A DNA stretch of 54,951 nucleotides from Synechococcales cyanobacterium bin31.maxbin.ball.101 (lineage in GTDB: Bacteria; Cyanobacteriota; Cyanobacteriia; Leptolyngbyales; Leptolyngbyaceae). Made by a program: the position numbers and the translations under genes. Position 1 is the stretch's first letter. Each line of letters opens with the position of its first letter. Positions 1 through 54,951 of the stretch are shown here, piece after piece. The stretch lies in the NCBI GenBank assembly GCA_013298165.1, contig JAAFJU010000017.1, forward strand, positions 1-54,951, in the 5' to 3' direction. The notes beneath the pieces are model-generated. The model saw only the letters and a program-made list of their open reading frames with translations, was not told the origin of the DNA and ran no database searches.

Positions 1-2382
1 GAAGGTGGTGAGGGCGATCGCGCTGAAATGCCAATAGACGACGGTGCGATCGCCGATCCAGTCTTGCATTTGGGGGTAGGTGGGGGTTTCGGGGCTGGGG
101 AGGAGCCATTGCAGGAGTCCGTTTTTGTCGGCTTCGGCGGTTTCGATCGCACGGATGGTTTCGCCTTGACGGAGGTGGAGATCGACGGTGAACTCGTTGA
201 AGTTGGGGAGTGTGCGGTGGAGTCGATCGCGTTGGGGTTGGCTTTTGGCTTGCGTGAGGATGCGATCGCGCAGTTCTCTGCCTTGGCGGAGGAGGGCAGT
301 GAGGGTTTCGTCGGGGGTGCCGAGGGCGAAGTGGCAGCGGACGAGGCGTTGGAGGGTTTGGAGGCGTTCTTCAGGGTGGTCGGCGATCGTGAGGACTTTT
401 TCAGAGGCTTCGTAGCAAGTGAGAGCTTCGCGCCATTTGGTTCTTGGGAATGTGCGATCGGCATATTTCCAATGGGCATCACCGAGCGATCGTTGGAGGA
501 TACCATGACCTAGAGCATGACTGTCGGCAGGGCAGTGGATTAAGCCGACGGTGAGGCTGGCGACTTGTCCGTCGTAGCCCCGTTGTCTAAGTTCGGGATA
601 TTTGAGATGTAAGTTCGCAAGGCGTTGATTAAAAATGAAGGGTAAAGCATAAGGCTTGCTGGAGCGAGAATTGGCAACAGCCACACTACGAGTAACCCAA
701 GCTTGGTGAGAATCAGGCTTGAATTCTATCGCTTTATCACAGGAAACGAGTGCTTCCTCATAACGTCCTAAACCATTTAGTGAGTTTCCACGGTTATTCC
801 AAGCTTTATGATAGTCAGATTTGAATTCAATTACTTTATCCAAGGATGTGATCGCCTTTTCGTTTCGTCCTAATAGAAGCATCGAAGTCCCACGGGCATA
901 CCAAGCTTCATATAAGTCGGGTTTGATTTCGAGAGCTTTATCGAAGGATGTGATTGCCTCTTCGTTTCGGCCTAAATCAGACAGCGAAACACCACGGGCA
1001 TACCAAGCTTCATATAAGTCGGGTTTGATTTCGAGAGCTTTATCGAAGGATGTGATTGCCTCTTCGTTTCGGCCTAAATCAGACAGCGAAACACCACGGG
1101 CATACCAAGCTTTATATAAGTCGGATTTGATTTCGAGAGCTTCATCGAAGGACGTGATTGCCTCTTCGTTTCGGCCTAAATCAGACAGCGAAACACTACG
1201 ACCATACCAAGCTTCATATAAGTCGGGTTTGATTTCGAGAGCTTTGTCGAAGGATGCGATCGACTCCTTATGTCGTCCTAATTCTTTCAGAAGAATTCCA
1301 CAGTTAGACCAAGCCTTGTGGTTGTCGGGGTTGAGTTCGATCGCTTTTTCGTAAGACTCGATCGCCTCTTCTTTTCCTCCTACATCAGATAGCGAATTCC
1401 CACGGTTCAACCAAGCTTCCTGCTCATCGGGGTTGATTTTGATTGCCCTATCATAGTGAGCGATAGCTTCCTTGTGCCGGCCTGAATTATTTAGTAAATT
1501 ACCATAATTAAACCAAGCCAGGTAATCATTAGGATTGAGTTTAATTGCTTCTTTGTATGAACCGATCGCCTCCTCATACCGCCCTAAAGCATCTAGTGAA
1601 ATGCCACGGCTCACCCAAATAGCGTGGTCATCAGATTTAATCTCGATCGCTCTATCGAAAGATATGACAGCTTCCTCATATCGACCTAAAGCATTTAACG
1701 GAACTCCTCGACAATACCAAGCTGGGTATGCACTGGGATTAATTTCAATCGCTTGATTGAATGATGCGACCGCCTCTTCATGTCTACTTGATTCAGATAG
1801 AATAATACCAAGACTAGTGAATACTTCGTGGTCGCCAAGGTTGATTTCGATCATTTTTTTGTAAGAGGCGATCGATTCTTGGTGTCGGCCTAATTTAAAT
1901 AGTAAATAGCCACGGTGATTCCAAACCTCAGGGTAGTTAACTTTAATCTGAATAGCTTTGTCATAGGACTCGACTGCCTCTTCGTATCGGCCTAATTCAG
2001 ACAGAGCATCGCCACGTCCAGCATAAGCTTCATGGTCATGCGGGTTAATTTCGATCACCTTTTCCCAATCTTGACTCGCGCCCAACATATCCCCTTGTCT
2101 AGCCTTCTGCAGTCCAGAGTTAAACAATTTCTCTGCTAACTCGGCTTTCCAATCGATCAGACTTTTAACCACCCGATCGCCCCCTTCCGCCACCTCCATT
2201 GGCTGAACGATCGCCCTCGCCCCCCGTGTTGCCTTCTCCGTCAAAATCTGTTCCTTCAACGCCCAAGCATCCGCCGTACTCTCCACCTGCAACGCCCGAT
2301 CAATAGAATCCAACGCCGCATCCAGATCTCCCACTTGGAACTGCGATCTCGCCATCGCCAGCCAAACATTCACCACAGCCAT
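1..2382 (-). CDS. TPR-CHAT protein, C-terminus beyond the window
   Basis: Reading the minus strand from the ATG at 2382 gives an open frame of 794 codons that runs off the left edge. Residues about 105-565 are thirteen or more 34-residue TPR units of the form AWYARGVSLSDLGRNEEAI, preceded by an alpha-helical leader with no signal peptide. After the TPRs comes a helical linker (LRQGETIRAIETAEADKN), and the last visible residues, VVYWHFSAIALTTF, resemble the entry into the CHAT domain of cyanobacterial TPR-CHAT proteins. CHAT is a caspase-like His/Cys peptidase fold, so the catalytic part should lie beyond base 1. TPR units 10 and 11 are encoded by two identical 102-base stretches. The protein is probably a cytoplasmic sensor protease; its target is unknown. 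Confidence 0.85.
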   Translation of the reverse strand, partial: MAVVNVWLAMARSQFQVGDLDAALDSIDRALQVESTADAWALKEQILTEKATRGARAIVQPMEVAEGGDRVVKSLIDWKAELAEKLFNSGLQKARQGDMLGASQDWEKVIEINPHDHEAYAGRGDALSELGRYEEAVESYDKAIQIKVNYPEVWNHRGYLLFKLGRHQESIASYKKMIEINLGDHEVFTSLGIILSESSRHEEAVASFNQAIEINPSAYPAWYCRGVPLNALGRYEEAVISFDRAIEIKSDDHAIWVSRGISLDALGRYEEAIGSYKEAIKLNPNDYLAWFNYGNLLNNSGRHKEAIAHYDRAIKINPDEQEAWLNRGNSLSDVGGKEEAIESYEKAIELNPDNHKAWSNCGILLKELGRHKESIASFDKALEIKPDLYEAWYGRSVSLSDLGRNEEAITSFDEALEIKSDLYKAWYARGVSLSDLGRNEEAITSFDKALEIKPDLYEAWYARGVSLSDLGRNEEAITSFDKALEIKPDLYEAWYARGTSMLLLGRNEKAITSLDKVIEFKSDYHKAWNNRGNSLNGLGRYEEALVSCDKAIEFKPDSHQAWVTRSVAVANSRSSKPYALPFIFNQRLANLHLKYPELRQRGYDGQVASLTVGLIHCPADSHALGHGILQRSLGDAHWKYADRTFPRTKWREALTCYEASEKVLTIADHPEERLQTLQRLVRCHFALGTPDETLTALLRQGRELRDRILTQAKSQPQRDRLHRTLPNFNEFTVDLHLRQGETIRAIETAEADKNGLLQWLLPSPETPTYPQMQDWIGDRTVVYWHFSAIALTTF
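901..1104. repeat. Two identical 102-base tandem repeats inside the TPR gene
   Basis: Positions 901-1002 and 1003-1104 read the same base for base. The flanking units (799-900 and 1105-1206) are similar but diverged. The period of 102 bases is exactly one 34-residue TPR, so copy number can change without breaking the frame. Confidence 0.9.
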
Positions 2383-2576
2383 CGGGATTCCTCAACCGCT
2401 ATATCGTCTTATTCCATTAATCACTATAAAATTCGCAGAATCCGCAAATTTTCTGTGAAGATAGATAAAGGAATTGAGGATGTTAGATTCGTTGGTCTCC
2501 GACCGACCTTTGGTCATCGCGGAGTTTTTCGATGGATTCGATCGAAGCATCGCTGATTCAATACGATCGCCCAATC

Positions 2577-3452
2577 TTAGCCGAGCCAAGCTTCAAGCGC
2601 TGCCAATCCACTAAAGTCCAAAAGATCCTCACTCAATTGTTCTAATTGCGTTAATGACAATGCTTCGACCTGCGATCGAACCGCTGGAGGCAGATCCCCA
2701 CAACGCCGATTTAAGAGACGTAGGACCATCGCCCGCGCTTGCCCAAGTTTGCTACTGGCTTTAGTCGCCTCTTCCCAATCCAAAAATGCCTGTGGATAAG
2801 CCATTGTTACCTCTGGATTTAAAAATGCCTGTACTTCTTCCAGATCAATTCTAACTTTCCAAGCCGCAAATAGCCGCAAGATTCCATCCCGTCTTGGATG
2901 ATCGATCGGCAAGCGATACAACTCCGCGATCGCCTCCGCCTGCGTCTCACCCCGACCCAAAATCCTCAACCACAAAGTATTTGGAATCTTCGGCAACTGA
3001 TCGATCGCCACCAACATCGTCCGTTGCCCCGCACCCAGCGAATACAGTCCCGAAACACGGCGCGTCTTACGAGCTAGATAATCCTTCAACAGTGGCTTAC
3101 TGAGATGAGAAGCCAACACCCACAGCATCGGTTGTTCCGCTTCTGGATAAGGACCATCTCCCCGTTTTCTGCGTTCATCCTCCTTGATCCACAACCGTTT
3201 CAGTTGGCAAGTATCCAGATCATCACGGGTGGGAGGATTGCTATAGGGTTCAATTAATGCTGGACTCTTAGCAATTTCGCGTAACAGTCCCAGATCATCG
3301 ATCGCCGCCGTAATCGGCAAATTCGGCGTGAACAACACATCTACATATTTAGCTTCCCCAGGAATTTCGTATTGACGTTCTACCGCACCGATCGGTGTCA
3401 AAAAATCCTCCAAATATTGTTTCGCCAGTTGGTCAAAAGGATTTTGAGTCAT
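2577..3452 (-). CDS. PD-(D/E)XK-like protein with C-terminal DUF4351
   Basis: A 291-residue protein starting at an ATG. The N-terminus (FDQLAKQYLEDFLTPIG, then a VDVLF strand) looks like the degenerate endonuclease fold of cyanobacterial Rpn/DUF4351 relatives. The C-terminus, from about residue 235, is a DUF4351 helical module (RAMVLRLLNRRCGDLPP through LLDFSGLAALEAWL). Two distant relatives lie at 28126-29070 and 39621-40553. Members of this family are common in cyanobacteria in many copies. Related Rpn proteins cut DNA and raise RecA-independent recombination, but activity of this one is unproven. It stands alone between the TPR-CHAT gene and the divergent dus gene. Confidence 0.7.
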   Translation of the reverse strand: MTQNPFDQLAKQYLEDFLTPIGAVERQYEIPGEAKYVDVLFTPNLPITAAIDDLGLLREIAKSPALIEPYSNPPTRDDLDTCQLKRLWIKEDERRKRGDGPYPEAEQPMLWVLASHLSKPLLKDYLARKTRRVSGLYSLGAGQRTMLVAIDQLPKIPNTLWLRILGRGETQAEAIAELYRLPIDHPRRDGILRLFAAWKVRIDLEEVQAFLNPEVTMAYPQAFLDWEEATKASSKLGQARAMVLRLLNRRCGDLPPAVRSQVEALSLTQLEQLSEDLLDFSGLAALEAWLG

Positions 3453-3646
3453 CGTTGATCCGCTCGTTCAGATGACACAGCTTAATGCAGAAAATTTGGA
3501 TTGGATCAACAATCTATTTTGCCGCATTCAGACTATCGATCGCGATCGCCCGGTCAAACGACTGCAACGTGATCGAATTTCTTTCGGGATTCGACGTCGT
3601 ACAGGCTATGATATGGAGCCATCGTCCAACGAAATCTCTCGCACTC

Positions 3647-4666
3647 ATGGCTGTCTTCCCGAAACTCAACACCTCCCATCAAAGTTTGACGATCGGTCAT
3701 GGACATCATGCTGTTACTTTGAATAGCCGTGTCTTGCAATCGCCCCTGTCTGGCGTCACAGATTTGGTGTTTCGGCGGTTGGTGCGACGGTATGCGCCGG
3801 AGTCGATGATGTATACGGAAATGGTGCAGGCATCGAGTTTGCAGCATTTAAAGGAAACGCCGATCATTATGGAAATTGATCCTGATGAGCGGCCTATTAG
3901 TATTCAATTGTTTGACTGTCGGCCTGATTTTCTGGCGTCTGCGGCGGTGAAAGCTGTGGAACAGGGGGCAGATACGATCGATATCAATATGGGTTGCCCC
4001 GTGAACAAAATTACGAAAAATGGGGGTGGATCTTCTTTACTCCGACAGCCCGAGTTGGCGGCGCAGATTGTTCGGGACGTGGTGAATGCTGTTGATGTTC
4101 CTGTTACTGTTAAGACTCGTATTGGTTGGGATGAGGGTGAAATTAATATTTTAGAATTTTCAAAACAGTTGCAGGATGCGGGGGCGGCGATGATTACTGT
4201 TCATGCCAGGACCCGCGCTCAGGCGTATAATGGGCCTGCGGATTGGGATTGGATTCGTAGAGTTAAGGATCAGTTGGAGATTCCGGTGATTGCGAATGGG
4301 GATATTGATTCGGTGGAGTCTGCTGTGCGGTGTTTAGAATTGACGGGGGCGGATGGGGTGATGTGTTCGCGGGGGACGCTGGGCTATCCTTTTTTAGTGG
4401 GAGAGGTGGATTACTATTTGAAACATGGGGTTGAAAAAGTAAAGCCGACGATCGCCCAAATTCTTCAATGTGCATCAGAACATTTAGAAATGCTGGCGGC
4501 TTACAAAGGCGATCGAGGGATTTATCAATCCCGCAAACATATGACTTGGTATTGCAAGGGTTTTCCCGGTGCTCACGAACTTCGATCGCAATTGAGCCAA
4601 ATTCGATCGGTTCAGGAAGGTCAAGATTTACTGAAAGGTGCGATCGAAACGCTGACAATTGCTTGA
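3647..4666 (+). CDS. dus: tRNA-dihydrouridine synthase
   Basis: An FMN- and NADPH-dependent enzyme that reduces uridine in the tRNA D-loop, 339 residues. The FMN-barrel start is visible as SPLSGVTDLVFRRLVRRY. INMGCPVNKITKNGGGSSLL holds the proton-donating Cys, near residue 117, and VKTRIGWD holds the conserved Lys. ARTRAQAYNGPADWDWI and ANGDI follow in the order typical of the DusB-like group. I chose the ATG at 3647 because everything upstream in the frame is unlike the family and the length is then normal. The gene ends 50 bases before obgE and its tail overlaps the predicted obgE promoter. Confidence 0.93.
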   Translation: MAVFPKLNTSHQSLTIGHGHHAVTLNSRVLQSPLSGVTDLVFRRLVRRYAPESMMYTEMVQASSLQHLKETPIIMEIDPDERPISIQLFDCRPDFLASAAVKAVEQGADTIDINMGCPVNKITKNGGGSSLLRQPELAAQIVRDVVNAVDVPVTVKTRIGWDEGEINILEFSKQLQDAGAAMITVHARTRAQAYNGPADWDWIRRVKDQLEIPVIANGDIDSVESAVRCLELTGADGVMCSRGTLGYPFLVGEVDYYLKHGVEKVKPTIAQILQCASEHLEMLAAYKGDRGIYQSRKHMTWYCKGFPGAHELRSQLSQIRSVQEGQDLLKGAIETLTIA

Positions 4667-4687
4667 TTTGACCATTTACCCTATAAT
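4659..4687 (+). promoter_or_regulatory. Candidate sigma-70-type promoter for obgE
   Basis: A TTGCTT -35-like box (4659-4664) is followed by a 17-base gap and a perfect TATAAT (4682-4687), 29 bases before the obgE ATG. The -35 box lies inside the end of dus. Confidence 0.5.
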
Positions 4688-4716
4688 ATTGAACCTAATT
4701 CTTTCCGACAGGCATC

Positions 4717-5781
4717 ATGCAATTCATCGACCAGGCTGAAATCGAAGTCATCGCAGGCAACGGCGGCGATGGCATGGTGTCCTTTCGCCGCGAAAAATAT
4801 GTTCCCGCAGGCGGACCCAATGGTGGTAATGGCGGCTGGGGCGGTGATGTCATCCTCAAAGCCAACCCCAACCTCCAAACCCTCCTCGATTTTCGTTACC
4901 AGCGCATTATTAAAGGTGAAGATGGTACCAAAGGCGGGATCAAAGACATGACCGGGCCATCCGGCGACGATCGCACCATTGAAGTCCCCTGCGGCACGAT
5001 GATTTTCGACGCGGATACGGGAGAGCTGATCGGCGACCTGACGGAGCCAGATGAAACGCTCCTCGTCGTCAAAGGCGGCAAAGGCGGACTGGGGAATGCC
5101 GCCTTCCTGACCAATAGCAATCGAGCGCCCGAACGATCGCAGCCTGGACAAGAAGGCGAACAGCGAAAACTCCGCCTCGAACTCAAGCTCCTCGCCGAAG
5201 TCGGCATCATCGGACTTCCCAATGCAGGCAAGTCTACCCTCATCTCTGCCCTCTCCTCCGCAAGACCCAAAGTCGCCGACTACCCCTTCACTACCCTCGT
5301 CCCCAACCTCGGCGTCGTCCGTAAACCTTCCGGTGACGGCACGGTCTTCGCGGACATCCCCGGACTCGTGGAAGGCGCACACATGGGCATCGGACTGGGC
5401 CATGACTTCCTGCGTCACGTCGAACGTACTCGCGTCCTGCTGCACCTTGTAGACATCACCAGCGAAGACCCGATCGCCGCCTACATCACCATCCAAAACG
5501 AACTCAAAGCCTATCGTCCCGAACTCGCCGAACGTCCTCAAATCGTGGCGTTCAACAAGCTCGATGCCCTGGATCCCGAAGATCCGCTGATCGCGGAACT
5601 CACGGCTCAACTCGAAGCCGAAAGCAATAGCTCAATTTTCCTGATTTCGGGCGTCAGTCGGCAGGGATTGGATAAACTGATGAAAAAGGTATGGGCTGTA
5701 CTGGACTTTGACAATGAAAATGCGTTAGATGACTATGGGATTCCCTTGAACCACGAGCGAGCTACCCGAGTCAGCGCTTAA
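4717..5781 (+). CDS. obgE: GTPase ObgE/CgtA
   Basis: Essential ribosome-associated GTPase of the Obg family (50S maturation, stress response), 354 residues. Residues 1-158 form the glycine-rich Obg fold (GGNGGWGGDV, KGGKGGLGNA). The G domain follows: the P-loop GLPNAGKS at residues 166-173, the G3 motif DIPGLVEGA, the G4 motif NKLD, and the switch region DYPFTTLVPNLGV. There is no long C-terminal OCT domain; the tail of about 25 residues is short, as is usual in cyanobacteria. The reading frame and start (MQFIDQAEIEV) are standard for the family. Confidence 0.97.
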   Translation: MQFIDQAEIEVIAGNGGDGMVSFRREKYVPAGGPNGGNGGWGGDVILKANPNLQTLLDFRYQRIIKGEDGTKGGIKDMTGPSGDDRTIEVPCGTMIFDADTGELIGDLTEPDETLLVVKGGKGGLGNAAFLTNSNRAPERSQPGQEGEQRKLRLELKLLAEVGIIGLPNAGKSTLISALSSARPKVADYPFTTLVPNLGVVRKPSGDGTVFADIPGLVEGAHMGIGLGHDFLRHVERTRVLLHLVDITSEDPIAAYITIQNELKAYRPELAERPQIVAFNKLDALDPEDPLIAELTAQLEAESNSSIFLISGVSRQGLDKLMKKVWAVLDFDNENALDDYGIPLNHERATRVSA

Positions 5782-5810
5782 ATTCAGATTGTTCTGTATT
5801 CACGAATGCT

Positions 5811-6269
5811 ATGAAACCTAATCTTCGTCCTGTTTCAATTTACAATTTTACAGCGTTGTTGGTGTTGTATGTCATTGTGAGTGCGATCGTTCATCTGACC
5901 AGTAGCAATAGTAATTCAAACTTTTTATCCTACGTATTCCTCATCGCTCCCATCCAACTCATCTTTTGTGTTGTCTTTGTGATCGCCTGTATCTCTACCT
6001 CACCGAATAAAGGCAGCGTCTACTATTCACCCAAAGCCCTAGGCGCAGTCTTCATTGCCCAAGCAGGGGTCCTGCTGATGGCCCCCGCTGACTGCGTTAC
6101 CGTCTCGAAAATAGGTCAGGTCTGTACTTCGATGATCGCTACGATCGTCAAGGTCAAGCCCCCTGCTTTTATAAGATTAGACTACGTTTTTTATGCGTTC
6201 ATCGTGGCCTATTTGGTTGCCATGATTGCCTTCTTTAAAGACGCTCAAATTCGTAAATCTGCAGTGTGA
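5811..6269 (+). CDS. Small multi-spanning membrane protein, unknown function
   Basis: A 152-residue protein with about four hydrophobic segments, near residues 12-30, 40-62, 76-92 and 125-142. The short loop after the third segment has two Cys residues (DCVTVSKIGQVCTS). I do not recognise the family and see no catalytic motif. It begins 29 bases after obgE on the same strand and may be co-transcribed with it. Its stop codon abuts the stop of the convergent beta-lactamase-fold gene. Confidence 0.65.
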   Translation: MKPNLRPVSIYNFTALLVLYVIVSAIVHLTSSNSNSNFLSYVFLIAPIQLIFCVVFVIACISTSPNKGSVYYSPKALGAVFIAQAGVLLMAPADCVTVSKIGQVCTSMIATIVKVKPPAFIRLDYVFYAFIVAYLVAMIAFFKDAQIRKSAV

Positions 6270-7724
6270 TTACGGTTGAGCAATCTTCGATCGGCCTAGG
6301 GATTCGTCTTTGGGCTTGTTTTTGTCGTTTTTATCTAGGGATGGGGCGCTGACGGCGGCGGTTTGTTGATTGAAGGTTTGGTAGCTGAGCTTTGAGATTT
6401 GTTGAATTAGTAAATCCGCCCGCTCGTCATCACGGGGACGTTTCACTAAGACTGCCGCCACATAGCGCCGTCCTGATGCCGTATCCACTAAGCCGACATC
6501 TGCCAGTAATGTGCCGATCGTCCCGGTTTTGTGGGCGATCGTGGCCCCTTCACCTAAGCCTTTTGGCAGCAGACTATTGTTCTCAACGCGGCGCATAATA
6601 TCCAGGACCCGATCGCGAGATTTAATCGACATCAGCTTGCCCCGACTCAACTGGCTCAGCATCGTCGCCATATCCTTCGCACTCGTCGTATTCGTTCCTT
6701 GCAGATCCGGCAACGCATTCCGCACCATCGTCCCCGTCAATCCCCAGGACTGAAAGCGTTGATTGAGTGCATCGGGTCCACCGAGCAAATCTATCACCAT
6801 ATTGGTCGCGGTGTTATCGCTGACGGTGATCATATCTGTGACGGTTTTGATCGCGGTAAACTTACTGCCGACGGGCTGGTACTGCATTTCTCCAGCTTCT
6901 GTTGCGATCAGATCTTTGCGCATGGCGATCGGCTGATCCAACTGAATCTTGCCCTGGTCTACATCCTGAAAGAAGGCAATGAGTAGGGGCAGTTTAATTG
7001 TGCTGGCCGCAGGCATCACTTCTGACATGCCCATATCGACGTAGGCGTGACTATCCAAGTCGATTAGTAAGACGCTGGGAGAGAGTTTTGCGTTTTGGGC
7101 GATGAGGGTTTGGATTTGGGCTTTGAGGGGGGCGAGTTCTTGACCAAAAACGAGGGCGGCTTGTTCTTCGGGGGCGGGGGAAGCTTCAACGGTGGAATTG
7201 GCACCCGCTGTCAAGCGCGTCGTGGGATCCCACATGGACAGGACCGTTCCCGAGATCACGCCTAGGCCAACGCCGAGGATGAGTAACCGAAAGGCATACA
7301 GCAGCATGGCCTGGGGACGGTTGCGGGGTCGGGGGAGGTTGATGGGGTTGTCGGGGGGAGAGAAGAGGGCGTGCTTTCGCGGGGCGCGGTCTTGGCGCTT
7401 GGAGCGGAGTTCTTCGAGTTTCGATCGCTGGGGTTTGCGGGGGAATTCGACGACTTGGGTGGGGGGACGTGAGGGAGCGGGCGGGGCAGGGCGCTTTTTG
7501 CCGAGCTTGGGGAGGAAGCCGAGGAAGTTGGGTTTTGCTTCGGTGCGGGCGGCGCGGCGCGATCGGCGATCGAGGCGGGTGACACGGGGATCAGGTTTTG
7601 CCATGGGTCTAGGTCCACTTTTTGGGGTGGGATCGGGCTTAGGTTGCCCCTTGGGCCGCCCTTGTGCTGCGCGGCGGCGTCCTAAAGGAAACTGAGATGA
7701 ATCACCCGATTTTTTCATGGTCAT
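6270..7724 (-). CDS. Membrane-anchored class A beta-lactamase-fold serine hydrolase
   Basis: A 484-residue protein in three parts. Residues 1-139 are a basic, proline-rich, probably disordered cytoplasmic tail. Residues about 141-163 are one membrane helix (LLILGVGLGVISGTVLSMW). The rest is a periplasmic beta-lactamase2 domain. The penicilloyl-transferase motifs are all present: S-T-I-K with nucleophile Ser241, S-D-N at 302-304, and K-T-G at 399-401. The omega-loop E-x-E-L-N of true class A lactamases is not seen; the region reads ALPDLQGTNTTSAKDM. It could therefore be a peptidoglycan DD-peptidase-like enzyme or a non-hydrolysing binder rather than a resistance enzyme. The ATG two codons further in is an equally good start. 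Confidence 0.85.
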   Translation of the reverse strand: MTMKKSGDSSQFPLGRRRAAQGRPKGQPKPDPTPKSGPRPMAKPDPRVTRLDRRSRRAARTEAKPNFLGFLPKLGKKRPAPPAPSRPPTQVVEFPRKPQRSKLEELRSKRQDRAPRKHALFSPPDNPINLPRPRNRPQAMLLYAFRLLILGVGLGVISGTVLSMWDPTTRLTAGANSTVEASPAPEEQAALVFGQELAPLKAQIQTLIAQNAKLSPSVLLIDLDSHAYVDMGMSEVMPAASTIKLPLLIAFFQDVDQGKIQLDQPIAMRKDLIATEAGEMQYQPVGSKFTAIKTVTDMITVSDNTATNMVIDLLGGPDALNQRFQSWGLTGTMVRNALPDLQGTNTTSAKDMATMLSQLSRGKLMSIKSRDRVLDIMRRVENNSLLPKGLGEGATIAHKTGTIGTLLADVGLVDTASGRRYVAAVLVKRPRDDERADLLIQQISKLSYQTFNQQTAAVSAPSLDKNDKNKPKDESLGRSKIAQP

Positions 7725-7904
7725 ACCCGTATTGAACTGCCCTGAGTGTAAGCGTCGATCTTAAAAAGCTCTTTTAATAAAGCATGGCTTTGGTTAAAAG
7801 GAATTCTATCTTAAAGGACTTTTTCGCGACGGGTTATTTTTCGAGTTCAGGGTTTTGCATCGATGGACACTTGACTGTACAAAAGATCTGATGGTCATGG
7901 GCAT
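7725..7904. other. Intergenic gap between two minus-strand genes
   Basis: I see no gene here. The stretch is fairly AT-rich and must hold the promoter of the beta-lactamase-fold gene and the end of the methyltransferase transcript, but I cannot pick out a confident hairpin or promoter box. Confidence 0.5.
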
Positions 7905-8726
7905 TTATCTTGTTTTGGGCAAAATCTCAGTAGGTTCACCTTTGACAAGTGGCTCTGGCACTTGCCCGATCGCCCACTTAGCCTGTCGCAAAATCCCCAG
8001 CAGCATGGTCATCTCGTGATGGCTGGGCACGGCCCGATCGAGCAACAACCGAAACTTGTTCATCCGACTTTCGGCGGTGTGGTCGTGGAGGTAGCCGATC
8101 GTCAGCAAGAGTTCTTCAAGCCCTGTATAAAATGCGTTTGTCAACTGAAACGGGGCAGGGTCGATCGCGGCTTCGGTGTCCAATCGAGGGGCCGCTTCAA
8201 GCTGTTGAGAGAGTTCGTAACAGCAAATGCCGACGGCTTGGGCGAGGTTGAGTGAGGGATAGTCAGGACTGGACGGGATGGTGATACAGCGCTGAGCGTA
8301 CTTCAGTTCTGCATTGCTCAAGCCGTGATCTTCGGGGCCAAAGACGATCGCACTTTGAATTTGGTTGGAATCCGGATTAGCCCCCCAATTCTGGGGGTTC
8401 TGAGTGTTTTGAGGAACATCTGGCGACAGGAGCCAGGGCGTGACCGATCGCAGTGATTCTGCTTGTACGTCTTCGCGGCCTACGGTGGCGGCTATGCGAT
8501 GACAGCCTATTAGCGCTGAGGGGAGGTCTGGGACGACGATCGCGGTTTCTAAAAGCGATTTTGCATGAACGGCCATATGCATCGCTTCGTCGGAGAGCCG
8601 ATCGCATTGCGGGTTGACTAGCACGAGTCGATCGAGACCAAAGTTCTTCATTACGCGCGCGATACTCCCTAGGTTTCGCGCTCCCGCAGGATCCACCAGC
8701 ACAATTCGCACAGCCTCTAATCCCAC
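7905..8726 (-). CDS. TrmJ-like SpoU-family RNA 2'-O-methyltransferase
   Basis: A 273-residue SAM-dependent SPOUT methyltransferase. The N-terminus has the SpoU signature PAGARNLGSIARVMKNFG. The C-terminal knot is shown by AIVFGPEDHGLSNAEL and IPSSPDYPSLNLAQAVGICC. The usual substrate of this group is position 32 of tRNA (TrmJ), but the exact site cannot be read from sequence. The start is GTG. Between the N-terminal half and the knot lies an insert rich in Asn, Pro and Gln (QNTQNPQNWGANPDSNQ), encoded by a dispersed palindromic repeat. A helical tail of about 100 residues follows the knot, as in TrmJ. Confidence 0.9.
   Translation of the reverse strand: MGLEAVRIVLVDPAGARNLGSIARVMKNFGLDRLVLVNPQCDRLSDEAMHMAVHAKSLLETAIVVPDLPSALIGCHRIAATVGREDVQAESLRSVTPWLLSPDVPQNTQNPQNWGANPDSNQIQSAIVFGPEDHGLSNAELKYAQRCITIPSSPDYPSLNLAQAVGICCYELSQQLEAAPRLDTEAAIDPAPFQLTNAFYTGLEELLLTIGYLHDHTAESRMNKFRLLLDRAVPSHHEMTMLLGILRQAKWAIGQVPEPLVKGEPTEILPKTR
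8382..8397. repeat. Dispersed palindromic repeat inside the methyltransferase gene
   Basis: CCCCCAATTCTGGGGG, a six-base stem with a four-base loop, is the reverse complement of the core at 50007-50022. It is read in frame as part of a low-complexity Pro/Asn insert in the enzyme. Confidence 0.7.
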
Positions 8727-8898
8727 AATTCCCGCCCCGTGACTCTTTGTTCTCCGATCGAGTTTATTGCATAATCTGGCTCAACATGAAAAGCGATCAC
8801 AGAACTCATCCAGTCTGCGTAGGATGTTGTCTGGACAGAATAGCCAGATTACGGTAGGTCGATTATGATTAGAGCGTGAATGCAGCGGTGAACTGTTT

Positions 8899-9123
8899 AT
8901 GCAATCTGTTTATCGAGTTAATGCGAGTGAGTTGGACGATCGCTTTTTGGATAGTCTTAAGGTATTGTTTGGCGATCGGCAAATTGAAATTGTGGTGTCG
9001 TCGATTGACGAAACAGACTATTTGCTTGGGAACGAAGCGAATCGATCGCATCTCTTACGGGCGGTTCAGAATGTGGAGGAGCGCAAAAATTTGGTAGAAG
9101 TCAACCTTGAAGATTGGCTATGA
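8899..9123 (+). CDS. YefM/RelB-like antitoxin, partner of a broken YoeB
   Basis: A 74-residue acidic protein (YRVNASELDDRFLDSLKVLF at the start, NLVEVNLEDWL at the end) like small cyanobacterial antitoxins found directly before YoeB/Txe toxins. Members of this group bind and neutralise the toxin and repress their own operon. The ATG used gives the usual family length. Its TGA overlaps the ATG of the toxin remnant (ATGA), as in an intact operon. The antitoxin frame is whole although the toxin is broken. Confidence 0.75.
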   Translation: MQSVYRVNASELDDRFLDSLKVLFGDRQIEIVVSSIDETDYLLGNEANRSHLLRAVQNVEERKNLVEVNLEDWL

Positions 9124-9282
9124 AGCGAAAACTGGCGTTTGAGGGTGAGGCATTCGATACCCTTGAAATATGATTTGAGTGGTTCATGGTCTCGCCGAAT
9201 TAATGATGAGCATCGTCTGGTCTATCGGGTGACTGATTCAGAGATTGTGATTGTGTCTTGCCGATACCATTACGACGAGTAG
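9120..9282 (+). pseudogene. yoeB-type toxin remnant with an internal frameshifting deletion
   Basis: The first 13 codons ([13 protein letters not shown]) match the start of YoeB toxins, and the last 40 codons (from [18 protein letters not shown] through CRYHYDE) match their end. The two parts lie in different frames, and the intervening third of the protein is missing. From the first ATG, translation stops at the TGA of AATATGA after 17 codons. Intact YoeB is about 85 residues and is an mRNA endonuclease of the RelE fold. The C-terminal catalytic Arg, His and Tyr are still encoded but cannot be translated from the normal start. The module should no longer be toxic. Confidence 0.85.
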
Positions 9283-9515
9283 GGCTTTCTCCAGAAAACT
9301 TGCGATCGGGCTGGGGTTATGCCTCGATCGGGGAAATGTATTATGATTTGTCTGGAGAGTCTGACGAGGGGTTGGACTTGCGATCGGCATTTAGCATTTT
9401 TGGAGACTAGCCCGCTTTGATCGGGTGCTAGTTGGGAGTCATGTAGGGCGAGGCATCGCAGAATTTTATCTGATGAGCTATATTTAAATCAGTGATAGTC
9501 CTGAGGATAGGCTCA
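9283..9515. other. Gap before the NACHT gene
   Basis: No gene is seen. Bases 9502-9509 (GAGGATAG) give a plausible ribosome binding site for the ATG at 9516. A GTG 24 bases upstream (9492) is in frame but lacks such a site. Confidence 0.5.
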
Positions 9516-12500
9516 ATGCTGGGAAAGCGATCGTTGCAGTTGTTGCTAGTTTTTTGTCTAGTATTTGGGCTGGTGGTGGGATCGGTGGGGTCGATCGGTG
9601 CCCAGACGCCTGAACCGAATTCGCGGGCGGCGGTGGAAGTGGAGATTAAGAAGTATGCGGCGCGGCGTGTCGAGAATGACTTGCCGATGGATACCTCTAC
9701 CGCGATGAAGGTATTTGAGAAGAATGTGGCAAATCTTACGCAGCAGGATGTGGCGACGATTTATGAGGAAGAGTTCGTTAAGCTGAAGAAGGTCAAGGAT
9801 GAGGACTTTTGGGAGCAGGTAAAGCCGAAGGCGGGGTGGATTGTTGCGGCGATGATTACGGTGTTTGCGTTGTTTCAAGGGAAGCTGAAGGCGTGGGTCG
9901 AGAACATTGTTGGGGCGATCGAAAAAGGGATTTATCAGCGGTTGTCGGGGACGAAGTTCTTTCGGAATGTGGCGTTGAGGAAATATCGATCGGCATTGGT
10001 GGAGAAGCATCAGTCGTTGAAGATTCCGTTTCGTCCTAATCGTCCGTTGGACTTGGCGGGGATTTATGTGCCGTTGAAGGTGGCAGGGAACCGGACGGAG
10101 CCTTCTGTGGAGGCGTTACAGGTGATTCGGGATTGCCGGAAGTTGATGGTGAAGGGGCAGCCGGGATCGGGGAAGACGATCTTGCTGAAGTATTTGGCGT
10201 TGAATTATGGGTTGGGGGAGTTGCGACTGAAGGATGACCCGATCGTGATTCTGTTGGAGTTACATCGGTTGAGTGGTGGGGTTGAGGTGTTGCCTGCGTT
10301 GGTGGATGCGTTGGAGCGGGATGATTTTCCCAATGGGACGAAGTTTCTGGAACAGGCGTTGGATGCGGGGCGGGTGGTGTTATTGCTGGATGGGCTGGAT
10401 GAGGTGAATACCAGCGATCGTCCATCGGTGGTGAAGCGGATTAAGGATTTTTTCGATCGCTATGGCAAGTGTGGGGTGGTGATTACCTGTCGATCGCAGG
10501 TGTATCAAAATGAGTTCGTTCATTTGGTCGATCAGACGTGGGAGGTGGTAGAGTTTACGGATGCGCAGATTCAACAGTTTTTGCGGTCTTGGAAGGCGGA
10601 GATGCCTCCAGAGAAGTCGGTACAGCAGTTATTGCAATCGCTGCGCAATCGGCCTCGGATTAAGGAGTTGGCGCGGAATCCGTTGCTGTTGACGATTATT
10701 GCCTATTTGTATTGTGATGCGCGGTTTGAATTGCCGCATTCACGATCGGAGTTTTATAAAGAATCTACTCGCATTTTATTGAGTGCTTGGGATCGAGAGA
10801 GAGAGACTGAAACACCGAATCGGTATAAGGAATTGACGAAGCGATCGGTGTTGCAGCATTTAGCGTTGTTTGCTCAGGATGGGACGGGCGATCGGAAGAC
10901 GCTGAGTCGTCAAGATGTGATGGCGCAGGTGAAGGCGGTGTTGCTGGGATTGAATTTCGATGCAGATCGGGATGTGGAGCCGATTCTCAATGAGTTGGTG
11001 GAGCGGAGTGGATTGCTATTAGAGATTGATCGTGGGGCGCGGTATCAGTTTAGTCATTTGACGTTGCAGGAGTTTTTTGCGGCGGGGGCACTTGCCGATC
11101 GATCGACTGATCTGATTCAACGAGTTGAGAGTGATCCTGATGCTTGGCGTGAGGTGGTGAAACTTTGGTGTGGTTTGGCAAATGATTCGACAGCGGTGAT
11201 TCGGCAGATTTATATCAGTCAGCCTGTGATGGCGTTTGAATGTTTGGCGGATGCTCAGAATGTGGATGCGGCCTTGGCGGATGAGATTATCGATCGGTTT
11301 CAACAACAGATTGGACAAACAGGGCAAGATCCATCAGTGGGTCTTGCATTCGCAGCGGTTGCAGCCGATCTGAGACCACGAGGACGGCAGGTATTTCAGT
11401 TCTTAGCAGATGCGTTGGAGCAGCCTGGTGATGAGGCTAGTCAGATGACGATTATGACTGGATTGTCTCTGACGAATCTTCCTCAAGCGGCAAAAGCATT
11501 GTGCCAGAATTATTGTGAAATCAGTACGCTACATCGTAGTGCAATTACCCGTATGGGAGATGTCGCAGTTCCTGAATTATCAAAATTAATTGAGGTTGGA
11601 GGCTCTATTTCAATTAATGCACTGAACGATTTAATAAGTATTAGGACTCCTGATGCGGTTCAGATGATGGTCCCGTTGCTGTGGCATAAGCATCCTGATA
11701 TTGCAGGGAGGACAGCGTGGTATTTAGCGGATTTTTTACGTGATTTAGATATGGAAGCGGCATTCCATGAAATCAAGTTAACATCGGAACAAAAGGGTTC
11801 CCCTGAATGGAGTTGGGTTTGGGAGCCATTTTCAGTACCTAAAGATTCCTCATTGCCAGAAATCGCATCTAAAATAGCAGATATACTCTCAAGTTATCCA
11901 TTGACTCATCGGCTTTTGGCTGTTCCAACCTTACGTTTCGTTGTACCAATTTGTGCATTCTCAAAAGAACTAACAGAGAATCTACCAAAAACATTATCTG
12001 ATGAAGCTGAAGACTTATGCCGTTCAATAGGAAAGAATGATGATCCAGATCGTTCAGAGCAATCTAAGAAATTGTTAGAAGAGTTAGTGAAAGGTATACC
12101 TTCTGAGGCAATCAGTCGAAAATTATTGAGTTCTTATAATCCACAATTTCAGCTTCGTTTCTTAAACTGCCTAGTTACCGATCGTAAGGCAAAACAGAGA
12201 GATTGGCTAAATTTGCATCGGCGAGTAAAGTATGATTTTCAAAATGGTTGGCACTATCGATTAGTTTTGAGTGTTGCGGTGATGACTTCGATCGCGGCTT
12301 TAATCGAAATGTTTTATTTACCGTTTCAAGCACAGGAGCAATGGACGAGTTGGTTGGTTGCCGCACCCGCATTCATTGTGGTTATGAGCTGGCTATTCCT
12401 ATGGCAGGGAATTGAGGCTCGGTTAGAATCTGACCTTTTTTGGAAGTTCGCTGTATTTGGTTCGATTAGATTCTGGCTTGAAGTTGTAAATTTACTAAAA

Positions 12501-13028
12501 TATAAAACTGTTTGGGACATCGTAGAACCACTGGCTAATTTTATTCGTAATGGAATTAAGCCTTTTCTAAGTGCAGTCTCAGTTCTAGTTTTAGTACCAG
12601 ATAACCCTGTCATCGCAGCGGAGCCTAATCCTGCCATCACAGAAGCGGTTAACGCAGAGATGAGGAGAGCGCCTAAAGCGCAGTCATTCCTCTCTCATGC
12701 TTTTCTGATGGGCATGACTATCTCGGTAGCCTTAGTCTCAGTTTCAAGCATGGGACTTTTGTGTTGGAAGTCTTCTCGATCAACTCCAGATTACAAACGA
12801 TATTTTGCGATCTTTTCTTACCCACTTTTCTGCGCTTTCCCGATCGTCCTGATCTACAGTTCCCTAGCACTCCACAACTTCTTCCCTTGGCAAACCGTCG
12901 TCCTCATCTGGTTGACCATCATCACCGTCTGCACCCTCCTCTGGCAGCGCGGACAAAAGCTCGATAGAGCCGCTCGAAATCCCTTCCAAAAAATCCTTGC
13001 GGGGTATTACGAGATGCGATCCCCCTAG
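9516..13028 (+). CDS. Membrane-anchored NACHT STAND ATPase with C-terminal membrane domain
   Basis: A 1170-residue signalling ATPase. Order of parts: a signal-like hydrophobic stretch at residues 5-28; an exported-looking segment to about 105; a membrane helix at 108-124; the linker LVEKHQSLKIPFRPNRPLDL, which precedes NACHT in many cyanobacterial proteins; Walker A GQPGSGKT near 214-221; Walker B VVLLLDGLDEV near 287-297; a winged-helix and sensor region ending in YQFSHLTLQEFFAAGAL. HEAT-like helices follow (about 550-890), then four to five membrane helices near 914-932, 942-960, 1058-1085, 1095-1118 and 1127-1148. NACHT proteins oligomerise on sensing a ligand. No separate effector domain is visible, so the membrane segments may be the effector. 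The start is chosen by its ribosome binding site. The gene stands alone. Confidence 0.88.
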   Translation: MLGKRSLQLLLVFCLVFGLVVGSVGSIGAQTPEPNSRAAVEVEIKKYAARRVENDLPMDTSTAMKVFEKNVANLTQQDVATIYEEEFVKLKKVKDEDFWEQVKPKAGWIVAAMITVFALFQGKLKAWVENIVGAIEKGIYQRLSGTKFFRNVALRKYRSALVEKHQSLKIPFRPNRPLDLAGIYVPLKVAGNRTEPSVEALQVIRDCRKLMVKGQPGSGKTILLKYLALNYGLGELRLKDDPIVILLELHRLSGGVEVLPALVDALERDDFPNGTKFLEQALDAGRVVLLLDGLDEVNTSDRPSVVKRIKDFFDRYGKCGVVITCRSQVYQNEFVHLVDQTWEVVEFTDAQIQQFLRSWKAEMPPEKSVQQLLQSLRNRPRIKELARNPLLLTIIAYLYCDARFELPHSRSEFYKESTRILLSAWDRERETETPNRYKELTKRSVLQHLALFAQDGTGDRKTLSRQDVMAQVKAVLLGLNFDADRDVEPILNELVERSGLLLEIDRGARYQFSHLTLQEFFAAGALADRSTDLIQRVESDPDAWREVVKLWCGLANDSTAVIRQIYISQPVMAFECLADAQNVDAALADEIIDRFQQQIGQTGQDPSVGLAFAAVAADLRPRGRQVFQFLADALEQPGDEASQMTIMTGLSLTNLPQAAKALCQNYCEISTLHRSAITRMGDVAVPELSKLIEVGGSISINALNDLISIRTPDAVQMMVPLLWHKHPDIAGRTAWYLADFLRDLDMEAAFHEIKLTSEQKGSPEWSWVWEPFSVPKDSSLPEIASKIADILSSYPLTHRLLAVPTLRFVVPICAFSKELTENLPKTLSDEAEDLCRSIGKNDDPDRSEQSKKLLEELVKGIPSEAISRKLLSSYNPQFQLRFLNCLVTDRKAKQRDWLNLHRRVKYDFQNGWHYRLVLSVAVMTSIAALIEMFYLPFQAQEQWTSWLVAAPAFIVVMSWLFLWQGIEARLESDLFWKFAVFGSIRFWLEVVNLLKYKTVWDIVEPLANFIRNGIKPFLSAVSVLVLVPDNPVIAAEPNPAITEAVNAEMRRAPKAQSFLSHAFLMGMTISVALVSVSSMGLLCWKSSRSTPDYKRYFAIFSYPLFCAFPIVLIYSSLALHNFFPWQTVVLIWLTIITVCTLLWQRGQKLDRAARNPFQKILAGYYEMRSP

Positions 13029-13047
13029 CCCCCTTGGGAAGGGGGGA
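13019..13047. repeat. Dispersed GATCCCCCTA-type palindromic repeat
   Basis: GATCCCCCTAGCCCCCTTGG followed by GAAGGGGGG can fold into a CCCCCTT/AAGGGGG stem. It overlaps the stop codon of the NACHT gene (the last codons encode RSP). Related copies lie at 48930-48962 and, inverted, at 49022-49053. Confidence 0.7.
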
Positions 13048-13130
13048 CATGAGAGGAAAAGAATGAAGAATTGAGAATGATGAACTGAGAGATCCGATAT
13101 AATCCCATAACGTTCCTCCCCATCCTCAGA

Positions 13131-13454
13131 ATGAACGATCGTACTTTTGAGCCGCTACCCGATCGATGGAAAGATATTCAAGCAGACCATCTCTATTCCT
13201 CTGCCGAACCTCGGCTCATTTCATTTAGCGAAACTCAAATTCAGTTAGGCAGTCTCTATGACTCACTGGGTAAGCATCTCAAGGCCATCAATAAAGGACT
13301 CGTCGCCGCCCAAGGCAGTATTGGACTGGTTCCCTCTGAAGTGCCTGACTACGATTTGAAATCTAAAATCCTGGGTAAAGGCGGCGATCGCCGATTTCAC
13401 GGCAAAATAGAAGATGACATTCTCTATTTTCCTGGCAAAATGACCACTCATTAA
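13131..13454 (+). CDS. Hypothetical protein, first gene of a two-gene cassette
   Basis: A 107-residue soluble, mixed-charge protein (MNDRTFEPLPDRWKDIQADH...). I do not recognise the family, and there is no signal peptide or membrane segment. A TATAAT hexamer lies at 13098-13103, 27 bases before the ATG. The stop is 15 bases before the GTG of the next gene, which has its own GGAG ribosome binding site, so the two are probably co-transcribed. The size and pairing would fit a toxin-antitoxin or effector-immunity pair, but nothing in the sequence proves it. Confidence 0.6.
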   Translation: MNDRTFEPLPDRWKDIQADHLYSSAEPRLISFSETQIQLGSLYDSLGKHLKAINKGLVAAQGSIGLVPSEVPDYDLKSKILGKGGDRRFHGKIEDDILYFPGKMTTH

Positions 13455-13469
13455 AATGGAGTAACGGCT

Positions 13470-13847
13470 GTGACCACCACCTTAAAAGCGCATCCCATCT
13501 GGCAAAACGTCACCCAAACTGTTGCAGCGATCGATCCGAGTGCGATCGCTCATCATCATCTTCAAGCGTGTCAATCACAAATCAATGGTTACTGGGATGA
13601 AGACGACCAATTCCATGACACCATTCGCTTTACCCAAACGATCGTTCCGACACTCCTCAGCAGTTCACTAGGAATTACACCCGATCAGAGTGGCGATACA
13701 CCTTGGCTAAATTTCAGATATGCGCTGATTGTTTCTGATACCACCGCTTCGATCGGTGAACTGAACTTGATCTTAAATGATAGTTTGGAAGTCATTGATG
13801 AAAATTGGCTCATTGATCTACATTCTCCCTATGTGTTGTCTGCCTAG
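13470..13847 (+). CDS. Hypothetical protein, second gene of the cassette
   Basis: A 125-residue protein starting at GTG with GGAG ten bases upstream. It is acidic, and its second half (WLNFRYALIVSDTTASIGEL, LNDSLEVIDENWLIDLHSP) suggests alternating strands. The N-terminal half is helical with a His-rich turn (AIAHHHLQACQSQ). I do not recognise the family. It is followed directly by a decayed TPR-like tail. Confidence 0.55.
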   Translation: MTTTLKAHPIWQNVTQTVAAIDPSAIAHHHLQACQSQINGYWDEDDQFHDTIRFTQTIVPTLLSSSLGITPDQSGDTPWLNFRYALIVSDTTASIGELNLILNDSLEVIDENWLIDLHSPYVLSA

Positions 13848-13877
13848 CATCGTGTAGTGTTATCCAGATCAAAGTGA

Positions 13878-14216
13878 CTCACCAAGCTCGTAGACCTAGG
13901 ACAAACCGTCAGCCACGCAGAAGAAACCCTAGACATCGATCGTGCCTATCTAGAAATCCCCGCCCTCCAAAACCTAACCCTTGCGGAAACGCTTGTAAGT
14001 CGATCGCTGGAGACATTTCAGGAATTCGATGACCTACGGTCGGTCACAGACCATCGACGTAAACTCCAAGCTAATGCTTATAAGCCTCTTGGGGAAATTT
14101 ATAATGCTATGAATGATGGTGAGGCGGCAATGCGATCGTTCCAGCAGAGTCGTGAGATTTATCAGGCGATCGATCTGATGGGAAAAGTGGAGGAAGTCGA
14201 TCGTTTGATGGGATAG
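13878..14216 (+). pseudogene. Orphan C-terminal fragment of a TPR-like protein
   Basis: After a TGA (13875-13877) the frame stays open for 112 codons to TAG at 14214, with no good start codon near its beginning. The translation (LGQTVSHAEETLDIDRAYLE ... YKPLGEIYNAMNDGEAAMRSFQQS ... EEVDRLMG) is typical of a TPR tail with YxPLGxIYxAMND and A-M-R-SF spacing. The N-terminal part of the parent gene is absent. The first 70 bases recur in shorter form at 15202-15263. Confidence 0.65.
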
Positions 14217-14260
14217 AGAAGATATAATTAGACAGAGCCAAAACACGATCGTCGTAAGCT

Positions 14261-14491
14261 ATGACCACCATCGAAGCACAAACGCTGGTTAAATTTGTAA
14301 AGAATGCGGCAGGACAGACCACTGATGTCCTAGTCCCTCTAGCCGTCTGGGAAGCGCTACTCGAAAACTATGACTTAGAAAATCCTGACCCAGAATCGAT
14401 CGCTGCCAGCCTTCACCGTGGATTAGAGGACATCAAAGCAGGTCGTACCAAACCTCTAGCAGAACTCTGGGCTAGCCTCGATGCAGAATGA
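14261..14491 (+). CDS. Antitoxin of a RelE-type toxin-antitoxin pair
   Basis: A 76-residue acidic protein (TLVKFVKNAAGQTTDVLVPLAVWEALLENYD). The pattern KFV-D/N-xxG-xxTxVLxPLxxWE is that of small cyanobacterial antitoxins that sit before RelE/ParE toxins. Its reading frame overlaps the next gene by 11 bases. A TATAAT hexamer at 14223-14228 could be the -10 box, but I see no matching -35 box. Like others of its type it probably binds its own promoter. Confidence 0.7.
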   Translation: MTTIEAQTLVKFVKNAAGQTTDVLVPLAVWEALLENYDLENPDPESIAASLHRGLEDIKAGRTKPLAELWASLDAE

Positions 14492-14900
14492 ACCCACACC
14501 CAATGAACCCACTCAGCCGTTGGCGAAGCCTCTCGAAGTGAGAACCGTCGAAATCGAAACAACCGATGAGTTCGATCGTCGAAGTAAAACCCTAACCAAA
14601 AAATACCGCAATCTTAAATCAGACTTGGAGCCGCTAACATTGGCGCTTCAATCCGGAGAAACACCTGGCGATATCCTAACAGGATTAGAAATCCTCGCCT
14701 TCAAAGTGAGGGTCACTAATAGCAATCTCTCTCGTGGAAAAAGTGGCGGCTATCGGGTCATCTACTACGTTGTCTTACCGACAAAAATTGTTCTTCTAAC
14801 GATCTACGCTAAATCTGAACAAGAAAATATCTCAGCCAAGGAAATCGAACGAATTGTTGCCGCCTTTAATCGCCGCAATGATTTAACGATCGATGAGTGA
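14481..14900 (+). CDS. RelE/ParE-family toxin with a proline-rich N-terminal extension
   Basis: A 139-residue protein. From about residue 27 it matches RelE-type ribonuclease toxins: TDEFDRRSKTLTKKYRNLKSDL, then FKVRVTNSNLSRGKSGGYRV and YYVVLPTKIVLLTIYAKSEQ, which carry the usual basic residues. The first 26 residues (PTPNEPTQPLAKPLEVRT) are an unusual proline-rich extension, created by starting inside the antitoxin gene. A shorter toxin would need a non-ATG start. The overlap with the antitoxin gene implies translational coupling. Confidence 0.75.
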   Translation: MQNEPTPNEPTQPLAKPLEVRTVEIETTDEFDRRSKTLTKKYRNLKSDLEPLTLALQSGETPGDILTGLEILAFKVRVTNSNLSRGKSGGYRVIYYVVLPTKIVLLTIYAKSEQENISAKEIERIVAAFNRRNDLTIDE

Positions 14901-14920
14901 TTTGACTTTGAGATAATGCC

Positions 14921-15157
14921 CTACGCATCACCATAAACTTGTTGATACTCCAGAAGCGCTGACTTCAAAGTAGCCGACGGCAACGGCGGACGATCTAATA
15001 TCAAAAGAAATTGATCACGATCGCGATCGGACAGCACCAAATCTGGTTGCTCAATCGACTCTTTCATCTGAAGAAACTCAATAAAATCTAACACCTCATT
15101 CTGACGATGAAGGGGAAGCGTTTTGATTTTACTGACCACCAGAAGTTCAGGACTCAT
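14921..15157 (-). CDS. Small antitoxin-like protein, DUF2281-like then TacA-like tail
   Basis: A 78-residue protein from an ATG with a good ribosome binding site (AGGTGA, 15162-15167). A TTG 21 bases further out is in frame but less likely. Residues about 10-35 (LPLHRQNEVLDFIEFLQMK) match the DUF2281 pattern of small antitoxins. The second half (LSDRDRDQFLLILDRPPLPS) matches the toxin-blocking tail of TacA/DUF1778 antitoxins. No toxin gene is adjacent on its strand. It lies between the two copies of the decayed TPR tail. Confidence 0.6.
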   Translation of the reverse strand: MSPELLVVSKIKTLPLHRQNEVLDFIEFLQMKESIEQPDLVLSDRDRDQFLLILDRPPLPSATLKSALLEYQQVYGDA

Positions 15158-15201
15158 GATTTCACCTACCCAAATCAATAGAATTCTACTTCTATCTTAA
15201 C

Positions 15202-15263
15202 GGACAAACCGCCAGTCATGCAGAAGAAACCCGATCGCACCTATCCAGAAATCTCCGCCCGCT
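15202..15263 (+). pseudogene. Second, shorter copy of the TPR-tail fragment
   Basis: About 58 bases (from GGACAAACC at 15202) repeat 13899-13964 with a 9-10 base deletion and scattered changes. The frame closes at TAA (15261-15263). Confidence 0.7.
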
Positions 15264-15428
15264 AAAATGATCTGAAAATTGTTTGTTTCTAGTCCGTAAT
15301 GAAGTCCGACGATCGCCCATTTGTCTTTACTAGGAGCAAGGTTTAGCGCACAAAACTGTGTCAACCCTATGAAAAACAGGTATTCTGGAAGGCGATTGGA
15401 CTCCATATTTTGCTTTCGGAATGACTTT
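15264..15428. other. Gap before the DUF3352 gene
   Basis: No gene is supported. In-frame codons run back from the DUF3352 start to 15321, but the added peptide is unlike a leader, and the signal peptide begins at 15429. I see no clear promoter boxes. Confidence 0.5.
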
Positions 15429-18338
15429 ATGACGATTCAACACCGCCTTCGCAGTCTTGTATTGAGTTCAGCGACGATCGCCTCTACCCTTGCTATCAGC
15501 GGCATGGCGATCGCTCAAGCTCCTGTCGAAACTCGCAAACCTGTCGAAGTTCCTGCCGTGAGTCGTCTACTTCCTGACAGTATCGTTGGACTGTTCCTGA
15601 TCAATCCCGAACCCACACTCTGGCAAGATCTCACCAAATTCAAAACCTTCCCCCGCGATTTCACCACGCCCGGTTGGATGTTTTCTACGTTGGCTCCTGG
15701 GGTGAGTTACCACGGGGATATTGCCCCTTGGATCGGTGGACCCGTGGGCACTGTGTTGATGTTTAATGCCGACCAAACTGATAATATCTACGCCACGATC
15801 GCCCCCGTCCGTGATGTCAGTCAAATGCCTCGGTTCTTCGATCGGGTCAAACGCAGTCGCTTTGGTAAGCTCCCTACGACAAAGCTCTACAACGGCACCA
15901 GCATTCTGTTTTGGGAACCTGAAAAAGTACTTGATTATTCTGCTGAATTTGAATTAGAAGAATCTGAAGAAGTAACCCAAATAACATCAGAAACTGATCC
16001 AAATGAACAGAACGCAGGTCAAGCTGCAAAGAAAACAGGTGCAGCCGCAGGGAAAGCAGGTCAAGCTGTAAGAGGTTCTGCTACAAAAGCTGAAGCGGCA
16101 ACTAGAGAAGCGGCAGATAGAGAAATGGCGAATAGAAAACCTTTGCCATTGCCCCCACTGGAAGCAAAACCCACGCCAAAACCTAAAAAAACGATCGAAG
16201 TGGGTGGGTTTGCTGCGGCCTATCTCAAAAGTGGATTTGTTGTCACCTCAGAAAGCCTCTCCGCTGTTCAGCAATTGATTGATGCCGAAGCAGGCAATGC
16301 GAGTCGTCTAGCGGATGTCCCTGGGTTTCAACGGATGCTGCAAGACGATCGCTACCCCAAATCTCTCATCTCCGGCTACGCCAACCTCGCCAACCTCTAC
16401 AAAAGCAGCCGAATCAATACCCCAAAAGAATTTGGTGCGCTTAACGACTTTCCCCTATTCCAAGGCCAATCTCCTGAACAACTTGCCCAATTGATCAATC
16501 AAGGGTCTGATGGCATTGACGGCTTTGTTTGGGCACCGCCTGAAGGCATTCAAGCACAAGTGGGCGTTCATTTTAAAAGGCCGATCGCCCCAGTCTTCAT
16601 GGCCTTCGTTAACAGCCCCAATACCCTCATTTCCCGCGTCCCTGCCGTTAACTACGGCATGAGCGGCAGCACCAACCTAGCATCCTTCTGGCGTGCCTTC
16701 ACCACCGCCATGGAGAGTAACAAAACCACTAAAAATGGATTGAAAGGCTTCCGTGATTTTAGTCAAGGCACCTTTGGTATCGACGATCGGGACATCTTCC
16801 CTTGGATGGACAAAGAATACATTGGGTTTGCATTCCCCTCGCAAGGAAGTCCTTTAAAACTGATTGAACCCAAACTCGCGATCGGCTTTGGCGGCTTTTT
16901 CCAAACCAGCGATCGACCCGCCGCCACCACTGCCTTGAAAAAAGTTGAAACCGCGCTCACAAAACTAACGAACGGTGAAATCAAAGTCGTCACCCGCAAA
17001 ATCGGCGATCAAAGTCTGACCAGTTGGGAATTTTCCGATCCGGGTGACGTACAAAAATCCGTAAAATCTCCTAAAGGCAAACCCGTAAAATCCAATCCCA
17101 GTAAACCCACTAGCATCTTTGCATACCAATGGACTAGCGACGATACCCTGGCCATTCTCAGTGGTGCAGACACCGCCAAAAACCTGCTTCCCAAACCCTG
17201 GCAACCCTTGGATCAAGCCATTCATTTCAAAGACGCGATCGCCCCACTGCCCAAAGAAAACATGGGTTATTTCTATTTCAATCCCCCCGTCGCGCTGGCC
17301 CTTGCCAATCAGTTTGGTCTGACCAAACTCTTGCAACCTACCGACACTCAAAACGATCCTGAATTGGATCTAGGCAATGCCATCAATAGTATTTTCAGCA
17401 TCGCAGGCACCAGCGCACTCCAACCCAAACAACTCACCTCTGAAGGCTACGCAAAACTAGCAACGCGCCCCATTCCCAAACTCACGGCCCAGCAATTGAT
17501 CGATCGCGCCAAACTCAAAGAAGATACCGACCCCGACTGGGCGATCGCCAACTACAGTCGAGCCTTGAGTCTGGACGAAAACAACGCCGATGCCTTCTAC
17601 GGTCGTGCCACCGCGCAATTCCAAAACAACAATCCACTCGGTGCCATTGCCGACTACGATCGCACCCTTCAACTCGAACCCAAAAAAGTCCAAGCCTACC
17701 TCGATCGGGCCAAATCTAAAAACCAAACCTATGACTATCTCGGTGCCCTTTCTGATGCTAGTCAAGCGCTTGGATTAACCCAAGAGAAAGTCTTGAAATC
17801 GGATGCTTACTATTTGCGATCGGTTTCGCAATTCAATCAAAGCAATTACAGCAATGCCCTCGAAGATTTAGCTCAAGCGACCAATGCCTCGACTGACGCA
17901 AATCCAAATCGCAATGATTCACTCAATTTGAAATGTTTTATCGAAGCGCGTGCGACCAAGCCCGAAGCGTTAAAAACCTGCAATGAAGCGGCAGATGTGC
18001 AAGCTCTATTTGATGGCGATCCAGGTTTGACAAGGGCTGAAGCGATCGATCCACGGCTTCCAATGCCCGATCGTATGTTTCCCGCAGAACTCAGTGCCCA
18101 CCTCTGTCTAGCCCGCGCCCAAGCCAAGGAACCCAAAGCCTTCCAAGACTGTGGCAAAGCCCTCACCCGCGATCCTGAGAACCCGATCGTCCATGAAGTG
18201 CAAGGTCTCGCTCGAATTGCCTCGGGCGATCGTAAAGGCGCTATCTTCTCCCTTGAAAAAGCCCTAAAACTCTATACTCAACTCGGCGATCGCACCGCCG
18301 TCGATCGTGTCCAAACCAAACTCACTGAAATCAAATAG
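15429..18338 (+). CDS. Exported DUF3352-TPR protein
   Basis: A 969-residue protein with a signal peptide (LVLSSATIASTLAISGMAIA, cleavage after AIA near residue 29). The exported N-terminal two thirds match DUF3352, a cyanobacterial periplasmic domain of unknown role (RLLPDSIVGLFLINPEPTLW at the start). An Ala/Lys/Glu-rich coiled linker (AAKKTGAAAGKAGQAVRG) sits near residues 195-240 and looks disordered. From about residue 680 TPRs follow (NADAFYGRATAQFQNNNPLG), with a second pair near the end. The second ATG-linked leader is the start because it begins the signal peptide. It is probably a periplasmic scaffold and shows no enzymatic motif. Confidence 0.8.
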   Translation: MTIQHRLRSLVLSSATIASTLAISGMAIAQAPVETRKPVEVPAVSRLLPDSIVGLFLINPEPTLWQDLTKFKTFPRDFTTPGWMFSTLAPGVSYHGDIAPWIGGPVGTVLMFNADQTDNIYATIAPVRDVSQMPRFFDRVKRSRFGKLPTTKLYNGTSILFWEPEKVLDYSAEFELEESEEVTQITSETDPNEQNAGQAAKKTGAAAGKAGQAVRGSATKAEAATREAADREMANRKPLPLPPLEAKPTPKPKKTIEVGGFAAAYLKSGFVVTSESLSAVQQLIDAEAGNASRLADVPGFQRMLQDDRYPKSLISGYANLANLYKSSRINTPKEFGALNDFPLFQGQSPEQLAQLINQGSDGIDGFVWAPPEGIQAQVGVHFKRPIAPVFMAFVNSPNTLISRVPAVNYGMSGSTNLASFWRAFTTAMESNKTTKNGLKGFRDFSQGTFGIDDRDIFPWMDKEYIGFAFPSQGSPLKLIEPKLAIGFGGFFQTSDRPAATTALKKVETALTKLTNGEIKVVTRKIGDQSLTSWEFSDPGDVQKSVKSPKGKPVKSNPSKPTSIFAYQWTSDDTLAILSGADTAKNLLPKPWQPLDQAIHFKDAIAPLPKENMGYFYFNPPVALALANQFGLTKLLQPTDTQNDPELDLGNAINSIFSIAGTSALQPKQLTSEGYAKLATRPIPKLTAQQLIDRAKLKEDTDPDWAIANYSRALSLDENNADAFYGRATAQFQNNNPLGAIADYDRTLQLEPKKVQAYLDRAKSKNQTYDYLGALSDASQALGLTQEKVLKSDAYYLRSVSQFNQSNYSNALEDLAQATNASTDANPNRNDSLNLKCFIEARATKPEALKTCNEAADVQALFDGDPGLTRAEAIDPRLPMPDRMFPAELSAHLCLARAQAKEPKAFQDCGKALTRDPENPIVHEVQGLARIASGDRKGAIFSLEKALKLYTQLGDRTAVDRVQTKLTEIK

Positions 18339-18429
18339 TAGAGGCTGGCGTTCTTCGCCGATGAAGAAGCGTGGCCCGCAGTCTTCGCTATACTGAAACA
18401 AGTATCGCTCCATTGTTGAGGGCTATTTT

Positions 18430-18789
18430 ATGACCATCACGATTGCCACTCCACCCACCTCAACCTTACAAATCCTTCTGGAAGCGTTGTCGGATGGGAC
18501 GTTTATGGCTTGGGCTGTGGCGTTGCCGGACTGTCGCGTGGTGGCTGACTCGCGGGAAGGGGCGATCGAAGCTTTGGAGCGACGGTTGGAAGAGCGAATG
18601 GTCTCGATCGATGTTCTTGAGATTGAAATTCCAATCACACCTGCGAAACAGCCTCTCTGGAAATTTTCGGGTATTTTGAAAGATGATCCTATGTTTGCAG
18701 AATGGCACGATCGATTCTGGGCAGAAAAACAACGGATTGACGATGATGAAGAGATTTTGACGATCGAAGAAATGCTGAAGATGAGCTAA
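18430..18789 (+). CDS. HicB-like protein, solitary
   Basis: A 119-residue protein. Residues 10-65 resemble the HicB partial RNase H fold (GTFMAWAVALPDCRVVADSR, then AIEALERRLEERM), the antitoxin part of HicAB. The C-terminal half is acidic and helical (KDDPMFAEWHDRFWAEKQR). No HicA toxin is adjacent, so it may be an orphan antitoxin or serve a partner elsewhere. It is followed by a dispersed AT-rich repeat. Confidence 0.6.
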   Translation: MTITIATPPTSTLQILLEALSDGTFMAWAVALPDCRVVADSREGAIEALERRLEERMVSIDVLEIEIPITPAKQPLWKFSGILKDDPMFAEWHDRFWAEKQRIDDDEEILTIEEMLKMS

Positions 18790-18791
18790 AT

Positions 18792-18846
18792 TCCGATCGT
18801 CCTCTTCATTCTCTCAATTCAACATTCCTCATTCTCAATTCCTCCA
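18792..18846. repeat. Dispersed CAATTC/CTCATTC intergenic repeat, copy 1
   Basis: About 50 bases built from tandem blocks of ATTCTCAATTC and ATTCCTCATT. A close copy is at 19991-20060, and a shorter inverted version is at 13058-13090. These lie just after stop codons and look like a dispersed non-coding element. Confidence 0.65.
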
Positions 18847-18856
18847 TTGGATGTTA

Positions 18857-19141
18857 CTATGAGGCTACTTTTTTCGCGAGATAATGTTCATCAAGGGCAC
18901 GGCGGAGCATCATGTTAATAACGGCTTGACGACTGATATTGAGTTCTTCTGCCATTTTGTCGAGTTCATTGAGCATGGGGTTCGGAAGACTGATGGGATG
19001 TGTGGAATGGGCTGACGTTCTGCGGGTCGTCATCACAAGCGGTACACCCACTCGCGTAGTGGTCGCATCAAAGTAGCGATCGATCACCTCTTCTCCCGCT
19101 GCGATTTTCTGTTCGAGTTCTTCAGTTGAGATATTGCTCAT
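18857..19141 (-). CDS. BrnA/CopG-type antitoxin
   Basis: A 94-residue protein. The N-terminal half (MSNISTEELEQKIAAGEEVI) is an acidic toxin-binding region. The C-terminal half (NPMLNELDKMAEELNISRQA, then VINMMLRRALDEHY) is a ribbon-helix-helix DNA-binding domain. It overlaps the end of the upstream toxin gene by 20 bases, so the pair is translationally coupled with the toxin gene first, as in BrnT-BrnA operons. It should repress its own operon. Confidence 0.75.
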   Translation of the reverse strand: MSNISTEELEQKIAAGEEVIDRYFDATTTRVGVPLVMTTRRTSAHSTHPISLPNPMLNELDKMAEELNISRQAVINMMLRRALDEHYLAKKVAS

Positions 19142-19397
19142 AGATTTCTCGCTCCCGCTTTGTGCTGTTCCAATAGGTGATTAACCAAACGTATTCCCCA
19201 TCTGTATCATAACGAATTTCGTAGATGATGGACAGAAGCGTTTTTTCGAGATAACCGATCGCAATGAATTGTTCTGGCTCATCTCGTTTAATCTGTTCAA
19301 CGTATTCTCCTGCCAAGACAGCGGAGATTTCTCCAAGAGAATAGCCTCTGGTTTCCTGAAGCAGTTGACTTTTATCATCATCCCAGTCAAATCGCAT
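19122..19397 (-). CDS. BrnT-like RNase toxin
   Basis: A 91-residue protein starting at MRFDWDDDKSQLLQETRGYS, the normal start of BrnT-like toxins (RelE-related ribonucleases that block translation). The strands AIGYLEKTLLSIIYEIRYD and VWLITYWNSTKREREIY match the family in order, including the terminal R-E-R-E-x-Y. Upstream codons in frame are unlike the family, and 19411-19434 within them copies part of a NACHT-tail remnant at 20074-20097, so the upstream region is not coding. Confidence 0.75.
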   Translation of the reverse strand: MRFDWDDDKSQLLQETRGYSLGEISAVLAGEYVEQIKRDEPEQFIAIGYLEKTLLSIIYEIRYDTDGEYVWLITYWNSTKREREIYEQYLN

Positions 19398-19410
19398 TAT
19401 TTGGGTAATT

Positions 19411-19434
19411 GTCTCTTCGATCGACTCTCGATCG
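19411..19434. repeat. 24-base echo of the NACHT-tail remnant
   Basis: These 24 bases are identical to 20074-20097. In both places the minus strand can read ESIEET, part of the remnant's C-terminal motif. It may be a small fragment of another decayed copy, or simply an overrepresented CGATCGA-rich string. Confidence 0.45.
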
Positions 19435-19506
19435 GTTCTTGGGTTTATAATCAGAATAAAGTGATGAGCATAGGGAGATGGATGGACGATGAGGAGTTTT
19501 TGAGGG

Positions 19507-19815
19507 ATGAATTTTGAGGATATTGTTGAAGCCATTCAACTTGGGCGAGTTCTTCCCTCGCGTCATAGTCGCAAGGAAGCCGCAGATGATGATTTGGTTT
19601 TGGGTGAGATCTATGAGTCGGTCCTTGAGGGGGAACTGATTGAAGAATATCCCGATGCGTATTTGATGCCTGCGGGGTTAGTTTTAGGATTTAATACCGT
19701 AGGTGATCCAATTCACTCAGTCTGGGGTTACGATCAAGTGAGTCAGACTGCTCGACTGATTACGGTTTATCGTCCGAGTCCCGATCGTTGGATTAATTGG
19801 AGGCAAAGAAGATGA
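19507..19815 (+). CDS. DUF4258 protein, toxin-like
   Basis: A 102-residue protein with the DUF4258 pattern: RHSRKEAADDDLVLGEIYES, then LEGELIEEYPDAYLMPAGLV and a C-terminal VYRPSPDRWINWRQRR. DUF4258 is related to RelE-like RNase folds, and its members are often predicted toxins. The stop overlaps the start of the next gene (ATGA), which is typical of toxin-antitoxin pairs. The gene is divergent from brnT. Confidence 0.7.
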   Translation: MNFEDIVEAIQLGRVLPSRHSRKEAADDDLVLGEIYESVLEGELIEEYPDAYLMPAGLVLGFNTVGDPIHSVWGYDQVSQTARLITVYRPSPDRWINWRQRR

Positions 19816-19988
19816 TGGTAGAAAAGTTGGAAGCTTGGGCACAGGCACAAATTGACAATACCGCAGAGCCGGAAGTTCGCCCTGATATTGGGATTTCGGT
19901 GTTGCAGATGGTGGATGAATTGGAGCGATTGCAGGAATACATTAAGACGCTGGAGCTTCGATTAGAAGGTTTGGCCGTTCCTCGTTAA
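19812..19988 (+). CDS. Small coiled-coil partner of the DUF4258 gene
   Basis: A 58-residue protein starting at the ATG at 19812 with GGAGG at 19799-19803 as ribosome binding site. It is a likely helical, acidic protein (MVDELERLQEYIKTLELRLE), possibly the antitoxin of the DUF4258 toxin. The more common DUF4258 partner has a zinc-binding YgiT part, which is absent here. I cannot assign a family. Confidence 0.6.
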   Translation: MMVEKLEAWAQAQIDNTAEPEVRPDIGISVLQMVDELERLQEYIKTLELRLEGLAVPR

Positions 19989-19990
19989 GA

Positions 19991-20060
19991 CTCGATCGTC
20001 CTCCTCATTCTCTCAATTCAATATTCCTCATTCTTAATTCCTCATTCTTAATTCCTCAAT
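19991..20060. repeat. Dispersed CAATTC/CTCATTC intergenic repeat, copy 2
   Basis: Same element as at 18792-18846, with an extra block of ATTCTTAATTCCTC. It ends at the beginning of a NACHT-tail remnant. Confidence 0.65.
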
Positions 20061-20262
20061 AGGAAGCAGCAGCGTCTCTTCGATCGACTCTCGATCGTGA
20101 CGGCTGACGAGTGCGATCGCTGTTGAGAAGTTGGACAAGGAGGAGATTTGCATCGTAGTATTGCTGGAGTTGTGATTTTTGGTCATCTGTAAACTGCCAA
20201 TCGTGACCGATATTACGATCGGTAATTACTGTTTTGTGATGGGTGAGCCAATGAATTATCAA
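20041..20262 (-). pseudogene. Frameshifted C-terminal fragment of a NACHT-type protein
   Basis: The minus strand reads RNIGHDWQFTDDQKSQLQQY and DANLLLVQLLNSDRTRQ in one frame. After a shift near 20080-20095 it reads ESIEETLLLPIEELRI in another. This is the conserved tail of many cyanobacterial NACHT proteins (NIGHDWQFS...LLVDCL...EETLLLPI). The NACHT body is missing. A second, less damaged fragment lies at 49032-49250. Confidence 0.65.
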
Positions 20263-20299
20263 ATGCTCTCAGCACATTGATCTTTATCGGAGTTGATTA

Positions 20300-21253
20300 A
20301 TGCCGAAGAAAAAGAGTTTAGATGCTCGTCTTTACGATGCTCTAATAAATCAAAAAATAGAAGAAATCAGGGAATGTGTAGAGGATGGATTTGACCTCAA
20401 TCAGGTGGTTCCCAAACTAAATCTCACTTCTTTTGAGTTTGCGACTCAGTTAGGATTTCGCCCTATTCTTAGACTACTGATTGATTTGGGTTTTCAACCT
20501 AGTTTTCAAGAGACAAATTTAGCTTTGATGTTCTCAGCATCATTCGGAGATCCAGATCTTACTCAGATCTTTCTCAACTTAGGCGGCGATGTAAATTACT
20601 CTCTCTTGGAGTACACCCTGCTGATTGCCACAATAGATAGGTCGTTCAACCCGTACGATCTACAAGTTTCAAAAATACTGATTGAATCAGGAGCCGATCT
20701 TGAAATACAGGGTAAATATTCCAATACTGCACTGACAACAGCAATTTTTAACAAAAAGAAGAAAATTATTAATCTGCTTTTAGAAAAAGGAGCTTCAGAA
20801 GAACAGTCTAATAGTGCTTATCTTCTGCAAGAATCCAAGAGTACAAATTGCAATTTAAAGAAAATAAATAAATTGTTAGAAAAGGGAGCAAATATTGATT
20901 TTCAAAATACCGAAGGTTATTCACCCATTCATTTGGCTTCAGGTTTTGGATCTAATAGTTTAGTTCAGTTGCTGATTAGTGCGAATGCAAATTTGAATAT
21001 TCGATCAGAAAATGGTTTCATACCCATTATGACTGCTATTCAGCGCAAAAATTTAGATATTATTAAAATGCTGCTTGTTTCAGGTGCAGATACTAATTGT
21101 ATCCTTAACGAATATCAGCACAATATAGTCGATTACGCTTATGATACATTAATTGACTCTGAAGTTAAGTATCAAATTTTACGAGTACTTAAAGAATGTC
21201 AGGCTCCAGCCCCATCATTGCCAAAATATAAAAAAATGTGGCTAAAGGTGTAA
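20300..21253 (+). CDS. Ankyrin-repeat protein
   Basis: A 317-residue soluble protein made of about eight ankyrin repeats: KILIESGADLEIQGKYSNTA, LLEKGANIDFQNTEGYSPIH and KMLLVSGADTNCILNEYQHN show the GADxNxxxxxGxTPLH pattern. There is no signal peptide or catalytic domain. The gene is AT-rich (many Ile and Asn codons of A/T type) compared with neighbouring core genes, which suggests recent acquisition. GGAG precedes the ATG. Ankyrin proteins bind partner proteins; the partner is not evident. Confidence 0.85.
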   Translation: MPKKKSLDARLYDALINQKIEEIRECVEDGFDLNQVVPKLNLTSFEFATQLGFRPILRLLIDLGFQPSFQETNLALMFSASFGDPDLTQIFLNLGGDVNYSLLEYTLLIATIDRSFNPYDLQVSKILIESGADLEIQGKYSNTALTTAIFNKKKKIINLLLEKGASEEQSNSAYLLQESKSTNCNLKKINKLLEKGANIDFQNTEGYSPIHLASGFGSNSLVQLLISANANLNIRSENGFIPIMTAIQRKNLDIIKMLLVSGADTNCILNEYQHNIVDYAYDTLIDSEVKYQILRVLKECQAPAPSLPKYKKMWLKV

Positions 21254-21501
21254 TTTTTGTTTAACGTAAAGCGAAAGATGATCTGATTCGATCGCAGAAA
21301 CCGCCGTCATCACGATCGCCCTCAGCCTCGATCCCACTGGAACCGCACCCACCCTGCTCAAACTCTGCTTTCAACTCCTCAAAGTCCTCCGCCACCACCA
21401 CCGCCAATAACCAATCGCACCAGGGGAGACGGTTGCAACCCGATCGTCTCCCAATCTAATCCAAATACCGATGGTCTCCGACCGATCGAAGGTCATCGCA
21501 C
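21254..21501. other. Gap with a possible short coding remnant and small repeat
   Basis: After the ankyrin stop, the plus strand has an open stretch of about 40 codons without a start (SIAETAVITIALSLDPTGTA ... PTLLKLCFQLL). It looks like a gene fragment I cannot identify. Near its end, 21473-21500 (GGTCTCCGACC...GGTCATCGC) repeats 2494-2520. Confidence 0.4.
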
Positions 21502-22113
21502 CTACACAACTGACTGCTCTAAAACAATCTGTCCCAAAGCCTTGAGAACTTGAGCAACAGCCCCTAACTCATGCTTTCGAGGGAACAGCGAAAACGATCG
21601 GGACGCATCATACTCACCTGTCACTCCTAATTTTAAAAAGACAAACTCGTCGCCATTCGTGACCATGCCATAGTTCGGATGCTGGCGATCGGGGTTTGCC
21701 GCCATGTACGCCAGGATTTGGGGGAAGGCGGCAGGGATGGAAATACTCGTTCGTTTAGATTCGACCGTTAAAATCCAAAGACGTTTTTGCAGCACCAAAA
21801 CATCGATAAATCCTCGAATCGTTTCGATCGGATCTTCTAACTCAAGCGAAATGCCATAGGGAGACTTAACGTGAAATGGCGGATCTATGAACCCCAAGAG
21901 TTCGAGGAGCGGCGATGTGACCACCAAATTAATCGTACTTTCGAGGAGTAGCCCCTCAACTCGCTGATAGTCATAGCGTTGCTTGAGGCGATCGATCGAT
22001 TGCTGCTCTTGAGAATTAAGCAACGGCAAATGGTCCGTCCACTCCCAAAAGAAATCATTGTTTTGGGTTTGCGAAATGCCAAGACGCTGTTGCAGGTCAC
22101 TGAGATGATACAT
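21502..22113 (-). CDS. PD-(D/E)XK-like protein, HsdR N-terminal type
   Basis: A 203-residue protein starting at MYHLSDLQQRLGISQTQNND with GGAGG eight bases upstream; an in-frame start 24 bases out is worse. GFIDVLVLQKRLWILTVESK fits the D...ExK core of a nuclease fold like the N-terminal domain of type I restriction HsdR. The helix QILAYMAANPDRQ and YGMVTNGDEFVFLKLG follow, as in cyanobacterial stand-alone relatives. No methylase or specificity gene is nearby. It lies 41 bases after a related gene on the same strand. Confidence 0.7.
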   Translation of the reverse strand: MYHLSDLQQRLGISQTQNNDFFWEWTDHLPLLNSQEQQSIDRLKQRYDYQRVEGLLLESTINLVVTSPLLELLGFIDPPFHVKSPYGISLELEDPIETIRGFIDVLVLQKRLWILTVESKRTSISIPAAFPQILAYMAANPDRQHPNYGMVTNGDEFVFLKLGVTGEYDASRSFSLFPRKHELGAVAQVLKALGQIVLEQSVV

Positions 22114-22154
22114 AATTTGAACCTCCCAGAATGACAATGACCCTACTTCTCAAG

Positions 22155-22763
22155 CTACGATCGAAGGCCATCGCACATCCTCAAAACCTGATTCAATGCC
22201 CCCAACAAAACCGACATTTCATGCTCACCATACATCGTCGTCTCATAGACCTGCCCGATCGTCGCCCAGCGATAAAACTTCCACCCCGCCCCATTCGTCA
22301 CAATCCCAAACACCTCCACCTCCCGCCCCGCATCGCGATTATTCAGCCAACAAGCCTTCATCTCCACCAAACACTGCGCCAACCCCTTCTCAAAATCATC
22401 CTTCTTCGCCTCCACCGCACACAAATACGGCGACGCCAAATAGTCGCGATCGGGCGTAATCAAATAGTCCGCCTCCCCCACCAACCCCTCTGCCCCCAAA
22501 GGTGCCCCCTTCCAAGCCTTGAGCTGTTCAAACCCAAACAACGCCTCCGCCAAAATCGCATCAATAATCAACTCCCGCCCCCGCTCATTGCGCCGAGTAT
22601 CAAACCGCTTCAACCGCTGCAACACCGCCTGAAACACCTCACTCCCCTCCACGATCGTCGGCTCCAGTTGCCACTCCAGCAGCTTCTCCACCTGCACCTC
22701 AACAAATGCCTCATCCAACGAGAACCCTGAGAAATTGCGCCGCTTCGATTTTTGACTTGTCAT
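22155..22763 (-). CDS. PD-(D/E)XK-like protein
   Basis: A 202-residue protein. EADYLITP, then YLCAVEAKKDDFEKGLAQCL and FGIVTNGAGWKFYRW give a D...E-x-K core and the QC motif shared with the protein at 49229-49831. This is a cyanobacterial family of stand-alone nuclease-like proteins, often encoded in pairs. The two genes here (this and the next downstream) are of the same fold type and probably co-transcribed. DNA cleavage is unproven. Confidence 0.7.
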   Translation of the reverse strand: MTSQKSKRRNFSGFSLDEAFVEVQVEKLLEWQLEPTIVEGSEVFQAVLQRLKRFDTRRNERGRELIIDAILAEALFGFEQLKAWKGAPLGAEGLVGEADYLITPDRDYLASPYLCAVEAKKDDFEKGLAQCLVEMKACWLNNRDAGREVEVFGIVTNGAGWKFYRWATIGQVYETTMYGEHEMSVLLGALNQVLRMCDGLRS

Positions 22764-22944
22764 CTTATCCCCTGAGTTCTTGATCCGTTTGAACAGCGAT
22801 TGTCTTTCGTTGATTATATAGAACGATCGGGGACTGGCGTTTTCAACCCAAAGTCCTTTTGAATCCGTATCAATATTTAATGCCTCACCGCCAACCTAAA
22901 AGTTATGATTCGAGAGAACCTCGATCGTCCCTTCCAAAGTTGAT

Positions 22945-23487
22945 ATGTTGAACACGCTTCTTGCCGACATGCCACCTCCGCCTGGTCTCACTACAAAATT
23001 TGATTACTGCTTTAAAGTGGTTAATCTCGATCGTTATCCCGATCATCTCTTCTTTGCTCGACTCGGTTCACAAAACCCGAATCTCGACGTTTTCTACCGA
23101 CTCATTGAACCGAATACTTGCATCGATCCCGCTGGTTATCGTCCCATTATCACCATTACAGCCATCCCAAAAAATCAGATTCAGCCGAAGGATCTCAAAC
23201 AGCCTACTCCAGAATCAGAATACCCTGCCTTTACCACCCTCCAAAACAAAGCACTCCAAGCCAAGCTCATCAAAGGTGAACCCCAAATCAAACCGCCTCT
23301 AATGGTTCCGATCCTTGATGAAAATGGGAAAATGGAGGACGTAATTGAAATCCAAACCCTCACCCCCGATCGCCTCCAACTCACCGTCACCCGATCGACC
23401 CACACCCTAAACTGGATCATCTTCCCCATTCTCGGCGTCATTTTGTTGGGCTATCTCCTTTGGAAACGCCGTCGCCAACCCACATGA
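22945..23487 (+). CDS. Hypothetical protein with C-terminal membrane anchor
   Basis: A 180-residue protein. It starts abruptly with MLNTLLADMPPPPGLTTKFD, which resembles a mature protein after a signal peptide. The frame is closed by TGA just upstream (22906-22908), so no h-region can be added. One membrane helix near residues 153-171 (WIIFPILGVILLGYLLWKRR) ends in a basic tail. The middle (YPDHLFFARLGSQNPNLDVF) is probably extracytoplasmic. I do not recognise the family. Its stop overlaps the ATG of the next gene. Confidence 0.6.
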   Translation: MLNTLLADMPPPPGLTTKFDYCFKVVNLDRYPDHLFFARLGSQNPNLDVFYRLIEPNTCIDPAGYRPIITITAIPKNQIQPKDLKQPTPESEYPAFTTLQNKALQAKLIKGEPQIKPPLMVPILDENGKMEDVIEIQTLTPDRLQLTVTRSTHTLNWIIFPILGVILLGYLLWKRRRQPT

Positions 23488-24377
23488 ATGCCCTTTTTTT
23501 CCTCATTGTGTGCCTGAGTTTTGTGAGTGCGATCGTCCATCCCTTCACCACCTACGCCCTCACCCTAAGCCTCTTCGGCATTCCCCATGTCCTGATCGAA
23601 CTTCGCTACCTTCGCCACCGTTTCCAAAAAGTCTGGCACCCGTCGTTGGAACGATCGATCCTTCTGTTGCTCGCTTGCATTCTCATGGTTCGTACAATCA
23701 TGTTGTTTGGAGTAATCACCCCAACGATCGCCCAACCATTAGAACTCATGTGCGGACTTGCCTTAATTCTGCTTGCCACACAGCATTTACTGAACGATCG
23801 TCACCCCAGCACCTTCATCGGCATTCTTCTCGCCGCGCTCCTCAGTTTCGGAATCCTTCAAGATCCCATCACCACGCTCATCCTCATTGCCATTCTCCAT
23901 AACTTCACCCCGATCGGCTTCCTCCTCGATCGCAATACCGATCGCAGAAACCATCTCACCCTGCTATTCCTCATCCTCCCCCTCACCATTATCCTGATCC
24001 AAACCCATCTCCCCTCGCAAACCTCCCCGCACCTCAACGCCTTCATCCCACCGATTTGGCAATCGCTCCCGATCGCCTATCCCTTGTTCTCCGCCATCAC
24101 CTACCTACAATGCCTCCACTACACCATCATTCTCAACCTGTTCCCAAAATGGACCCCTAAACCGATCGAACCCAAAGCCTTCTACATAATGCTCATCCTA
24201 ATCACCCTCACCTTCTTCCTCTCCTTCCAAACCACCTTCCCCCTCACCCGTGCCCTCTATAGCATCCCCGCCGCTCTCCACGCCTGGATCGAAATTCCCA
24301 TTCTCCTCCTACTCCTACAGCCGAACCATCAACACCCCGACCCCATAGGACGCCCCATTCGCCACGATCGACAGTAA
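23484..24377 (+). CDS. Multi-spanning membrane protein, unknown function
   Basis: A 297-residue protein of eight or so hydrophobic helices. It starts at the ATG overlapping the previous stop (ATGA). The first loop carries LFGIPHVLIELRYLRHRF, a motif with His, Glu and Arg residues in a position that could be functional. Other helices end in His residues (FIGILLAALLS, LILIAILHNFTPIGFLL). I cannot name the family. It is translationally coupled to the single-span protein before it, so the two probably form a unit. Its last 63 bases overlap a convergent gene. Confidence 0.65.
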   Translation: MNALFFLIVCLSFVSAIVHPFTTYALTLSLFGIPHVLIELRYLRHRFQKVWHPSLERSILLLLACILMVRTIMLFGVITPTIAQPLELMCGLALILLATQHLLNDRHPSTFIGILLAALLSFGILQDPITTLILIAILHNFTPIGFLLDRNTDRRNHLTLLFLILPLTIILIQTHLPSQTSPHLNAFIPPIWQSLPIAYPLFSAITYLQCLHYTIILNLFPKWTPKPIEPKAFYIMLILITLTFFLSFQTTFPLTRALYSIPAALHAWIEIPILLLLLQPNHQHPDPIGRPIRHDRQ

Positions 24378-24737
24378 AAAACACCGTCGCCAAGAACAGC
24401 CCAACACCGATCGATACATCACCGCCTCTGCCACCACCACCCCACTCTCCACTACGACCGACGCCCACCCAAACCCCAACGGCATCAACACCCCAAACAA
24501 CCGCCAAGTGATCGGATGTGTCACACAAGTCACCCCCACCGCCGCCCACCCAAACCGCCACCGCTCCAAACGCCATCCCAACGCCAAGGCCACCAGTCCC
24601 TCGATCGCCACCGCCCACCCCAACGCCCTCAATTCCACCAGTCCAATATTCAAACGAAACCTGCCCGATCGATCGCCTTGAAGCTCTCTGAGTCCACCGC
24701 TCCTGAATGCTTGCAGTTTATCATCGGAATCCTGCAT
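24315..24737 (-). CDS. Small membrane protein, convergent with the previous gene
   Basis: A 140-residue protein with about four hydrophobic segments: LGWAVAIEGLVALALGW, FGWAAVGVTCVTHPITW, VVVESGVVVAEAVMY and FLLSIVANGASYGVGVLMV. T-H-P near the end of the second helix, and E-x-x-x-x-A-E in the third, are like small conserved membrane proteins of cyanobacteria. The N-terminus (first 25 residues) is polar and may be over-called. It overlaps the opposite gene by 63 bases. Confidence 0.6.
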   Translation of the reverse strand: MQDSDDKLQAFRSGGLRELQGDRSGRFRLNIGLVELRALGWAVAIEGLVALALGWRLERWRFGWAAVGVTCVTHPITWRLFGVLMPLGFGWASVVVESGVVVAEAVMYRSVLGCSWRRCFLLSIVANGASYGVGVLMVRL

Positions 24738-24793
24738 ATCTTTTTGGGTATTAGAGATATGAAAGGTTCGTTCGGGCGTAGGTGAGGATTTTT

Positions 24794-27700
24794 ATGAAAA
24801 CGGTCAAGGTTGTGGGCTGGATGACTGGGTTGCTGTTGCTGGTGAGCGCTCCGATCGCCGCGATCGGCTTCTCCATGGAACCCACGATCGCCCAAGCTCA
24901 AACAACTGACCAAACCGCCATCGTAGCCGAAGCCACCCGCCTGTCGGATGAAGCCTTTAAGCAATATCAAATGAGTCGCTTTGAACCTGCGATCGTCCTA
25001 TGGCAGCAAGCCCTACCCCTCTATCGCCGCATTGACGACAAAATCAGCGAGGGTCGTGTCCTGGGTGGAATTGGGTCGGCTTATAACGGTCTCAGTCAAT
25101 ATGATCAAGCCCTGGACTATCAGAATAAACGTTTGGCATTGGCCAAAGCCTCGGGCGATCGACGTGGCGAAGGTCGGGCGTTGGGGCATTTGGGTGAGAT
25201 CTATGAGAACTTATCGGAATATGAAAAAGCCATTGATTATCAAAACCAAAGTCTAGCGATCGCCCTAGAACTCAACGATCGTCAAGCTGAACAAAAAGCA
25301 TTGGGCAATCTAGGCATTAACTACTTCTCATTGGCACAATATCCAAAGGCCATGGAATATCAAAACAAAAGTCTTGCGATCGCCTTAGAACTTAAAGATC
25401 GAGTCGGTGAACTGAAAGCCTTAGGTCAACTGGGTCATAATTACTTTTCGATTAGTCAATACGAAAAAGCCATTGAATTCCAAGAAAGAAGTCTCGCGAT
25501 CGCCCTGGAAATCAAGGACAGGCGCGGTGAAGGGAATGCTTTAGGCAACTTAGGTTTGAACTATTATGCATTGAATCAATATCCCAAAGCGATCGACTAT
25601 TACCAGCGTCGCCTTGTGATTGCCTTAGAAATTAAAGATAAACGCGGTGAAGGCAATGCCCTGGGAAATTTGGGATTGGCGTACTATGCCAGTAATGAAC
25701 CGCAGAAGGCGATCGAATATCATTTGCGGCGGATTGCAGTGTCCCGATCGATTAAAGATCTGCGCGGCGAAGGTCAGTCCTTGGGCTATTTGGGGAACAC
25801 CTACTTCTCTTTGAGTGACTACGCCAAAGCGATCGAATATCAAGAACAAAGCTTGGAGATTGCGCGCAAAATTAAAAACAAACAAACAGAAGGAAAGTCT
25901 TTAGGCTATTTAGGGAACACCTACTTCTTTTTAGGTAACTACGCCAAAGCCGTCGAATACCAATCCAAGAGTTTAGATATTGCCCGTGAAATTAAAGATG
26001 GACGAGGTGAAAGTCAGTCTCTGGGTTACTTAGGACTGACCTACCATGCCATGGGAAACTATGCCAAAGCCATTGAATACCATCAACAGCGATTGCCGAT
26101 CGCCCGTGCCATTAAAGACCGTCGCGGAGAAGCCAATACCTTCGCTAACCTCGGGTTGACCTATCATGCTCTGGGTCAGGAAAGCAAAGCATTGGAGGCT
26201 TATGAAAAGAGTTTGGTGATTACGCGTGAGATTAAATCGAAGCGTCGGGAAGGCAGTGTCCTGGGAAGCTTAGGTGTGACCTATGAAGCCATGGGGGACT
26301 ATGAAAAAGCGATCGACTATCACGAACAAAGTTTGGCGATCGCCCGTGATTTGAAAGATAAGGAGGCAGAGGGAATTGCGCTGAATAATATGGGCGCGAC
26401 CTTGGTGCTGCAAAAACAACCCGAATTGGCGATCGTCTTTTATAAGCAATCGGTGAATGTACGCGAAGGTATTCGTAAAAAGATTGACAAACTCGATCGA
26501 GATTTACAAGAATCCTATACCCAAACCGTTGCCAGTACCTATCGGACTCTCGCTGATTTACTTTTAACCCAAGGCCGTGTGCTAGAAGCGCAGCAGGTTT
26601 TGGAATTACTTAAAATCCAGGAATTACGCGACTATACACGCGATACCCGCACAGGCGGCGAAACTCAGGGCAGTCCCTTAAATCCGATCGAACAGCCGAT
26701 TCCTGCTGCGGTGAATGATAAAATTACGATCGGCAGTCAATTAACGCAATGTGAAAAAAACAATTGCGCTCAACTGAATCAATTGGTTTCCGATCGTAAA
26801 AACTCGGCTCAAAAATTGGCTGCGCTAGTCGATCGGCTAAAAGATGTCCTCCGTCAGCAAGAACTGTCTGATCCTGCCCAATTGCAAAGCGATAATCTCA
26901 CTGCCGCCGCCAAAAAGATCATTCTCGCCAACCCCAACAGCAAAACCGTCCTCGTCTATCCCCTCGTCCTAGAAGACAAGCTGTGGCTGGTGTGGGGAAG
27001 TCAAGCGGGAAAATCAGAGGTCATTTTCGATAAAAAAGAAGTCAAGGTCAGCCGCCAAAAGCTCTCCGAAACAGTCGGAAAACTGCAATCTCTCCTGAGC
27101 GATCGGTACAGTCATAATGCTCAAGATATTCAAGAATTACAAGCCACCAGCCAACAGCTCTACCAATGGCTGATTGAACCCCTGCGCGGTCAACTCAATC
27201 AAAATGGGGTCAAACAAATCGTCTTTTCCCTCGATCGGGCCACCCGCTATATTCCCATGGCATCCCTCCACGATGGCAAACAGTATTTAATCGAAAACTT
27301 TGCTATCTCCACCATCCTCACCGCCGACACGGATACTAAATCTAAGCTTTCTCCTCGCCTTCAAGACAATCCCATTCTGGGTTTAGGTCTCACCCAAGCG
27401 GTCTCTGGCTTTGACCCGCTCCCAGCAGTGAAAGGAGAACTGGACGGCATTATCCAAACGACGGGGCTGTATCCCGGCATTAAGCTTTTCGATCGGGACT
27501 TTACCGAAACATCACTCCGCAAAAATATGAATGCCCACCGCATTTTACATATTGCAACCCATGGGCAATTTGTTGCAGGAAATCCTGAAGATTCATTCCT
27601 GATGCTGGGGGACGGGAGCAAACTGAGCATTCCCAATATCAAAAGTATGACGGATCTTAAAAATACGCACCTCGTCGTCCTTTCGGCTTGTGAAACAGGC

Positions 27701-28003
27701 AAAGGAGGCGTCAATAAAGAGGGCATTGAAGTGGCTGGAATGGGCCATTACTTCCTGCTCGGTGGTGCCAAATCAGTGATGCCATCTCTCTGGCTCGTGA
27801 ATGATCCAGCCACGAGTTTATTAATGCGAGAGTTCTATCGTCGGCTCTCCCTAGGCAGCACCAAAGCTGAAGCCCTGCGCCAAGTCCAGATTGATTTTAT
27901 TGCTGGAAAGCTCACCCCCAAAGAGAATCCTGATGAGATAGCTTCTAATTTCAAACATCCCTACTATTGGGCACCGTTTATCTTAATTGGGAATAGCCAA
28001 TAG
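24794..28003 (+). CDS. Exported TPR-CHAT protein A
   Basis: A 1069-residue protein. A signal peptide (MKTVKVVGWMTGLLLLVSAP, cleavage near AQA at 37) is followed by about twelve 40-residue TPR units (such as LGYLGNTYFSLSDYAKAIEY, period 120 bases). A linker comes next, then the C-terminal CHAT domain from about residue 770. CHAT is a caspase-like Cys protease fold, and its two catalytic motifs are seen: HIATHG (His923) and VVLSACETGKGG (Cys966), 43 residues apart. The ATG has GAGG six bases upstream and is preferred to the GTG 12 bases earlier. It is the first of three exported caspase-fold genes on this strand. TPRs probably sense a ligand or partner; the substrate is unknown. Confidence 0.92.
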   Translation: MKTVKVVGWMTGLLLLVSAPIAAIGFSMEPTIAQAQTTDQTAIVAEATRLSDEAFKQYQMSRFEPAIVLWQQALPLYRRIDDKISEGRVLGGIGSAYNGLSQYDQALDYQNKRLALAKASGDRRGEGRALGHLGEIYENLSEYEKAIDYQNQSLAIALELNDRQAEQKALGNLGINYFSLAQYPKAMEYQNKSLAIALELKDRVGELKALGQLGHNYFSISQYEKAIEFQERSLAIALEIKDRRGEGNALGNLGLNYYALNQYPKAIDYYQRRLVIALEIKDKRGEGNALGNLGLAYYASNEPQKAIEYHLRRIAVSRSIKDLRGEGQSLGYLGNTYFSLSDYAKAIEYQEQSLEIARKIKNKQTEGKSLGYLGNTYFFLGNYAKAVEYQSKSLDIAREIKDGRGESQSLGYLGLTYHAMGNYAKAIEYHQQRLPIARAIKDRRGEANTFANLGLTYHALGQESKALEAYEKSLVITREIKSKRREGSVLGSLGVTYEAMGDYEKAIDYHEQSLAIARDLKDKEAEGIALNNMGATLVLQKQPELAIVFYKQSVNVREGIRKKIDKLDRDLQESYTQTVASTYRTLADLLLTQGRVLEAQQVLELLKIQELRDYTRDTRTGGETQGSPLNPIEQPIPAAVNDKITIGSQLTQCEKNNCAQLNQLVSDRKNSAQKLAALVDRLKDVLRQQELSDPAQLQSDNLTAAAKKIILANPNSKTVLVYPLVLEDKLWLVWGSQAGKSEVIFDKKEVKVSRQKLSETVGKLQSLLSDRYSHNAQDIQELQATSQQLYQWLIEPLRGQLNQNGVKQIVFSLDRATRYIPMASLHDGKQYLIENFAISTILTADTDTKSKLSPRLQDNPILGLGLTQAVSGFDPLPAVKGELDGIIQTTGLYPGIKLFDRDFTETSLRKNMNAHRILHIATHGQFVAGNPEDSFLMLGDGSKLSIPNIKSMTDLKNTHLVVLSACETGKGGVNKEGIEVAGMGHYFLLGGAKSVMPSLWLVNDPATSLLMREFYRRLSLGSTKAEALRQVQIDFIAGKLTPKENPDEIASNFKHPYYWAPFILIGNSQ

Positions 28004-28012
28004 ACAAAGCTT

Positions 28013-28117
28013 ATGCGATCGAACCTCTTTGCTTCTACGTTCGCGATCGTATTGGGTGTCATGAGTCCGATCGTCGGTGAAATTGATAATGTGATACGAT
28101 CGTATTCCGCTTTCTGA
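28013..28117 (+). other. Possible stub of a TPR-CHAT signal peptide gene
   Basis: A 34-codon frame begins MRSNLFASTFAIVLGVMSPI, like the start of the TPR-CHAT gene at 29399 (MRSKVVASGLSIVLGLAG), and the preceding AAGCTT-ATGCGATCGAA matches too. The opposite strand can instead read TIANVEAKRFDR, matching the minus-strand remnant at 29127-29297. The two readings compete. Confidence 0.35.
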
Positions 28118-28125
28118 TTTGGATT

Positions 28126-29070
28126 ATGACTAAAATTCGTGCTGACGAAGATTCGCCTTGGAAACTCCTTCTCCGCAAGTACTTTCGGGAAGCGATCGAA
28201 TTCTTTTTCCCTACGATCGCCCATTTAATTGATTGGACGAAAGCGGTCGAATTCCTTGATACAGAGTTCCAAAAAATTACGCCCGATGCAGAAATTGGAA
28301 AACGCTTTGCAGACCAGCTTGTCAAAGTTCAACTTAAAAAGGGGAAAGCGCTAATTCTACTGATACACCTGGAAATCCAGGCAGTACCTGAGAAAAACTT
28401 CCCAGAGCGGATGTTCATCTATGCAATCCGTATCTTTGAACTCTTTCATCAACTCCCGGTGAGTTTAGCGATTTTGTGTGATGGGAAAAAGGATTGGCGA
28501 CCCAGTGCCTACAGTTTGACCACACCCGGTAGCGCTCTCCAATTTGATTTCACAGCAGTGAAGTTATTGGACTATGAGACGCAGTGGAGCCAATTGGAGC
28601 AGAGCCGGAATCCTTTCGCAGTTGTGGTGATGAGCCATTTGAAAACCAGGGAAACCAAAGGCAGTGCGATTGATCGAAAAGCCTGGAAGCTCAGATTGGT
28701 GAAACGGTTGTACGAGTTGGGGTATAGCCGATCGGAAGTCTTGAACCTTTTTCGATTTGTCGATTGGGTTATGATATTACCAGAAGGTCTCAAGCGGACA
28801 TTCTGGGACGAGTTAAAAACTTACGAGGAGGACCGTAAAATGCCGTACATCACCAGCGTTGAAGAAATTGGGTACGATCGTGGACTTGAGCAGGGCGAAC
28901 GATCGCTAGCTTTACTTCTGTTGAATCATAAATTTGGACAGATACCCGATCGCACGATCGATCAAATTAAAGCCTTATCCATTCCCAAAATTGAATCCCT
29001 CAGTAAGGCATTACTCGATTTTAATGCGATCGAAGACCTGACGACTTGGCTTAAAACTCACTCAGGCTGA
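28126..29070 (+). CDS. Rpn-type nuclease-like protein with C-terminal DUF4351
   Basis: A 314-residue protein. The N-terminus (SPWKLLLRKYFREAIEFFFP) leads to EFLDTEFQKITPDAEIGKRF and ALILLIHLEIQAVPEKNFPE. These carry a D-x-E and a LIHLEIQ strand as in the PD-(D/E)XK fold of Rpn proteins. HLKTRETKG marks the middle. The end, from about residue 255, is DUF4351 (LLLNHKFGQIP, LLDFNAIEDLTTWLK). It is a paralogue of 39621-40553. It lies between the two TPR-CHAT genes on the same strand, but may have its own promoter. The role is unknown. Confidence 0.75.
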   Translation: MTKIRADEDSPWKLLLRKYFREAIEFFFPTIAHLIDWTKAVEFLDTEFQKITPDAEIGKRFADQLVKVQLKKGKALILLIHLEIQAVPEKNFPERMFIYAIRIFELFHQLPVSLAILCDGKKDWRPSAYSLTTPGSALQFDFTAVKLLDYETQWSQLEQSRNPFAVVVMSHLKTRETKGSAIDRKAWKLRLVKRLYELGYSRSEVLNLFRFVDWVMILPEGLKRTFWDELKTYEEDRKMPYITSVEEIGYDRGLEQGERSLALLLLNHKFGQIPDRTIDQIKALSIPKIESLSKALLDFNAIEDLTTWLKTHSG

Positions 29071-29126
29071 CATATGTTCGTTCGCGAAGCATCGGGTTTC
29101 CCGAATCGCCCCAGAACTAGACCCCA

Positions 29127-29297
29127 TTAGCTATCCACCAGAAGGAACTCCACCATGCGGTCGAACTTCTTTGCCTCTACGTTAACGATCGTCCCACGCC
29201 CCAAAGCCCGATCGAATTTATTCTTCACAACGGCATAAGGAAGGATCTCCGTTAGTGCAATCTTCCAGAACGGTAATCGCCCGTGCTTCTGAGGGAT
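29127..29297 (-). pseudogene. Unidentified coding remnant in the 29 kb gap
   Basis: After a TGA the minus strand stays open for 56 codons to TAA, without a start. The peptide (RLPFWKIALTEILPYAVVKN, then FDRALGRGTIVNVEAKKFDR, ending MVEFLLVDS) looks genuinely coding. The core TIVNVEAKKFDR recurs as TIANVEAKRFDR near 28015-28050. I do not know the family. The remaining 100 bases up to 29398 hold an AGGA ribosome binding site for the next gene and nothing else I can name. Confidence 0.45.
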
Positions 29298-29398
29298 TCA
29301 GGACAATTTAAGAGTAAATCAGAGAATTTTGCATAAGTTATTCTCCGATCGAGCTATAGTGTCACTGTTCCTAATTATTGCTCCGGCAGGAAAAGCTC

Positions 29399-32300
29399 AT
29401 GCGATCGAAGGTTGTTGCGTCAGGACTATCGATTGTGTTGGGGTTGGCGGGGGTGAGTGCGATTCTCCAGGGGAGAGCCTTCGCCAACGGGTTTCCTGAG
29501 GTGGCTGCAGCTCAGTCAGTAGAAGCACGAAAGGCAGAAGCACTACGATTATTGCAACAAGGGATACAGCAGTATCAGTCAAAGCAAACGGATGCAGCAC
29601 TTCAGTCTATTTTGCAATCCCTGAGCATTTATCGTGAGATTAGAGATCGTAAATCTGAAGGGTTGGTATTGTTACTCTTAGGCACTTATGATAATAATCC
29701 TGCTCGTCAGGCTAAAAAATTTGAATATCTAGAGCAAGCATTGGTAATTGCTCGTGAACTCAAAGAACGAGAAAATGAAGGAATAATTTTAGCAATGTTG
29801 GGAGCGTCTTATTCATCCCTTGAAAATCGTGTTAAGGCGCTGGAATATTTGGAGCCAGCTTTAGTTATTGCCCGTGAACGTAAAGATCAAAAACTGGCAC
29901 AGATAATCTTAGGATCGCTAGGTCTGGCTTATATATCTCTTCGGAATTATGATAGAGCCGTTGAATATCTAGAGTCAAGTTTAGTAATTGCCCGTGAACT
30001 CAAAGATGGAAATAGTGAGATGATGATATTGCCACAGCTAGGAACTGCCTACTCCTACATTGGTGACATGACTAATGCTATTAAATATCTAGAACCAGGT
30101 TTAAGTCTTGCGCGTGAGAAACAGGATAAATCTGGTGAAATTCTAGCCTTAATTGGTTTAGGAAATAGTAACTTATCTCTTGATAGATATGAAAAATCTA
30201 TTGAATATTATCAACAAAGTTTGACAATCGCTCGTGTTGAAAAAAATCAACTTCTTGAATTACTAGCATTGGGTGGCTTGGGAGGTGCTTACGCTAATCT
30301 TGGCAATTATGACAAAGCGATCGAATTTCATGAGCAGAGTTTAACGATTGCTCGTGAATCCAAAAATCGACTTATGGAAGGATACGGACTCAATAATTTA
30401 GGAAGCCTCTACGCGACTCTCGGAGACTACCCAAGAGCTATTGATAATCAAAAGAAAGGTCTGGCGATCATGCAAGAAATTAAGAGTCGCCAGTCAGAAG
30501 GTATTGTCCTGTCTAGTCTAGGGAGTACTCACTATTCGACTGGCAACTATGATGAATCAATGAAATATTATCAGCAAAGTTTGGAGATTTCGCGTGAATT
30601 TAGAGATAAATCACTTGAGTTACGCTCTCTAGGAGGCATCGGAATTGCTTATTTCGGCTTAAAAAATTATACAAAAGGAATTGAATATCAAGAGCAGTCT
30701 TTAGTCGCTTCTCGTATAGCTAAAAGCACAACTGGCGAAGGATATGCGTTAGGGCATCTAGGTCAGAACAATCAAGGATTAGGAAACTATACTAAAGCGA
30801 TCGATTACTATCGGCAGGGTCTAACCTTAGCAAAGGAAATCAACTATCCAGAAGGTCAACGACTTGCGCTAGATAGAATGGCATCTGCTTGGAAAGCACA
30901 GAAAAAGCCAGAACTCGCGATCACTTTCTATAAGCAGTCTGTCAATATCGCTGAATCCCTGCGCAAGAATGTTAGAAAACTGCCCAGAGAAGCGCAGGAG
31001 ATCTATACCAGCTCAATTGCTAGCACCTATCGTGTTCTTGCAGATCTTCTGTTGACTCAGGGACGATCGCGGGAAGCTCAATCAATTTTAGAATTACTGA
31101 AAGTCCAGGAAGCTAGTGGCTACGAAAAAGCTCAGGAAACAAACTCATCGATCGTCCAACTCCCACTCCATCCCATAGAAACCCAAGCCCTCCAAGCTTT
31201 TGAAAAGACGATCGCATCCAAACAACCCCTCACCGCAGAAACCTTAAATCCGATCGAACAACCCCTTACCCAAAACCGCGATCGGATCACGCAAGACATG
31301 AACGCCATGCCGATCGCGATCGGTAATCCCCAAGCTGTTCTCAAGGCAAACCCCAACGCATTACTCATCCAAAATCTAGTCATCAATGATAAGCTCTGGG
31401 TTCTCTGGACGAATGCGAGTGGTAACACAAAAGCGATCGTCGTCCCCAACGTCAAGCAAACGCAACTCGACGAAACCGTCAAAACCTTCCGAAGCCAAAT
31501 CGGAGATCCCAGAAGCAATCTAAATACCCTCAAAGCCACCAGCACCCAACTCTACAACTGGCTCATCCCCACCGAACTCCAAGCCGAACTCAAAAATAAT
31601 CCTAAACAACAACTCCTCTTCTCCCTCGATCACGTCACCCGATACATCCCCGTTGCAGCGCTTTACGACGGAAACCAATACCTCGCCCAACGCTACACCC
31701 TGTCTAATTTAATCACCGTAGACATTGACGTGCGCGATCGGCTCTCCCCCGACGGCAGCGCACCCACCATCCTCGGACTCGGCACCACCCAAGCCTACCC
31801 AGGATTTTCTGAATTGCCCAACGTCAAAGCTGAACTCAAAGCGATCGTCAAAGACAACACAGACTTGGGAATCTATCCCGGCAAAATCCAACTTGACAAT
31901 GCCTTCACCGCCAACAGCCTCAGCCAAAACCTCGATCCCTATCGTGTCCTCCACATCGCCACCCACGGCAGCTTCAACCCCAAAAGCATCACCGCTTCCT
32001 TCCTGCTTCTTGGGAATGGCGATCGCCTCCCGATTACGTCGATCGCCTCTCTAAAAAACCTGACCAACACCCACCTCGTCGTCCTCAGCGCCTGCGAAAC
32101 CGGACTGAGCGGTGCAGGTCAAGACGGCACCGAAATCTCCGGCATCGGCGGCTACTTCCTCCGTCGCGGAGCCAAATCCGTCCTAGCCTCCCTCTGGTCT
32201 GTAAACGACGCCAGCACCGCCCTCCTCATGCAACAGTTTTATCAAAACCTCTCCCAATCCAAACTCACCAAAGCCCAATCCCTCCAAAAAGTCCAACAAG

Positions 32301-32443
32301 ACTTCATCTCCGGCAAGTTCACCGCCAAGGAAGCTACAACGATCCGTGCCGTCAGACCTTACATTGAAGGTCAAGCCCCACCCGACTCCTTCGTTCACCC
32401 CTACTTCTGGGCACCCTTCACCCTCACCGGAAACCCGAACTGA
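29399..32443 (+). CDS. Exported TPR-CHAT protein B
   Basis: A 1014-residue protein of the same plan as protein A: signal peptide (SKVVASGLSIVLGLAGVSAI), eleven 40-residue TPR units (such as LGSTHYSTGNYDESMKYYQQ), and a CHAT domain with HIATHG (His856) and LVVLSACETGLSG (Cys899), again 43 residues apart. The ATG at 29399 is preceded by AGGA and begins the signal peptide. The TPR part is AT-rich while the CHAT part is GC-rich. The two proteins are diverged paralogues. It is followed after 131 bases by the orthocaspase gene, on the same strand. Confidence 0.92.
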   Translation: MRSKVVASGLSIVLGLAGVSAILQGRAFANGFPEVAAAQSVEARKAEALRLLQQGIQQYQSKQTDAALQSILQSLSIYREIRDRKSEGLVLLLLGTYDNNPARQAKKFEYLEQALVIARELKERENEGIILAMLGASYSSLENRVKALEYLEPALVIARERKDQKLAQIILGSLGLAYISLRNYDRAVEYLESSLVIARELKDGNSEMMILPQLGTAYSYIGDMTNAIKYLEPGLSLAREKQDKSGEILALIGLGNSNLSLDRYEKSIEYYQQSLTIARVEKNQLLELLALGGLGGAYANLGNYDKAIEFHEQSLTIARESKNRLMEGYGLNNLGSLYATLGDYPRAIDNQKKGLAIMQEIKSRQSEGIVLSSLGSTHYSTGNYDESMKYYQQSLEISREFRDKSLELRSLGGIGIAYFGLKNYTKGIEYQEQSLVASRIAKSTTGEGYALGHLGQNNQGLGNYTKAIDYYRQGLTLAKEINYPEGQRLALDRMASAWKAQKKPELAITFYKQSVNIAESLRKNVRKLPREAQEIYTSSIASTYRVLADLLLTQGRSREAQSILELLKVQEASGYEKAQETNSSIVQLPLHPIETQALQAFEKTIASKQPLTAETLNPIEQPLTQNRDRITQDMNAMPIAIGNPQAVLKANPNALLIQNLVINDKLWVLWTNASGNTKAIVVPNVKQTQLDETVKTFRSQIGDPRSNLNTLKATSTQLYNWLIPTELQAELKNNPKQQLLFSLDHVTRYIPVAALYDGNQYLAQRYTLSNLITVDIDVRDRLSPDGSAPTILGLGTTQAYPGFSELPNVKAELKAIVKDNTDLGIYPGKIQLDNAFTANSLSQNLDPYRVLHIATHGSFNPKSITASFLLLGNGDRLPITSIASLKNLTNTHLVVLSACETGLSGAGQDGTEISGIGGYFLRRGAKSVLASLWSVNDASTALLMQQFYQNLSQSKLTKAQSLQKVQQDFISGKFTAKEATTIRAVRPYIEGQAPPDSFVHPYFWAPFTLTGNPN

Positions 32444-32470
32444 AGGACGATCGTTCATCCATCAATACCG

Positions 32471-32524
32471 GGCTTCGACTCCGCTCAGCCCTCAATCTTC
32501 GTAGGATGAGCGGAGTCGTAGCTT
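32471..32524. repeat. Hairpin repeat between TPR-CHAT B and the orthocaspase gene
   Basis: CGACTCCGCTCA (32476-32487) is followed after 19 bases by its exact reverse complement TGAGCGGAGTCG (32507-32518). It is a dispersed element of a common cyanobacterial type. It has no T-run, so it is a poor terminator. It could also stabilise the end of the upstream message. Confidence 0.65.
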
Positions 32525-32574
32525 GCGTCCGTAAGGACTAGCCTAAACCCAATTCAAAAACTCCCCCAAAAATC

Positions 32575-34797
32575 ATGAAACGTCGCCACTTTCTCCAAGC
32601 TGCTAGCACCACTCTCGGTACTCTCGGACTGAGCCAACTCGACTTCCTCACCCAAGCCGATCGCACCCACCAAGTCCTCGCCCAGCCTGGATCTCGAAAA
32701 CTTGCACTCCTTGTTGGAATCAATGGCTATACCATCAGTCCATTAAATGGATGTCTGACAGATATTGAAATGGAATATGAATTGTTGAGATATCGCTACG
32801 GATTTAATCCCGCAGATATTCTGATCCTCACCGACAACACCACCGCAAAACCCACTCGTAACAACATCCTCACCGCCTTTGAAGAACACCTAATCAAACA
32901 AGCTAAACCCGGTGACACCGTAATTTTCCATTACTCCGGTCATGGATCCCTCGTCTTTGACCCAGAACCCATTCCCACTTATGTGTCTAACGGCAAGGGC
33001 TTTAACGGAACCCTCGTCCCCATGGACGTTGACGCTAACAATCGCAACGACATCATGGGCAAGACCCTCTTCCTACTTAGCAGCCAAGTCAACACCGACA
33101 ACTTCACCATGGTTCTCGATAGCTGTCACTCCGGTGGTGGTACAAGGGGCAATCATATTGTCCGATCGCTCCCACGCCTCAATAAAGCAGAACCCACTGC
33201 ACAACCCAGTACAGCAGAACTGAATTACCAAGAACAACAGATGCGAAAATTGGGTCTAACCCGTGAAAAACTACTCCAACTTCGCACAAAAGGTATTGCT
33301 AAAGGCATCGCGATCGGAGCTGCTAAAGCCAACCAATATGCCGTCGATGCAAGCTTTGGTGACTTCTTCGCAGGTGCATTAACGTACCTATTTACGCGCT
33401 ACCTCTGGCAACTTCCCGGCAAAGAAGACATCACCACCACCTTCGATCGTCTCGCCCTCATCACCCAAGAACTTGCCGCCACATCCGGCCAGACCCAAGA
33501 ACCCATTAAAGACACCGCGATCGGCTCCCCCCTAGCCAATGCCCCCGTCTATAACCTAATCCCAACCCGCCCTAGCGCTGAAGGCGTCATCCGATCGACT
33601 AACAGTCCTAATCAAAAAGGACTCATTGAATTTTGGCTCGGGGGTGTCTCAGAAACCACTCTTAAAGGCTTTGCAGCAGGGAGCTTATTTACCTTAATTA
33701 ATGACCAAGGTAAACCGATCGGAGAACTTGAACAAACTGCCCGAGCAGGTCTCGTCGGCTACGGTAAACTCAAATCTGGAAACCTGCCAAAACCCGGCAC
33801 ACTGCTCCGTGAAAAACTGCGTAACTTGCCCAGCGACATTACTCTGACGATCGGACTGCATGAAAGTCTAGGAGACGATCGTATAGCTTACGCAAACGCA
33901 CTCAATGCGATTCCCCAAGTGTCCGCCATTCCGATTAATCAGCAGAGCGCCGTCAACTTTATCATCGGTCGCCTCACGGATGAAGCTAGAGAATCCGGTA
34001 CAACAAAAAACATCATCATTAGCCAACCCAATGATTCGATCGGACTATTTACCGCAGGTTACAATCCGATCGATAGCAATTTATTTGGTCGATTAAATGA
34101 ACCCGTTTCACAAGTCATCGATCGGCTACGTCCTAGACTCAAAATGTTTCTGGCCCGTGAATACTTGACTCGAATGGTGAATGGTAACGCCTCTGAACTC
34201 AAAGTAGACGTCCTATTCAAATCCCAAGGTCATACCCAAACCCTTTCGAACGGCGGTACTCGATCGACCGAATCATCGCGTCCACAACCCTACAAAATCA
34301 GTCCAAATCCTAAAACCCCAACCCGTCTCGATATCAGTCTTACCAACCAAGAAGACAATGTGATCTACACCAGCGCCATTCACATTGCACAGGATGGTGT
34401 CATGACCATTCTGCATCCTAGTGATTGGAACTCTCCCGAAGCAGCGGCGGCGATCAAGCCTCGCACCACCCAGGTCATTCCATTAGAAGTCATTCCGCCC
34501 GCTGGATACTCAGAAGTCCTTGTCATCACCAGTGCCTCACCCTTGCGCGATTCTCTCAAAGGTCTCCAGACGATCGCCCGAGGTCGTGGCATGACAGGTC
34601 GATCGGCGACGGGATATCTCTCCTTTGATACGGCGAGCCGCGCTGGGGATGAAGCCGAAGATAGCCCTATCAGCGTCACCCGAAACCTAGTCGCCGATCT
34701 CACCCGCGCCCTCGGTCCTGCTGGACAATCTAAAATCCGAGGACTAAACGCAAATCAATGTGCTATCTATTCTCAAATCATTCAGACGATCGACTAA
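32575..34797 (+). CDS. Exported orthocaspase (peptidase C14) with DUF4384-like tail
   Basis: A 740-residue protein. It starts with a twin-arginine-like signal (MKRRHFLQAASTTLGTLG). Residues about 42-310 are the caspase-fold p20-like domain, with FHYSGHGS (His123) and LDSCHSGGG (Cys184), the dyad of bacterial caspase homologues that cut after Arg or Lys. FFAGALTYLFTRYLW follows. The long C-terminus includes beta-rich segments and a region (IYTSAIHIAQDGVMTILHPS) like DUF4384, often found after caspase domains. The catalytic dyad is intact. It follows two TPR-CHAT genes in tandem and may be their target or partner. Confidence 0.9.
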   Translation: MKRRHFLQAASTTLGTLGLSQLDFLTQADRTHQVLAQPGSRKLALLVGINGYTISPLNGCLTDIEMEYELLRYRYGFNPADILILTDNTTAKPTRNNILTAFEEHLIKQAKPGDTVIFHYSGHGSLVFDPEPIPTYVSNGKGFNGTLVPMDVDANNRNDIMGKTLFLLSSQVNTDNFTMVLDSCHSGGGTRGNHIVRSLPRLNKAEPTAQPSTAELNYQEQQMRKLGLTREKLLQLRTKGIAKGIAIGAAKANQYAVDASFGDFFAGALTYLFTRYLWQLPGKEDITTTFDRLALITQELAATSGQTQEPIKDTAIGSPLANAPVYNLIPTRPSAEGVIRSTNSPNQKGLIEFWLGGVSETTLKGFAAGSLFTLINDQGKPIGELEQTARAGLVGYGKLKSGNLPKPGTLLREKLRNLPSDITLTIGLHESLGDDRIAYANALNAIPQVSAIPINQQSAVNFIIGRLTDEARESGTTKNIIISQPNDSIGLFTAGYNPIDSNLFGRLNEPVSQVIDRLRPRLKMFLAREYLTRMVNGNASELKVDVLFKSQGHTQTLSNGGTRSTESSRPQPYKISPNPKTPTRLDISLTNQEDNVIYTSAIHIAQDGVMTILHPSDWNSPEAAAAIKPRTTQVIPLEVIPPAGYSEVLVITSASPLRDSLKGLQTIARGRGMTGRSATGYLSFDTASRAGDEAEDSPISVTRNLVADLTRALGPAGQSKIRGLNANQCAIYSQIIQTID

Positions 34798-34812
34798 ACC
34801 CTTCAACCCATC

Positions 34813-35508
34813 CTAATCAAACATCACACGATACAATTCAAAGCATTCGTGTGATTTGCGCTGTTTGATCTTCGCGCCTGTTGATTGAATCGTTTTTTCC
34901 CAATCGCTAATCGATTCCAATCCCACCTCAGCCCCCAAATAGGTTTCTAAAATTGCCCAATTCTCAGCGCCCTCCGCCTCTGGATTCACCACATCAAAAA
35001 TAAAACTGCCACCCGGTTTCAGTACCTTTTTCACCGCATTCAACACCTGTCCCCAATAGTCCAAATCCCCATAGCAACTCACCCCCGTCGCGATCGTCCA
35101 ATCAAAGAAATCAAGCTCATAGGCATCTAATGCATCGGCACCGTTTTGCTTGACGCCCTTAAAGGTTTTTGAATTCAACTGCGGCGCACGGGAATTAATT
35201 AAATCCTTTGCGACCGTGCTGATCTCCTGACCATAGAAATGAGCATCCCACTCCCGCCAACAGGGAAACACTAAGAAACTCAGTCCACAGCCGAGATCGA
35301 GACAGCGATCGTTCTTCTTCGGCTTCATCAACTCCCAAAACGGAGAAGCCATCCGGTTTTGCAACTTTCCAGAGGCCCAATCTTGGAAGATGGACATGGA
35401 TTCCACTTCTGGCGGTAGACTGACCGGATCACGGCGGTACTCGCGATCGAAGCGGGCGGCAACCTGGGATAGATTGTCACTGTAGGCGGTTAACTTAGGA
35501 ATTTCCAC
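34813..35508 (-). CDS. Class I SAM-dependent methyltransferase
   Basis: A 231-residue protein starting at GTG. Motif I is RCLDLGCGLSFLVFP, followed by the acidic turn at GQEIS, WTIATGVSCYGDLDYW and a post-core KKVLKPGGSFIFDVVNPEAE. This is the Rossmann fold of small-molecule or protein methyltransferases. The substrate cannot be told. The gene is convergent with the orthocaspase gene (15 bases apart), with no sign of shared function. Confidence 0.8.
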   Translation of the reverse strand: MEIPKLTAYSDNLSQVAARFDREYRRDPVSLPPEVESMSIFQDWASGKLQNRMASPFWELMKPKKNDRCLDLGCGLSFLVFPCWREWDAHFYGQEISTVAKDLINSRAPQLNSKTFKGVKQNGADALDAYELDFFDWTIATGVSCYGDLDYWGQVLNAVKKVLKPGGSFIFDVVNPEAEGAENWAILETYLGAEVGLESISDWEKTIQSTGAKIKQRKSHECFELYRVMFD

Positions 35509-35575
35509 AGGAAAAATGACGGGTAAATGAACTGACTCGGGCTTTGACGCTTGATCTCAGTCTACGCCCTCGGCT

Positions 35576-35776
35576 CTACTGTCCGCGCAATGCTTTACGA
35601 AAGTTGCGACGATAAGCCGAATTAATCACAAAACAAGCAGGCCAAAGAAGCGTCAGCAAAATCCGACCACTGGTAAAGTTGGTCTGCCGAAACCCTGACC
35701 AAAACTTAGAGCCAAAGTAAAAATAAATTCCCAATACAATCGGCGTTACAACAAATCTCAGCACGAGAAGAAGCAT
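35576..35776 (-). CDS. Small conserved membrane protein
   Basis: A 66-residue protein with one or two membrane helices (LLLVLRFVVTPIVLGIYFYF and ILLTLLWPACFVINSAYR) and a basic tail. Short proteins of this build are conserved in cyanobacteria; the function is unknown. The ATG is preceded by GGAGGATT, a good ribosome binding site. Confidence 0.7.
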   Translation of the reverse strand: MLLLVLRFVVTPIVLGIYFYFGSKFWSGFRQTNFTSGRILLTLLWPACFVINSAYRRNFRKALRGQ

Positions 35777-36039
35777 GGAATCCTCCAGGGGTCGTCAGTT
35801 TATATTAGTACTCCTAGTTTTATTCTAGCCTGTGGCAAAGTGGGTGGTGCGATCGATCGTTGGGAGTCTTAACAATCGATCGCATGAGGTTAATCTAGAT
35901 GGCTAGCTTAAGTCCGCCGTTGGGTCATGGTGCAGAGAAAGTCATCCTATTCTAAATGAATTTGGGAGCTTGACGACTCATTGGAACTAAACCAAAATGA
36001 AAAGACCCTCGTCCATACCAACGAAATTCTAAATTACCT
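35777..36039. other. Gap between divergent genes
   Basis: No gene or clear repeat. It should hold the promoters of the divergent small membrane protein and pentapeptide genes; I cannot place them. Confidence 0.5.
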
Positions 36040-37005
36040 ATGACACATTCTCTCCCACAGGATTTACGCAACAAATCTTTTCGAGGAAAGAACTGCGAAG
36101 GATGGGATTTTTCAGGCAGAGATATCAGCGGATGTGATTTTAGAAATGCTCGATTGGATGGTGCAAACTTTAGAAATGCTATTACAGGCCAGACAAGAAA
36201 AAAGAACTCCATTTATCTTTTGACTCTTGGGTTCTTTATGATTGTAGGTATCATAGGACGAGCCATCACTTACAGCAGTGGAAAAGCTGGAATCAATAAT
36301 TTTTCCTTGGTAAATATGATATTGATTATATTACTTCTCATACTGCCATATTCGCTTTTAACTGAAGCCTCATTTCTGGGATTAATCATGGGTGTGTGGA
36401 CAGCCGCAACGGTTTACATGGGGTGGCAGACGATAGAGGTGTTTGGGTATGCAGTTGCTCGTCTTTCCTATGGCTTAATATTTTATGCCATACTCAACCT
36501 CTTCCTCACTGGCATATTCTTGTATATCACTCTCGGCATAGCGCGGGGCATACAGCAGATTTTTCAGGATGTCACTGGAACAAATTTTCAAGGGACGGAT
36601 CTTCAAGGTCTAAATTTTGAGAATGCCACACTTTGCAATTGCAACCTTGATAGTAGGAAGAAGAAAAATTTCAACTGGAGCTACAGATTTCATGACGACA
36701 CCAAGATCCAACGAGCTAATTTAAGTCATGCCAATCTGAGTCGATCGACGCTGCTCGATCTAGACCTAAGTTTTACAAATCTCACATATGTTAACGCTGA
36801 GGGAACCCATTTTCATCGAACCAACCTTACCGGAGCCTGTATTCGTGACTGGAGTATCAATAGTGAGACCCAATTCGATCGGGTCATCTGCGACTACATT
36901 TACCTCAGTGCTTATCGAACGCCAGCCTATCGAGTCCCGGCATCTGGGACATTCAAACCTGGGGAATTTGAAGCATTCGTCCGCAAACAAACACAACTGG
37001 AGTAA
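36040..37005 (+). CDS. Pentapeptide-repeat protein split by a membrane domain
   Basis: A 321-residue protein. Residues 8-48 are pentapeptide repeats (LRNKSFRGKNCEGWDFSGRD, FRNARLDGANF). Then four hydrophobic helices span about residues 58-175 (IYLLTLGFFMIVGIIGRA, MILIILLLILPYSLL, LIMGVWTAATVYMG, LIFYAILNLFLTGIF). Repeats resume (NFQGTDLQGLNFENATLCNC, RANLSHANLSRSTLLDLDLS). The end (IRDWSINSETQFDRVICDYI, then FKPGEFEAFV) matches the closing segment of cyanobacterial pentapeptide proteins. The membrane domain probably sits in a loop between two halves of a beta-helix. The function is unknown. Confidence 0.8.
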   Translation: MTHSLPQDLRNKSFRGKNCEGWDFSGRDISGCDFRNARLDGANFRNAITGQTRKKNSIYLLTLGFFMIVGIIGRAITYSSGKAGINNFSLVNMILIILLLILPYSLLTEASFLGLIMGVWTAATVYMGWQTIEVFGYAVARLSYGLIFYAILNLFLTGIFLYITLGIARGIQQIFQDVTGTNFQGTDLQGLNFENATLCNCNLDSRKKKNFNWSYRFHDDTKIQRANLSHANLSRSTLLDLDLSFTNLTYVNAEGTHFHRTNLTGACIRDWSINSETQFDRVICDYIYLSAYRTPAYRVPASGTFKPGEFEAFVRKQTQLE

Positions 37006-37028
37006 GTAATTTCAGGATTGCTCACACC

Positions 37029-37706
37029 TCAAACGATCGTCCCTAAAAACCAAGCCACCGCCGCCCCATGACCATCTCTTAAACACCGATCGATTGTCCC
37101 TCCCAATGCCTCCACCGTAATCCCCGGCATCACCGCAGAAACCGCTACTTGCACATACTGTTTGCTCTCTAAACAAAACATTAATACTCGTCTACCCTGA
37201 ACATCCACCACCCAATACTCAGGAATTCCCATAGCCGCATAGATTTGTTTCATTTCATGCAGATCACTCGCCAGCGTTGTATCTGCAATTTCGCCTACCA
37301 AACTGGGCACAGGCCAGCGATCGAGATCAATCCGTCTTGTCTCACCCTCTTTCCAAACAGGATGCTCATCACCAAGATACAAAATCATATCCGGTGCCGC
37401 CGCTTGTAACCCTGTTTTCTCAAGCAGTCCACCACTCATGGAATAGGTCTTTTGTTGTGGATCATGGGATAACCAGAAGGTGAGTAAAAGCATAATGAAC
37501 AAGTCTTTGACCTGTGCATGAACAAACCCTTCCCAACCCATATCTCTCACCCATAAACAATCTCGATCGAAAAACCATTGCAGTTGCTTATCGCCCACGG
37601 CATCCCGATCGTCTCGCCACTGTTCATACTCAGCCCAAGTCATCGCTTGCTTGGTCATGAGTGGCAAGCTGTTGTCAGTTTGGATTCGTTCGATCGCGAT
37701 TGTCAT
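37029..37706 (-). CDS. Uma2-family nuclease-like protein
   Basis: A 225-residue protein of the Uma2 (PD-(D/E)XK-like) family. AAPDMILYLGDEH, VPSLVGEIADTTLASDLHEM and YAAMGIPEYWVVDVQGRRV show the P-D, E and Y-W-V-V-D motifs in order. Uma2 genes occur in many copies in cyanobacteria, and their role is unproven. It lies 12 bases before phoH on the same strand and may be in its operon. Confidence 0.85.
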   Translation of the reverse strand: MTIAIERIQTDNSLPLMTKQAMTWAEYEQWRDDRDAVGDKQLQWFFDRDCLWVRDMGWEGFVHAQVKDLFIMLLLTFWLSHDPQQKTYSMSGGLLEKTGLQAAAPDMILYLGDEHPVWKEGETRRIDLDRWPVPSLVGEIADTTLASDLHEMKQIYAAMGIPEYWVVDVQGRRVLMFCLESKQYVQVAVSAVMPGITVEALGGTIDRCLRDGHGAAVAWFLGTIV

Positions 37707-37718
37707 GCGCTAGTACCT

Positions 37719-38672
37719 CTAAGTTTCCAAGGCTTCGTAGGCTTCCACAATGCGTTGCACCAAGGCATGACGGACCACGTCCGATCGGTTGAAATAACAA
37801 AACGCAATGCCATCCACCGCACCCAAGATCCGTTCTGCTGTGGCTAATCCAGACATTTGACTTGGGAGTAAATCGGTTTGGGTTAAATCCCCGGTCACTA
37901 CCATTTTGGATTTAAATCCAATGCGGGTGAGTAACATTTTCATTTGTGCAGGCGTTGTGTTTTGTGCTTCATCGACAATCACAAAGGCGTTGTTTAAAGT
38001 GCGTCCCCGCATGTAGGCGATCGGAGCCACTTCAATGATTTGGCGCTCCATTAAACTTGTGATTTTTTCGGGTTCGATAAAGTCATGTAGCGCATCATAA
38101 AGTGGACGCAAATAGGGATCGATTTTCTGCTGCAAATCCCCAGGGAGAAACCCGAGCTTTTCCCCCGCTTCTACGGCTGGGCGCGTTAAGATGATTCGCT
38201 CATACTCGTTATTGAGTAAGGCTTGGACGGCGAGGACGGCGGCGAGGTAGGTTTTTCCGGTTCCCGCTGGGCCGATGCCAAAGGTGAGATCATATTTGCG
38301 AATGGTCTGGACGTATTGTCGCTGTCGGAAGGTTTTGGCCCGAATCATTTCGCCTTTGCGGTTCTTGCCGAGGGCGTCGGATTGCATGGCTTGTAGGGAG
38401 CTTTCCTGCCGGGAATCCAGGGCATGGGCTGCCGTCTCTAGATCCACATCGGTGATCACTTTGCCGACGCTCCAGTAGGGTTCGAGGGATTTTAAAATGC
38501 GGTTGGCGCGGCTGACTTGATTATGACTGCCTGAAATGAGGAGGTCTTGACCGCGCATGACGAGCTTGGCACCCGTCATGTGGGTTAGCTTTCGGAGGTT
38601 GACCTCGCGCTCTCCAGCCAGGGCGATCGCACTATCGATCGTGGGCAACTCTAACGTCAGGTTTTCGGGCAT
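37719..38672 (-). CDS. phoH: PhoH-family ATPase
   Basis: A 317-residue protein. Walker A GPAGTGKT at about 134-141, Walker B FVIVDEAQNTTPAQMKMLLT, then KMVVTGDLTQTD. The N-terminal 110 residues hold a KH-like segment (LTHMTGAKLVMRGQDLLISG). PhoH is a cytoplasmic ATP-binding protein linked to RNA metabolism. It follows khpA and rpsP on the same strand, but a terminator (38771-38802) separates them. Its own promoter should therefore lie between 38673 and 38770. Confidence 0.93.
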   Translation of the reverse strand: MPENLTLELPTIDSAIALAGEREVNLRKLTHMTGAKLVMRGQDLLISGSHNQVSRANRILKSLEPYWSVGKVITDVDLETAAHALDSRQESSLQAMQSDALGKNRKGEMIRAKTFRQRQYVQTIRKYDLTFGIGPAGTGKTYLAAVLAVQALLNNEYERIILTRPAVEAGEKLGFLPGDLQQKIDPYLRPLYDALHDFIEPEKITSLMERQIIEVAPIAYMRGRTLNNAFVIVDEAQNTTPAQMKMLLTRIGFKSKMVVTGDLTQTDLLPSQMSGLATAERILGAVDGIAFCYFNRSDVVRHALVQRIVEAYEALET

Positions 38673-38770
38673 TGAGTTTCAAGTAGGTGAACTCTTTTAT
38701 GGTACCGCGTGAATCGAAAGGCTGGCTGTACTCTGGATACAAAAAATATCTCCTAAAAAACATCCCCTAC

Positions 38771-38802
38771 AAAAAACGCTCTGCACGATCGCAGAGCGTT
38801 TT
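38771..38802 (-). terminator. Rho-independent terminator after khpA
   Basis: AAAACGCTCTGC (38773-38784) and its exact complement GCAGAGCGTTTT (38791-38802) form a 12-base stem with loop ACGATC. Reading leftward, the minus strand continues into a T-run (38771-38776). It ends the rpsP-khpA transcript, 26 bases past the khpA stop. Confidence 0.85.
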
Positions 38803-38828
38803 GGATCAAGTAAAGAAGGTTCCAAGGC

Positions 38829-39191
38829 TCATTGCTTGGGTTGGGGACGGGCGGGCTTGGGTCTTTCCGATGAGTCGGATCTAGAGGAGCTTGGACGTAC
38901 TCTAGGGGTATCCTCATGAATTTCGACTGAAACAACGTGACCAGAGGCTTTTCCAACACCTTCCAACACCTGACGAATGGATTGAATGTTGCGACCACCT
39001 CGACCGTAGGCACGCCCTCGATCGGACTCATTCATGGAAATCCGAAGCCAAAACCGCGTTCCTTTTGCAAATGTTTCACAGCTAATGGCAAGGTTCTCTG
39101 GATAATCTAAGAACGGTTCTAACAAAAATCGAACCAAGGCTCGATACTCAGGGATCTGAACTGATGTTGAGTTAGACGGTGTCTCAGTCAT
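38829..39191 (-). CDS. khpA: KH-domain RNA-binding protein
   Basis: A 120-residue protein. An N-terminal single KH domain (YRALVRFLLEPFLDYPENLA, then SDRGRAYGRGGRNIQSIRQV with the GRGG loop) is followed by a Ser/Pro/Arg/Lys-rich disordered tail of about 30 residues. It corresponds to the KhpA/YlqC proteins encoded after rpsP in many bacteria, RNA-binding and possibly ribosome-linked. The 13-base gap to rpsP supports an operon. Confidence 0.85.
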   Translation of the reverse strand: MTETPSNSTSVQIPEYRALVRFLLEPFLDYPENLAISCETFAKGTRFWLRISMNESDRGRAYGRGGRNIQSIRQVLEGVGKASGHVVSVEIHEDTPRVRPSSSRSDSSERPKPARPQPKQ

Positions 39192-39204
39192 CTAATGACC
39201 TTCC

Positions 39205-39498
39205 TTATTCTGCTGCGGGTGCTGCTTCTACGGTGACAGTTTTTCTGACTTTAGCGGATTCCTTAGGAAGCAGGTTGGCTTTGATCAGCAAGCTTCTGAC
39301 GGTATCGGTCGGCTGAGCGCCTTTTTTGAGCCAGTCGGCAACAGCTTCTTCGTTGAACCGAGTTTCGTTGTTGCGGGGGTTGTGGAAGCCAATTTCGGCG
39401 ACGGGACGACCGTCACGACGAGATGTGCTTTGAGCTACGACGACACGGTAGCTGACGTCGCGTTTTTTACCCAGGCGCTTTAATCGCAGTTTAAGCAT
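39205..39498 (-). CDS. rpsP: 30S ribosomal protein S16
   Basis: A 97-residue protein starting [20 protein letters not shown], with [19 protein letters not shown] and [19 protein letters not shown], the full S16 fold. The tail is short and acidic ([10 protein letters not shown]). It is a 30S assembly protein. It is the first gene of a two-gene unit with khpA that ends at the terminator near 38.8 kb. Confidence 0.97.
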
Positions 39499-39620
39499 GG
39501 TCTAAGCGGGAGTTCCCAATGTTTTACGCCAGAAGATGACGTTATGTGCTTGCCTAGGGTAACACAGATGCGACAACGATCGATCGCTTAGATCTTAAAA
39601 GCGCCTGAGTCTAACTGAAT

Positions 39621-40553
39621 TTAGTCCTCTAGCCAATGGATGAGTTCTTCGATCGAGGTGAAGTCGAGCAGTGCTTCCCCAAGAGATTCCAGTTGTTCGA
39701 TCGATAAGCTCGAAATCTGATCCTCGATCGGGCCTTGCAGTTCCCCGAACCGACGAGCCAGTTGCCGTTGCACCATCGATCGGGCTTGTTTTGCTTCACC
39801 TCGGGCTTCGGCTCTTCGTTCTATGGTGGTGACGTACTTCATCTTTTGGGTCTCCTCAAAGGCTTCTAATTCGTGATCGAACTCTTGCGATAACGTCTCT
39901 GGGAGCGTCATCATGAAATCTAGGAAGTTGTACAGCTCCAATATATCCTGTTTCTTATAGCCCCGCTTATACAGCATGGTCGTGAGTCGAAACTTCCAGG
40001 CTTTTCGGGACTCAGGATTATTATGGGTTTCCTTCGTTTTCAAATGGGCCATGGTGACGATGGCGAAGGGGTTGTCGTTTGTTTCGAGGGCGTCCCAATC
40101 CGCTGCATAATCTAAAAGTTTGACCATTGGGAATTCAAAGTGAATCGAGCAGCCCCATCGAGAGCTTTCATAGTGATTGGGTCGCCAATGGGGAGAGTCG
40201 TCGCCCAAAATGGCAAGGCTTACGATGGGGCAGTTGTAGCGATCGTCCAATCGGTAGTTGTAAAACAGCATTCGTTTGGGAAAGATGGCTTCTTGCTGGC
40301 TTTGAACTTCAATGTGACAGATTACCAGTGCATCTTTGCCATCTATGGTGCGAACTTGGACGAGTTTGTCGGCATACCGTTTTCCCATTTCGCCATCTCG
40401 GACGATTTTTTGGAGTTCTTGGTCAAGAAATTTCGGTGGGTAGGTCCAGTCGATTTCGGCTTCGATTGCGGGAAAGTAGAACTGCATAAATGCTCGGAAA
40501 AATAATTCAATGATCGACTTCCAGGGCGAATCGAACTCTGCATTAGGCGTCAT
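39621..40553 (-). CDS. Rpn-type nuclease-like protein with C-terminal DUF4351
   Basis: A 310-residue protein, paralogous to 28126-29070. It begins with SPWKSIIELFFRAFMQFYFP; LDQELQKIVRDGEMGKRYAD and ALVICHIEVQSQQEAIFPKR carry the acidic and E-x-Q core of the Rpn-like nuclease fold. AIVTMAHLKTKETHNNPES lies in the middle. DUF4351 ends it (VQRQLARRFGEL, LLDFTSIEELIHWL). No catalytic Lys is obvious after the Glu, so it may be inactive. It stands alone between rpsP and a Uma2 gene. Confidence 0.75.
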   Translation of the reverse strand: MTPNAEFDSPWKSIIELFFRAFMQFYFPAIEAEIDWTYPPKFLDQELQKIVRDGEMGKRYADKLVQVRTIDGKDALVICHIEVQSQQEAIFPKRMLFYNYRLDDRYNCPIVSLAILGDDSPHWRPNHYESSRWGCSIHFEFPMVKLLDYAADWDALETNDNPFAIVTMAHLKTKETHNNPESRKAWKFRLTTMLYKRGYKKQDILELYNFLDFMMTLPETLSQEFDHELEAFEETQKMKYVTTIERRAEARGEAKQARSMVQRQLARRFGELQGPIEDQISSLSIEQLESLGEALLDFTSIEELIHWLED

Positions 40554-40652
40554 CTGGTATGGATTTTAGAATGAGTAAGTAGAGATTATGTTATCACTGG
40601 GTCTGAGTCGATACTATGAAAGTAGATCGATCGCCAAATCGAGAAAACCCGC

Positions 40653-41243
40653 CTAAAGCACGTCTGCGATCGCGATCGTTCCTGTCAGAGGGTCTGGGAG
40701 GTCGATGGTTTGGTGAGCTTGATAGAGTTGTTTGGAACTGTATTCAAATTCACCTTTGGCATTTTGAAAGGGGGCTTGGTAGACTTCGAGTTGTCGATCG
40801 AGCACGTTGAAAATCCAGTAGTGTTCGATCGCCGCTTCTGCATAGAGGGAGCCTTTGGTGGTGCGATCGTATTCCAGTGATGAGTCGGCGACTTCAATCA
40901 GAAGCAGAATGTCCTCAGCTTCAGGTTTGCGCGATCGGTAGCGATCGGGACTCAGGCGCACAATGGCAAAGTCGGGTTCCGGTTCACTCCCCGATGCCAA
41001 AACAATGGGATCTTGGCAGCGTGAAATCGCTTGTTGAGCAATTAAATTATGCAAAATCCTAGATAGTTCCTGGCAACAAAAAATGTGCTTCGTCCCTTTT
41101 GCTGCCATTTGGATTAAGTCTCCTCGAACCAATTCAATTCGATCGTCTTCTTTGAAAAACCCAAGTTCCAATAATTGGTGGTATTCCTCAATCGAGAACT
41201 GCTTTGACTGGGGCCGATCGGGTTTAGCAATACTTAAAGTCAT
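40653..41243 (-). CDS. Uma2-family nuclease-like protein
   Basis: A 196-residue protein starting MTLSIAKPDRPQSKQFSIEE; the TTG 60 bases further out is a weaker start. Uma2 motifs: FKEDDRIELVRGDLIQM, PEPDFAIV, ILLLIEVADSSLEYDRTTKG and YAEAAIEHYWIFNVLDRQLE. A deleted copy of its end and its upstream region lies at 42728-42850. It sits downstream of, and on the same strand as, the phosphodiesterase gene. Confidence 0.85.
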   Translation of the reverse strand: MTLSIAKPDRPQSKQFSIEEYHQLLELGFFKEDDRIELVRGDLIQMAAKGTKHIFCCQELSRILHNLIAQQAISRCQDPIVLASGSEPEPDFAIVRLSPDRYRSRKPEAEDILLLIEVADSSLEYDRTTKGSLYAEAAIEHYWIFNVLDRQLEVYQAPFQNAKGEFEYSSKQLYQAHQTIDLPDPLTGTIAIADVL

Positions 41244-41311
41244 GGGTGAGTCAGATTGCGATGATAGCAATCCTAGCGTCTCTAAGATGTGTTGTCTATT
41301 CAAAACGCTCG

Positions 41312-42709
41312 CTAAAATCGATAGGCCAGGAATGGAATCAGCATCTCAGCGCGAGTGACACCGCCATGGATCCCCACGATCGTCGATTGAAGATCCTCCG
41401 GTTTTGTCTCTCCCACATGTTGAAAACAAGACCAGCCATTCTGAGGAATTAAAATTAAGTCCCCGATCCGATCGCTCATCTGTTCTGTGGGTGGCTGTTC
41501 AGGTAATCCAAACAATCCCAAATGAATGGCTTTGTCTTTAGAAATGGCTAAGAATCGATCGTTCAAACGGGTCTGGATATAATCGATCGCGGCCTCTTCC
41601 TGTCCAGATTTAACATGTAAAAAACGGGCTTGCGATTCACCTGTTGCAGGACAATATAAGCATTTTGTTAAATCCGGATGGTGATTTAACCATAGGACTT
41701 TGTCTGGGTCGATCGATCGTTGACCATGATCGGCGACCAGGAGTAACACAATGTCCGATCGGCCTCGCAATGGCTCGAACAACTCCCGCTTCAATGCAAA
41801 ATCTAGTACAGCCACCTCCGCTCGGTAACAAGGACTCAGCGGTCCATACCGATGGGCAGCACTGTCTAACTGGGGAATGTATAAGTGCGTAAAACTTTTG
41901 GTTTTCTCTTGCGGGCTTGGGGCTTGAAGCCTGAGCAGCCGATCGCGAAGCTGGACCAATCCATCGGTTGGGGTTAGGTAGTTAATGTAGCCTTTTTTCC
42001 CCGCCTCCGCGCCGCCTGTGGTGAATCGACTGACGCTAGTGCCTTGAAAGTTTCGCCAGTTGACAATCCCGACATCGACCCCCGCTTGCTCCAAGGTCAA
42101 ATATAAATTTGGAACGGGAACAAAGGTGTCTGGATTGATTTGATCATCTGAATAGCGGGCTGAATTGGGTGCAACGCCGGGTGTCCACCGTAGGAAATTG
42201 ACAATTCCGCCGATTTCTCGGACGTAGGCGCGGGTTCCCATGATGCCATGTTGGGCAGGCGCATGGGCGGTGGCGGCGCTGGTGAGGGCCGTGGCGGTGG
42301 TGCTGGGAAAGACGGAGGTGGCGGGGATGAAAAAGGCTTGGGGACTACCGCAGGCGATCGCCAACCCAGGAGCATCACCGTCTGCCATCACGGTTTGGAG
42401 TTGGTCATACCCAAAGGCATCGACGATTAATAAAACCACATGGTTAATCTCGCCTTGGTTTTGCCAAGCGTCCCAAGCCTCGGTTACGGCTGAATTCCCC
42501 AACAGTGCCGGATTAAAGGGTGGCAAGGAAGAGTTTTGCATCTTGTCTGCATTCAACCAATGCATCGCTAAGGCAGGAACATTCGCCAGTCCTAAGCCAT
42601 CGTAGCTAGGCCCGATCGTCTCTGGTCCTAATGCACTGGGTAGAGATTGTTTTTTGAGTAATGCAGTCTCAGCAAGGGTGGTGTAGGGACGTTGCGCAAG
42701 GTTTGCCAT
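41312..42709 (-). CDS. Type I phosphodiesterase/alkaline phosphatase superfamily protein
   Basis: A 465-residue soluble enzyme of the PF01663 fold. Metal and nucleophile motifs appear in order: IVDAFGYDQL, VFPSTTATALTSAA (Thr or Ser nucleophile), YIPQLDSAAHRYGPLSP, VADHGQ and VGIHGGV. These are the binuclear zinc ligands of nucleotide pyrophosphatase/phosphodiesterases. Substrate unknown; no signal peptide. It lies 69 bases upstream of the Uma2 start. Confidence 0.85.
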   Translation of the reverse strand: MANLAQRPYTTLAETALLKKQSLPSALGPETIGPSYDGLGLANVPALAMHWLNADKMQNSSLPPFNPALLGNSAVTEAWDAWQNQGEINHVVLLIVDAFGYDQLQTVMADGDAPGLAIACGSPQAFFIPATSVFPSTTATALTSAATAHAPAQHGIMGTRAYVREIGGIVNFLRWTPGVAPNSARYSDDQINPDTFVPVPNLYLTLEQAGVDVGIVNWRNFQGTSVSRFTTGGAEAGKKGYINYLTPTDGLVQLRDRLLRLQAPSPQEKTKSFTHLYIPQLDSAAHRYGPLSPCYRAEVAVLDFALKRELFEPLRGRSDIVLLLVADHGQRSIDPDKVLWLNHHPDLTKCLYCPATGESQARFLHVKSGQEEAAIDYIQTRLNDRFLAISKDKAIHLGLFGLPEQPPTEQMSDRIGDLILIPQNGWSCFQHVGETKPEDLQSTIVGIHGGVTRAEMLIPFLAYRF

Positions 42710-42727
42710 TGGCGTTTTCCTGGGGGT

Positions 42728-42850
42728 GTCGATCGTTTGGTGAGCTTGATGGATTTGTTTTGAACTTTATTCAAACTCACCTTTGGCATTTTGAAAGGGT
42801 GCCAGATTGCGATGATCGAGATCCTAACGCCTCTCAGGTTATTTGTCTAT
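42728..42850 (-). pseudogene. Uma2 gene remnant with deleted middle
   Basis: The minus strand reads PFQNAKGEFE, a stop, then KQIHQAHQTID, closely matching residues near the end of the Uma2 protein at 40653-41243. Next to it, the sequence CATCGCAATCTGGCA and its surroundings match the region upstream of that gene (41246-41296). The middle of the gene is gone, so it is a deleted duplicate. Confidence 0.75.
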
Positions 42851-42856
42851 GGCGAT

Positions 42857-43978
42857 TTAAGGCCGCAGCAATCCAAACCCTTGAGATTGTTTCCAAGACT
42901 TGATCAGACCTGCGGGACTAAATAGCCATGGCTGATACCGCTGAGCGAGTCCGCCCAGGACCGCCGATAACCCTAATCCTGACAGCATCGCCAGCGGGAA
43001 ATGAATCATAAACTGATCCACCTTGAAGACCTTCAGCAGCAGAATCCGAACTGCAACCCAAGTCAGCATGTGTAAAATATAAATATGGAACGAAAACTCG
43101 CCTAACTTCTTTAGCCAAACCAGTTGACGTGCCTTTGCAAGACCATAAGAGAGGGCAGTCACAGCCAGAATTCCTAAGACCGCAAAAATGCATCTCAGCA
43201 CCCGTGGCATCGGTTGAGAAGCGGACAAGTCCGGTACCATCGCCATAAAACTCATGATATGAATTCCAAGGATGCCTAGCCCCAACAATCCATACTGATA
43301 AGACTTCAGTTGGTGTTTAGGCTCTAATAAATCCTTTGCAAAACAATGGCCTAAAACGAAGAAAAGTGTGAGTGATATGACAGAGCCAAGCAGCCCCAAT
43401 GAAAAATCAGAACCGACTTGAAATAGAACTGATAAACCCACGATCGCCCAAATCGAAAGATACTTCTTCAGCGCCAACACCAATAAACTACTCAAACAGA
43501 GGGCATACAAAAACCATAGGTGTGATTTAGGCTCAACGACCAGTTGATAGGGAATATCGCCCCAACTCATGCCATTACGGTTCGTCTTGTCTGCAGAAAG
43601 AACCATGACAACGCCATAAACAATCGACCAAATCAAGTAGGGATACATCAATGTGGCAATCTTTTTGCCCGCAAAACCCAATCGCTGACGATCGGTCTTC
43701 ACAGAGCGGTCTTTAAATAAGAGTCCTGATAAAAAGAAGAAGAGCGCCATGTGAAACGTGTAGATCGCTTGCACAGAGAGATCCAGCGCATATTTCGCTT
43801 CAATTGAGATTGTTTGCAATACACCCGCATTACTGAGACCACTGATGACGTGGCCGTAAACCACCAATATAATCCCAATTCCCTTGGCATAGTCTATCCA
43901 AGCAATTCTGCTGCGATCGTCATGCGTCCCGTCATGCAGATTTACAGACAAATCTAGGGGTCGAGTAGCAGTTGACAT
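42857..43978 (-). CDS. Acyltransferase-3-family membrane protein
   Basis: A 373-residue protein with about ten membrane helices and the fold-type start RIAWIDYAKGIGIILVVYGH, whose His is the likely catalytic residue. Then come YTFHMALFFFLSGLLFKDRS, LYALCLSSLLVLAL and GEFSFHIYILHMLT. Acyltransferase-3 proteins transfer acyl groups to sugars or peptides at the cell envelope. The N-terminal 25 residues are soluble. The neighbouring genes do not point to a glycan cluster. Confidence 0.85.
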   Translation of the reverse strand: MSTATRPLDLSVNLHDGTHDDRSRIAWIDYAKGIGIILVVYGHVISGLSNAGVLQTISIEAKYALDLSVQAIYTFHMALFFFLSGLLFKDRSVKTDRQRLGFAGKKIATLMYPYLIWSIVYGVVMVLSADKTNRNGMSWGDIPYQLVVEPKSHLWFLYALCLSSLLVLALKKYLSIWAIVGLSVLFQVGSDFSLGLLGSVISLTLFFVLGHCFAKDLLEPKHQLKSYQYGLLGLGILGIHIMSFMAMVPDLSASQPMPRVLRCIFAVLGILAVTALSYGLAKARQLVWLKKLGEFSFHIYILHMLTWVAVRILLLKVFKVDQFMIHFPLAMLSGLGLSAVLGGLAQRYQPWLFSPAGLIKSWKQSQGFGLLRP

Positions 43979-44115
43979 AGTCTCAGGAAGTAGGATGAAT
44001 TGACAGGACTACATCCTAGGAGAGATAGTATTTCGCTGTAGTAAACTTTGCTCTTGATTTGATGAAATTTATGTGAATATACTGAGATGTTTTGAGACTC
44101 CGATCGTCAAATTCT
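43979..44115. other. Gap between two minus-strand genes
   Basis: AT-rich, with no gene found. No T-run hairpin that I can trust. Confidence 0.5.
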
Positions 44116-45348
44116 CTACTGTTGCCACAGAATCGATAGGGCTTGCATTGCGCCGATGACGACGCCAAGGACGCCACCTAAGTTAACGATCGCTTGCAAT
44201 TCCGTCTGAATCAAATCATTAATCCCTGCTTCCATGTCTTCCGGGGGTGTCGCTACAACTCGATTGATAATCACTTGGTCGATTTGTAAAATGGGGATGG
44301 CTTCCATGACGATCGCTTCTAGGTCCCGTTCTAAATAGCGATCGAGGACGACGGCTAATTCATGACTCACGACATCTAATGATTCACCGACGGCATCCAG
44401 GCTTTTTAATCGAGTCAAAATCACCGAAGCGGCGCGATCCCATTTGACGGATGAACTGAGGTCTTGCATGAGTTCTGCGCCTCTTTCTCGGAGGTAGCTG
44501 CGGACGCTGTCGCCCATGGTGCTGCGGAGTTGGCGAATCGTAAAGACGGGGAAGTTTTGCAGCGACAGGTTTTGAAAGAGTTCCTGCAAGCGTTGGCGAA
44601 TGCGCAAGGAAACGATGAGTTCTGCGATCGTCCGATTGGCCGTTTCCTGTTCATCTAAACAAAATGTTCGCAATCCCACTAATGCGTTTCGGAGTCCGAA
44701 AATATTGGCGACGACCCAGTAGGTGCCGCTGGTTTTTTCGCGGAATCGATCGTCGATGATTTGGATGTTGCGATCGGTGAGGAAGTCTACTAGGGCGAGG
44801 CGGAGATTTTCGGGCGATAGAATGCTCTCTAGAAGCCAGACGGAGAGCTTTTCGGACTGTTCTGCATTCAATTGAAATTCTAATAGGACCCGATCGAAGA
44901 TTTGATTGAGTTGGTCTTCCAGAAAATCGTCGCGCTTTGCTAATGTTTGCAATAGCTTGGGTAATGATTCGCCGAATAGATCTTGCAATATGTTGGCGAG
45001 AACTTTGGAGGTGTTTTCGGTGCGTCCCGTTTTGATCTGGTCTAGGGCAAGGCGCAGAATCCAGAGAATGGCGGATTGGACGCGATCGACCTGCAAAACT
45101 CGCCGCGCGATGCCTTGAATCTCATCAGGGGTGAGGAGAGACCCCATGATGCTGTCGGCAATGCGTTTGGCTAATTTCCCTTGGTTGCGAGGGATGACGC
45201 CAGGGGTGAAGGGGAGTTGGTAGTTGCCGATAAACTTTGCCCGATAAGGCCGAAATAGCATACGGATGGCGATGTCGTTGGTGAAGTAGCCAATGATGCC
45301 TCCGACGATCGGCGGGGTTGCAAACAATATAATCTGTGACGTTTCCAC
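44116..45348 (-). CDS. DUF445 membrane protein
   Basis: A 410-residue protein with the DUF445 signature at the N-terminus: PPIVGGIIGYFTNDIAIRML, FRPYRAKFIGNYQLPFTPGV and IPRNQGKLAKRIADSI. It has one hydrophobic helix at each end (N-terminal and GGVLGVVIGAMQALSIL) and a long helical middle. Members are membrane-attached and of unknown function. It begins 24 bases after ubiE on the same strand and is probably in its operon. Confidence 0.88.
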   Translation of the reverse strand: METSQIILFATPPIVGGIIGYFTNDIAIRMLFRPYRAKFIGNYQLPFTPGVIPRNQGKLAKRIADSIMGSLLTPDEIQGIARRVLQVDRVQSAILWILRLALDQIKTGRTENTSKVLANILQDLFGESLPKLLQTLAKRDDFLEDQLNQIFDRVLLEFQLNAEQSEKLSVWLLESILSPENLRLALVDFLTDRNIQIIDDRFREKTSGTYWVVANIFGLRNALVGLRTFCLDEQETANRTIAELIVSLRIRQRLQELFQNLSLQNFPVFTIRQLRSTMGDSVRSYLRERGAELMQDLSSSVKWDRAASVILTRLKSLDAVGESLDVVSHELAVVLDRYLERDLEAIVMEAIPILQIDQVIINRVVATPPEDMEAGINDLIQTELQAIVNLGGVLGVVIGAMQALSILWQQ

Positions 45349-45372
45349 TGCGGTTTCTCTTATGCTGGAGTT

Positions 45373-46071
45373 TTAGGTTGAAGGTTTCGTCAAAACCAGC
45401 ACTCCCATAGTACCGCCTGCGATCGGATAATGCGTTGCTTTGGCAAATCCGGCGTTGAGGGCGAGTTTGACCTGTTCTGGTCCGGTGGGGAAGCGATCGA
45501 GGCTGGGTGCAATATAGGCATATTCCTCGACAAATCCAAGGCGGGCGGCGGCGGGGACGACTTGGTTATCTAGGTACCACTGCTGGAAGCGCCGAATCAG
45601 TGGGTTTTCGGGGCGGTGCATGTCGAGGATGGCGGCTTTTTTGCCCGGTTTCAAGACACGGTGCATTTCTTGGAAGGCTTTGGGGATGTCCACGACGTTT
45701 CGCAGGCCGTAGCTCATGGTGATGCAGTCGATGTGATCGTCGGGAAGGGGCAGGGCGAGGGCGTCGCCGGGGATCCATTGGATGTTGGATTTATTCAGGT
45801 TGCGCTGCCATGCGAAGTCCAGCATTTCTTCGGCGAAGTCGAGTCCGATGACGGTGCCATCGGGTCCGACGCGATCGCTGAGCTGAGCTGCAACATCGCC
45901 ACTGCCGCAGCAGATGTCGAGGGCACGATCGCCTTTTTGGGGTTCGGCCCATTTGACGGCCATGAGTTTCCAGGCTTTGTGTTGGCCGAGGCTGAGGGTG
46001 TTGTTGAGGTCGTCGTAGACGGGGGCGATGCGATCGAAGAGCGATCGGACTTCGGTGGATTGGGATTGCAT
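45373..46071 (-). CDS. ubiE: Demethylquinone C-methyltransferase (MenG/UbiE)
   Basis: A 232-residue SAM-dependent enzyme. RALDICCGSGDVAAQLSDRV is motif I, and NVVDIPKAFQEMHRVLKPGK is the post-core segment. In cyanobacteria the enzyme makes the final methyl transfer in phylloquinone synthesis (menG) and perhaps plastoquinone-like quinols. I chose the ATG at 46071 because the extra upstream codons come from a GGATTTT repeat. It lies 51 bases after the FHA-PBP gene and is likely co-transcribed with it. Confidence 0.9.
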   Translation of the reverse strand: MQSQSTEVRSLFDRIAPVYDDLNNTLSLGQHKAWKLMAVKWAEPQKGDRALDICCGSGDVAAQLSDRVGPDGTVIGLDFAEEMLDFAWQRNLNKSNIQWIPGDALALPLPDDHIDCITMSYGLRNVVDIPKAFQEMHRVLKPGKKAAILDMHRPENPLIRRFQQWYLDNQVVPAAARLGFVEEYAYIAPSLDRFPTGPEQVKLALNAGFAKATHYPIAGGTMGVLVLTKPST

Positions 46072-46106
46072 GGATTTTGGATTTTGGATTTTGGATTTTG
46101 GATTTT
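46072..46106. repeat. Five perfect copies of the heptamer GGATTTT
   Basis: Five head-to-tail copies of GGATTTT end immediately before the ubiE ATG (in the minus reading, AAAATCC repeated). Short tandem heptamer repeats of this kind are known in cyanobacteria. Copy number could alter the spacing to the start. Confidence 0.9.
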
Positions 46107-46122
46107 CCACGCGGGCTGGTGG

Positions 46123-48390
46123 TTAGCGGAGGGCTTGGCGCATGTAGTCGCCCCAGAGTTGGGCGGCTTCGGCGCTGCTGTTGCCTGTGGGATCGTTGTT
46201 GTCGTTGCCGAGCCAGATTCCGGTGACGATCTTGCGACTCGGGACATAGCCGATAAACCAGAGATCGACGCCGCTATTGGTGGTTCCGGTTTTGCCTGCT
46301 TCGCCGAGGCCGATCGACGCAGCCCGTCCGGTTCCACCTCGGACGACGCCTTGGAGCATTGAGGTCATTTGGTTGGCGATTTCGGGTTTAAGGACGACGG
46401 TGGCTTCTTCGGGATCTTGGCGTGGGTAGATGACGCGACAGGTTTCAACCTGCTTGGGATTTTTGCAGTCGCCGCTGTCGATGATGCGTGTGATGGTGCG
46501 CGATCGGGTTTTCACTCCAGAGTTTGCCAAGATGCCAAACGCTGAGGTCATTTCTAAAACCGTGGTTTCACTTTGGCCCAAAACCAGACCCGGTACGGCG
46601 TTGAGTTTGGTGGTGATGCCCATGCGTTTGGCGGTTTCGACGACGCGATCGAGTCCGACTTCTTGGGCGACCCGCAGGGCTACAGGGTTGTAGGAGTTGA
46701 CGATCGCGCTTTGCATATCCACGGTGCCGCCGCCACTGCAACTGCCGAAGTCCTGACCGTCCCAGCTAAAAGGCGCGCAGGAGTAACTTGATCCAGGCGA
46801 TGCACCCTGTTCTAGCGCCGCAGTGTAAGCAAAGATTTTAAAGGTAGAACCTGGTTGACGAGCGGCTTGGGTGGCGCGATTGAATTGGCTTTCTTTGTAG
46901 TCGTAGCCGCCGACGAGGGCGAGGATTTCGCCGCTGCCCGCTTCTAGGGTGACGATCGCCCCTTGAGAATAGCCACCTGCGCCGCCCCGAGAGGCGATCG
47001 CGGTTTCGAGAGACTTCTCTGCTTGACGCTGCATTTTGGGGTCCATGGCGGTGGTGACGATGAAGTTGCCTTCTGCTGCAACGTCTTTGCCGAGGAGTTC
47101 ACCAATTTCATCTAGCACTCGGCTGTAGTAGTAAGGGGCGATCGTGCTGGAGATGGTTTTGCGGGCTTCGGGGCTGATTTCGAGGCGCGATCGTCTAGCG
47201 CGGCTGGCTTCTTCCGGAGTGACCATGCCGTACTCGGCCATGCGTTCTAGAACCCGGTTGCGGTATTCGACGGCGGTGTCGTAGTCCCGGACGGGGTTGA
47301 AGGCGTTGGGGGCGGGGAGGATTCCGGCGAGGGTGGCGGATTCGTTGAGATCTAACTCCTTAGCAGATTTTGCAAAGTAAAACTGGGCGGCGTCTTCAAA
47401 GCCAAAGTTCCCAAACCCCAAATACACCCGACTTAAATACAGTCGCAGCAGTTCGTCTTTGCTGTAGGTCGCTTCGAGCTTAAGGGCGACCATGGCTTCT
47501 TTGAATTTCCGTCCGGCGGAGTCTTCGCTGCCGACGTACGATCGCAGCAGGTTCCGAGCGAGTTGTTGCGTTACGGTGCTGGCTCCTTCTTTGATGCCGC
47601 CGCTGCGGAGGTTGGTGACGAGTGCTCTGGTGGTCCCCAGCGGATCGACGCCGATATGCCAGTTGAACCGAATGTCTTCTGATGCTAGGACGGCTTTGGG
47701 GAGGTAGGGTGAGACTAGCGCCAGGGATTTGACATCGACGTGGCTGCGGTTGACGGGGACGGGGACGAGGGGAGTTTCACCGTCGCGGGCGTAGACGATC
47801 GTGGGACCTTGGACGGTGTTAGGGATGGGGTAGACGGAGAATTGGGTCCATTGGTAGGCGATCGTGGCGGCGGCCAGGGTGGAGATGCCTGCGAGTCCGT
47901 AGACACCCATGCGTAAGACTCGCAGGTACCAGGCGGGGGGATCGTAGTATTCGACTTGGACGGAGCCATCGAGGTCGGTGGGGGCGAGGTTGAGGATATC
48001 GCCATGGTAGAGGACGCTGGTTTTCAGCCGTTTTTTGCCTTTGTAGATGCCGTTGGTGGAGTTTTCGTCCCGCATGACGAAGCGCTGTCTGGCGGGGATG
48101 ATGCCGAGGATTTTGCGGGGTTTTCGATCGCGGCTGACGGTGGCGTGGGTGGTGCTGACGACGGGGTTGCGGATGACGATGTCGGAGGTGCTGGAGCTGC
48201 GTCCGAGGGTAAACTTTTCGCCTAACAGCGGGTAGACCTGGGGCTGGGCATCGTCAGGACCTTGGATCCGGAGTTCGGGGACGCGGGCATTTTCTTTGAG
48301 TTTGATTTTGGCAAATTGGATGCGATCGGCCCCTTTTTGCATCAGTTGGGTGAGGATGGTTTTGGGTTTGTTGGGTTGGGGCGAGTTCAT
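46123..48390 (-). CDS. FHA-domain class A penicillin-binding protein
   Basis: A 755-residue bifunctional peptidoglycan synthase with an N-terminal FHA domain. FHA (residues about 40-150): FTLGRSSSTSDIVIRNPVVS, STTHATVSRD and ENSTNGIYKGKK. A membrane helix is near 158-178. The transglycosylase has SEDIRFNWHIGVDPLGT and EGASTVTQQLARN. The transpeptidase has PGSTFK with Ser515, S-Y-N at 566-568, and K-T-G-T at 700. FHA reads phospho-threonine, so polymer synthesis may be tuned by a Ser/Thr kinase. A partial kinase gene lies at the right edge of the window. Upstream of ubiE and on the same strand. Confidence 0.93.
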   Translation of the reverse strand: MNSPQPNKPKTILTQLMQKGADRIQFAKIKLKENARVPELRIQGPDDAQPQVYPLLGEKFTLGRSSSTSDIVIRNPVVSTTHATVSRDRKPRKILGIIPARQRFVMRDENSTNGIYKGKKRLKTSVLYHGDILNLAPTDLDGSVQVEYYDPPAWYLRVLRMGVYGLAGISTLAAATIAYQWTQFSVYPIPNTVQGPTIVYARDGETPLVPVPVNRSHVDVKSLALVSPYLPKAVLASEDIRFNWHIGVDPLGTTRALVTNLRSGGIKEGASTVTQQLARNLLRSYVGSEDSAGRKFKEAMVALKLEATYSKDELLRLYLSRVYLGFGNFGFEDAAQFYFAKSAKELDLNESATLAGILPAPNAFNPVRDYDTAVEYRNRVLERMAEYGMVTPEEASRARRSRLEISPEARKTISSTIAPYYYSRVLDEIGELLGKDVAAEGNFIVTTAMDPKMQRQAEKSLETAIASRGGAGGYSQGAIVTLEAGSGEILALVGGYDYKESQFNRATQAARQPGSTFKIFAYTAALEQGASPGSSYSCAPFSWDGQDFGSCSGGGTVDMQSAIVNSYNPVALRVAQEVGLDRVVETAKRMGITTKLNAVPGLVLGQSETTVLEMTSAFGILANSGVKTRSRTITRIIDSGDCKNPKQVETCRVIYPRQDPEEATVVLKPEIANQMTSMLQGVVRGGTGRAASIGLGEAGKTGTTNSGVDLWFIGYVPSRKIVTGIWLGNDNNDPTGNSSAEAAQLWGDYMRQALR

Positions 48391-48429
48391 GATGGTAGGG
48401 GCGATCGACTTTTAAGACCCTATTTTAGC

Positions 48430-48459
48430 TTGATGGGTGGGATGCTTGACATTATAATT
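48430..48459 (+). promoter_or_regulatory. Candidate promoter for the 90-residue protein
   Basis: TTGATG at 48430-48435, 18-base gap, TATAAT at 48454-48459; the ATG follows 29 bases later and AAGGAG sits just ahead of it. A TTGACA at 48446 is too close to the TATAAT to pair with it. Confidence 0.45.
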
Positions 48460-48488
48460 AAGCTAATGAAAGGTAAGGAGAATGTACG

Positions 48489-48761
48489 ATGCAAAAATTA
48501 CACCTTCCTAAAGAAGACGTTGCTCGTCGAGGTCGGGACCTTTATGAAACGCAGGTTCGATCGCAGGTTGAGACTGACTATGTGGGTCAAGTAGTTGCGA
48601 TCGATGTGGAAACGGGAGAGTTTGCGATCGGTGAGAATAGTTTGAATGCCTCGGATATTCTTTTGACACGTTTACCGGATGCCCAAATTTGGTTTGTGCG
48701 CGTGGGACATCGAGCGGTTCATCGCATTGGTTATGCAGGGTCGATGATGGTGCTCGGTTGA
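48489..48761 (+). CDS. Small conserved protein before a retropepsin remnant
   Basis: A 90-residue soluble protein (QVETDYVGQVVAIDVETGEF, IWFVRVGHRAVHRIGYAGSM). It is of a type frequent in cyanobacteria, encoded just ahead of clan AA aspartic proteases, and the remnant at 48760-48873 is of that kind. The GHRAVHRIG end is conserved in the family. AAGGAG is the ribosome binding site. The function is unknown; the pairing suggests a two-gene unit that lost its second member. Confidence 0.65.
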   Translation: MQKLHLPKEDVARRGRDLYETQVRSQVETDYVGQVVAIDVETGEFAIGENSLNASDILLTRLPDAQIWFVRVGHRAVHRIGYAGSMMVLG

Positions 48762-48873
48762 AATCAATGCTTGTGATTCAGGGACGTTGATTGGGATGGG
48801 GTTGTTGGATGGATGGAAGCTGGAGATTGAGGGAAAGGCTGGGGGTGATGTCCGAATTACGGCTCTTGAATAA
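48760..48873 (+). pseudogene. C-terminal remnant of a clan AA aspartic protease
   Basis: The plus frame reads SGTLIGMGLLDGWKLEIEGK, then AGGDVRITALE and TAA. This is the LIGM-LL-G closing segment of cyanobacterial retropepsin-like proteases. The active D-T/S-G and flap are absent. The remnant begins right after the stop of the 90-residue protein gene. Confidence 0.6.
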
Positions 48874-48929
48874 CGATCAATCGTCCCTTAATTTTCGCAA
48901 TTCGCAATTCTTCGTTTTCCCGCTAAGCC

Positions 48930-48962
48930 CGATCCCCCTAAATCCCCCTTGGTAAGGGGGAC
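48930..48962. repeat. Dispersed GATCCCCCTA-type repeat
   Basis: GATCCCCCTAAATCCCCCTT with GGTAAGGGGGAC; the CCCCCTT/AAGGGGG stem is plain. Same family as 13019-13047. Confidence 0.75.
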
Positions 48963-49021
48963 TTTGAGATAGAGAGAAATATTGACTTCGAAATTTGCCC
49001 TTCCCCATTCTCCATTCTCTT

Positions 49022-49053
49022 GTTCCCCCTTTTACAAGGGGGCTAGGGGGATC
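49022..49053. repeat. Inverted copy of the GATCCCCCTA-type repeat
   Basis: GTTCCCCCTTTTACAAGGGG, ending GCTAGGGGGATC, is the opposite orientation of the copy at 48930-48962. The 59 bases between them make a large inverted pair. The repeat provides the last codons of the NACHT-tail remnant. Confidence 0.75.
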
Positions 49054-49250
49054 TCCGCCAGGGGTAAGAGCAATGGATCTTCGATGTGCTGGAGGATTTG
49101 GCGATTTGCATAGCATTCGCTCTTTAAGCAATCGACGAGAAGTTTGTTTGAATCATAGTATTTCTGAAGGAGTTCCTTTTGTGATTCGCTGAATTGCCAA
49201 TCATGACCGATATTTCGATGTTCCAGTATTACGAGCCAGCCATCCAAACT
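49032..49250 (-). pseudogene. C-terminal fragment of a NACHT-type protein
   Basis: The minus strand reads HRNIGHDWQFSESQKELLQK, then YYDSNKLLVDCLKSECYANR and HIEDPLLLPLAEI. This is the closing segment of many cyanobacterial NACHT proteins, but no NACHT core precedes it. It follows directly on the nuclease-like gene and overlaps its end. There is a match to the remnant at 20041-20262 with better preservation (one continuous frame). The end of the frame has been replaced by a palindromic repeat. Confidence 0.65.
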
Positions 49251-49831
49251 AAATAGGCCAAAATCTGACCCACAGGCATCACAGGATAATCCGTCACATC
49301 GATCGTCAATTCCTGGCCCATTAAACGCATAAATCGCCACTGCGTTCCACTACTGACTGCGCCATAGATCATTTCGATCGGCTGTCCCTTCATCGCATTA
49401 AACCGCTGTGCTGCAACCATCTCCGCCGCACATTGTCCCAATCCCAATCTCAAATCCGCTTTTTTTGCCTCAACTAACGTGAACACAGGCGCTTCAATTT
49501 CAATGAGTGCAGGCGAGCGACTGAGCAGAAAATCACAGACCCCATTCAGTCCGACCGATTCATCGACCGTGAACTCTTCCCCAGAAAAGAAGCCGATCGA
49601 CTGTTTCAAGATTTGTCGCACTTCAATCAAAATAGGGGTAATTAAAAGTTCCGATCGAACCTTTTCACTCCCAGTCGCCGTCGCGATCGGCATCCCAAAC
49701 GCCAAATACTGCTGCAACATCTGTGATGGCTCTAACGACGACAACTCAGGCAAAAATCTCACGCCTTCCCGCGTCGTAATTCCAAAGGCTTCTTTGACAC
49801 TCGCTAGACTTTTGAATTGGCTATAGGACAT
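49229..49831 (-). CDS. PD-(D/E)XK-like protein
   Basis: A 200-residue protein related to 22155-22763: GVCDFLLSRSPALIEIEAPV, FTLVEAKKADLRLGLGQCAA and YGAVSSGTQWRFMRLM have the D...E-x-K and G-Q-C motifs. The family is a stand-alone cyanobacterial nuclease-like group. The N-terminal helical part differs from the other copy. It appears intact. The tail of a NACHT-type protein lies directly downstream. Confidence 0.7.
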   Translation of the reverse strand: MSYSQFKSLASVKEAFGITTREGVRFLPELSSLEPSQMLQQYLAFGMPIATATGSEKVRSELLITPILIEVRQILKQSIGFFSGEEFTVDESVGLNGVCDFLLSRSPALIEIEAPVFTLVEAKKADLRLGLGQCAAEMVAAQRFNAMKGQPIEMIYGAVSSGTQWRFMRLMGQELTIDVTDYPVMPVGQILAYLVWMAGS

Positions 49832-50046
49832 GAACTCATGCCTCCAGAGATATTGTGTAAGTCACACTGCGACAATCTTGATGTTTTCTTATACCAAATC
49901 CAACAATGAATGCAACATATTCTGGCGACCCGCCCCCCAGCCCCCTTTCTTAGATGCCCGAAGGGCTATATTCTGGGGGAGCCAGAGCTAGATTCAGTTT
50001 TCGGTCCCCCCAGAATTGGGGGTTAGGGGGCAAGTATTGTTGGGTA
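49832..50046. repeat. Intergenic region rich in palindromic CCCCC repeats
   Basis: Near 49927-49947 there is a C-rich block (GCCCCCCAGCCCCCTTT), and at 50007-50022 CCCCCAGAATTGGGGG with GGTTAGGGGG behind it. The 50007-50022 core is the reverse complement of the repeat inside the methyltransferase gene at 8382-8397. No gene is seen. Confidence 0.65.
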
Positions 50047-50916
50047 TCACGATCGTCCCTTCTTCTCCGTCAACTCATTCAAACCCTCACCCAGCAGCGA
50101 CAACCCAATCACCGTCAACGTAATCGCCAACCCTGGAAACAATGCCGTCCACCAAATGCCACCCGTAGACAATCCATTCAATGCTTCTTTAAGATCATGA
50201 CCCCATTCCGGTGTCTCTTCCGGCAACCCCAACCCCAAAAAGCCCAACCCACCCAAGGTCAAAATTGCATCCGACAAATTCAGCGCTAAAATCACAGGCA
50301 CACTCTGAATCACATTCAATAATAAATACTTACTCAAAATCCGCCAAGTACTCGCCCCCATCGCCTGCGCTGCCTCAACGTAAACCTCAGTCTTAACGCT
50401 AATGGTTTGGTTTCTCACCACGCGGTAGTACTGAGGAATGTATACGATCGCCAATGCGATCGCCGCATTCAACACCCCACGCCCCAACACAAACGACAAC
50501 GTCACCGACAACAGCAAACTCGGCAACGTATAAATCGTATCCATTACAAATAGAATCACACGATCGAGCTTACCCCCAAGATAACCACTGACCATCCCTA
50601 AAGGAACCCCAAACACAACGCTCAGCACAGTAGATAAAACAACCACCTGCAACGCAGCCGGAATCCCAAAAATCGTCCGCGAAAACACGTCATACCCCAA
50701 TCTCGTCGTCCCAAACCAATGGGCCGCAGAAGGAGCTTCCTGTGCCGCATTGTTGAGGAACTCGGTGGGGTCTTGGAGTAAGCCGATCGCCTGAAGCAAC
50801 GGAGCCACGATCGCCAACAGCACCACAAAGGCCGTCATCGCAACCCCCACCCACATAAACTTCAGGGAAAGGCTTGTGGTTTTGGTCTTGGTGGGAGCGA
50901 TGAACTGAACAGCCAT
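50047..50916 (-). CDS. ABC transporter permease, DppC/OppC type
   Basis: A 289-residue inner-membrane permease with about six helices. An N-terminal OppC-N segment (MWVGVAMTAFVVLLAIVAPL) is followed by FGTTRLGYDVFSRTIFG, the family's periplasmic stretch. The cytoplasmic EAA loop is VEAAQAMGASTWRILSKYLL. GFLGLGLPEETPEWG is the conserved loop near the end. It should import oligopeptides, dipeptides or nickel with a partner permease and ATPase, but none of the partners is in the window, so the gene is isolated. Confidence 0.88.
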   Translation of the reverse strand: MAVQFIAPTKTKTTSLSLKFMWVGVAMTAFVVLLAIVAPLLQAIGLLQDPTEFLNNAAQEAPSAAHWFGTTRLGYDVFSRTIFGIPAALQVVVLSTVLSVVFGVPLGMVSGYLGGKLDRVILFVMDTIYTLPSLLLSVTLSFVLGRGVLNAAIALAIVYIPQYYRVVRNQTISVKTEVYVEAAQAMGASTWRILSKYLLLNVIQSVPVILALNLSDAILTLGGLGFLGLGLPEETPEWGHDLKEALNGLSTGGIWWTALFPGLAITLTVIGLSLLGEGLNELTEKKGRS

Positions 50917-50954
50917 GGTGATATGCCAAAAAGTAGTGGTTTAGGTCAAACGGT

Positions 50955-52349
50955 CTAAACGTAGGTCTCGATCGTCTCCCGATACAGACTCTTCGGCTTC
51001 ACACCCATTAACTCCGCCACTTTGTCTTTGTTCTTGAAGAACTGAATGGTCGGAGTCCCCACCACACCCGCTGATTCAGCAATCTCAGGATCTTCTGTCA
51101 CATCAATCTCAATGTAATGCATCCGTCCATCAAATTCATCCACCACCTTACTCAAAATCGGACTCAAACTATGACAAGGCCCACAGGTCGGGGATGAATA
51201 TTTCACCATGATTAGCCGATCGGTTTCATGATAGAGCTTACGAAGCGCGAAGCCTCCCACGTATCGTGTCGCAGTGACATCAAAGTTTGCAGAGGTCGTG
51301 ACAACTTTGGTTTCAGTTTTTGTTTCAGCTTTGGCTTCCGGTTTAGATTCTTCAGCGATCGCCCCAGTATTCTCAGCCTGATGAAACTCGATTTCCAATC
51401 CATTCATCGACAAATAGCGTTCTGCTAGAAGCGCCGCCGCACAGCCCGTTCCCGCCGCCGTAATTGCCTGACGGTACTCGTGATCTTGGACATCGCCCGC
51501 CGCGTAGACACCTTCGACATTGGTCTTCACCGTGCCAATTTGCGGCACAATATAGCCCGTTTCATCGAGGTCCAATTGACCTTTGAAAATTCCCGTATTC
51601 GGACTATGACCGATCGCATAGAACAAGCCCTTCGCCGAAATGTCCCGAGTCTCTTGCGTCAACCGATCGCGTACCTTTACGCCTGTGAGGAATCCACTTT
51701 CCCCAAAGACATCCACCGCTTCCGTATTCCAATGCACCGTGATTTTAGGATTGTTCAACACGCGATCCTGCATGGCCTTACTTGCCCGCAACTTATCACC
51801 TCGCACCAGCATATGAACGTGGGTGCCATACTTGGTCAAATACACCGCCTCTTCCGCCGCCGTATCACCACCGCCAATGATCACCAAAGGCGCATTTTTA
51901 AACAAAGGCGATGCCCCGTCACAAATGGCACAAGCCGACATTCCCGAATTCCAATATTGCGTCTCGCTGGGCAATCCGAGTCGTTTTGCAGTGGCTCCGG
52001 TGGCGATGATAATGCTGTTGGCGCGGACCGTACGATCGGTGGATGTCACCACAAAAGGCCGCTGAGACAAATCGACCGACACGACATCTTCCGTATGCAA
52101 TTCCGCACCCCAGCGCGCGGCCTGAGCCTTCATGCGCACCATCAACTCGGGCCCCGTAATCCCCTCAGGGAAACCCGGGAAATTCTCCACTTCTGTCGTC
52201 GTCATCAACTGACCACCCGGCACGCCACCCGCCTGCTGACCCTCAAACATCAGCGGCTTCAAATTCGCCCGCCCCGCATAAATCGCCGCCGTATATCCCG
52301 CAGGACCGGATCCAATAATGACAACATTTTCTACAGCGTTTTCCATCAT
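50955..52349 (-). CDS. NADPH-thioredoxin reductase C (NTRC)
   Basis: A 464-residue fusion. Residues 1-315 are a low-molecular-weight thioredoxin reductase: [20 protein letters not shown] (FAD), CAIC with Cys140 and Cys143, and [10 protein letters not shown] (NADPH). A charged Glu/Lys/Thr-rich linker of about 40 residues ([13 protein letters not shown]) leads to a thioredoxin domain with CGPC at Cys389-Cys392. The fusion is the NTRC type of cyanobacteria and plastids, which reduces 2-Cys peroxiredoxin and related targets using NADPH. Avoid the name ntrC, which is used for the nitrogen regulator. Confidence 0.93.
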
Positions 52350-52434
52350 GGCGTTTAGTGGCGAAAAGATAAGGTGGGCAGTTCAGAATTAGAGCTAAAG
52401 TCATAACGACTTCGCTTTTATAGTTTATCAGAAA

Positions 52435-53415
52435 CTACAGGGATTGGTCTTCAGATTTTGGCAGCACCGGATCAACCAGAGGCCGATCGCAGGGACATTC
52501 CGCATAGGCCATTTTCGCACGCAAAAAGACGAATTCTTCGCGCTGTTCGACTTCTGCAATTCCCAAGAATTCTTCCTGCTGCGTTTTGGGGTTCAGCCAT
52601 CGTGCTCGACAGACTTGGCCGATCGGAAAAACCTCCCCAAAGGGTAACTCCGGCGGCGAGATCTTCTGACCATTACACCAGCGCCAAGTCTGTTCATCGT
52701 TCAGGATCACTGACGGATGATGCAGTAACGGCTGCTCCACGGCGGTTAACGCCAGGGTTTGGTCCGCCACAGCCGCTTCGATCGCCTCAAAGGTCAGACT
52801 ATTGGCCAGATTAAATCCACTGCTATGGGTCCGCGTCAACCCTGCCAATGTCGCCCCTGTCCCCAGCGCCGCACCCAAATCCCGCGCGATCGATCGAATA
52901 TAGGTCCCACCGCCACAGCGAATATATAAATCCATCTCTGGAAAGTCTCCCGCCCGCCACCCTGTTACGCGGATTTCAAACACTTCCACTGTCCGCATCG
53001 GCACCTCCACCGCCTGACCCGCCCTCGCCAGCTCATACAGCCGCTTCCCATCCACCTGAATCGCACTAAAGGCAGGCGGAATCTGGTCAATCGTCCCGAC
53101 AAACTTCGTCAATTTCTCGATCGCTTGGACCACCGTCACTTCAGGACAAGCCTGCTGCGTCAACACTTCCCCTTCGAGATCATCCGTTGCCGTGGTGACA
53201 CCGAACCGGACGATCGCCTGATACGCCTTTGACGACGGTAAAAACTGCAACAGCCTGGTTGCCCGCCCGATCGCCACAGGCAATACCCCATCCGCCATCG
53301 GATCAAGGGTCCCCGCATGACCAATTTTTTTGGTCTTCAATAGCCGACGCAGCTTCGCCACACAGTCATGGGACGTAAACCCCAGCGGCTTATGAAGATT
53401 GAGAAATCCGTCCAT
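52435..53415 (-). CDS. truB: tRNA pseudouridine-55 synthase
   Basis: A 326-residue enzyme that makes pseudouridine 55 in the T-loop of tRNA. MDGFLNLHKPLGFTSHDCVA, IGHAGTLDPMADGVLPVAIG (catalytic Asp in GTLDP) and CGGGTYIRSIARDLGAALG are canonical. The C-terminus carries a PUA-like tail. I chose the ATG at 53415 because the family starts at MDGFLN or close to it; a GTG 27 bases out is in frame. It is divergent from the site-2 protease gene. Confidence 0.93.
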   Translation of the reverse strand: MDGFLNLHKPLGFTSHDCVAKLRRLLKTKKIGHAGTLDPMADGVLPVAIGRATRLLQFLPSSKAYQAIVRFGVTTATDDLEGEVLTQQACPEVTVVQAIEKLTKFVGTIDQIPPAFSAIQVDGKRLYELARAGQAVEVPMRTVEVFEIRVTGWRAGDFPEMDLYIRCGGGTYIRSIARDLGAALGTGATLAGLTRTHSSGFNLANSLTFEAIEAAVADQTLALTAVEQPLLHHPSVILNDEQTWRWCNGQKISPPELPFGEVFPIGQVCRARWLNPKTQQEEFLGIAEVEQREEFVFLRAKMAYAECPCDRPLVDPVLPKSEDQSL

Positions 53416-53549
53416 GGTCTTAGGAAACTCTATAATTTGCACAATATTTATGATTGTTTCACTGTAAAGTCAGCTTAGATCATTAAAGGTCGCCCCTATC
53501 TCTAAACAGTCCCCCTTTAAACAGTTTTCCAGGAGAAGACCCATCCCCC

Positions 53550-54185
53550 ATGCAAAATCTTTTCATCAATCAACTGTTTAAAGATCCCATCTTCTTCTTT
53601 CGCTACATCGTCATTATCATTATCTCGATCGTGATCCACGAACTCGCCCATGGCGTTGCAGCCATCTCCCAAGGCGATGACACGCCTAAAGTTCAGGGCC
53701 ACATGACCCCAGACCCGATCGTTCACATGGGCTGGACTTCGATTATTTTCTTATTTTTCTCTGGTATGGCTTGGGGTTTGATGCCTGTGAACCCTGACAA
53801 ATTTCGCCACGAACGCTGGAGTGACATCCTCGTTTCTGCGGCGGGTCCACTGTCGAACTTAGTCTTGGGGACGATCGCCTCACTCCTCGCGGTCGCCACA
53901 GTTCAAAGTGGATCAAAACTGTTCAGTCTGGAGTTTTGTCTCCTCGCGGCTCAGGTCAATTTTTCGCTCTTTGCACTGAATTTGCTCCCGGTGCCACCCT
54001 TGGATGGATTCAGCGTTTTTAGCAACATCTTCCCTAAATTCAAACAAGCCGTTACCCCTGAAATCAGCTTATTTTTGCTCTTCGTTCTCTTCAGCGTTCC
54101 GGCTGTCGGTGCTTGTATTAGTTGGTTTGCTCGAACGATGGTCAATGCGATCGTCATGCCCTTAACGGGCGTGAGCTTGGGCTAG
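53550..54185 (+). CDS. Site-2-protease-family membrane metalloprotease
   Basis: A 211-residue integral-membrane protein. HELAH at residues 30-34 is the zinc-binding H-E-x-x-H, and NLLPVPPLDGF near residue 150 supplies the third ligand of the S2P fold. There are about five helices (RYIVIIIISIVIHELAHGVA, WTSIIFLFFSGMAWGLM, and more). It has no PDZ domain or CBS domain, so it is the short, core-only form common in cyanobacteria. The target is unknown. It is divergent from truB. Confidence 0.88.
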   Translation: MQNLFINQLFKDPIFFFRYIVIIIISIVIHELAHGVAAISQGDDTPKVQGHMTPDPIVHMGWTSIIFLFFSGMAWGLMPVNPDKFRHERWSDILVSAAGPLSNLVLGTIASLLAVATVQSGSKLFSLEFCLLAAQVNFSLFALNLLPVPPLDGFSVFSNIFPKFKQAVTPEISLFLLFVLFSVPAVGACISWFARTMVNAIVMPLTGVSLG

Positions 54186-54190
54186 GTGCC

Positions 54191-54951
54191 TTAAACCCTT
54201 ATGCCTGCATTTTTTAAGGCATCCAGGGCTTCATCGACGGTTTTGAGGCGACGGGTTAGGTTGGTTTCGGTCAATTGGTGTAGCCATGCGGTGAATTCGG
54301 GACTGACCTGGGCGCAACTGAGATCGTAATAGCCATTTTTACGGGGCAGATCCGTGGGAGATTTGCCCGTTAACATCGAGATCAGTGTGATCCCTAAGCT
54401 ATAAATATCCGACCCCAACACCGTCCGACCGCTAAACTGCTCTGGGGGCATGTAGCCATAGGTGCCAACGATCGTGAAATTGACGGTTTCCTGACTCTTC
54501 AAGGTCTTCACCGAGCCAAAGTCCACCAAATGAGGCCGACGATCTTGGCCCAGGACAATGCTGCTGGGCTTCAAATCCCGATGCAAAATCGGCGGAGTAT
54601 GGCTGTGAAGGTGAGCCAAGATTTTGAGAAGGATCACGCCCATTTTTTGAGTTTCGACCTCGGTAAAGGTGCGGCCCTGGTCCAGAATTTTTTGCAGGGA
54701 TGTTCCGGGAACGTAGGACTGGACCAAAGCGATCGCCCGTGCGGTCGGCAACGACTGTTCAAAATATTCCAAAAATTTCGGCACACAGGGATGATTAATC
54801 CGCTGCAGCGTCTCCACCTCACGTCCAAACAGTTTGAGATCCTCCGGGTCCAGCTCATCATCCACAAACAGCAACTTCACCACCACCACTTGACCTGTGA
54901 CGATGTCCTTAGCCCGCAACGTCCAACGACCTGCCTGCTTACCGAGTTGTT
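54191..54951 (-). CDS. Serine/threonine protein kinase, N-terminus beyond the window
   Basis: The frame is open to the right edge, so the N-terminus lies outside. The visible part has the beta3-strand region (VVVVKLLF), GREVETLQRINHPCVPKFLE, ILHRDLKPSSIVLG (catalytic loop), LVDFGSVKTLKSQ (DFG), GTYGYMPPEQ (activation segment end) and SDIYSLGITLISMLTGKSPT. This is the Hanks-type PknB-like fold. The C-terminus ends soon after the kinase core and has no sensor domain in view. Phosphorylated targets could include FHA proteins, such as the PBP at 46-48 kb; this is only inference. Confidence 0.9.
   Translation of the reverse strand, partial: QLGKQAGRWTLRAKDIVTGQVVVVKLLFVDDELDPEDLKLFGREVETLQRINHPCVPKFLEYFEQSLPTARAIALVQSYVPGTSLQKILDQGRTFTEVETQKMGVILLKILAHLHSHTPPILHRDLKPSSIVLGQDRRPHLVDFGSVKTLKSQETVNFTIVGTYGYMPPEQFSGRTVLGSDIYSLGITLISMLTGKSPTDLPRKNGYYDLSCAQVSPEFTAWLHQLTETNLTRRLKTVDEALDALKNAGIRV

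Follow-up and report, generated by a model that had tools for sequence, protein, structure and literature searches.

Is a caspase-fold protease with an export signal, encoded beside two further proteases with export signals, a partner of theirs or only a neighbor? Cyanobacterial orthocaspases have long been discussed for programmed cell death, and we know of few partners for them. The question arises at a locus within a 54,951-nucleotide stretch of cyanobacterial DNA (the window), in which genes for two TPR-CHAT proteins, designated A and B, lie upstream of an orthocaspase gene (Table 1). The parts of this cassette are of known kinds. That cyanobacteria often encode two kinds of caspase-like protease, each with export signals, as neighbors on one strand suggests joint work outside the cytoplasm and possibly a protease relay. 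Tentatively, we read this locus as a two-protease cassette whose products are exported, with a proposed relay from TPR-CHAT to orthocaspase outside the cytoplasm, and we regard this reading as quite possible.

Table 1. Genes and catalytic features of the locus, in window coordinates
Feature	Position	Strand	Details
TPR-CHAT A	24794..28003	+	1069 aa from ATG, Sec-like signal peptide
TPR-CHAT A dyad	His923 27560-27562, Cys966 27689-27691	+	numbered from ATG 24794
Rpn/DUF4351 ORF	28126..29070	+	between TPR-CHAT A and B; Pfam DUF4351 1.7e-18
TPR-CHAT B	29399..32443	+	1014 aa from ATG, Sec-like signal peptide
TPR-CHAT B dyad	His856 31964-31966, Cys899 32093-32095	+	numbered from ATG 29399
Tat-type orthocaspase	32575..34797	+	740 aa
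Orthocaspase dyad	His123 32941-32943, Cys184 33124-33126	+	HYSGHG, LDSCHS
Orthocaspase loop 185-207	Arg191 33145-33147	+	contains Arg191

Genes and domains of the locus

Both A and B have many TPR matches and are CHAT proteins by profile, with Pfam CHAT (PF12770) matched at 1e-61 and 6.8e-60 (209.4 and 203.4 bits, cut-off 24), and by their His/Cys dyads. The orthocaspase matches Peptidase_C14 (7.2e-17, 62.3 bits, cut-off 21.4), and its p20 dyad and conserved aspartates place it among the active (H-C) orthocaspases; at its C-terminus, DUF4384 scored 25.2 bits, under the curated cut-off of 27. Read directly from the sequence, the N-termini of A and B have a hydrophobic core followed by AQA and AFA, respectively, and are Sec-like, whereas the orthocaspase begins with the twin-arginine motif MKRRHFLQ. 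A sequence-only reading had described the same three dyads, which were reproduced exactly with A and B counted from their ATGs, and had assigned export signals to all three proteins, as we also find. Its description of three genes in a row holds for the shared strand but not for strict succession, as an Rpn/DUF4351 ORF separates the two CHAT genes. This ORF, whose TIGR01784 match falls under the cut-off of that model, is probably an insertion outside the module. Copies of an imperfect 38-bp direct repeat lie on either side of it, at 28013-28050 and 29155-29192, with 32 of 38 positions identical; their local score is 56, whereas 200 shuffles reached no more than 27. Promoter-like and terminator-like sites were no more frequent than in shuffles, making that scan uninformative.

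PADLOC, applied to the four proteins of the cassette region and to a second orthocaspase, returned just generic TPR, C3a156, weak BovA and 'caspase' models, and membership of a defence system was set aside. Repeat, Rfam and Csx29 profile searches gave no sign of a link to CRISPR, in agreement with the earlier reading: 10 families of direct repeats lie in 18000-40000, and not one resembles a CRISPR array, the larger ones being 120-nt TPR units; Rfam at gathering scores gave nothing within the window; and the CHAT proteins scored 26.8 and 47.8 bits against the NCBIfam Csx29 cut-off of 300.

Recurrence beside active orthocaspases

Three sets of loci were examined for a TPR-CHAT gene on the same strand within 500 bp of an active orthocaspase. 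The relatives came from 76 regions taken from among the matches listed, with fragments and weak places mostly left out; of 41 active rows, 10 were dropped because they were short or had under 1 kb of sequence on one flank; L150, among these, has an adjacent CHAT. Such a gene was present at 23 of the remaining 31 loci, a set that may be enriched because its query came from two CHAT-adjacent orthocaspases; a rough chance expectation for this set is 0.13, based on per-genome CHAT counts that are lower bounds where they reach about 33. A motif-picked set of 33 loci gave 3/24 after removal of 6 edge or short loci, 2 copies and L039, which did not score as a caspase. The follow-up set comprised 40 places in newly drawn genomes, above about 560 bits among the matches listed; once 4 copies and 9 loci that were short or at an edge had been removed, it gave 11/27, with 3/14 in one of its groups (f13). 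Three of those 9 loci, L201, L206 and L217, also adjoin a CHAT gene. A weak caspase of the window's own genome (L151, 64 bits) entered no count. The gene order on which the sequence-only reading had staked its proposal is therefore kept in other cyanobacteria, at 37 of 82 full-length active loci in the pool, although over half (45/82) have no adjacent CHAT.

Opposite-strand TPR-CHAT genes within 500 bp numbered 0/31, 3/24 and 0/27 in the relatives, motif-picked and follow-up sets, giving 37 same-strand against 3 opposite-strand cases among 82 loci. The bias is absent from the motif-picked set (3/24 on either strand; within 3.5 kb, 7/24 same and 5/24 opposite). A ring 3.5-7 kb out, though seven times as wide, held a same-strand CHAT at just 6/31 relatives and 7/27 follow-up loci. 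No same-strand TPR-CHAT lay within 500 bp of pseudo-orthocaspases (0/35; 37 rows, 2 dropped), which are an imperfect control for genomic islands because their surroundings are often conserved, nor of non-Tat caspase-fold genes from the same kinds of genome (0/18; 24 genes less 6 near an edge, with both dyad motifs in 10/18 by a simple pattern). Fisher tests of the pool against these controls gave p = 1.2e-7 and 9.7e-5, respectively, treating loci as independent, which they are not. Strand bias, distance and the two controls rule out chance neighbors for the pool, the motif-picked set alone showing no strand bias.

Clustering of neighbors blind to domains also recovered a TPR-CHAT-like family, present within 6 kb of 43 of 64 active and 2 of 36 pseudo loci. 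At 16/99 active loci (edge loci counted), the orthocaspase shares one run with two or more TPR-CHAT genes, and a second cassette in the same genome runs CHAT, 24 bp, orthocaspase, 86 bp, CHAT. With longest-ORF starts, several cassette gaps are below 50 bp or overlap. No earlier account of the pairing was found in the open-access literature, a search that did not cover the 2012 operon tables of PMC3501461.

Lineages and predicted fold of the adjacent TPR-CHAT proteins

The dyads and tree of the CHAT domains were examined in the first two sets with some CHATs of the window's own genome, leaving aside the follow-up set. The H-C dyad is intact in all 29 orthocaspase-adjacent CHAT domains examined. 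That of A groups with two domains (L113_1 and L046_3) from cassettes of two other genomes, but adjacent CHATs as a whole belong to several lineages scattered over the CHAT tree, which rules out a single ancestral operon and is unlike an ancestral enzyme-substrate pair. The upstream adjacent CHATs require 13 changes on the tree, at least 9 of them forced; 23 of 500 shuffles were as low, so their clustering exceeds that of shuffles only slightly. Export-type N-termini were read in 26/27 adjacent and 34/42 non-adjacent TPR-CHATs and, by this measure, are common among TPR-CHATs in general.

The kinship to Csx29 noticed in the sequence-only reading is borne out in prediction: an AlphaFold2 model of TPR-CHAT B (mean pLDDT 82.4) matches Csx29 over 599 residues (Z 26.6, rmsd 6.8). 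The predicted fold also matches separase, and LGN, Rap and NprR, all binders of peptides or proteins, are matches for the TPR part.

These data bear on whether the neighbors work together at all. Abundant accessory families for surface, stress or conflict functions might simply share islands, with co-orientation reflecting shared regulation at most. The genome contains 34 CHAT matches, so that only part of its TPR-CHAT genes can belong to a cassette, and this together with the several lineages, the unbiased motif-picked set and the imperfect pseudo-orthocaspase control speaks for such a reading. The strand bias of the pool, the sparsely occupied outer ring and the empty non-Tat control argue against it, and we consider it rather unlikely.

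The orthocaspase and the order of events

The orthocaspase model (mean pLDDT 77.2) matches Arabidopsis metacaspase 4 over 253 residues (Z 24.5, rmsd 3.6) and type II metacaspases more widely, including Arabidopsis metacaspase 9; its loop 185-207 falls below pLDDT 50. One branch of the tree (SH-aLRT 100) separates active from pseudo-orthocaspases, with the window protein on the HC side. His123, Cys184, Asp63 and Asp182 each occur in 72/72 ungapped active rows; active rows were picked by the dyad, whose conservation thus holds by definition, whereas the tree split is independent of that choice. Alignment with metacaspases and parts of PMC6426788 indicate that Asp63 and Asp182 would be pocket residues. 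Arg191, present in all 72 ungapped active rows and in 7 of the 37 ungapped pseudo rows, lies in the predicted disordered loop beside the catalytic Cys and is a candidate, and testable, maturation site. It could equally be self-cleaved, because orthocaspases cut after basic residues (PMC6426788, in part), or it may be structural.

The order of events could run the other way: the orthocaspase would activate itself, for example through calcium and a cut after Arg191, before cutting or releasing TPR-CHATs that act as effectors or adaptors. Plant type II metacaspases, whose fold the model shares, are calcium-dependent. The invariance of Arg191, Asp63 and Asp182 and the preference of orthocaspases for positively charged residues are consistent with this order, but the 45 active orthocaspases without an adjacent CHAT count against it, and we hold it to be doubtful.

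Returning to the relay from TPR-CHAT to orthocaspase, a cascade in this direction, as the sequence-only reading had proposed, is plausible. Beyond the observed gene order, recurrence, intact dyads, export-type N-termini, predicted folds and residue conservation, we infer a location, an interaction, a direction, a cleavage site, substrates and a purpose. One or more TPR-CHATs would exit by Sec and the active orthocaspase, folded, by Tat, and the proteases would meet in the periplasm or possibly the thylakoid lumen. Binding of a peptide or protein by the TPR superhelix would activate the CHAT protease in the manner of Csx29 and separase, and this protease, or trans-cleavage triggered by it, would cut the orthocaspase within loop 185-207 near the catalytic Cys. 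The matured enzyme, whose acidic pocket would accept basic residues, might then cut envelope or extracellular proteins. In an extended and in our view unlikely form, periplasmic TPR-CHATs that sense peptides or proteins would switch on a Tat-exported metacaspase-type executioner, and a death, lysis or remodelling signal would pass along the filament through the shared periplasm.

A recurrent module near some active orthocaspases

Four families of a recurrent module, in which Pfam found CHASE2, CHAT and DUF1822, lie within 6 kb of 8-10 of 64 active and 0/36 pseudo loci. EACC2-caspase proteins are also described with CHASE2, and with DUF1822 genes alongside (Kaur et al. 2021, PMC8195603, in the part consulted), and in our reading the CHAT-like domain of the CHASE2 proteins corresponds to the caspase domain of those systems. 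It is conceivable, although distinctly improbable, that CHASE2/CHAT-like, DUF1822 and DUF928-like proteins, possibly of EACC2 type, signal inside the cell and that TPR-CHAT and orthocaspase form the outer arm: the module is confined to those 8-10 loci, and a Pfam scan of the window's genome gave no CHASE2 or DUF1822 match on the window's contig, so it was rejected as a constant part. The ~450-aa protein of the module has no Pfam match marking it as an EACC2 ECF sigma factor. Among other neighbors, two-partner-secretion genes may lie beside L020 and L024; the two L020 neighbors scanned, of 723 aa and 173 aa, are a subtilase and a TPR protein, respectively, and a single TPS-domain gene occurs in L112.

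Implications and comparison with known systems

A recurrent TPR-CHAT partner, in these loci found only beside catalytically intact Tat-type orthocaspases, offers a testable activator/substrate pair and directs attention to the envelope as the place where orthocaspases may act. Such a relay, if real, would amount to a two-step cascade of caspase-fold proteases that operates outside the cytoplasm of bacteria. The division between active orthocaspases, often linked to TPR-CHAT, and pseudo-orthocaspases, one third linked to ATP-sulfurylase, can guide the choice of knock-outs for tests of roles in cell death.

HetF of Anabaena is a CHAT protein. Like the window CHATs it is a cyanobacterial protease, but with a known protein substrate, as it can cut PatU3; it is a divisome protein in heterocyst formation, and the portion of PMC12288457 consulted describes no orthocaspase partner. 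EACC2-caspase systems share the CHASE2/DUF1822 module seen near some active orthocaspases but differ in having caspase proteins with variable C-termini (PMC8195603, in part), and neither CHASE2 nor DUF1822 is matched on the window's contig. The YS pseudo-orthocaspases (PMC2853523 and, in part, PMC6426788) are a sister family that also has Tat-like N-termini; they have lost the catalytic His and Cys, unlike the window orthocaspase with its intact dyad, and they adjoin a gene that by its sequence is ATP-sulfurylase-like at 13/36 loci and a TPR-CHAT gene at 0/35. Csx29 of the type III-E CRISPR Craspase shares with the window TPR-CHATs the union of a TPR superhelix with a CHAT protease and the H-C dyad, whereas the window proteins have an export-type N-terminus, an orthocaspase gene as neighbor and no CRISPR-like array among the repeats of 18000-40000. 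With active C14 orthocaspases of type II metacaspase fold, finally, the window protein shares the p20 dyad, Asp63 and Asp182, and it adds a Tat signal, TPR-CHAT neighbors and about 400 C-terminal residues in which DUF4384, below cut-off, is the only match.

The caspase-fold cassette and its genome

The three caspase-fold genes named by the sequence-only reading were all confirmed on the plus strand together with their His-Cys dyads, within contig C342 of a 5.39-Mb assembly of 356 contigs. Strand and order stood as read, but the genes are not strictly in a row, as an Rpn/DUF4351 ORF splits CHAT A from CHAT B. Because copies of a 38-bp imperfect direct repeat (32/38 identical) flank this ORF, it is probably an insertion between the CHAT genes. 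The contig also carries a second DUF4351 ORF, an ankyrin-repeat protein upstream of the cassette and another conflict- or death-type protein with a NACHT domain.

Features of the cassette and its surroundings
Feature	Position	Strand	Remark
NACHT-domain protein	9492-13028	+	1178 aa
Ankyrin-repeat protein	20300-21253		
TPR-CHAT A	24794-28003	+	H923/C966
Direct repeat, first copy	28013-28050		
Rpn/DUF4351 ORF	28126-29070		
Direct repeat, second copy	29155-29192		
TPR-CHAT B	29399-32443	+	H856/C899
Orthocaspase	32575-34797	+	twin-arginine; H123/C184
Second DUF4351 ORF	39621-40553		

The genome has 34 CHAT and four Peptidase_C14 matches, every one above cut-off (a weak fifth caspase match, L151 on contig C100, lay outside the analysis). 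A Tat-type N-terminus is found in two of the four caspase genes, both within TPR-CHAT cassettes: that of the window, and one on contig C240 composed of a CHAT gene (1170 aa), 24 bp, an orthocaspase (684 aa), 86 bp and a second CHAT gene (1662 aa). Neither of the caspase genes without a Tat signal has a CHAT gene less than 3.5 kb away, one of them (L003, as opposed to L002) lying close to a contig edge. The CHAT of locus L005 and that at L001:11798-16786, on different contigs of this genome, are near-identical (end branches 0.016 and 0.031), and recent duplication of a cassette TPR-CHAT is the likely source of this resemblance.

Active and pseudo-orthocaspases

In a tree of 73 rows, orthocaspases related to that of the window form two families divided by one branch (SH-aLRT 100). 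The active family carries the motifs H[FY]SGHG and D[SC]C, whereas in the pseudo family the His is mostly replaced by Y, F or L and the Cys by S or G. Scored by an RRxFL motif within the N-terminal 60 residues, Tat-type N-termini occur in 29 of 31 counted active rows (the exceptions being L100 and L113) and 28 of 35 counted pseudo rows. Among pseudo members, L129 and L132 retain the Cys with His changed to Tyr, and L152 retains the His and has lost the Cys; these are perhaps intermediate steps toward dyad loss. The orthocaspase of Phormidesmis priestleyi ULC007 (L046) has the same sequence as that of G023, a genome from the window's family.

Recurrence of the orthocaspase-TPR-CHAT pairing

We scored full-length active orthocaspases with more than 1 kb of flank on each side for a TPR-CHAT gene within 500 bp. 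The gene order picked out by the sequence-only reading recurs in other cyanobacteria, in that a same-strand TPR-CHAT lies within this distance at 37 of 82 active loci pooled from three sets, the last consisting of other genomes fetched once the hypothesis existed.

TPR-CHAT genes near active orthocaspases
Set	Loci	Same strand, 500 bp	Opposite strand, 500 bp	Same strand, 3.5 kb	Opposite strand, 3.5 kb
Relatives	31	23	0	23	0
Motif-picked genome_contigs	24	3	3	7	5
Follow-up (N-termini unscored for Tat)	27	11	0	12	3

The relatives with the pairing cover 15 of 19 genera and divide into 15/22 in the window's family and 8/9 in other families. Among controls, no pseudo-orthocaspase had a same-strand TPR-CHAT within 500 bp (0/35) and no non-Tat caspase-fold gene had an adjacent one (0/18); Fisher tests on such counts take loci as independent and overstate significance. 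The rate varies by group, being 3/14 in group f13 of the follow-up set, and the neighbour label requires nine changes on the orthocaspase tree. With edge loci counted in, the orthocaspase shares one run with at least two TPR-CHAT genes at 16 of the 99 active loci.

Clustering of neighbours up to 6 kb away without domain knowledge, at 64 active and 36 pseudo loci, gave a similar answer, with a TPR-CHAT-like cluster at 43 active and two pseudo loci. Next rank four families belonging to a CHASE2/DUF1822/DUF928-like module (found at 8-10 active and no pseudo loci; DUF928 matches score below cut-off), comprising a CHASE2 protein with a CHAT-like domain, DUF1822, a DUF928-like protein and a ~450-aa protein. 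It lies near the active orthocaspases of L023, L036, L038, L042, L101, L103, L109 and L110, is partial in L027, L035, L078 and L095, and possibly corresponds to the EACC2 systems described by Kaur et al. (2021). A further family, identified as subtilase-containing from PF00082 in L020, occurs at six active loci (L020, L026, L077, L083, L084 and L102) and no pseudo locus.

Orthocaspase-adjacent CHAT domains form no single clade; upstream ones require 13 changes, at least nine of them forced, and cluster barely above shuffled labels (23 of 500 shuffles were as low), so the pairing has arisen, vanished or been exchanged many times. On the CHAT tree, the domains L113_1 and L046_3 fall together with CHAT A and belong to cassettes in two other genomes; the one in P. 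priestleyi reads CHAT, CHAT, orthocaspase, CHAT along one strand. His and Cys are kept in 29/29 adjacent domains of the first two sets versus 44/47 non-adjacent ones. By a simple rule, 26 of 27 adjacent CHATs of sufficient length have a signal-like N-terminus, and as most non-adjacent ones do too (34/42), export is no special trait of the former.

Predicted structures and a possible two-protease module

The orthocaspase model (pLDDT 77.2) best matches type II metacaspases (metacaspase 4: Z 24.5, rmsd 3.6, 253 residues) in a search that hardly probed its C-terminal half. Residues 185-207, immediately past Cys184, are disordered; within this loop Arg191 is present in 72/72 ungapped active versus 7/37 ungapped pseudo rows, and Arg197 is conserved in both families. 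In the model of TPR-CHAT B (pLDDT 82.4), a CHAT domain accompanies a long superhelix of TPRs. Proteins with TPRs alone give the top matches (Z up to 30.2), Csx29 comes next over both domains (Z 26.6, rmsd 6.8, 599 residues) and separase after it (Z 24.0, 303 residues); LGN, Rap and NprR match as well, in the TPR part.

The best reading of the observed genes, recurrence, intact dyads, signal-type N-termini and predicted folds is an extracytoplasmic two-protease module, in which TPR-CHAT would be a sensor protease and the orthocaspase would cut basic sites; its location, interaction, order, Arg191 step and substrates are what we infer. As precedents, the TPR-CHAT protease Csx29 acts on a protein substrate and HetF is able to cut PatU3 (PMC12288457). 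Since the periplasm is shared along a filament, according to PMC12288457, cell-to-cell roles are conceivable as speculation.

Comparison with known systems

Our search of open-access literature found, in the text seen, no published description of the orthocaspase-CHAT domain pairing, nor a publication on CHASE2 together with a CHAT domain; publications linking TPR-CHAT with caspases are, by title, mostly CRISPR work. Of the 473 orthocaspases covered by PMC8283722, a single one is listed as a CHAT fusion, and the word "operon" does not occur in the available text. PMC3501461 analysed metacaspase operons, and "CHAT" is absent from its main text; it counts proteolysis domains in 23 operons, and therefore its tables may include some cassette loci. 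The pseudo family agrees, as far as the excerpts go, with the single-copy, mutated family in Jiang 2010 (PMC2853523) and the YS family bearing a Tat-like N-terminus (PMC6426788), and the ATP-sulfurylase-like gene (named by sequence, not profile) at 13/36 pseudo loci agrees with the ATP-sulfurylase operons in the part of PMC3501461 available. The cassette's components are of known kinds and it is not a categorically new system; its setting differs from that described in the accessible parts of PMC7517822 and PMC10907252, where orthocaspase-like and CHAT domains occur in DGR-diversified proteins or conflict systems.
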